A stretch of DNA of 32,516 nt from a virus. The stretch covers positions 1-32,516 of IMG/VR virus record IMGVR_UViG_3300020450_000058. One strand, given 5' to 3'. Position 1 is the first letter of the stretch; each line of letters opens with the position of its first letter. Under the pieces are notes generated by a model that was given only the letters and a program-made list of their open reading frames with translations, did not search any database and was not told the origin of the DNA. The position numbers and the translations under genes are program-made. This document shows positions 1 to 32,516 of this stretch, piece after piece.

Positions 1-74
1 ACAGGTGTTGAGCCAATGGTTATGGTTGTTGCAGTGGACTTGCCTGTGATTGTGTCTAATACTACTGTACTCAT
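1..74 (-). CDS. Fibre-like protein, N-terminus only (cut by window edge)
   Basis: The ATG (bases 72-74) overlaps the TGA stop of the upstream fibre gene as ATGA, and an AGGAG box lies 8 nt before it. The 24 visible codons begin MSTVVLDTITGKSTATT, like the MSTIKVDALQGTSG start of the upstream gene. This opening recurs in short tail-fibre proteins of marine T4-like phages. The rest lies outside the window, so the C-terminal domain is unknown. The role as a fibre or fibre-tip protein is inferred from the N-terminus and position. Confidence 0.7.
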   Translation of the reverse strand, partial: MSTVVLDTITGKSTATTITIGSTP

Positions 75-562
75 GCTAGGTCTCCTGCAATATGAAAATA
101 AATACCATTAGTATCTGATGTTGTTGAACCATCATGCCAATTATTACAAGTACGAGTTCTCATAGCTGTAGTAGTATTTGTAGCACTATACTCACATTGT
201 TGAACTCCGCCATAGTTTCCATCATTCATCATTGCCGTTGGTGCATAGTTTGTGTTACTCATAGTAATAGAGAATGTGCTTGTTAAATCAGCAGTTCCGT
301 TATCTGTTAAACTTGACCAAGAAAAACTGTCATCAATTGCTACTGTTCCAGTTTGGTCTATTCTTGCCCATGCTTTTATTAAACCCTGCACAATACTAGT
401 AGTAACTGCTCCACCCTCAGATGTTGCAACTGCATTGTTACCAACTGTATGAATACCTGTAACTGCAAGTGTACCACCGACTGTAGCGTTTGCACCACTT
501 AATGTTATAGCAGTATCACTACCACTTGTGCCTTGTAGGGCATCTACTTTAATTGTACTCAC
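71..562 (-). CDS. Short tail-fibre/receptor-tip-like protein (163 aa), GTG start
   Basis: The protein opens with MSTIKVDALQGTSGSDTAITL, followed by short beta-repeat sequence and then a distinct C-terminal half from about residue 60 (GLIKAWARIDQTGTVAIDDSFS, then SLTDNGTADLT). I recall this KAW...GTVAI...DNGTG-type module from the tips of many phage tail fibres; it is read by eye, not by search. The start is GTG (bases 560-562) and overlaps the preceding TGA as GTGA, which supports translational coupling. No clear Shine-Dalgarno box precedes it. The stop overlaps the next gene as ATGA. It probably acts as a small receptor-binding or fibre-tip protein of the virion. Receptor unknown. Confidence 0.75.
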   Translation of the reverse strand: MSTIKVDALQGTSGSDTAITLSGANATVGGTLAVTGIHTVGNNAVATSEGGAVTTSIVQGLIKAWARIDQTGTVAIDDSFSWSSLTDNGTADLTSTFSITMSNTNYAPTAMMNDGNYGGVQQCEYSATNTTTAMRTRTCNNWHDGSTTSDTNGIYFHIAGDLA

Positions 563-1008
563 GATACCACCAGCCTTCCACCATCATTTACAGTTAATGT
601 AATCCCACTATTTACAGTAAGTGTTCCTGTAACTTGTGCATTTTCTGTGGCAAGTATTGTTATGTTTGTATCTAAGGCTTGTGCATTAGTTCTGAACATA
701 CCACCATTCTTGAAGTTACCCTTGAACTCACTTGTAGGTGTTATTGTTCCTGCAGCTAAATCAAGAAAGTACACAAAGATATTGTTTGTACCACTTGAGG
801 GTGCAGCCGAGAATGTCAATGTTGAACCATCAGGTACAGTATAAGCTGCACTGTCTTGGATAACACCATCAACACTTACAAGTATCTCTTGTACTGAACC
901 TATTGTTCTTCCAAGTGCAAAGGTTGTATCAGAACCATCACCATTAAATCTTACGACTGCAGGTGGAGCTTGAAAGTTAGCAGGTACGTTGTTACCTAAA
1001 TATGGCAT
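559..1008 (-). CDS. Short fibre protein with MPY(I/L)G anchor domain (149 aa)
   Basis: Residues 1-90 match the N-terminal domain of the two giant fibre proteins in this window: MPYLG start, FNGDGSDTTFALGR, VSVDGVIQ, YTVPDGSTLTF. Known marine phage fibres share such an N-terminus, which I infer attaches the fibre to the baseplate or to another fibre part. After this there is only about 55 residues of beta-repeat (LTVNSGITLTVNDGG), with no chaperone or receptor domain. It may be an adaptor that carries the short proteins encoded just downstream. It is coupled to the next gene by a 4-nt overlap (GTGA). The gap to the upstream gene is one base. Confidence 0.75.
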   Translation of the reverse strand: MPYLGNNVPANFQAPPAVVRFNGDGSDTTFALGRTIGSVQEILVSVDGVIQDSAAYTVPDGSTLTFSAAPSSGTNNIFVYFLDLAAGTITPTSEFKGNFKNGGMFRTNAQALDTNITILATENAQVTGTLTVNSGITLTVNDGGRLVVS

Positions 1009-1009
1009 A

Positions 1010-1375
1010 TTATGTTATCTCCATGATACTTAGTGTTCCACTTAGTTTATCAGCAACTGAACAATCCACTCTTAATACATCACCAGTTTCCAAAACTACT
1101 TTGTTACCAGCAAGTAATTCCAAACTAGAGCCAACTGGGATTGGCACATCTTTTGCAAGAAATGATGTTCCGTTTGCAACATTGTTTGCACCACCACGAC
1201 TTGATGTTGTACTCACAAGTTCAAGTTCTGCTGTTACTTGTGCAGTATGAATATTTGTCAATATCAAACCAAGAACAATCGTGGTTGTACTACCAGCAGC
1301 AGTATATATCGTATAAGGAGTTCCTGCACTGTTTGGCTCAGCCGCAAAATTAACTACTTTAAATGTGTTTGCCAT
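1010..1375 (-). CDS. Small virion-associated protein, paralogue of the 11911-12237 gene (121 aa)
   Basis: The function is not recognised. Residues 72-110 (FLAKDVPIPVGSSLELL, then a VLETGDVLRVDCS segment) align with FLVKDAPIPASSSLQIL and FVLQSGDALKVQSD of the 108-residue protein at 11911-12237. The two are therefore paralogues. The predicted content is all-beta with no signal or membrane segment. A TATAAATA late promoter lies 20 nt upstream and an AAGGA box precedes the ATG. Its place among fibre genes suggests a small fibre-associated or decorating protein. That is inference. Confidence 0.7.
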   Translation of the reverse strand: MANTFKVVNFAAEPNSAGTPYTIYTAAGSTTTIVLGLILTNIHTAQVTAELELVSTTSSRGGANNVANGTSFLAKDVPIPVGSSLELLAGNKVVLETGDVLRVDCSVADKLSGTLSIMEIT

Positions 1376-1395
1376 GTTTTAATCCTTTATCTTCC

Positions 1396-1403
1396 TATTT
1401 ATA
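1396..1403 (-). promoter_or_regulatory. T4-type late promoter (TATAAATA) for the 1010-1375 gene
   Basis: On the minus strand the sequence reads TATAAATA exactly. It sits in the short gap between two genes, 20 nt before the ATG at 1375. T4-like late promoters need only this -10 element, recognised by the gp55 sigma factor with gp33 and the sliding clamp. Confidence 0.75.
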
Positions 1404-1406
1404 ACT

Positions 1407-2561
1407 TTAACCTAGAGCAATCGCAAGTGCAGTTGCCTCGTCAGCAATATCAGTAGTTAACGCAACTGTACCTGCAGAACTAGGTAATGTTACAGTAATA
1501 TCACCAGATGAGGCAGGGCCTATTAAGGTTAACTTGTTTGTTCCATTATCACTATCTTCAAAAAACTCTACAAATCCCGCAGATGTTGAACCATTTTTTA
1601 CCGACAACCCAGCATTGAATACGTCTTTTGCAGTAGAGGTTGATATACCAGTTTGTGTTGTTGTACCACTTATTTCTACGTTACCATTTATATCTATGGT
1701 TGTTGCTGTTATTTCCACTTCAGTATCGGCATCAATATCGAGTTGTCCATCAGCACTTGAACTAACAGATAGTGCACTATCTCTAAACATTAATTTATTT
1801 GTTGAGTTGATAGTTAATCCACTTCCGTCTGTATGTGTTAATGTTGTATCTGAGTCTGCACCGAAAGATAATACTGCACTATCAGATATAAGTCTAAGGT
1901 CATCACCGACAGATAAGTCAGCTGCAATTCCAGCACCACCTGCGACAGTTAATGCACCATCAGATGCACTTGTGTTGGCGGTTGTTGCAGTAATAGAAAC
2001 TACACCACCAGAAGAAATACCTATGGCATTTGTATCAGATGCAGAACCTATATTAACCCCATCTTTTAAAATAATATCTTGTGTAAAAGTTACCTTACCA
2101 TCTGATGCAATAGAGATAGCATCTGCATCTGAAGCAGAACCAATTGTTCCACCATCTTTTATTAGAATATCATCTACAAAGGTTACGATACCAGCAGATG
2201 AGATTGTGATTGCTGTGGCAGCTGATGAAGTACCAATCGTTCCACCATCTTTGATAATCAAGTCATCCTTAAAAGTAACAATACCAGTTGCTGCAAGTGT
2301 CATCACATCTGCAACTGAGGCGTTACCTATAGTACCACCATCTTTAATCAGTAGGTCATCTGCTAATGTTAATATTTGAGATGCATTAAATGTGGCTGCT
2401 GTACTACCACCAGTTGCTATTGTAATTACGTCTGAGCCAGAGAATGTAATTGAACTGTTTGAGTCCCCATCACCAGATATAGAATCTAGTGAAATACTTC
2501 CAACATTGGAAATATCTAAATCACCAAAATCTCCGTCTGCTCTATCTCGTGCTCTACTCAT
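1407..2561 (-). CDS. Repetitive tail-fibre-like structural protein (384 aa)
   Basis: An N-terminal linker (MSRARDRADGDFGDLDIS) is followed by SITFSGSDVITIATGGSTAATF and then four tandem 31-residue repeats at residues 68-191, each built as DDLLIKDGGTIG...GIVTF. Next comes a GALTVAGGAGIAADLSVGDDL block and a C-terminus ending DITVTLPSSAGTVALTTDIADEATALAIALG-like sequence. There is no S74 domain and no catalytic motif. The GALTVAGG block is shared with the 8890-11901 fibre. The protein is probably an elongated trimeric beta-structured fibre shaft. An AAGGAA box lies before the ATG. Fibre identity is inferred from repeats and context. Confidence 0.75.
   Translation of the reverse strand: MSRARDRADGDFGDLDISNVGSISLDSISGDGDSNSSITFSGSDVITIATGGSTAATFNASQILTLADDLLIKDGGTIGNASVADVMTLAATGIVTFKDDLIIKDGGTIGTSSAATAITISSAGIVTFVDDILIKDGGTIGSASDADAISIASDGKVTFTQDIILKDGVNIGSASDTNAIGISSGGVVSITATTANTSASDGALTVAGGAGIAADLSVGDDLRLISDSAVLSFGADSDTTLTHTDGSGLTINSTNKLMFRDSALSVSSSADGQLDIDADTEVEITATTIDINGNVEISGTTTQTGISTSTAKDVFNAGLSVKNGSTSAGFVEFFEDSDNGTNKLTLIGPASSGDITVTLPSSAGTVALTTDIADEATALAIALG
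1989..2360 (-). repeat. Four tandem 93-bp (31-codon) repeats in a fibre gene
   Basis: Four consecutive in-frame units encode DDLLIKDGGTIGNAS..., DDLIIKDGGTIGTSS..., DDILIKDGGTIGSAS... and QDIILKDGVNIGSAS.... Each is 31 residues. IKDGGTIG is nearly constant while the second half drifts. Units of this kind usually form one beta layer of a fibre shaft. Confidence 0.85.
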
Positions 2562-2573
2562 TTTTTATTCCTT

Positions 2574-2855
2574 TTAATCCCCAGTAAAGTTATCTGCGTC
2601 TACTATGGCTTTGTCTATAACTGTAAAATCTAATTTATCCCAATCATCATAATTTTCTTTTTGATATTTAAGATAGCCAACACTACGAGCAACTTTTTCT
2701 TTCTTCTCGTCATGTGTTAGGTCGTATCCAAAGTCTGTATCTGTTGCATCACTGCCTTTTGCATGGGTAGCAATTATAACATTGATTGTATCTGCTCCAT
2801 CTAAACAAGCCTTATGTGCTTGTGTGATTACATCTGTTGTTCTCTCTTCTGCCAT
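2574..2855 (-). CDS. Conserved-type small protein of unknown function (93 aa)
   Basis: Not recognised. It is an acidic soluble protein with no repeats, no membrane segment and no beta-repeat character, so it differs from its neighbours. Notable segments are TDVITQAHKACLDGADTINV and DFGYDLTHDEKKEKVARS, followed by an aromatic, lysine-rich stretch (YLKYQKENYDDWDKL). It lies 3 bp after the S74 fibre gene and 12 bp before the repetitive fibre gene, so it is co-transcribed with fibres. An AGAGGG box lies before the ATG. A fibre-assembly or chaperone role is possible by position only. Confidence 0.65.
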   Translation of the reverse strand: MAEERTTDVITQAHKACLDGADTINVIIATHAKGSDATDTDFGYDLTHDEKKEKVARSVGYLKYQKENYDDWDKLDFTVIDKAIVDADNFTGD

Positions 2856-2858
2856 TGT

Positions 2859-5438
2859 TTAACCCTCTAGTACTTTTACTTTGGTTTCTAATGTTTCTAT
2901 TCTTGTCATTGCTTCTTGTAATGCTTTGACTGCTTTCATGTAGAGTATTGAATATTTAACTGATTTAGTTTTTGTTCCTAAGTCCTTATTATTTTCATCA
3001 AGGTCTGGACTCTCGTCAACTAAACCACCCATTCCTGCTGTTTCTAACTCTTGAGCAACAACTCCTAATTTCCAATGTTCATCACTATCGCCTTTTGCAA
3101 CATCTTCTTTCATTTTAAATTTACGAACTTGTAAGGCTTTAATATCATCCCATTGTGAAGAAGAATCTTTGATTTGTTCTTTAAGTTTTTCATCAGAAAT
3201 AGCACCATAAGAATTGTTAGCATTCTGAAGATTTCCATTACTTCTAATTATAGCTCTGTTAGCGGTACTGTCAGCACACAGTAAAAAATATTCACTATTG
3301 TTGTCTGGAGTTGCTCCTGAGAAATGAATATATAGACCATAAGGATTTGAACCATGGCTATTTTCTATAAATTGAGTTATATCTCCAGTACTATTATGAA
3401 CAACATGAGCAGATTGTGAACCACTATTAAACCTAGTTGATGAACTAAGAGTATTTGAAATGGCAGTAAATCCAAGATTATTAACATAATTCCTTACAGT
3501 ACCATCACCATCTGATAATATAATTCTATTGCTTAATGTTCTTATATCTAAACCAGATTGATTACCATTATAATCACCTACAATTGTGTTTTGAGAACCA
3601 GTGGTTATTAAATCACCAGAGTTTCTTGGGCCTATAGCAGTATTGTAAGTGGCTGTAGTTAAACTATTTAAAGCGTTATGTCCAATGGCAGTATTATATT
3701 CTCCCTCAGTGCAGGTTTGCATCACACCATAGCCTACTGCTGTATTTCTGCTACCAGTAGTGTTTGCAGATAAATTAAATGTACCAAGTGCCACATTTCT
3801 TACACCAGTAGTGCTTAATTGCATTGCAGCGTTCCCTACTGCAACATTTAAAGAATCTGTGGCACTACTATAGTTTTGTGTTTTCAATGCCCTAAAACCT
3901 ATAGCAACACTTCCACTACCATTCGTATTTGTGGTTAATGCTTCAAATCCAACTGCTGTATTGTTATCTGCAACTGTCTGAGCATCTCCAGCTAGGCCAC
4001 CAATAAATGTGTTTTGTACTCCAGTTGTTAATGCACCCCCTGCATTATGTCCGACACCTATATTATAAATATCATTAGTGCCTCCATTTTGAGTAGTTAA
4101 TGCTTGATGACCAATAGCTACAGACCTACTTCCAGTATCTTCTGTTGCTAGTGCTTGATATCCAACTGCAACATTTCTTGTTCCTGTAGTTATAGCTGTT
4201 CCTGCTTCATCTCCAACTACAACATTTCTAATAGCACCACTTGCTATGGCATCTCCTGCGTTGTCACCTGCTCTAAAGTTTGCTGTACCACTTGTAGATG
4301 TAATTATTTCACCATTAAATAATACTCTAGCATCATGGTCTATGGTTAAAGCAGTTCTTGTTTCACCATCATCTTGAAATGAAAATACTATACTAGGCTC
4401 AACAGTGTCCATATCTTCACCACTAGCCATAGTATTTCTAAATGTTGCAACTCTAGTGCCATATAAAATATCTATGAATCTACTTGTGTCAGTATCGTTT
4501 AGTCTAAGATTTGGAGAGCCATCATTTAAAGTTACATCACCAGTAACTGTGAATGCACCCACAACATTTGTAGTGTCTAAATTAGTTGTGCCGTCTACAT
4601 CTATATCACCAGAGATATCTAATTCGGTTGCAATAATTTTACTATTAAATGTGGCTGCACCTGCCTCTGAACCATCAAGTGTTAACATTGTAATATCAGA
4701 ACTATTATCTGTACCTTTAAATATAATATCAGAATCGTTTGCTGCAGCATCAATTGTGATGTTACCAGAGGTTGTTGTTAAATTTACAGCTGCATCACCT
4801 GCTGTTAAATCATCTGCAGCAGTAGATGCACCTATGTAAGTTTTAATTCTTGAAGCTGCTACTTTTCTATTTGTACCACCAGCTCCATTATCTATGATAA
4901 ATAAGTCCGCATCAACAATAGCTTCACCGATATCTGATGCACCATCAATGTCTAGGTCTGCAATTGAAATACCACCATCTGGAAATACTGGATTTTGTGA
5001 AAAGGTTACAACACCACCACTTGATATTGCAATAGCGTCAGTATCACTTGCAGAACCAATATTACCTGCATCTGGTATTACAATATTTCCACCAGTAGTC
5101 ATAAGACCAGCTCCAGTATATGTACCAGAAACATCTAGATTTGCATTAATATCAACAAGGGTTGCATTGAGTTCTATTTCGTCAGTTGCATTGATATCTA
5201 ATGTGGTTGCATTAGGTGCACCAATGTTTTGACTTGAATCATTAAACTGGATTACACTTGTACTATTTAAGAGTAATCCAGTATTATGTACATGAGTTAG
5301 GGTTACGTCAGCATCAGCACCAAACTTAATGATACTGGCATCAGATGCCATTAAAAAATCATCAGTTAAAGTTAAGTCATCTCCAATTGTCAAGTCTGTA
5401 AAACTTGCAACTGCTTCTGTAATTCTACTTAGTGCCAT
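2859..5438 (-). CDS. Tail fibre with YadA-like head repeats and C-terminal S74 chaperone domain (859 aa)
   Basis: Residues 1-385 are phage beta-repeat sequence (SLTIGDDLTLTDD-type, GNITIDAAANDSDIIFKGTD). Residues 386-625 hold about a dozen NxAVGxxA units (NVAVGYQAL, SVAIGHQAL, NTAVGFEAL), like the heads of trimeric autotransporter adhesins. Residues 747-859 form an intramolecular chaperone (Peptidase S74) domain: SDEKLKEQI, LGVVAQELE and a final coiled coil (KALQEAMTRIETLETKV). The family uses a Ser-Lys pair five residues apart for self-cleavage; S748 and K753 fit. The mature fibre would then lose about 110 residues after trimer folding. This is a strong receptor-binding candidate. An AAAGG box precedes the ATG. 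Confidence 0.88.
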   Translation of the reverse strand: MALSRITEAVASFTDLTIGDDLTLTDDFLMASDASIIKFGADADVTLTHVHNTGLLLNSTSVIQFNDSSQNIGAPNATTLDINATDEIELNATLVDINANLDVSGTYTGAGLMTTGGNIVIPDAGNIGSASDTDAIAISSGGVVTFSQNPVFPDGGISIADLDIDGASDIGEAIVDADLFIIDNGAGGTNRKVAASRIKTYIGASTAADDLTAGDAAVNLTTTSGNITIDAAANDSDIIFKGTDNSSDITMLTLDGSEAGAATFNSKIIATELDISGDIDVDGTTNLDTTNVVGAFTVTGDVTLNDGSPNLRLNDTDTSRFIDILYGTRVATFRNTMASGEDMDTVEPSIVFSFQDDGETRTALTIDHDARVLFNGEIITSTSGTANFRAGDNAGDAIASGAIRNVVVGDEAGTAITTGTRNVAVGYQALATEDTGSRSVAIGHQALTTQNGGTNDIYNIGVGHNAGGALTTGVQNTFIGGLAGDAQTVADNNTAVGFEALTTNTNGSGSVAIGFRALKTQNYSSATDSLNVAVGNAAMQLSTTGVRNVALGTFNLSANTTGSRNTAVGYGVMQTCTEGEYNTAIGHNALNSLTTATYNTAIGPRNSGDLITTGSQNTIVGDYNGNQSGLDIRTLSNRIILSDGDGTVRNYVNNLGFTAISNTLSSSTRFNSGSQSAHVVHNSTGDITQFIENSHGSNPYGLYIHFSGATPDNNSEYFLLCADSTANRAIIRSNGNLQNANNSYGAISDEKLKEQIKDSSSQWDDIKALQVRKFKMKEDVAKGDSDEHWKLGVVAQELETAGMGGLVDESPDLDENNKDLGTKTKSVKYSILYMKAVKALQEAMTRIETLETKVKVLEG
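3564..4271 (-). repeat. YadA-like head repeat region (NxAVGxxA units)
   Basis: About twelve units of roughly 14-25 residues share the core N(V/T)(A/F)(V/I)G, separated by variable loops (TTGTR, TEDTGSR, TTQNGGTNDIY and others). In trimeric autotransporter adhesins this pattern forms a left-handed parallel beta-roll. The loops vary in length while the cores are constant, as expected for a receptor-facing surface. Confidence 0.8.
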
Positions 5439-5450
5439 ACTCGACTACCT

Positions 5451-5705
5451 TTATTTTGCTTCAGCGTTTACCTCAACATCTTCTTTCTTTTCAGCTTCTT
5501 CTTTTTGTGCATCTTCTGATGCCTTCATAGAAGTCATAAACGCATTTGTAAATGCTGTTTCTGCAACTTGAAGTTGGTCTAACTCAAACTTCTTACCTGC
5601 AATTTGTGCTTTCAAAGAACGAATTTGTTTGATAAAATAACTTTGTTCTTGATTAAAATCTTCTTCTGTATATTTTGTACCATTAATATTAATCACTTCT
5701 GACAT
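5451..5705 (-). CDS. Small coiled-coil protein between fibre genes (84 aa)
   Basis: The sequence opens with a beta-like start (MSEVININGTKYTEEDFN). It is followed by a predicted coiled coil at about residues 20-55 (FIKQIRSLKAQIAGKKFELDQ) and a very acidic, lysine-rich tail (EEAEKKEDVEVNAEAK). No catalytic motif or membrane segment is seen. Similar small proteins accompany fibre genes in marine T4-like phages, but I cannot name a function. It has its own late promoter 37 nt upstream and a strong GAGGAG box. Fibre-assembly chaperone or minor virion protein are both possible. Confidence 0.7.
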   Translation of the reverse strand: MSEVININGTKYTEEDFNQEQSYFIKQIRSLKAQIAGKKFELDQLQVAETAFTNAFMTSMKASEDAQKEEAEKKEDVEVNAEAK

Positions 5706-5742
5706 TTTGTTTTCTCCTCAAGGTTAAATATATTGTCATGTC

Positions 5743-5750
5743 TATTTATA
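5743..5750 (-). promoter_or_regulatory. T4-type late promoter (TATAAATA) for the 5451-5705 gene
   Basis: There is an exact TATAAATA on the minus strand in the 55-bp gap after the 1037-residue fibre gene, 37 nt before the ATG at 5705. The GAGGAG box lies between them. Confidence 0.75.
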
Positions 5751-5760
5751 ATCTGTTTCA

Positions 5761-8700
5761 TTAAGCATCTTCTAATGTTTTAATTCTTGCTTCTAATTCT
5801 TGAATAGTTTTTACAAGTAAAGGCACTAGTTTGCTTTGGTCTATCTGCTGATAAACTTCTCTAGTGCTTGTTTTTGTCCAAGTATAATCAGACGTATATA
5901 TATTATCTTGCTTTCTTTCTGTAAATTGCAATTCTGTAACATCACTATCTACAATATTTCCATCTGCATCTTTTATTGTTCCTATTTCTTCAGTAGCATC
6001 TTTATCACCAGTGATTGCTATGGGAACAATATCTGAAACTTCATGTGCCAAAAAACCATCTTGTGCAGTATCTTTACCATCTTCAATGAAATTAAATCTA
6101 CAAGGTTTTAATTGTTTTAATCGTGTTGTGGCATCAAAATCATAAGATACATTTTCTTTTAATCTATAATCAGAACTAGCATTAAATGCAACAGTTCCTG
6201 CACCAGTTTGACTAATTGAACCTGCTGCACCTCCTGCTGAATTTACGAAAACAGCAAAAGTACCACTATTACCACTATTATTATTCTTTATTTGTAAACC
6301 AGTATATGATGAAAAATTTGATTCAACATTTAATCTAGCAGTTTGGTCTGTTGAAAAAATACCCATATTAACAGAACTAAATTGTGCCACTTGTGAATCA
6401 CCAACATTAAAGGACATTATATTACCATTATGATTATACATGAGAAGTCCTGCATCTTCCTCGCTATCACCACTGCCATCTGCAAATGCGATTGCAGATT
6501 GGTGTCCAGAACCACCTGCTACAAGAGTAATACCAGTGCTTCCACTTGTTGCAATAACTAAGTCATCTCTATTTGCATGATAATCACCCATAGCATTTGT
6601 ACCCATGCCAATACGACCAGTACTAGCTTCCATAAAAAAAGCATTAGCATTAGTATCAGACTCAACACGAAAATCTAAATCTACACCATCATCATTAAAA
6701 ACTGTCTCAGTATTAGTTAAATTAAGTCTATTAGTTGATGCACCCCCAATAATACCATTAATAGTCATTTTAGCATCTTCAGTACCATCAGAAGCATCTG
6801 TTATAGTTGTGTTGATTTCAAATAATTCTATATCTTCAGCAGCATCATTTTTTGCATTAAATTTTATTGTTCCTGCTATATCATTATCGGCTGGACTTCC
6901 TGAACTTCTAGTAAGAGTTAATATAGGGCCTCTATTTGCATCTGCATCAGTAGACGTTAATACTAATTGTGGAGAGTTATCAGCAGTAGTTATGGAAACT
7001 TGTGATGCAAAAGTCGCACCAGCGTTAAATAATGCTTTACCAGCTTCTGACATATCAAGAGTAAGAGCAGTTATTCCAGAACTGTCATCATTACCTTTTA
7101 GAAGTATGTCTTTATCTGAAACACTACTTTGAATTACAAAATCACTACTATTATTTTGAAGTAGACCAAATTGTGTTCCACCATCAACAAGTCTTATATC
7201 TCCACCATCTGCATCTAAAAAGATATTTCCTGCTACATCAAGTGTAAAATCGCCACTAGATAAATCAATTTCTGTTCCATCAATAGTTATGTTGTCCACT
7301 ATGATTCCTGCATTAGCAGTTACAGTTCCGTTGAAACTTGCTGCACCAGCTTCACTTCCATCAAGAGTAAGCATAGTAATGTCAGCAGTATTATCTGTTC
7401 CTTTGAATATGATATCAGAGTCATTTGCAGCTGCATCTATTGTAATATTTCCAGATGATGTAGTTATATTTACTGCAGCATCACCAGCTGATATATCATC
7501 GGCTGCATTTGATAATCCAGCTTGAAAATATGTTTTAAATGTAGCAGCACTTGTAACTTTCATAGTACCACCATCATTATGAATAATACCATCACCATCT
7601 GCAATAGCAGTTGTTCCTATTGTTGACCCACCATCAAGAAAGTTTATTTCTGCAGTCGTGGCCGTAACACCATCTAATAAGTTTAACTCTGTAGCAGTTG
7701 AAGTAACTGCCACATTTTCGTTTATCTTAGGTGAGGTTAAAGTTTTATTAGTTAATGTCTGTGTGGCAGCAATTCCAGCTACTGTGTCTGTAACAGCAGG
7801 AAGCGTTAATGTTATGTTACCAGAAAAATCAGCGTGAGCAGGTGCCTGTAATTGTGCATAATGAGCATTAGAAGATTCACAATAAAATCTTACATAAGAT
7901 TGTGTACCACCATTTTTAATAGATATTGCACCTTGAGAAATATCGACACCATCACTACCAGCAATATTAAGTGTATCTCCAATAAAAACATCATCTGCAA
8001 AACCAGCAGAGTGTGCTATCAACGCACCAGAGGTTGAACTTGTTGAATCTGTATTTGTAGATATTGTTACAACACCAGCTGCAGATATAGCAACTGCATT
8101 TTGGTCTGATGCAGAACCAATAGTGCCATCATCAGGTATAATGATATTTCCGCCAGTAATCATTAATCCACCACCAGTATAAGTTCCAGAAACAGCTAGG
8201 TTTCCACCAGAACTTAAAGACATGGTTTCTGCAGCTGCACCTGAAGCAGCAGTTTTGAAACTTAGTTTTGTTGCATTATTAGAGGAACTAAAGTCACCCT
8301 CCGATACAGCCTCAATACCAGCTGCAACGAGAATAGCATCAGTACCAGTTCCCTCATCTGGTGCCTGAAAATTTATGACACCTAGTTTATCACTAGCTGC
8401 AATATCCGTTTCACCAGTTTGCAAAGTTAGAGTGAATGGTTTGTCATCACCAGTATTTGTATTTTTAAAAACAAGTCCAGTATCAGCTGAGTGAGTTACA
8501 GTAATTTCTTTATCTGCACCAAATGACAATACTCCACTATCTTTTTGAATTGCAATACTACCACGAAAATCACCACCAGTATTTGCACTCACCATGTCTG
8601 CTAAAGTGAATACATCTTGGACTATTACCTCTATTTCATCATTTAAAGCTAAAGCAGCAAGACCAGCAATTGTGTTTGCCGTACTTGTATTGTAGTCAGT

Positions 8701-8874
8701 TCCTTTTTTTAGACGAATACCATTCAGAAAAACGTCAACGTATTCTGGGTCTTCATATAAAAGAGTTTTACCATTTGCATCTGCACCACTAATTGATGTT
8801 GCACCAGCTGATGCAAGATAAGTAAATCTTTCTCTTATTCCAAATCCATCTGTGGTTTTTCCAATATATGGCAT
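5761..8874 (-). CDS. Large tail fibre, MPYIG anchor plus C-terminal S74 chaperone domain (1037 aa)
   Basis: Residues 1-90 are the MPYIG anchor domain also seen at 559-1008 and 8890-11901. Residues 128-230 are a block about 90% identical to the 8890-11901 protein (NTNTGDDKPFTL, GVINFQAPDEGTGTD). The middle is a mosaic of beta-repeat modules. Residues 901-1037 form an S74 intramolecular chaperone: SDYRLKENV, QDGFLAHEVSD and a terminal coiled coil (LLVKTIQELEARIKTLE). S901 and K906 match the Ser-Lys spacing for self-cleavage. It is likely a long trimeric fibre. A GGGAG box precedes the ATG. No late promoter lies directly upstream, so it is probably read from the one at 12254 or beyond. Confidence 0.88.
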   Translation of the reverse strand: MPYIGKTTDGFGIRERFTYLASAGATSISGADANGKTLLYEDPEYVDVFLNGIRLKKGTDYNTSTANTIAGLAALALNDEIEVIVQDVFTLADMVSANTGGDFRGSIAIQKDSGVLSFGADKEITVTHSADTGLVFKNTNTGDDKPFTLTLQTGETDIAASDKLGVINFQAPDEGTGTDAILVAAGIEAVSEGDFSSSNNATKLSFKTAASGAAAETMSLSSGGNLAVSGTYTGGGLMITGGNIIIPDDGTIGSASDQNAVAISAAGVVTISTNTDSTSSTSGALIAHSAGFADDVFIGDTLNIAGSDGVDISQGAISIKNGGTQSYVRFYCESSNAHYAQLQAPAHADFSGNITLTLPAVTDTVAGIAATQTLTNKTLTSPKINENVAVTSTATELNLLDGVTATTAEINFLDGGSTIGTTAIADGDGIIHNDGGTMKVTSAATFKTYFQAGLSNAADDISAGDAAVNITTSSGNITIDAAANDSDIIFKGTDNTADITMLTLDGSEAGAASFNGTVTANAGIIVDNITIDGTEIDLSSGDFTLDVAGNIFLDADGGDIRLVDGGTQFGLLQNNSSDFVIQSSVSDKDILLKGNDDSSGITALTLDMSEAGKALFNAGATFASQVSITTADNSPQLVLTSTDADANRGPILTLTRSSGSPADNDIAGTIKFNAKNDAAEDIELFEINTTITDASDGTEDAKMTINGIIGGASTNRLNLTNTETVFNDDGVDLDFRVESDTNANAFFMEASTGRIGMGTNAMGDYHANRDDLVIATSGSTGITLVAGGSGHQSAIAFADGSGDSEEDAGLLMYNHNGNIMSFNVGDSQVAQFSSVNMGIFSTDQTARLNVESNFSSYTGLQIKNNNSGNSGTFAVFVNSAGGAAGSISQTGAGTVAFNASSDYRLKENVSYDFDATTRLKQLKPCRFNFIEDGKDTAQDGFLAHEVSDIVPIAITGDKDATEEIGTIKDADGNIVDSDVTELQFTERKQDNIYTSDYTWTKTSTREVYQQIDQSKLVPLLVKTIQELEARIKTLEDA
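8185..8493 (-). repeat. Inter-gene duplicated fibre module, copy 1
   Basis: This stretch encodes residues 128-230 of the 1037-residue fibre. It is about 90% identical in protein to 11239-11547 in the neighbouring fibre gene, with a core of about 50 identical residues around GVINFQAPDEGTGTD. Many codons differ at silent sites. Confidence 0.85.
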
Positions 8875-8889
8875 ATTATAACTCCCTAC

Positions 8890-11800
8890 TTATCCACAAT
8901 ACAATGCACAAGGAACAGTATAACTACCATCATCATACGTTTCTTGTTTTACATTTGCTATTACTTTACCTATACTTTTAGTTCTAATAATATCGTCATC
9001 TTGTACTTTTGCAGTTCCATCACCATTAGATACAAGTAAATCTCCTTTGGAAACTGTTTCATCTTTATGTATTCTAATAACATAAGTTCCTAGAGATGCA
9101 ACTTTCATATCATTCACATTATCATCATCAGCATCCCAAGCACAGAAAACACCATAAACACTCTTACTATCTGCTGTATCTGATATTTTACATTTTGGAT
9201 GTTTCATATCTTCTTCTTTAACAATAACTGCATCATTATAAGTTATATCATTATATGTGTGAGTTATCGTATCTCCTACTTTTTTACCATCTGGTAATGC
9301 AATAGAGTCGTAGTGTACATATTCTGGTAAATCTTCAACAAATTCATCTTTTATATCATCATATCTCGTTGTTGCAGCTACAGTAAACTTTGCTTGATAC
9401 CAATCACACATCTCATCAATACTTTCTAATACTGTGCCTTTAAGTATTGTAGGTTTAGAATTGTCAGTTAATCTACTCCAGTGCGTTCCAGTAAATGCAC
9501 CATAGGTTGTTGTGCTACCACTTATACCTATTTCACCCTCTAACGTACCTGCTGAATGAAATGCTTGAACTCTACCATCTTGTACTCTGTTTAGAATTAA
9601 AGTTGTGTCACCAGTAGAACTTAATTGTACTTTTCCAGCAGTTCCTATTCTTGCACCTGTGCCTGTTCCCTCAGCAGGACTTTGGTTAGTTGTTCCAAAA
9701 AGAACATTACCACCACTTTTTATTCTTATACGCTCTGTACCTGCTGTTGCAAGAACGTAATCAGTAGTAGTTTCTGGCCCGGCAATGCATAGGTTATCAG
9801 AACCAGTATTATCTGTTTTAATAATAAAGTTTGTCTGTGTTCCATCAGTAAAATTACAAAGTCTATAAGCACCACCTCCATCAGTGCCAACAACATTAAC
9901 ATTTAATGCACCTGCTGTACCACTTAGACTACCAACATTTAATTTAGCATTAGCACCTGAAGCAGTAGACAAAACATTATTTGGGTCAATTGTTACAGCA
10001 CCACCAGCAGACATATCAAATCTTACAGCAGTAACTTCAGAACCACCATCATTACCTTTAATTTCAATATCTTGGTCTTGAATAGGATTTTTGATTACAA
10101 GATAGCTTGAAGAATTTGTTAGCTCTCCAAAAACAGTTCCACCATCAGATAATTTTACATCACCACCATCTGCATCAAGGATAATATCTCCTGCTACATC
10201 TAATGTTAAATCACCACTAGATAAATCAATCTCTGTTCCATCAATGGTAATATTATCTACAACAACCCCAGCATTTGCAGTAAGAACACCCCCAACACCA
10301 AGAGTAGATGCCATGTCTACAGCACCATCAATGTCCACGACATCAAGATTAGTTGTTCCATCTACATCAATATCACCAGAAATATCTAACTCAGTTGCAA
10401 CTAATTTTCCATTTAAAGTTAAACCAGTATCTGCGTTATGAGTTAATGTAATATCACTATCTGCACCAAAATTTAATATTGCACCATCTGAAATAAGTCT
10501 TAAATCATCACCCACAGACAAGTCAGCTGCAATACCAACACCACCAGCAACTGTCAATGCACCATCAGACGCATTCGTATTAGCAGTCGTTGAAGTAATA
10601 GATATCACACCACTAGAAGATATTTGCATTGCGTTTAAGTCAGAGGCAGAACCGATATCACCACCATCAGGGATTATAAGACCACCACCTAAAGTAACAC
10701 TAGAGTTAAATATTGCTGCACCAGAAGCAGACATATCAAGAGTTAATGCTGTGATTCCAGAACCGCCATCATTTCCTTGAAAAATCATATCTTTATCAGA
10801 CACAAGTGATTTGATAGTAAGATTACTACTATCCATACTAACATGACCTATTGCAACTCCGGCATCAAGGAAAAAAACTTCTCCACCATCTGCATCTAAT
10901 ATGATATCTCCAGCAACATCTATTGTTAGGTCACCAGAAGATAAATCAATCTCTGTTCCATCAATCGTAATATTGTCAATTGTTACACCACCATCAAAAT
11001 CAGCTGATGTTCCAGAAACAGCTGCACTAAATGTCACAGTTTGATTTGCATTTGCAGTAAATGATGTAGAACCACCAGTTGCAAAAGTTATAACATCTGA
11101 ACCAGAGAATGTGATACTTGTGTTTGAGTCTGTATCTCCAGATATTGAGTCTAATGCGATACTTCCAACATTTGTGATGTTTGCATCACTCATATCAAAA
11201 CTACCAGTTACATCTAAATCACCACCGACACTTACGTTACCAGAAACAGTTAAGTTTCCACCAGAACTCAAGGACATGGTTTCGGCTGCAGCTGCAGATG
11301 AAGCTGTCTTAAAACTTAATTTTGTTGCATTACTTGAAGAACTAAAATCTCCCTCTGATACTGCCTCGATACCAGCAGCAACTAAGATAGCATCTGTACC
11401 TGTGCCTTCATCTGGTGCTTGGAAGTTAATCACTCCTAATTTATCGTTGGCTGCAATATCTGTTTCACCAGTTTGTAAAACTAAAGTAAATGGTTTATCA
11501 TCACCAGTATTTGTATTCTTTAATGCAAGACCACTATCTGCAACATGGGTCATAGTGATTTCTGAATCATCACCAAAAGTTATTTTGTTTGCATCACCAG
11601 TGATATTAAAATCTCTTGCGCCATGGTCTGTATCACCTTTAACTGTTTGCAATGCACCAGCTTGATGAACAACATATATTACCTCTCCATTAGCAGGAGT
11701 TCCAGTAAATGCTAATGTAGTTCCAGAAACAGTATATGCATCTCCTGGCTGTTGTCTTACGTTTCCTACGAATACTTCTAAGTCATTTTCGTGATGTGCG

Positions 11801-11901
11801 TTTCTTGATAAAGTAAAATTAGTATTACTACCATCACCAGTAAATTCATCTCTTAGTGTTGATGCAAAATTAGTAGATAAACTTGTTCCTATGTAAGGCA
11901 T
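8890..11901 (-). CDS. Large tail fibre, MPYIG anchor with a non-S74 C-terminal domain (1003 aa)
   Basis: The anchor domain is residues 1-85 (FTGDGSNTNFTLSR, GTTLAFTGTPANGEVIYVV). A beta-repeat mosaic follows, including DNITIDGTEIDLSSGDLT-type modules used more than once. From about residue 831 the sequence changes to a compact domain: MCDWYQAKFTV, SVYGVFCAWDADDD (916 on), GTYVIRI, KGDLLVSNGDGTAKV (952 on), SIGKVI, YTVPCALYCG. There is no S74 motif. The order of elements loosely resembles the G2-type processing domain of other phage fibres (my weak guess). It probably replaces S74 as the trimerising or tip domain. An AGGAG box precedes the ATG. Confidence 0.85.
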   Translation of the reverse strand: MPYIGTSLSTNFASTLRDEFTGDGSNTNFTLSRNAHHENDLEVFVGNVRQQPGDAYTVSGTTLAFTGTPANGEVIYVVHQAGALQTVKGDTDHGARDFNITGDANKITFGDDSEITMTHVADSGLALKNTNTGDDKPFTLVLQTGETDIAANDKLGVINFQAPDEGTGTDAILVAAGIEAVSEGDFSSSSNATKLSFKTASSAAAAETMSLSSGGNLTVSGNVSVGGDLDVTGSFDMSDANITNVGSIALDSISGDTDSNTSITFSGSDVITFATGGSTSFTANANQTVTFSAAVSGTSADFDGGVTIDNITIDGTEIDLSSGDLTIDVAGDIILDADGGEVFFLDAGVAIGHVSMDSSNLTIKSLVSDKDMIFQGNDGGSGITALTLDMSASGAAIFNSSVTLGGGLIIPDGGDIGSASDLNAMQISSSGVISITSTTANTNASDGALTVAGGVGIAADLSVGDDLRLISDGAILNFGADSDITLTHNADTGLTLNGKLVATELDISGDIDVDGTTNLDVVDIDGAVDMASTLGVGGVLTANAGVVVDNITIDGTEIDLSSGDLTLDVAGDIILDADGGDVKLSDGGTVFGELTNSSSYLVIKNPIQDQDIEIKGNDGGSEVTAVRFDMSAGGAVTIDPNNVLSTASGANAKLNVGSLSGTAGALNVNVVGTDGGGAYRLCNFTDGTQTNFIIKTDNTGSDNLCIAGPETTTDYVLATAGTERIRIKSGGNVLFGTTNQSPAEGTGTGARIGTAGKVQLSSTGDTTLILNRVQDGRVQAFHSAGTLEGEIGISGSTTTYGAFTGTHWSRLTDNSKPTILKGTVLESIDEMCDWYQAKFTVAATTRYDDIKDEFVEDLPEYVHYDSIALPDGKKVGDTITHTYNDITYNDAVIVKEEDMKHPKCKISDTADSKSVYGVFCAWDADDDNVNDMKVASLGTYVIRIHKDETVSKGDLLVSNGDGTAKVQDDDIIRTKSIGKVIANVKQETYDDGSYTVPCALYCG
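10220..10245 (-). repeat. Exact 26-bp direct repeat inside a fibre gene, copy 1
   Basis: An identical 26-bp stretch recurs at 10940-10965. Both copies encode the IDGTEIDLS motif. The spacing is 720 bp, a multiple of three. A near-identical copy occurs around 7261-7285 in the next fibre gene. Confidence 0.8.
10940..10965 (-). repeat. Exact 26-bp direct repeat inside a fibre gene, copy 2
   Basis: This is the partner of 10220-10245. Recombination between the copies would remove 240 codons in frame. Confidence 0.8.
11239..11547 (-). repeat. Inter-gene duplicated fibre module, copy 2
   Basis: This stretch encodes residues 119-221 of the 1003-residue fibre and is the partner of 8185-8493. It sits at the same place relative to the MPYIG anchor in both proteins. 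Confidence 0.85.
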
Positions 11902-11910
11902 TAATTACTC

Positions 11911-12237
11911 CTATTCACTAATTGTATCAACTCTTGATAACCAAACATCACATGAACTAGCTGTATCTGATTGAACCTTTAGTGCATCTCCACTTTGAAG
12001 AACGAATTTTGCACCACCATCTAATATTTGTAATGATGATGAAGCTGGTATTGGTGCGTCTTTTACTAGGAAATGGTCATTAGTGCTAACTGTTACAAAT
12101 ACACTCACTTTAATTTGTGATGTGGTTACATTAGCTACATTAATTCCTACTACGGCATCATCACTATCTGCAGTAAAAATCGTTGATGCAGATGTTCCTA
12201 CATTCCTTGCAATATTTCGTTCAAAATCTTGTGCCAT
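11911..12237 (-). CDS. Small virion-associated protein, paralogue of the 1010-1375 gene (108 aa)
   Basis: Function not recognised. FLVKDAPIPASSSLQIL and FVLQSGDALKVQSD match the 121-residue protein at 1010-1375. It is all-beta in character with no membrane segment. It has a late promoter 16 nt upstream and an AAAGGAAG box, and it stands directly before a giant fibre gene. Both paralogues therefore have the same arrangement: own late promoter, small gene, then a gene with an MPY(I/L)G anchor. This suggests the pairs work together, for example as a fibre-attachment adaptor. That is inference. Confidence 0.7.
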   Translation of the reverse strand: MAQDFERNIARNVGTSASTIFTADSDDAVVGINVANVTTSQIKVSVFVTVSTNDHFLVKDAPIPASSSLQILDGGAKFVLQSGDALKVQSDTASSCDVWLSRVDTISE

Positions 12238-12253
12238 TTTTCTTCCTTTGTCT

Positions 12254-12261
12254 TATTTATA
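12254..12261 (-). promoter_or_regulatory. T4-type late promoter (TATAAATA) overlapping the stop codon of the 12257-12865 gene
   Basis: There is an exact TATAAATA on the minus strand, 16 nt before the ATG at 12237. The upstream gene's TAA (12257-12259) lies inside the motif. Confidence 0.75.
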
Positions 12262-12865
12262 ATGCAACTGCCACTGCAACTGCCAACCCAGTTGTTGCTG
12301 ATGAGTTAATTTGAGCTGCAGTCTTTGTAATTGCTGTACCATTTAATGATAGTGTTCCCACTAAGTTTGATGTTCCAGTTACAGTTAAGTTATCTGCTAT
12401 TGTAGTTTCAGAAGTTGTGTGTCCAATTGTAACTGCGATACCAGATGTTGCTGTTGCTATTCTTAATGCACCAACATTATTATCAATAAATGAGTTACTA
12501 CCATCATGGTATAACTGCATATCTTGACTAGCACCAAACTGCATACGAGCATCAGAACTACTTGAACTATCACCAAATGATAAGTTACCCCCATCAATAG
12601 TTGTACCTGTCATAAGAACAGTTCCAGATGCATCTGGAAAAGATATTGTTCTATCTGCAGTTGGGTCTGTTACTGTAATAAGAGTTTCAAAATTATCATT
12701 TGTTGCACCCTCAAAAGTAAGACCACCATCTTCTTTAATTTCTATATTACTAAAACTAGCAGCACCAGATTCCAAACCTTTTACGTCTGAAACTAAATTA
12801 TTAAATTCAACTCTAAACTGTTCTAGAGTTGCTGAGGTTGTAACTTCTGAAGATGATATTGACAT
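12257..12865 (-). CDS. Fibre-like structural protein (202 aa)
   Basis: An N-terminal helix (TLEQFRVEFNNLVSDVKGLE) is followed by beta-repeat sequence: NIEIKEDGGLTFEGAT, DRTISFPDASGTVLMTGT, MQLYHDGSNSFIDN and DNLTVTGTSNLVGTLSLNGT. The last part ends AAQINSSATTGLAVAVAVAL. The DRTI(S)FPDASGT and LYHDGSNSFI motifs are typical of marine phage fibres and collars. There is no S74 domain. The start overlaps the upstream stop as TAATG. It is probably a short fibre or adaptor coupled to the two upstream genes. Confidence 0.75.
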   Translation of the reverse strand: MSISSSEVTTSATLEQFRVEFNNLVSDVKGLESGAASFSNIEIKEDGGLTFEGATNDNFETLITVTDPTADRTISFPDASGTVLMTGTTIDGGNLSFGDSSSSSDARMQFGASQDMQLYHDGSNSFIDNNVGALRIATATSGIAVTIGHTTSETTIADNLTVTGTSNLVGTLSLNGTAITKTAAQINSSATTGLAVAVAVAL

Positions 12866-13092
12866 TATTTTCTATCCAATAAAATTTTTAACATATCTTT
12901 AATTTCGTGCATTTCACACTTCAAAGTATTTATCTCTCTCGTTGCACTACGAATTTCATCTCTTTGTTTTTGTGCTTCTGCAGCTCTTTTCTTTGCCATC
13001 TCATAAGCACTTCGATTACGATTTATGATGGCACCAGAGTTTGTGTCTCGTGCTAAATCTTGATGCCCTTCTACTTTTAAATACTCTGTCAT
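12865..13092 (-). CDS. Small coiled-coil virion-region protein (75 aa)
   Basis: The N-terminus (MTEYLKVEGHQDLARDTNSGAIINRN) recalls short conserved proteins next to the DUF4815 gene in marine T4-like phages. Residues 29-75 are a long charged helix with coiled-coil character (AYEMAKKRAAEAQKQRDEIR, then MHEIKDMLKILLDRK). It overlaps both neighbours as TAATG (at 13092 and at 12865), so translation is probably coupled to the giant upstream gene. Function unknown; a trimerising or scaffolding role is possible. Confidence 0.75.
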   Translation of the reverse strand: MTEYLKVEGHQDLARDTNSGAIINRNRSAYEMAKKRAAEAQKQRDEIRSATREINTLKCEMHEIKDMLKILLDRK

Positions 13093-16000
13093 TATGTCGC
13101 CAATGCTAATACTCTTAAATCTTTAACTCTTGGTGGGTTAGCCGCATCCGTTGCCTGCATTACAATCTTGATTGCAAATTGAGAAAACTCTGGAAGTGGG
13201 TCACCGATATCGTCATCAGTTACACCAGCTGTATAACTATACTCTTGAAAATCTTGTATGTCCAAAGATGCTGGTACAGTATTATCTGGTATTCCTGTGG
13301 TGTTAAAAAATGTATAACCTATATCATCAAAGTCATCAGATTGGTCTGACCTTAAAATCTTAAATAGAACTTTAATATCTGCAGTTGTTTTTTTATGTCC
13401 AGCAAAGAAACACCTTATTGAAGTTGCAGGGTTTTCAAGAGCAATCTTCTTAGTTATATAGATTGCAACATTATCATCTCCAAATGGGTCTGTACTTGGA
13501 TTAAAATCTGTTGTTGGAAAAACGTCAGAACTACTATCAATATTATTAATTCTATTTGCAATTAATATTGCAGACAATCTATCAGTATCAACAATAGGTG
13601 ATACATTTGTATCTGTGGTTGTCATTGGTAAATTTAGTTGAAATGATTTTGTACTAGCTAATTCATTTGTTTCGTTTATATTAGAAGCAACCATAGATGT
13701 TGTGGTAAATTTAAAATTTTCTCCTAAAGGAACTGAACTAAAAGATGTATCTGTTACAAAGGAGGTTTCTGAACCACTAGGACTTGTTGCTGTAGTCTTT
13801 TTAAGTTCACCAGTTATTGTCGTATTAGGTAATTCTAATGTAGATAGATTTGTTTTTATTTCTTCAAATCTATAATTTTCTGTTGCAGTGATACTAATAC
13901 CACCAGCATCAACTTCTGTAGAACTACCACTCACAGTTGGTGCAGTTGAAATTGTAATTGTATAAGAGTCGATTCCAATGTTTCCAATTGCTGTATGAGT
14001 TTTATTAATTTCAGATAATGGTGTTTTAAATAATTGGAATAATTCTACTGTCGCACCATTTGCATGACCAACTGCAGCACCGTAACCAGTGTCAGTTCCC
14101 CTAGTTAAACTACTAATAGTTTTAGCAGAACTATCTAGAGTTCCTTTTAAAACCTCATTACCAATCTTTACATAACACAAAGATGAATCATTACTTGCTT
14201 CAAAATTTGTACTAGACGTAAGTGTCAAAGTATTTGCAGTTGCTGTGATGGGCCCGTTTAGTGTGGTTGTTATACCAGAGGTAACTCCAGTTATCGTAAC
14301 ATTATTTGATGTACTATACATGCCGTGGTCAACATGAGTAACTTTTACAGTTGTTGAACTATTAGTTAATTTAAGTGGATTTGGTTGTAACCTACGACCA
14401 TAAACCTCTGTAGTTCCATTCTCTGCAATTACCTCGTCACCAACAAAACTATTTTGTAATGCTAGAGTTGCTGAAGTGGTTGAGAATGATGCCTTATATA
14501 AAGTAAACTTCATGTCTTGTGATTGAACTGCATTCCAAGTTTTATTATTTTGTGATTTAAATAATACACCTAGATGTGGTTGTTTTGACACTACTCTATT
14601 TGTTCCACTCACATCAAGTTCATTCATCTGAGCAATCCAAAGTCTATAATTTAAACTGTTTGTTCTTACAACTACACAATATTCTATACCACCTTGTATA
14701 TAAACTGGTGAGTCAAAATGAAATGTTGTTGCTGTCGTACCATTATCTGAAAGATTAATTTCAGAGGAATCTAATAGTTTTCTACCAAAAGGTAAAATCT
14801 TAGGGCCAGGATAACCATTAATTACATTTCTTATCTCTACCCATGCTGGTAAATTATTATCTTTTGCTTGGAAGAATAAATCAATCTTTGTCAAAAAACA
14901 ACCATTAGCGTCAGCTGAAATAAATGTTTGTGCTAATGGGTCAGTATTGCCATCATCTCCTTGCTGGGGATTGTCAAAAAAGTCGCGACGAATAACTCTA
15001 TCTCTTGTAGTTGAAGAAGTTCTTGACGTTGTTTGTGACATATTTGTTTGTACAACAATTGCATTTCTTGTTGCAATAATAGTTTCTTGTTCTGTTTCTA
15101 AAATACCTTGAGCTTGATAAGTAGTTTGACCAGCTGTAGATGCATCTGATTTTTGATTTGCCACTCCTGCTCTAATATTTATTGAACTAGAGGTAAGCCT
15201 AAACTCTACCTCACCAGTTCTAAATCTAGGAATATTTCTTTGACCTCTAAACTTATAATCAGGTATATTAAAAGTTCCCTCAATTTTTCCTGCAGAATTT
15301 GTAATCAAAGGACTACCAGCAACAATTGTGGTATCAGTTGTATAAGTTCCAGATGCTGGTGTTACAAAAGAGCTCACATCTCTACCATCAAAGAAAGGAT
15401 AAAGTCTAGTGTTAGGTAAAAATCCTACTCCCACAAAACCAACTGCTCTTGGTCTTATGAAAGGTATCATGGCTCTAGATATGACTCTGTTACCTTGTGA
15501 CTCTTCAACCACATTTTCTACAACCTCTGTATGTAAACCTGTTCTACGCAAATCCGTTCTACTGGTTTGCACGGTTCTTTGTACTACATCAAAAGTAGTT
15601 CTATCACCCTCATTCCGAAAGTTTCTATTAAATGTGCCAGAAACTCTTGTTGAAACAACACCACTCCATTGAGTTTCCCATGAGTTCCAAATCGTACCTA
15701 ATGCATTTTGGTTTGCTCTCAATACTGCATCAAAATTACCCTCGACATTAATAATCAAGTCTGGTGCAAATTCTGTTTCAAACCAGTTATCACTAGCTGG
15801 ACTTAAAACAATTTGACCCACCCATTGTGCAGTGATAAATGGTTGGACATTTTCAATTCTTGTTGCATATGGTTGTGATGCAAGAGTTGTATGTGTATAA
15901 TCTAATGTAATTATATCACCAGTTTTTGCAAGTCCATTTGTACTAGCAGTTTTTACAGGTTCACCACTTACTGCAGTAAAAGTTGTACCAACCTCTAATT

Positions 16001-19000
16001 CAGTTTGTCTTAAAACACATTTTGGTCTTAATTCATTATTCTCTGGGTCTACTGCTATTTCATAGTCTGCATTAACAGTGTCACCAACTCTATGTCCAGC
16101 AAAGTTGTCTACAATAAATCCAGACTTAAAACGATTAAGTCCATTTGCATCTTGTATCTCAAAAGACTCTGCATCTCTTTCTAATAGAGAAAGTGCAGTC
16201 ATTGCCTCTACAGTTTCAAGTCTATCTTTTATTCTACCAATATCTCTCATGGTAAATCTTTGAGTTTTATACCTGACCACTGCAACATCTTTTGGAGAGA
16301 AAGTGAAAGCGGGAACAAATAAACTAGCTAGTTTTAGTGAGTTATCTAAATCTTTTGGTTCAACTGGGTCTTCTGCAGCAACTCCCTCTAAAACTTTAAA
16401 ATCACCCACATTTGTTAAAAATAATGAAGCTCTATATGGAAGAAAAAATTCAAAATCAGATTGTATATTTGAGGCTGGTTTTGGCATATCAACAGTTACT
16501 GCACCTATTCCATCAAATTGTCTAAGTTCAAAATTAAACGTAGAGTCTGTTGCAGAAAGTTGGTCTACTGTTGAAACTGTGGTTGATGTACCAGATGCAT
16601 CTTCACAAGTTGGTCTAAAGTCATAACAGTTCCTTAACTGAAATTCACCAGCTGGCTCGGCTCCGTCTGGGTCAGTTCTAGTTGCAGAATATTTTGGTAT
16701 GTCATCATACTGCATCTGACCAGCCACAGATGTATAAGAGTCTACTGTGAATGCATCTCCAGCACCATGTGAAAAATAATCATAAACAACGAGTAATCTT
16801 CCTAGTGGTTTCGCAGCTCCTGGCTTTCTAACAAGTCTTGCAATGTCATAAAAGTTATCTCTTTGTCCAGTATCTAAAGTAAATCTTGATGTTATAATCT
16901 CACTACCTGCTGTTACTGCAGTTACAGTGGCTGTTGCACCAGAGTTTGCACCAGTAATTGTATCTGCAGTTGAGAAATCAGTTGAACCAAATCCGTCTTC
17001 TAATACATATGACATGGGACTTGAGGTATCAATAATTCTTGCTCTTGCATTTGTAGATGAACCAGTTATTCTCTCTCCTCTTTGGAAAGTTCCAACTATT
17101 GTTGAGATTGTTAATTCTGGTGCAGTGGCATCAGAACTTGTTGATTGTGAATCAAACACAGCTTGAAGTTTAAATACGTCTGCACGACCAAGAGATATCT
17201 GGTCATCTGTTGCTCGTATTCCAAAAGCACCATCAGCATCTTCTGCTACAACTTTTAACTGTTTGGATAAATTTGTAGTTTTAATTTTTGGTTGTACACT
17301 TGTTCTTGTAATTGTTGCAATGACTTTTACTTTGGCATCTGCACCAAGTATTGAATTGTCTGTTATAGTGATTGAAGAGCCACCCTCCCCAGTTATTTTA
17401 GAATTGTTGAGTAATACCACATCTCCAGCTGAACCAGTGCCACCACCAGCTGATATAATACTCATCATGTAATCTGTGGTGGCAAATGCACCAAAGGTTT
17501 CATTTGTTCCTGCTGTAAATGTTACTGCACCAGATGAATTTGTTGTTCCTACGAACTGTCTACGAACTGTAAATTGTGTATCACTTGCACCAGAGTTTGT
17601 TGCAGTCAAGTGTGTCTTAACTGGTCTTTTTGGCATCTTAAATATTGAAACATTTTTTTCTGGTTCAATAAGTCTTGCAACTCTAATCGGTTCTAGTCCT
17701 ACGTTTGAAGAACCATCAGTATCAGTAAGTTTACTATTTTCATCAATAGCATTTTCATCTGTACCATCAAGTATCATTTTACCATCATCATCAATAAGTG
17801 CCATAACTAAATCAGCGGTAAAATCTGTAGTTCCTAGTTCTCCAAAAACTTGTCTTGCTTCTTCAAATCTGTGTGATACGATTGCTTCTCCGCCTCTTTC
17901 AGTATCGGCAATAGTTAAATCAACTTGACTACCACCAGCCGTTAATTTTCCCTCAACTATTTTACCAGTATCAGTACTATCTGAAGCAATAATCTTTTCT
18001 CCTTTTACAAAACTTCCCACAACATTTGTTAATGGAAAACGAAATTGATTAGCATCACTTCCAACATTTGTATAACTACTGGAATGCATAAATCCAGTTG
18101 CACCAGAGGTTACACCTTTAATTTGAACACCAGAAGAATGATTTACAATAAGTGTAGGGTCTGGAGCTCCACTTAAAGTAATAAATGTAAACATTCTTAC
18201 ATCAAATAAAAATAACTTGTATTGGGCATCAGTTGAACCTTGTGTTCCAGAGAAGAACTCCATAGCTCTTGCTCTTGCAACACCAATCTGATAACCAGAA
18301 GATGAACCTCTGGTTGTAGTAAAGTCTGTAAATAATTTTACTTCTTTATAAGGTGTAGTTTCACCAGTTATATTTGAGATGTCTGGCATATTATGAACAT
18401 TTGTCACAAAGGCAAAGTTACCCATTTCAAATGTAGTAATACCTGCATTGATAGTGTCAAAACTTCTTGCTTTATTTAAATCCTTAAATGTAGTTGCAAT
18501 CTTTTCAACTTCATAACCTCTTACAAAAGCTTTGCCAGGGGTAACGGCTATTGCTAGTTTAGCCTCTGATGCAGTTCCCCCATCATCAGTAGTTGCACCA
18601 CTTCCATACACACCAGTAAAACTTTCTCCTCTTACATCATTGTCTAAATGTTCTCTAACTTCATATTGAAAGGGTCTAACAGTGTAGTCTCCAGACTCAT
18701 CAAAAGTTCTTCGTGCTAAAGTCTCTCCAAGAATAGCATGGTCGGTTGTTCTATTTTCTATTGTCACTCTACCAGAGTTTGTTCTAATTAATTCAACAAA
18801 GTCTGTATCTGCAGTTGAGTCTATATCTTTGGCGACTAGTGTTAATGATATTTTTAATCTATGTGCACCCTTGGCAGCAAAATTATTTGAACCAGTTGCA
18901 TTGTCGGTGAGAGTTGCATCATTTTCTGGAGTTACTAAAGTTTCTGTAATTTGAAATCCAACTCTTTTACTCGTTGTATTAGATGTATTACTTAATACCA

Positions 19001-19607
19001 CAGTTTGTTTTGAATTTCTTACAAACTGACCACGAATAAAATATACTCCCTCTTCAACTGTGACTGCAGAACCAACACCAGCTGCACTAGAAGAAAAGGT
19101 AGTGGCGGATGCGACAGCAGCTGCATAAGAGGTCGTGTGAGTTATTGTAACATCAGCTGAAATATTTTCACTATCTAAAAATCTGTCTGATACTTTATCA
19201 TCTCCAGTTTGTACATACTGAACATATAGGAATGGTTGTGTTGTTGTAGTTCCAGCTGCAAATCCTACAACCTGTGCTTTAACACCAGAAGTTACACCAG
19301 TTAATAATACTGGATTTGTTGCGTTAAAAAATTGACTTACATTTACATCCTCACCACCAAATGTTGACTCAAGTGCAAGAGAATAGTAATCTGAAGAATA
19401 AGATGCTTGGCCAGGGATGACTACAGTTCCATCTTTGAACATATGTGAACCATGCTGTTCTATCTGGTTTTGTAAAATAGATTGTAAAGTTGTTAGTTCT
19501 CTAGCCTGTATAGCAAAGCCGGGGCGAAATAAAACTCTATGAAAATCATCAGTTTTGTCAAAATCATCATAGTAAGGTGATACATTTAGATTTGTAAGTT
19601 GTGCCAT
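13092..19607 (-). CDS. Giant DUF4815-type baseplate/tail structural protein (2171 aa)
   Basis: The N-terminus carries the DUF4815 signature as I recall it: NVSPYYDDFDKTDDFHRVLF, then FRPGFAIQARELTTLQSILQ and MFKDGTVVIPGQ. The first about 600 residues belong to this family, a virion structural protein of marine T4-like phages encoded after gp8. Further on are several GTFQRGERITGSSTNARAR-type beta units, a central LRRTGLHTEVVENV region and a long C-terminal half without recognised motifs. There is no catalytic signature. It probably sits at the baseplate periphery as a fibre base or proximal fibre; this is inferred from order. It follows gp8 by two bases without a clear ribosome binding site. 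Confidence 0.82.
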   Translation of the reverse strand: MAQLTNLNVSPYYDDFDKTDDFHRVLFRPGFAIQARELTTLQSILQNQIEQHGSHMFKDGTVVIPGQASYSSDYYSLALESTFGGEDVNVSQFFNATNPVLLTGVTSGVKAQVVGFAAGTTTTQPFLYVQYVQTGDDKVSDRFLDSENISADVTITHTTSYAAAVASATTFSSSAAGVGSAVTVEEGVYFIRGQFVRNSKQTVVLSNTSNTTSKRVGFQITETLVTPENDATLTDNATGSNNFAAKGAHRLKISLTLVAKDIDSTADTDFVELIRTNSGRVTIENRTTDHAILGETLARRTFDESGDYTVRPFQYEVREHLDNDVRGESFTGVYGSGATTDDGGTASEAKLAIAVTPGKAFVRGYEVEKIATTFKDLNKARSFDTINAGITTFEMGNFAFVTNVHNMPDISNITGETTPYKEVKLFTDFTTTRGSSSGYQIGVARARAMEFFSGTQGSTDAQYKLFLFDVRMFTFITLSGAPDPTLIVNHSSGVQIKGVTSGATGFMHSSSYTNVGSDANQFRFPLTNVVGSFVKGEKIIASDSTDTGKIVEGKLTAGGSQVDLTIADTERGGEAIVSHRFEEARQVFGELGTTDFTADLVMALIDDDGKMILDGTDENAIDENSKLTDTDGSSNVGLEPIRVARLIEPEKNVSIFKMPKRPVKTHLTATNSGASDTQFTVRRQFVGTTNSSGAVTFTAGTNETFGAFATTDYMMSIISAGGGTGSAGDVVLLNNSKITGEGGSSITITDNSILGADAKVKVIATITRTSVQPKIKTTNLSKQLKVVAEDADGAFGIRATDDQISLGRADVFKLQAVFDSQSTSSDATAPELTISTIVGTFQRGERITGSSTNARARIIDTSSPMSYVLEDGFGSTDFSTADTITGANSGATATVTAVTAGSEIITSRFTLDTGQRDNFYDIARLVRKPGAAKPLGRLLVVYDYFSHGAGDAFTVDSYTSVAGQMQYDDIPKYSATRTDPDGAEPAGEFQLRNCYDFRPTCEDASGTSTTVSTVDQLSATDSTFNFELRQFDGIGAVTVDMPKPASNIQSDFEFFLPYRASLFLTNVGDFKVLEGVAAEDPVEPKDLDNSLKLASLFVPAFTFSPKDVAVVRYKTQRFTMRDIGRIKDRLETVEAMTALSLLERDAESFEIQDANGLNRFKSGFIVDNFAGHRVGDTVNADYEIAVDPENNELRPKCVLRQTELEVGTTFTAVSGEPVKTASTNGLAKTGDIITLDYTHTTLASQPYATRIENVQPFITAQWVGQIVLSPASDNWFETEFAPDLIINVEGNFDAVLRANQNALGTIWNSWETQWSGVVSTRVSGTFNRNFRNEGDRTTFDVVQRTVQTSRTDLRRTGLHTEVVENVVEESQGNRVISRAMIPFIRPRAVGFVGVGFLPNTRLYPFFDGRDVSSFVTPASGTYTTDTTIVAGSPLITNSAGKIEGTFNIPDYKFRGQRNIPRFRTGEVEFRLTSSSINIRAGVANQKSDASTAGQTTYQAQGILETEQETIIATRNAIVVQTNMSQTTSRTSSTTRDRVIRRDFFDNPQQGDDGNTDPLAQTFISADANGCFLTKIDLFFQAKDNNLPAWVEIRNVINGYPGPKILPFGRKLLDSSEINLSDNGTTATTFHFDSPVYIQGGIEYCVVVRTNSLNYRLWIAQMNELDVSGTNRVVSKQPHLGVLFKSQNNKTWNAVQSQDMKFTLYKASFSTTSATLALQNSFVGDEVIAENGTTEVYGRRLQPNPLKLTNSSTTVKVTHVDHGMYSTSNNVTITGVTSGITTTLNGPITATANTLTLTSSTNFEASNDSSLCYVKIGNEVLKGTLDSSAKTISSLTRGTDTGYGAAVGHANGATVELFQLFKTPLSEINKTHTAIGNIGIDSYTITISTAPTVSGSSTEVDAGGISITATENYRFEEIKTNLSTLELPNTTITGELKKTTATSPSGSETSFVTDTSFSSVPLGENFKFTTTSMVASNINETNELASTKSFQLNLPMTTTDTNVSPIVDTDRLSAILIANRINNIDSSSDVFPTTDFNPSTDPFGDDNVAIYITKKIALENPATSIRCFFAGHKKTTADIKVLFKILRSDQSDDFDDIGYTFFNTTGIPDNTVPASLDIQDFQEYSYTAGVTDDDIGDPLPEFSQFAIKIVMQATDAANPPRVKDLRVLALAT

Positions 19608-19609
19608 AT

Positions 19610-21106
19610 TTAAAACTCAATTATAACTTTAATGTCTTCTGTTTGGTCAGAAGCTCTTTGAATGGGTTTTCTATTTTCTAGATAAATAATATCTCCACTG
19701 TCTGGTTCTAGTTCTGGATTTGCATAACCAGTAGTTAGAGATAGTGTTGTACTATTTGCTAGAGTTACAGACTCAGTATCTGTTGATGGAGTTCCAGTTG
19801 CACTAGAAGTTCCACCAGTTATGAGATTTGCTCCACTAAAAGCAACATAGTTTCCAGATGTTGCATTTGTTCCAAAACCTTTGAAACTTTCTTGTTGGTA
19901 GTAAAGTAAGCTTAGTGTTGAATCAAACTCTACAACTTTACCGACTGCACCAGTTGATGCCTGTGTAATAACTTCATCTGCTTGAAACGTACCACTTGAA
20001 GAAGCAAACTTTACAACATAAGTTTGTCTAGCTGTTGATGCAGTTGCAACAGTAGATGTACCAAAATTTGTAGGGTCAACAACTATACCTACTGTTCTAA
20101 AATCATTTGCAGTTGAAAAATTATCATCTTCAGCTTGTGTAATAGTTGTGGCTGCCATTACATAATGACCGCCGAGTTCTGTTACTGCATTACTTCCGTG
20201 ACCGCCAACTGGACTAATTATGACATCAATAGCTCCTCCAGTTCCACTTCCTAAAGATGATGAAGAGGACAGACTTGCATCACTAAAAATAAAATCATTT
20301 CCTAAATTCACAAACCCAAATGTGTAGTTTGCTCCACCAGCATGAACTGTTGTATCTGTTCCTGCCACCAAACCAAAAGAGGCTATGGCATTATTAGCAA
20401 CTGTTATTCTTATAATTGCACCAGAGGATGTTCCTGCAGAAGTTCCATCTCCATGAACAGCTGTAAAGTAAGTTCCGTTGGTATAACCAGAACCAGCAGT
20501 TACTATAAATGATTCAATCTTTCCATCTGTTGCTGCAGCTGAAACAGTACTGTCAGTTGATACTGGAACAAAATCTGTAGTAACAAACTTTGAAATTTCT
20601 GATTGAGTTATAGTGTACATATATTTTAAAACATATCCACCAAGTGCAAAAGGTGATGTTGAGGTAGATGTCGGCTCTGCCCCACTATATGCAGTACCAC
20701 CATTATTGTCAAGAACTTTATAGACATTAAAATCTGAAGTTACAAAATAAAAAGTTGAATCATAAAGATTTGATGCACTAGATGTTGTTTGATTTGATGC
20801 AGTAATATTATGTTCATACATATCAAAGGTAGAACCATTTGACCAGTTTCTACGAGGGATTGCAAAAGAAATATCACTACTTGTAATATTCTTAGCAGCT
20901 AACATTGAGTCCCAAGCTCTAGACTCATCAACTGGATTATCGCCAGGGGTAGGTGGAGAACTATCTGAACCACCTGTAGTAGCTGAAGTAAAAGCAGTTG
21001 CTTTTCCTAAAAACAAATAATACAAGTTTTTTGCAGTTTCTGTAAAAGACTCTGAAAATTGGTTTGCATTATGCTGTCTAAATTTTTCTGTAATTATTGC
21101 CGACAT
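19610..21106 (-). CDS. gp8: Baseplate wedge protein gp8 (498 aa)
   Basis: The C-terminus DIIYLENRKPIQRASDQTED matches the T4 gp8 end (EMIYMENRPPIIMAMDQTEE). IPRRNW (83-88) matches IPRRDW, and GGYVLKYMYTI (156-166) matches DGYVWEYLFEI. T4 gp8 is 334 residues, so this version has about 160 extra, mostly G/S/T-rich sequence at about residues 200-440. gp8 is a wedge component that binds gp6, gp7 and gp10 in T4. It has its own late promoter 16 nt upstream and an AAAGG box. The identification is firm; the role of the insert is unknown. Confidence 0.93.
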   Translation of the reverse strand: MSAIITEKFRQHNANQFSESFTETAKNLYYLFLGKATAFTSATTGGSDSSPPTPGDNPVDESRAWDSMLAAKNITSSDISFAIPRRNWSNGSTFDMYEHNITASNQTTSSASNLYDSTFYFVTSDFNVYKVLDNNGGTAYSGAEPTSTSTSPFALGGYVLKYMYTITQSEISKFVTTDFVPVSTDSTVSAAATDGKIESFIVTAGSGYTNGTYFTAVHGDGTSAGTSSGAIIRITVANNAIASFGLVAGTDTTVHAGGANYTFGFVNLGNDFIFSDASLSSSSSLGSGTGGAIDVIISPVGGHGSNAVTELGGHYVMAATTITQAEDDNFSTANDFRTVGIVVDPTNFGTSTVATASTARQTYVVKFASSSGTFQADEVITQASTGAVGKVVEFDSTLSLLYYQQESFKGFGTNATSGNYVAFSGANLITGGTSSATGTPSTDTESVTLANSTTLSLTTGYANPELEPDSGDIIYLENRKPIQRASDQTEDIKVIIEF

Positions 21107-21122
21107 TTTTACACCTTTTCTT

Positions 21123-21130
21123 TATTTATA
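21123..21130 (-). promoter_or_regulatory. T4-type late promoter (TATAAATA) for gp8
   Basis: There is an exact TATAAATA on the minus strand in the 28-bp gap between the gp7-like gene and gp8, 16 nt before the ATG. Confidence 0.75.
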
Positions 21131-21134
21131 CAAC

Positions 21135-24100
21135 TTATGATATAGTTAATCCAGTTGCACCCTCTAAATCTAAATTATCTCCATTCGTTTCCTCTAATAG
21201 ATAATTTGTGTTAGTATTTGTTGTGTCAGTTGCATCCTCTAATACTAACTCACCAGTGCTCCTGACATTAATATCTGCAGACCTTACCACTGGGTCATAA
21301 CCTCTTAAAATTTCATTACTATTTAGTGTTAAATTTTTAGTAGGTATTTGTCCTTTACTAATAATTTTATTCGTGCTCTCTAGAGCTACAGATGTTGGAA
21401 TAGTAAAGTCTTCCTCAAGTAGTAGTTGGTCGCCCTCACCTAAATCAATACTTGTGTCTCCACCATGACTATCTAATAAAATTACTCCCTCACCATATTC
21501 TAATTTAATTCCAAAATTTATAATATTATTTAGGCCTCTACTTCCCCAAAAAGAATTTTCAGTATTATCTTCAAAAATAATATTATCATTATTCTCATCT
21601 AATAATAAATCTACTTGTGATTGTGTGTCATAGTGTTCTACGACAAGTGCGCCATTTTGTTCCAAATCAAATCTATTTCTTTTTGTGGTTTCTTGTACGA
21701 GATGAAAACCATCTTCTAATAATAGTTGACCTGCATCCTCCATTTGTATTCCAACATCAACACCACCATTGATTGTAAATATATTATCAACACCATCATT
21801 TATGATTAGTTTCTCTCTTCTGATAATATCACTAAATTGAAAATGACCAATATCAGATAGTGGAATTGTTTCTTCATTATTATTATTTCCATCTAGAACC
21901 AATCTATCTCCTATATTAGAAGCAAAGTTAAGTGGGAAGTTCCACTCTCCACCCTCTTGTAATATTCTAGAAGTTTTGGAGCCATCATCATCTTCATTTA
22001 ATATTCTAAATGTTTCTCCGTCTACACCCAATGATTGTCTTTCTAATACAAGAACAAATCCATCTTCTAATAATAAAGAGTCACCAGAATCTGCAGCTGT
22101 AGCAGATGTTCCATCTAATAATATATTATCACCTATCGTATTTCTTTCAAGTTCTGTGAACGTAGTAGTTTGGTCTAGTGGTAAAGTTCCATTAAGTAAT
22201 AAATTACCTGTGTCAAATACTGAAGATGTACTTTCAAGTGCTATTCCATCTCCACCATTTTCATTTCCAAAAGGTGTTTCTGCTAAATAGATTAAAAGAT
22301 TTCTTCTTCTCTTAGGTGTAGGTCTTGCACTAATTTTTGTTACAAATTCTTTTACTAAAATTCTATCACCCTTACCAGATGGTGCATGAGATTTTTCACT
22401 CATCATTCTACCACCACCATCTCCAGTTCCTGCAGTGGTAAAATCATCATGGGTTCTTGTATCAGTTTCGTATAAGAAGGCATCACCTATCATATGGAAA
22501 CCATCTTCCAAATCCATACCCTGTCCATCTTCAAATAATATATTATCTCCCACATCAGTACTGGTTGCAGATGCATCAAGAACTAAATTATCTCCTGGCA
22601 GCACTCCATCTTCTTGTATTATCTTCTCATCACGATTACCAAGTTCCATAGGGTTGAGAGCTTCTAATCTAGATTGTAATACTTGAGAGAAGATTGTTTC
22701 AAATGTAGATGCAAGTATTGGTGAGAATGATTCAGTATCACCTGTGTACGCTGCAACACCTGCAGCTGCAGTTTGTATTTCTGCAGATATTAGTGTGGCT
22801 AATGTAACTTTACCAAATGGTTGAAATCCAGCTGGGTGCACAGCTTTTTTCATTTCATTAACATAAGTTGAAAAAGATTGTCCTACTTGAACTTCATATG
22901 AATAGTCTTGGTAGTAATAAGAGTCTTGAATACGAATTAAATCTTCACCAAGTCTATGAGTAATTTTTTTGTATGCTCCATCAGAGGTAGATGTAGTTTC
23001 AACTGAAGTTGTCCCTGTGGCTATGTCAGCTGTAACGATAGTTCCACTACCACCATTTGAATCTGTTATAACAACATCACGATTAGAAAAGTCAATAGGA
23101 CTTTCATTAATTATATCACCATCTGCATCAGTGCTAGAACTATCAGTTGCGTTTAATATTAGATTACCAGCTCCAGTTTCATCAGCTAATATAATTTGAC
23201 CCATAGCATCTGTACTAGATGCATCAGTTCCGTTAAGAATTAATTGGTCACCAAATTCTTCAGTAGATAGTTTACCACCCCCATCTTCTTCTAGAAGTAT
23301 AAACTGTGAACCAGCATTTTCATTTTCTCTATACCTGTCAATTAAAAGATTATCACCAACATCTGCTAGTTGGCCAATGAGTGTTTCCTCTAAAAATATT
23401 GCACCACTATCATCTTCAAGTAAGATTACATCAGTATCTTTTCTACCATCAGTTCCCTCTTCCAAACTAATCTTAGCAATATTTGGGCCATGGTCTGTAG
23501 AATCAAATATTACAGCACCACCCTCATTGTCAACTGTAGTCACATACTGACTTGTGTTTATTTTATTGCCCATGCCATTATGATTAACACAATAATAATA
23601 CAATGTAGGTGCACCACTAGCAACAACTATTTGAATATAAGCACCAGTTGTTCCGCTCTCGATAGTGGCTGCTGATGTTGTAACACCAACAGTATATTCA
23701 ACACCACCATTGTGAGTTCCTCCAGAAGTAGTAGAAAATTTAAGTTGATGATTTACTACAGAAGTTGTTCCATAAAGTGAGGAGTCAGATAAATCAAAAT
23801 AATATGTGTTTCCCTCAAATAAAGTTAATATGGGTCTATTCTCATCTTGAATATAATATACATTTCGTTCTAAGTCAGAATCATAAACTACTTTAACTTT
23901 AAATATAATTGTTTGTGGAGATGGAGTTGATGTTCCAGTTCCATCTAAAATAATATTTTCACCATCATCAAAATCTTGTTCATCTTCAAGTAAAACACCA
24001 CTAGGCATATGTTCTAAATTACCTTGCTCTAATTGTATACCCTCATTGAATGTTCCAGCTTGTTCTTGTTGAAGTCTTATGACGTTTTCAAAAGTAGTGT

Positions 24101-26111
24101 CAAGAACTTGAGTATCACTATCAAAACCTTTGACAACTCCAGTATGAGTTGTCAGGGAAGCAGCTGTTGCAAAAGTTCCAGTTACATCTTTGAGAACAAA
24201 GTGAGCTCTGAATGTAGCCTCTGGTGGATTGGAAGCTGAATACCTAAAACCATTATCATTAATCTTGATAGATTTGGCAGCACCAATATCAGTTGTCGTT
24301 GCTATTAATTTAGTACCAGAACCAGATGTAGTTTTTGAAACGCTAACAGTTGGTAGTTTAGTATAACCACCTCCGTTATCCCCTATAAAAACTTTTTGAA
24401 TTGAACCAGATTCAGTGGATGTTGAATCAACATCTTCAAAGGTATCGAACTCTAAAACAATTTGGTCTGTTGCTGTGGTATGAGTATCAAACACCTCTAC
24501 AGTATTATTTGTTAGAATGTTATGTCCAGCATCTGCAGTTCCAGCAACATCTGTTGCATTTAAAAGTAGAAAGTCAACCTCTTGTCCACGAATATAAATT
24601 TTAGTTCTATCTGCAGGAGCGTCTGTAAAAGTTATTTGAGTTGCAGTTACTGTCCATTGAGTAGAACCATCTTTTTTAAATTGTGGAAAAACTATGTCAT
24701 CAAATGTCACATAAAGAGGTGCATCAGTAGTACCATTTAAATTAGTAAAGGTAAAAGCTTTAGTTGTACCATCACCTAAAAAGTTATCAGTTTCAGTAGA
24801 CTCTAAAGCTATTTTAAAATCTTCTAAGTTTGTTACAGTTCCATCTTCAATGAGTATGGTATCAGAAGTTGTTCCCTCTTGAAGAATACCACCACCAACC
24901 ATACTTACAAATCCGCTAGCATTTGATACAGATTCATCTACAGAGTTAGCAGTGAAGGCCACAGTATCACCAACCTCATAACCAGTTCCAACATCATCTA
25001 CTATAATCTCACTTACAGAACCCTCTGATATACCATCAACGACAAGTGTTGCAAATGCATTTCCTATTTGTTCTATTTCAACGGCTTCAGTATCAGAGTG
25101 AAGAATACCATCATTTGTAACACTCGTATCAGCTACAATCCCTTTTATAGTAAAACTTACAGTAACATCTCTTTGAGTTGATACTGCAGTAATAGTTTCA
25201 TCATCAACAAATGTGCCAGTTACATTGGCAACCTGTAATGATGTAACAGAGTCATTAAAAGTTTCATTTTGTTGTTGTGTCGTAACAGCACTTTCTACGA
25301 TAGCTGTTGCACCAGAAGTCCCACCAGTAATTAACTGATTGACTATTTCATCTCCGTTAGAACCACCGATAGGAATAACTCTTAAAAGAGTTTCTTTTGT
25401 CCACTCTGCATTTGATATTCTCATCATATATTGATTTGGATAAAATATTTCAGAGTTCTCATCTAACAACATACGCATAAAAAGTTTATGCCCTTCAGAT
25501 GTTCCTTTGGCAGAATATAAATCTTTGATATTTTTTATGAGTTTTCTTTTGTCTAATCCAGATGCCAAGTTCTCTGGTATGGAAGCTAAGAACTGGTCAC
25601 GCATTTGATTTAAGAAATCAAATAGAGTATTATCAACATTAGCATATTCTAACATCTGTTGAATATTTTGGATTGGATTTCCACGATACTCATTTACTGT
25701 TGCTGTGGAACTAGAAGTACCACCAGTTATTGTCTCACCATTAACAAACTTTTGTTGACCAGTGACATAAAGATAAGTATTCCTAGAATCTTCAACAAGA
25801 ACTTTAGCTGTGGCTTTTGATGTTCCTCCAGTTACAGTTTCACCAACAATAAATTGACCGAGAGTTCCCTCACCAATCTCTGTTACAATTCTTTCTCCAT
25901 CAGTTTCATCTAGAATATATGAAGTACTCGCAGTTTCTTGAACTATGTAATTTATTGTCTGTGTGAGTGTTAGTCTACCTGCTTCTAAAAACTGAAAATA
26001 ATCTTTTACAAAATCAACAAATACTGGATGGTCTGCCTGAACAAAGTCAGGTACTTGTCCCTCAATAAGAGGAGAAACCTTTTTAGTAAATTTTGATTTA
26101 TCTTCTGACAT
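21135..26111 (-). CDS. gp7-like baseplate wedge protein, enlarged and rearranged (1658 aa)
   Basis: It lies between gp6 and gp8, where T4 has gp7 (1032 aa). Residues 12-45 (VSPLIEGQVPDFVQADHPVF, FVKDYFQFLEAG) match the late part of T4 gp7 (PLIGTMMPDSYLLQDSNFEAF, IQYLSDG). Residues 188-222 (KRKLIKNIKDLYSAKGTSEG, LFMRMLLDE) match T4 DFYSTKGIEASYKFLFKVLYNEE. VHPAGFQPFGKVTLATLI near residue 1088 matches FVHPVGFGFIAITLL. The middle holds GGTSKATAKV-type beta units, and the C-terminal 500 residues repeat LLLEDG/ILLDGT units. Tandem stops of gp6 overlap the ATG (TAATAATG), so coupling is likely. The match is by eye against remembered T4 sequence. Confidence 0.8.
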   Translation of the reverse strand: MSEDKSKFTKKVSPLIEGQVPDFVQADHPVFVDFVKDYFQFLEAGRLTLTQTINYIVQETASTSYILDETDGERIVTEIGEGTLGQFIVGETVTGGTSKATAKVLVEDSRNTYLYVTGQQKFVNGETITGGTSSSTATVNEYRGNPIQNIQQMLEYANVDNTLFDFLNQMRDQFLASIPENLASGLDKRKLIKNIKDLYSAKGTSEGHKLFMRMLLDENSEIFYPNQYMMRISNAEWTKETLLRVIPIGGSNGDEIVNQLITGGTSGATAIVESAVTTQQQNETFNDSVTSLQVANVTGTFVDDETITAVSTQRDVTVSFTIKGIVADTSVTNDGILHSDTEAVEIEQIGNAFATLVVDGISEGSVSEIIVDDVGTGYEVGDTVAFTANSVDESVSNASGFVSMVGGGILQEGTTSDTILIEDGTVTNLEDFKIALESTETDNFLGDGTTKAFTFTNLNGTTDAPLYVTFDDIVFPQFKKDGSTQWTVTATQITFTDAPADRTKIYIRGQEVDFLLLNATDVAGTADAGHNILTNNTVEVFDTHTTATDQIVLEFDTFEDVDSTSTESGSIQKVFIGDNGGGYTKLPTVSVSKTTSGSGTKLIATTTDIGAAKSIKINDNGFRYSASNPPEATFRAHFVLKDVTGTFATAASLTTHTGVVKGFDSDTQVLDTTFENVIRLQQEQAGTFNEGIQLEQGNLEHMPSGVLLEDEQDFDDGENIILDGTGTSTPSPQTIIFKVKVVYDSDLERNVYYIQDENRPILTLFEGNTYYFDLSDSSLYGTTSVVNHQLKFSTTSGGTHNGGVEYTVGVTTSAATIESGTTGAYIQIVVASGAPTLYYYCVNHNGMGNKINTSQYVTTVDNEGGAVIFDSTDHGPNIAKISLEEGTDGRKDTDVILLEDDSGAIFLEETLIGQLADVGDNLLIDRYRENENAGSQFILLEEDGGGKLSTEEFGDQLILNGTDASSTDAMGQIILADETGAGNLILNATDSSSTDADGDIINESPIDFSNRDVVITDSNGGSGTIVTADIATGTTSVETTSTSDGAYKKITHRLGEDLIRIQDSYYYQDYSYEVQVGQSFSTYVNEMKKAVHPAGFQPFGKVTLATLISAEIQTAAAGVAAYTGDTESFSPILASTFETIFSQVLQSRLEALNPMELGNRDEKIIQEDGVLPGDNLVLDASATSTDVGDNILFEDGQGMDLEDGFHMIGDAFLYETDTRTHDDFTTAGTGDGGGRMMSEKSHAPSGKGDRILVKEFVTKISARPTPKRRRNLLIYLAETPFGNENGGDGIALESTSSVFDTGNLLLNGTLPLDQTTTFTELERNTIGDNILLDGTSATAADSGDSLLLEDGFVLVLERQSLGVDGETFRILNEDDDGSKTSRILQEGGEWNFPLNFASNIGDRLVLDGNNNNEETIPLSDIGHFQFSDIIRREKLIINDGVDNIFTINGGVDVGIQMEDAGQLLLEDGFHLVQETTKRNRFDLEQNGALVVEHYDTQSQVDLLLDENNDNIIFEDNTENSFWGSRGLNNIINFGIKLEYGEGVILLDSHGGDTSIDLGEGDQLLLEEDFTIPTSVALESTNKIISKGQIPTKNLTLNSNEILRGYDPVVRSADINVRSTGELVLEDATDTTNTNTNYLLEETNGDNLDLEGATGLTIS
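21170..22610 (-). repeat. Degenerate LLLEDG / ILLDGT repeat region in the gp7-like protein
   Basis: The C-terminal third carries many irregular units such as DNLVLDASATSTDVGDNILFEDG, DNILLDGTSATAADSGDSLLLEDG, GQLLLEDGFHLVQE and GDQLLLEEDF. Spacing varies (about 15-40 residues), so this is protein-level repetition, not a tandem DNA repeat. Limits are approximate. Confidence 0.65.
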
Positions 26112-26113
26112 TA

Positions 26114-28060
26114 TTAGTACGCCGAACTAGATGGTGTTGATGGTGTAGATGATACTGTGGTTGTCGTAGCTGTGGCGCCAGTGGCTGTAACAGTTTGAGA
26201 AGTTGTAAACCCAACACCAGTTGTTGCAGTTGCATCCACTCCTGCAGTTACAGTTGTATTAACTAAATCAATTTCAAGTATTTGATTTCTAACAGGGGTT
26301 ACATCATATGAGTTAGGTATTACAGTTACACGAATTTGTGTTGAAGTTGTATCATCAACATCAGCTACTCCAGTAATAATTATTGCATTTATTGCAATTG
26401 TTCCATTTATATAATCTACAGTTCCTGCAGTTGAGTCTAAGTAAACTCTTTCACCAGAAACTAAGGAATATACTCTAAGATTCCCTACGCCATCATCATC
26501 AAAGAAATATGTTGTGGTTGTTAAATTATTTAAGAAAAATCCAGTAGAAGAAATTATACCACCTCCACTAGCATTATGTCCAGAGTGTGGATTAAAAAAT
26601 TTATTATTAAAATTTAAATTATAATTAGTGGATACTGATAATGTTGGTGTAAATAATTTTGCCAATGTGACAGTTGTAGTATTATTAAGTATAGCAGTAT
26701 CAGTATTATCAATCAATCCTAAAAGTTTTGAATGTCTAAACGGTGCATTAAATGTTTGTAATTCATCTGTATTATAATTTGATATTGTTGTATTTACTAG
26801 AGCCTCTAAGTCACTAGCACTTTGTGTTGTTGAAGTAGAGTCATATTGTATTGTCGTATTTAAAATTAGAGATGTAGTTTCTGCATCAACTATCACTGGG
26901 GTGATAGAGGATACTTTAAATGGAGCTAGAGCTGTTATTAAATCATTTTTTTGAACAAGAGTTAAGTTATTTCCTGTAGTGGATTTTATTGATATAAAAA
27001 CTTTTCCATATTCTGGAATAGAACTGACTCCAGTGCTACTGTTAAAGCTTCCATCTTCTCCACCAAATACTGAAACTGCTTGTGTGTTTGGAAATAATCT
27101 TCTTACAAAAGTTTTGTAATCATTTACAGTGACTGCTCTTCCTTGAGCTGCATAATTTAGTGGTGCATTTAATTTTATAGAATTTATACTCTCTGGTTCT
27201 GCTCCACCAGTTGCACTTGAGACAGTTGTAACAACAATACCTGTAACACCATCAATTGATGATGGCGCTGAAAATGAACCTGCACCATTTGATGCAGATT
27301 TATTTGTAACCACATACTGTAATACGACTATATTTCCATCAGATAAACCACCACTTACAACTCCATCTCCAAAATAAACTTCAAATCTTCCAGCTTCTAT
27401 TTCTTGTAAATAATAAACTTTACTAGAACTAGTTAGTTGAGATATGTCTGTAGCTTTTGTATATGTTGTAGTTGTAGTATCTGTTGCAGAAGTTTGTACT
27501 TTAACAGTAAGAGTTGTTGTATCTGTACGAGGGTCAGTAAGAATAAATCTTTGGTCAACATCAGAAGTATCAACCACATATTTTGTAGTTACATAAGTTC
27601 CCTCATAAATCTTTGTAGAATCAAAGTTAACAGCATTACCTATGTTACTAGAGGTTATATCATTAATTGTAACGAATTGATAATTTAATCCATCAACTGT
27701 TGTTGTAAAAGCTGTTCCTGCAGGCATTGTCTTCGTCGCTGCAGTCGTTGTTAATACAATATTAACTGTGGCAATAGGAGCTCTAGCTGAAGTAACTTCA
27801 TACCCTAAAGCTTTAGCATGTGATACAACACTAGAACGTAAACTAGAACTATCAAGAAACATTTCATTGGCTACCATGTTTGCATTGAAGGCCATATAGT
27901 GTGTATTATATGCTAAGGTGTCTAAAAGAATATTCATACCAGAACCCTCAAAGTCATAGTCTTTAAATTGGGTTTGACCTTTTAGAAAAACTTTTAAATT
28001 ATTTTTAATATTATCAAAGTCAAGTTCCGTAACTTGTAATCTTTTTTCATTTACTGCCAT
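26114..28060 (-). CDS. gp6: Baseplate wedge protein gp6 (648 aa)
   Basis: Residues 21-92 match T4 gp6: NLKVFLKGQTQFKDYDFEGS (T4 NLIEWLNGQNEFLDYDFEGS), MNILLDTLAYNTHY and SSLRSSVVSHAKALGY. Length is 648 against 660 in T4. The family is the baseplate J-like group; two gp6 copies per wedge form the inner ring that changes shape during sheath contraction. The C-terminal about 35 residues are T/S/A-rich low complexity (TVTATGATATTTTVSSTP), which is unusual and may be a disordered tail. The start overlaps the gp25 stop as TAATG. Identification is firm. Confidence 0.94.
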   Translation of the reverse strand: MAVNEKRLQVTELDFDNIKNNLKVFLKGQTQFKDYDFEGSGMNILLDTLAYNTHYMAFNANMVANEMFLDSSSLRSSVVSHAKALGYEVTSARAPIATVNIVLTTTAATKTMPAGTAFTTTVDGLNYQFVTINDITSSNIGNAVNFDSTKIYEGTYVTTKYVVDTSDVDQRFILTDPRTDTTTLTVKVQTSATDTTTTTYTKATDISQLTSSSKVYYLQEIEAGRFEVYFGDGVVSGGLSDGNIVVLQYVVTNKSASNGAGSFSAPSSIDGVTGIVVTTVSSATGGAEPESINSIKLNAPLNYAAQGRAVTVNDYKTFVRRLFPNTQAVSVFGGEDGSFNSSTGVSSIPEYGKVFISIKSTTGNNLTLVQKNDLITALAPFKVSSITPVIVDAETTSLILNTTIQYDSTSTTQSASDLEALVNTTISNYNTDELQTFNAPFRHSKLLGLIDNTDTAILNNTTTVTLAKLFTPTLSVSTNYNLNFNNKFFNPHSGHNASGGGIISSTGFFLNNLTTTTYFFDDDGVGNLRVYSLVSGERVYLDSTAGTVDYINGTIAINAIIITGVADVDDTTSTQIRVTVIPNSYDVTPVRNQILEIDLVNTTVTAGVDATATTGVGFTTSQTVTATGATATTTTVSSTPSTPSSSAY

Positions 28061-28488
28061 TATCGTATTCTCTCTAACATAATTGATAAATCAACTAACT
28101 CTGTAGGTTGGTTAACAACATAAAATTCTATCTGCACCTGATAAGTATTTTTATCAAGTAAAGGGATTGCTGTAACTCCAACTAATTTTGCTCTCGGTTC
28201 AAAATTATTAATTACATCTTCTATCTTCCTTGCAAGAATTTGTGCTGTGACAGGAGTCATTAATTCAAACAACATATCTCTGACACCAGATGCAATCTCT
28301 GGGTGAAAAGGTTTCTCATAATGATTAAGTAAAACTAAGTTACGAATAGAACGCTTCACTGCCTTGATATCAGTTATTTCTTGAACATCAGAATTAGAAG
28401 ATTTTTTTCCAAAAAATAAATCCAAGTCTGTATACTGTCTAGCATTTCTAGTAGATGTATTCTGTGTTGAAGCGTCATACAATGCCAT
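28060..28488 (-). CDS. gp25: Baseplate wedge protein gp25 (142 aa)
   Basis: This is a gp25/GPW family protein: DLDLFFG (21-27), AVKRSIRNLVLLNHYEKPFH (43-62), GVRDMLFEL (68-76), and a C-terminal beta segment ending LVDLSIMLERIR. T4 gp25 is 132 residues. It joins the wedge and primes the sheath. The family is often named lysozyme-like, but no lysozyme catalytic residues are seen. An AGGAG box lies 9 nt before the ATG and a late promoter 25 nt upstream. Its stop overlaps the gp6 start. Firm identification. Confidence 0.93.
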   Translation of the reverse strand: MALYDASTQNTSTRNARQYTDLDLFFGKKSSNSDVQEITDIKAVKRSIRNLVLLNHYEKPFHPEIASGVRDMLFELMTPVTAQILARKIEDVINNFEPRAKLVGVTAIPLLDKNTYQVQIEFYVVNQPTELVDLSIMLERIR

Positions 28489-28513
28489 ATTTATAGACTC
28501 CTAAATTATGTTT

Positions 28514-28521
28514 TATTTATA
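28514..28521 (-). promoter_or_regulatory. T4-type late promoter (TATAAATA) for gp25-gp6
   Basis: There is an exact TATAAATA on the minus strand in the 37-bp gap upstream of gp25, 25 nt before the ATG at 28488. Confidence 0.78.
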
Positions 28522-28525
28522 ACGA

Positions 28526-29734
28526 TTATCTATAACCTGTATCTACCTTATTAAAAATCTTATATTTCAAGTTCCATGCAATGAAGTCTCCAGACCCAGC
28601 CATGCCTGGGTTTAATATTCTTTTAGGATTATTAGGGTCTACATCATATTGTTTAGTCACATCAAGACCATCTCTTACTTTTAAAGTTTCAATGTTAGTC
28701 TTAACAGTTCCATCTGCTTTAACTAATAGATAACCAACAAACCATACCTTTCTACCTACGTTTAAAGACTGCGGAGAAATATACCACATCATGGTAAAAA
28801 AAGATACTATCTCTATAGGTTCATGTGTTAAAAGCTGGTCTGATAAATCTGTTACTGCTTTGTACTTATTCTTTTTAAAATTATCTAAGAAAAATTGTTT
28901 ACCTTTACCTTTAAACTGTTTTTCATTCTGAACTTCTTCATAGGGGTGAGTGGTTATATTTGCATCATTATAAAATGCATCTTTTATAATTTTAAATTTT
29001 CCAGCAATACCATCTTCTGATTTAGTTGCTCTTTCCTTTTCTCCTGTTTCACTTTTTGTGACTCTATCTTTTGATGTGCTTGCTTTGATGGTGTTCCCAG
29101 TTGAAGTGACTATGTTTGTTTTTTTAGTAGTGGTTTTAAATGCTGTTCCATTCTTAATTGATTCCTTTTTAGCTTTAAGTTCTTCTTTTACAGTGTCCAC
29201 ATTTACATTATTCTTAACAACTGATGGAGCTTCATCTGCTGCATTTTTTAGAGCTGTTTTAACTCCTGCAGCTTTTTCTACAACCTCAGCTCCTGCAGTC
29301 TGTGGAAGTTCAAAATTAGGTGCAACTTTACAAACATCTCCACCACCAGCAATTGCTGTAGTTGCGTCTGCAACTAAACTATCTAAACTTTTTCCTGCCT
29401 TTGTAAGTGCATCTCCAAAATTCTTTTCAATATCAGCTAATTTATTATTAAAGGCAGCAAGACCCTCAACAGTAGTTTTATCAATATCACTAATTAAACT
29501 TGTAAGTTCTGATTGAAAATTTATAGCAGGTATCTCTGGTAAATCTGGAGCAAGACCATCTAAACTACTCTTTACATCATTTAGTTTTGATGTCAGTGCA
29601 GACGCCATGGCAGATGGGTCTATGTCAATATTAGCAGTTATCTCTTTTTTTAAATCATCAATCTTGGAAAGTGCAGCATTTAACTCTGGACTAGCACCAC
29701 AAAGATTTGGAACATTAAATTTTGGTATTGCCAT
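28526..29734 (-). CDS. Unrecognised virion-region protein between gp5 and gp25 (402 aa)
   Basis: Residues 1-130 are predicted helical with coiled-coil tendency (ALSKIDDLKKEITANIDID, FNNKLADIEKNFGDALTKAG). Residues 195-245 are a K/T/S-rich low-complexity linker (TKKTNIVTSTGNTIKASTSK). Residues 248-402 form a compact domain with many aromatics (FYNDANITTHPYEEV, EIVSFFTMMWYISPQSLNVG, NPGMAGSGDFIAWNLKYKIF). No family recognised. It starts 8 bp after gp5 with AGGAGAGAGA as ribosome binding site and no promoter of its own, so it is co-transcribed with gp5. A hub-associated or tape-like role is only a guess from neighbours. Confidence 0.75.
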   Translation of the reverse strand: MAIPKFNVPNLCGASPELNAALSKIDDLKKEITANIDIDPSAMASALTSKLNDVKSSLDGLAPDLPEIPAINFQSELTSLISDIDKTTVEGLAAFNNKLADIEKNFGDALTKAGKSLDSLVADATTAIAGGGDVCKVAPNFELPQTAGAEVVEKAAGVKTALKNAADEAPSVVKNNVNVDTVKEELKAKKESIKNGTAFKTTTKKTNIVTSTGNTIKASTSKDRVTKSETGEKERATKSEDGIAGKFKIIKDAFYNDANITTHPYEEVQNEKQFKGKGKQFFLDNFKKNKYKAVTDLSDQLLTHEPIEIVSFFTMMWYISPQSLNVGRKVWFVGYLLVKADGTVKTNIETLKVRDGLDVTKQYDVDPNNPKRILNPGMAGSGDFIAWNLKYKIFNKVDTGYR

Positions 29735-29742
29735 TCTCTCTC

Positions 29743-31230
29743 CTAGTTATTTGGTGTACTTGTTTCAGTTCCATGTAATACATGAGATGGGTCAGTATGA
29801 GTATGACCAGTTAATGTAATATTAGTTCCACCACCATTCTTGGCTGTTACTTCACTACCAGTTCCACTAAATGTAATTGTTCCTATTCCACTTGATGTTT
29901 GGGTTAACGTAGTTTCAGATGCTATGGTCATTGCAGTAGCAGATTTTAAATTTAATGTTGTTCCAGATTTCAATCCCATGATACCAGATACAGTATCAAT
30001 TGCAACATCACTAAATGCATTGAGTGTAAGTTTACCACCAGTTGTTGCGAGCATGATATCACTCTTTGCCATCAAGTCAAAAGTTCCGTTATTAATTCTA
30101 GTTTCATTTCCCTCTGTAGTTACATCTACATCACCACCAATACGACCTTTAATATTTTCAGAAATGTTAGTGGCAACATTACCTTTTATTTCTTCTTCAA
30201 TATTACCACCACTTTCACCAGCACCAACCTTTCGTCTAAAGTTCTTGTGTATCTTTTGTGTGTAGTTTCCCTCTACTTCTAAATGATAGTCACCCTTTAC
30301 AAGATGACGAACAGTTCCGCCTATTGTAAGATTGACTGCACCAGAAACATAAACATTTGATTGACCCATAATAATCTCAAAGTTATCTCCGATTACTTTT
30401 GTGGTCTTTGTTCCATCTGCTATGATTTCTTCATATGTTCCAGAGGTATGTTGTCGTAAAGTTCTCTCTGCATTTGGTGTGTCATCTATTTCTGTGACAT
30501 GACCAGACTCTGATTCAAATACATGATTGTAAGGATACTCACCAGAAACGTAATCTCCATAACTTTCTGAATCTTCTAAATTATAATCGATATCTTTTGG
30601 GTGAGGTTCATTGAAAGTTCCACGCTCTTCCTCTACTGCACTGTCAGACACAGTTTCCAAAAAAGGCTGTGTTGCAATTGGAATATCAATTTGACGATTG
30701 TCTCGTCTTTCAATTAATTTAAAATGTTCCTCTGAAGTTTCACCTTGTGCAAGTCTACTTGTATCCGACTCTCCTATATCATGTCCTGATGGCACTGTGT
30801 TTAAAAATCCATCTACTGGATATGGCCCATATACTGGAGTGCCGGCATAATCATCCTGAGCATTTGGATTAGAACTACGAGGGTCATTAAATCCTTTTGT
30901 TGGGTCTGGTGGCGATTCTGGAATGCCAGGCAGACTACCAATAATTATCGGTGATTGTTTTTCTTTTGCATCAGCGAAGAAACCCACGACCCAAGTTCCC
31001 TCAACAAGAAAAGATGGTGTCTGACCTAAACCTTGCATAGATGGACTTGTTGTTGGAGCCATAACAGTAGCCCACGGCAAATCCACTGTGGGAATATCAT
31101 TTAAATCCTCTGTATGAAATCCAAGACAACGAACACGAACACGACCTAAAGCGTCTGGGTCATTTCTATCTTCAACGACACCAGTAAACCAAACAAAACC
31201 ATCAAGGCCCATAAAATAATTTTGAGACAT
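29743..31230 (-). CDS. gp5: Baseplate hub/needle protein gp5, without lysozyme domain (495 aa)
   Basis: Residues 14-100 are the gp5 OB-fold: WFTGVVEDRNDPDALGRVRV matches T4 WFVGVVEDRMDPLKLGRVRV; LPWATVMAPTTSPSMQGLG also matches. Residues 230-270 (GEYPYNHVFESESGHVTEID, SGTYEEI) match T4 GEYPYVHTMETESGHIQEFD. After this come repeated VEGN/VKGD/IGG units of the triple-stranded beta-helix spike. T4 gp5 is 575 residues with a central lysozyme; here about 130 unrelated residues (100-230) link the two parts. Near the C-terminus TGHTHTDPSH (474-483) could bind metal at the spike tip. A late promoter lies 19 nt upstream and an AAGGAG box 6 nt before the ATG. Confidence 0.93.
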   Translation of the reverse strand: MSQNYFMGLDGFVWFTGVVEDRNDPDALGRVRVRCLGFHTEDLNDIPTVDLPWATVMAPTTSPSMQGLGQTPSFLVEGTWVVGFFADAKEKQSPIIIGSLPGIPESPPDPTKGFNDPRSSNPNAQDDYAGTPVYGPYPVDGFLNTVPSGHDIGESDTSRLAQGETSEEHFKLIERRDNRQIDIPIATQPFLETVSDSAVEEERGTFNEPHPKDIDYNLEDSESYGDYVSGEYPYNHVFESESGHVTEIDDTPNAERTLRQHTSGTYEEIIADGTKTTKVIGDNFEIIMGQSNVYVSGAVNLTIGGTVRHLVKGDYHLEVEGNYTQKIHKNFRRKVGAGESGGNIEEEIKGNVATNISENIKGRIGGDVDVTTEGNETRINNGTFDLMAKSDIMLATTGGKLTLNAFSDVAIDTVSGIMGLKSGTTLNLKSATAMTIASETTLTQTSSGIGTITFSGTGSEVTAKNGGGTNITLTGHTHTDPSHVLHGTETSTPNN

Positions 31231-31232
31231 GC

Positions 31233-31252
31233 ATAACTCCTTACAGAGTTAT
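31233..31252 (-). promoter_or_regulatory. Inverted repeat covering the gp5 ribosome binding site
   Basis: On the minus strand ATAACTC (31252-31246) and GAGTTAT (31239-31233) pair over 7 bp with a 6-nt loop. The AAGGAG box of gp5 lies in the loop and 3' arm. The 5' arm overlaps the last bases of the TATAAATA promoter, so mRNA begun there should lack most of it. The stem is AT-rich and of modest strength. Confidence 0.5.
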
Positions 31253-31257
31253 TTATA
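31250..31257 (-). promoter_or_regulatory. T4-type late promoter (TATAAATA) for gp5
   Basis: There is an exact TATAAATA on the minus strand, 19 nt before the gp5 ATG. Using the usual T4 geometry, transcription would start near bases 31244-31245, just before the AAGGAG box. Confidence 0.78.
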
Positions 31258-31262
31258 AAGAA

Positions 31263-31478
31263 TTATTTAAGTTTCATGTAAGTAAGATTTGGAAGTTTCT
31301 TATCTTTCACCAATCGTCTTATTTTTCTTTTAGGCTCTTTTACGTTATATTTTTCTAGCTCGTACACGAGTTCTTCATCATTATTATTGTCATTTAAATC
31401 GGAAAGTACTTTTCGGGCTTCAACTAATTTCAAATCTTTGTGAAGAACTTGCTTAGAGCAAACTCTATATTTGACCAG
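31263..31478 (-). CDS. Small basic protein with probable CTG start (71 aa)
   Basis: An open frame of 71 codons runs from CTG (31476-31478) to TAA (31263-31265). It reads (M/L)VKYRVCSKQVLHKDLKLVEA, then an acidic NDNNNDEE stretch, then a basic KEPKRKIRRLVKDKK end. AGGAG lies exactly 7 nt before the CTG, and a TATAAATA late promoter stands upstream. No ATG, GTG or TTG in this frame lies near that box; the only in-frame ATG is four codons from the end. Codon content looks coding (AGA/CGA Arg, A/T-ending codons). Function unknown; the charge pattern would allow nucleic-acid or virion binding. It fills an otherwise empty 290-bp stretch before gp5. Confidence 0.6.
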   Translation of the reverse strand: MVKYRVCSKQVLHKDLKLVEARKVLSDLNDNNNDEELVYELEKYNVKEPKRKIRRLVKDKKLPNLTYMKLK

Positions 31479-31481
31479 TTT

Positions 31482-31508
31482 AAATCTCCTTTATAAGTTT
31501 GGAAATTT
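31482..31508 (-). promoter_or_regulatory. Inverted repeat covering the ribosome binding site of the CTG-start gene
   Basis: On the minus strand AAATTTCC (31508-31501) pairs with GGAGATTT (31489-31482): 8 bp including one G-U, with an 11-nt loop. GGAG is the ribosome binding site. The 5' arm starts directly after TATAAATA (31516-31509), so a transcript begun at this promoter would keep only part of it. Confidence 0.45.
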
Positions 31509-31516
31509 TATTTATA
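31509..31516 (-). promoter_or_regulatory. T4-type late promoter (TATAAATA) between tRNA-Arg and the CTG-start gene
   Basis: There is an exact TATAAATA on the minus strand, 5 nt after the encoded CCA end of the tRNA and 30 nt before the CTG. Confidence 0.75.
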
Positions 31517-31521
31517 CAAAT

Positions 31522-31599
31522 TGGCCTCTCCAGCAAGACTCGAACTTGCGACCTACTGCTTAGAAGGCAGTTGCTCTAATCCAACTGAGCTATGGAGAG
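31522..31599 (-). tRNA. tRNA-Arg (anticodon TCT), CCA end encoded
   Basis: A full cloverleaf can be drawn on the minus strand: acceptor CTCTCCA/TGGAGAG (7 bp), D arm GCTC/GAGC, anticodon stem ACTGC/GCAGT with loop CTTCTAA, T arm GCAAG-TTCGAGT-CTTGC, discriminator G and encoded CCA (31524-31522). The anticodon TCT (31564-31562) reads AGA and AGG. AGA is a frequent Arg codon in the phage genes here, so the tRNA probably supports late protein synthesis. The first base (31599) directly follows the stop codon of the oxygenase gene (31600-31602). Confidence 0.95.
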
Positions 31600-32118
31600 T
31601 TATATTTCTTGTAATCCTATATTCCCTGCTATCATAATTCGTTTGTCTTCACACGAACATGGCGGTACTAAATGTTTGGCAAGTGATGAGAAGATAACCA
31701 ACTCACCCTCTTTAGGTTCAAATATGATATTTGATTCTGGAAAGACTAAAGGACTAGAGCCCTCTGGCGTTTTGACATAGTAACACCACGACCATAGATA
31801 TGGCCAGTGATTATGTACTTTAGTTTCTTGACCTTTAGTATAGACAGCACCCCAACACTCGGAAGTGTAAAGAGGTACTTTTGTTTTTACAATATCTTTG
31901 GCGACCATAAGAACAGTATCAGACAACGCCTTAAACTCTGAATTAGTTTTATGTGTAGTCCAGTTCGTCATGGTTGCTTTGACATTTGTAGTGTGTTTCA
32001 TTTCGTCTCGCTGCGAAAGTAGATAATTCTCTAGATTATTTTTCAGAGTGCTACCAATATCCAAAGAGGTTTCATAAACTGGAAGCCTCATCAAAAAATC
32101 ATAGTAGTTTGTTTTCAT
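31600..32118 (-). CDS. 2OG-Fe(II) oxygenase family protein (172 aa)
   Basis: The C-terminal half has the double-stranded beta-helix pattern of the phage-common 2OG-Fe(II) oxygenases (PF13759-like): VHNHWPYLWSWCYYV gives H102-x-H104 as proximal metal ligands, EGELVIFSSLAKHLVPP gives distal H149, and R160 in DKRIMIAGN is placed to bind 2-oxoglutarate. The second ligand is His rather than the usual Asp. Such enzymes hydroxylate proteins, nucleotides or small molecules; the substrate here is unknown. They are frequent in marine T4-like phages. A GGAG box lies 5 nt before the ATG. The stop directly abuts the tRNA. Confidence 0.82.
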   Translation of the reverse strand: MKTNYYDFLMRLPVYETSLDIGSTLKNNLENYLLSQRDEMKHTTNVKATMTNWTTHKTNSEFKALSDTVLMVAKDIVKTKVPLYTSECWGAVYTKGQETKVHNHWPYLWSWCYYVKTPEGSSPLVFPESNIIFEPKEGELVIFSSLAKHLVPPCSCEDKRIMIAGNIGLQEI

Positions 32119-32288
32119 GTTATCTCCAAATGCCTTCGGTCGCGAAACGCGGGCTAAATCTAAAATCGACTATAGTAACTTCAAGTCTATTGCCCCTGCA
32201 CTCAAAGGTGTTAGTGGACTCATCATATATTTACGATACTTGTAATCTCTCTCAAACAAGATTATCGCCTATTTCGATTTTATTCATC
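32119..32288 (-). pseudogene. Possible broken small gene between the lipoprotein-like gene and the oxygenase
   Basis: An ATG (32286-32288) overlaps the end of the upstream gene and opens MNKIEIGDNLV, then TGA. In the same frame a TAA follows 24 nt later. After it the frame is open for about 36 codons (YDESTNTFECRGNRL, then VTIVDFRFSPRFATEGIW) up to a TAA next to the oxygenase ATG. Between the two stops the +1 frame reads ERDYKYRKY. A +1 and a -1 shift would join all three into one protein of about 56 residues. It may be a decayed gene, a double sequencing error, or chance. Confidence 0.3.
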
Positions 32289-32498
32289 ATACCATAAACA
32301 TTGCCAGTTGTCAAGAGCGTGGCATTTATTATATGCCATCTTTCCGTAATGTACTCCAACTTCTAATGTCGTACAACTTGACAAAAACAGAATGCATAGT
32401 AGTATAAAACTTATTAATATATATTGTAACTTGTTAGACCTTATCGGTTCTATCTTACAAGCCTCTTCAAATTCTTTGTATCTATCTTCCATCATCAT
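32280..32498 (-). CDS. Small membrane or lipoprotein-like protein (72 aa)
   Basis: A charged N-terminus (residues 1-24) is followed by one hydrophobic segment (YILISFILLCILFLSSC, 26-42). L39-S40-S41-C42 fits a lipobox, so the protein could be cleaved and lipidated, although the N-terminal charged part is long for a signal peptide. A plain signal anchor is the alternative. The short outer part (43-72) has two Cys (59, 67) that could pair. Three ATGs stand in a row at the start; the first is used here. The ribosome binding site is weak. Function not recognised; small lipoproteins in phages can be outer-membrane spanins or superinfection factors, but nothing here proves either. Confidence 0.6.
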   Translation of the reverse strand: MMMEDRYKEFEEACKIEPIRSNKLQYILISFILLCILFLSSCTTLEVGVHYGKMAYNKCHALDNWQCLWYDE

Positions 32499-32516
32499 AA
32501 GTCATCCATGCCATCA
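32495..32516 (-). CDS. C-terminal end of an upstream gene (cut by window edge)
   Basis: The last codons read DGMDDL followed by TGA (32495-32497), which overlaps the start of the next gene as ATGA. Only seven codons are visible, so this rests on the tight overlap arrangement common in this region. Confidence 0.3.

Follow-up and report, generated by a model that had tools for sequence, protein, structure and literature searches.

A leader hairpin as a probable late-only translation switch at the baseplate hub gene gp5 of uncultured marine T4-like phages

Is gp5, the baseplate hub gene of an uncultured T4-like phage, translated from late transcripts only? The question is raised by two neighbouring units in a 32.5-kb piece of such a phage (an IMG/VR record; the whole stretch of 32,516 nucleotides is called the window here). 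In each of them, an earlier note had described an inverted repeat that could pair the Shine-Dalgarno (SD) sequence with bases at or just after a late promoter and hide it in all but late transcripts. A late-only mechanism of this kind has been demonstrated for T4 gene e, the lysozyme gene, with a 100-fold effect (PMC3014915), and similar leader hairpins are found at T4 soc, 49, I-TevI, and segB and at Aeh1 mobE (PMC3014915, PMC2988022). Judged from sequence and computation, the gp5 leader appears to be a late-only translation switch of the gene-e type, a reading that is given a probability of roughly 0.8.

The main genes of the window are located on the minus strand, as are all features of the window described below. 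Toward gp5, the order comprises an early-type promoter, a 2OG-Fe(II) oxygenase gene (31600-32118, in the same direction as gp5), a tRNA-Arg(TCT) gene (31522-31599), a late promoter, a 71-aa small ORF with a CTG start (31263-31478), a second late promoter, and gp5 (29743-31230), with gp25 and gp6 farther along. An OB domain and a trimerisation domain were detected in gp5, a domain search found no lysozyme domain in it, and no gp5 relative above 60% identity occurs in the phage isolate collection. The small ORF is conserved immediately upstream of gp5; in one relative (L013:1997-2258), three tRNA genes (Arg, Ile, and Leu) are found directly upstream of gp5, replacing the small ORF. In an Rfam scan, the gathering score was reached by the tRNA alone. 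Both late promoters read TATAAATA, one for the small ORF (31509-31516) and one for gp5 (31250-31257), the latter standing 19 nt ahead of the gp5 ATG. According to the T4 late promoter rule, in which the box runs from -13 and lies about one helical turn ahead of the start (PMC2988020), late RNA is predicted to begin near 31503 and near 31244, respectively.

Both inverted repeats are present where the earlier note had placed them. At gp5, ATAACTC (31252-31246) can pair with GAGTTAT (31239-31233) in a 7-bp stem with a loop of 6; ahead of the small ORF, AAATTTCC (31508-31501) can pair with GGAGATTT (31489-31482) over 8 bp, including one G-U. As the main gp5 structure, the 7-bp stem was rejected, for it is suboptimal and its 5′ arm is unconserved in a sister clade, where ACTC is changed (ACAC, ACAT, ACAG, or ACAA) and the longer hairpin is kept. 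The minimum-energy fold is a hairpin of 13 pairs, in which a 5′ arm, AUAAUUCUUUAUA (31266-31254), is joined to a 3′ arm, UGUAAGGAGUUAU (31245-31233), with a centroid energy of -10.6 kcal/mol. The 3′ arm holds the Shine-Dalgarno AAGGAG (31242-31237) and is used by both stems, which are therefore mutually exclusive (the 5′ arm of the 7-bp stem spans 31246-31252). A short stem with the geometry of the 7-bp stem was found in L081, L085, L222, L240, and L243. Most of the 5′ arm of the long hairpin precedes the late promoter, and only the first four bases of TATAAATA fall within it, so that the promoter occupies the upper stem and the loop, and the stop codon of the small ORF (31265-31263) sits inside this arm. 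When truncated to begin at 31244, where late RNA is predicted to start, the leader fails to fold the 13-bp hairpin. The gp5 half of the earlier observation is real, and it is stronger than first thought.

A hairpin that stands at a gene boundary, as this one does, might serve as a transcription terminator or as an RNA-processing site. It is followed by GCAUGUC, that is, without the U-run of an intrinsic terminator, and was not called as a terminator, and its stem is short by RNase III standards; this is the least probable of the readings weighed here. Its arms might also pair by chance, given that the sequence is AT-rich and that promoter and SD, which inherently share some complementarity, are fixed. 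The window by itself gives this explanation some room, as its z-score is moderate: flank shuffles of its gp5 leader match the observed hairpin energy in 2 of 100 cases, and whole-leader shuffles fold equally well in 8 of 200, which makes the window alone only moderately unusual. What decides against chance is the comparison with other late genes and with relatives.

For this comparison, late units, defined as TATAAATA followed by an SD and an ORF, were gathered from the window and its relatives. The free-energy cost of opening the SD was then computed for two RNAs per unit, one extending 45 nt beyond the promoter on its 5′ side (read-through RNA) and one beginning at the predicted late start. 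In the gp5 leaders of relatives, the cost has a median of 8.3 and a mean of 8.9 kcal/mol in read-through RNA and a mean of about 0.8 kcal/mol in the predicted late RNA. The corresponding values are 1.95 and 1.34 for gp25 leaders, which are served by the identical promoter within these genomes and so provide an internal control, and 4.1 and 0.94 for small-ORF leaders. A cost of at least 5 kcal/mol in read-through RNA is reached by 39 of 40 gp5 leaders versus 2 of 53 gp25 leaders, the median drop from read-through to late RNA is 7.4 for gp5 versus 0.2 for gp25, and gp5 exceeds gp25 in every contig that has both genes (28/28). Flank shuffles in which promoter and SD are kept give 4.0-5.1 for gp5, and the number of leaders that beat such shuffles at the 0.05 level is 24 of 40 for gp5, 3 of 53 for gp25, and 3 of 19 for the small ORF. 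When 235 kb of sequence from six relatives was scanned together with the window, a single strong outlier emerged among the late units, namely gp5, whose leaders span 6.3-11.8; those of the small ORF span 2.3-5.3, and no other late unit exceeds 4.6. The window's gp5 requires 10.8 kcal/mol in read-through RNA and 1.4 in late RNA, similar to T4 gene e under the identical measure (11.9 and 2.1). Across relatives, the gp5 hairpin is far beyond chance: it is not seen at gp25 and other late genes that share this promoter and SD, and the gp5 pairing beats both flank shuffles and flank swaps across lineages. Chance pairing is left with a very slim probability.

With regard to conservation, nearly all of 33 distinct SD-bearing gp5 leaders form a hairpin in which some or all of the SD is paired, the exceptions being L014, which lost the hairpin, and L038, which is truncated. 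The arms take different forms, such as a 14-bp stem with one G-U in L023, UAGACU and CCUUA paired around a 2-nt bulge in L015, UAGUUAG with CUAACUA in a different register in L016 and L011, AUAGACUCCUUA/UAAGGAGUCUAU in L152 and L153, and an extra second stem inside in L100 and L110. Two geometries occur: the 5′ arm is located upstream of the promoter in the majority of leaders, or it begins within TATAAATA (L075, L081, L085, L097, L098, L222, L240, and L243) and then resembles the 7-bp stem. Because lineages pair in shifted registers, a fixed-column covariation count on a MAFFT alignment (A3) was weak and did not clearly beat shuffles (36/500), and an arm-swap test was used in its place. When 5′ flanks were swapped between gp5 leaders, the mean energy fell from 8.9 to 7.4, and none of 20,000 permutations was as high as the observed value; the count was 4 of 20,000 with 14 representatives below 80% identity and weakened to 856 of 20,000 with 7 representatives below 70% identity, all of these swap, shuffle, and covariation tests being inflated to some degree by kinship among the sequences. 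The earlier note had made its proposal depend on arms that are conserved or co-vary in relatives; with the correct arms, they differ between lineages yet still pair, and the structure appears to be conserved with its pairing maintained.

The loop, AAUAACUC (31246-31253), brings in a further explanation, in which the gp5 hairpin is an operator recognised by a phage RNA-binding protein, for example the DNA polymerase gp43. Exactly these 8 nt form the loop of the leader hairpin at T4 gene 43, AGCCU-AAUAACUC-GGGCU, and they include -UAAC-, the operator loop core in T4 and RB69 (PMC3014915), which was counted in favour of an operator. However, the stem differs, the loop is different in many relatives that keep the hairpin, and the match was noticed after the fact. 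It is probably a coincidence, because the AAUA of the loop derives from TATAAATA itself, and an operator at this place is considered highly unlikely.

In the proposed late-only switch, RNA from the early-type promoter would read through the oxygenase gene, the tRNA gene, and the small ORF and carry both gp5 arms; this read-through RNA would fold the 13-bp hairpin, bury the gp5 Shine-Dalgarno, and be blocked for gp5 translation. RNA from the local late promoter, provided that its start follows the T4 spacing, is predicted to lack the whole 5′ arm, which would leave the SD open and allow gp5 to be made only late, so that no hub protein would appear ahead of assembly. The likely source of the read-through RNA is a candidate sigma-70 promoter of the early type, TTGACA-17-TATGAT with an extended -10 (32286-32314), which is the best sigma-70-like site of the region and is located about 170 nt ahead of the oxygenase start. 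A nearly identical promoter sequence is found in L006, L009, L013, L015, and L032, and several relatives that are more distant have a perfect TTGACA-17-TATAAT ahead of gp5. Since the promoter is conserved and no terminator-like site was found on this strand between it and gp5, early read-through is likely. The gene-e logic of the earlier note is well supported in silico for gp5 by the energetics, the control late genes, the co-changing arms, and the conserved early-type promoter upstream, although the arms that had been assigned to gp5 are not the main structure.

The main rival to such a switch is translational coupling, which holds that gp5 translation depends on ribosomes finishing the upstream ORF, with dosage or order as the outcome instead of late-only expression. 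In most leaders, the upstream ORF ends in a stop codon within or beside the 5′ arm, and finishing ribosomes could open the hairpin. On the other hand, the upstream gene varies (the small ORF, the oxygenase gene, or another ORF), and in L013 a tRNA is directly upstream; moreover, coupling would have no use for a late promoter within the hairpin, and a sister clade without SD or hairpin nevertheless has its late promoter tightly placed. Coupling is thus regarded as unlikely, and it may coexist with a timing role of the hairpin.

A further scan yielded 31 distinct gp5 leaders of that sister clade, without SD and hairpin (e.g., L106, L086, L181, L189, and L091), in all of which TATAAATA stands close to the ATG, at a spacing of 5 nt in 8, 6 nt in 21, and 7 nt in 2. 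Such a spacing of 5-7 nt is present in none of 66 gp25 leaders. Leaderless mRNAs occur in bacteria, archaea, and some phages, and the sister-clade gp5 would resemble them in that, judged by spacing only, its SD-less late RNA is predicted to begin at the AUG or 1-2 nt before it. Both gp5 arrangements would leave the local late RNA as the sole good template, an independent argument for late-only expression, and the gp5 tree calls for at least two changes between the hairpin state and the SD-less state. By a slight lean of the evidence, gp5 would be kept from read-through translation across a large branch of uncultured marine T4-like phages by one of two exclusive solutions, namely an SD-hiding hairpin that is removed by the late promoter or a leaderless start without SD. 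In L160:4905, a 185-aa ORF of unknown function has TATAAATA 5 nt ahead of its ATG and no SD, and it is a possible second leaderless late gene.

Like members of the T4 gene e group, gp5 has the late promoter TATAAATA beside its ribosome binding site and a hairpin in the longer RNA that pairs the SD, and as with gene e itself, the predicted late RNA is without the 5′ arm. It differs from the group in that the hairpin is carried by the baseplate hub gene, which is unnamed in this connection in PMC3014915 and PMC2988022, in that the phages, a widespread group, are uncultured and marine, and in that the arms have diverged over many lineages and the function is predicted here. The split ribosome binding sites of T4 gene 25 and gene 38 likewise involve RNA structure where a late tail gene begins (PMC3014915); there, the structure separates the SD from the AUG and promotes translation, whereas the gp5 hairpin contains the SD and should block it. 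According to the leader energies, gp25 of the present phages has no SD-hiding hairpin. In T4 and KVP40, the start of gp5 lies within the late gene ahead of it or immediately behind that gene, and no separate promoter for gp5 was seen; the promoter-hairpin leader is absent at gp5 of both these phages and of Pelagibacter phage Mosig. Searches of the open-access literature found no description of leader hairpins at gp5 or of leaderless late genes in T4-like phages. The gp5 leader would represent a known type of switch, one that works like that of T4 gene e and sits on a new gene, in phages that lack close relatives in culture, and would extend a classic T4 device to an essential structural gene with comparative support beyond one sequence. 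That one clade has the hairpin and another a predicted leaderless start suggests that the timing of hub synthesis is under a common pressure; if both solutions indeed keep gp5 from read-through translation, early hub protein would be generally harmful to these phages, and leaderless initiation could be a timing device. As a rule for reading such genomes, a late promoter inside a hairpin, or one 5-7 nt before an ATG without SD, would mark likely translation from late transcripts only. In L097 and L098, the gp5 leader has two tandem TATAAATA boxes, like the two late promoters of T4 gene e.

The second unit, for which the earlier note had proposed the same switch, shares the layout of the first, but its stem is weaker than that of gp5 in every test. 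The 5′ arm (31501-31508) pairs with a 3′ arm (31482-31489) that contains GGAG, and the start codon (31476-31478) is CTG, kept as CTG or TTG in relatives. An ATTTCC/GGAGAT stem is kept in 14 distinct small-ORF leaders, with 96.4% paired cells versus 92.3% in shuffles (4/500) and at most 65.5% when slid; U-to-C changes in L020 and L032 convert G-U to G-C, and the loop varies. The energies are modest, and for the leader in the window they are matched by 12 of 100 shuffles. Support for this hairpin beyond chance across relatives is modest, and the small ORF probably carries a weaker version of the gp5 switch. Since the small ORF ends with a stop codon inside the gp5 5′ arm, its early translation would tend to open the gp5 hairpin; joint repression of the small ORF and gp5 would be sensible. 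Pairings of the upstream flank were also considered for the CTG-start gene, TTTGTATA/TATACAAA in L015 and L024 and CTTTACTTG/CAAGTAAAG in L028, and were rejected as lineage-specific and absent from the window. In the diverged relative L170, near 11484, the small ORF begins with ATG at the matching place, and the small-ORF leaders of L002, L016, L017, and L018 have the late promoter variant TCTAAATA instead of TATAAATA.
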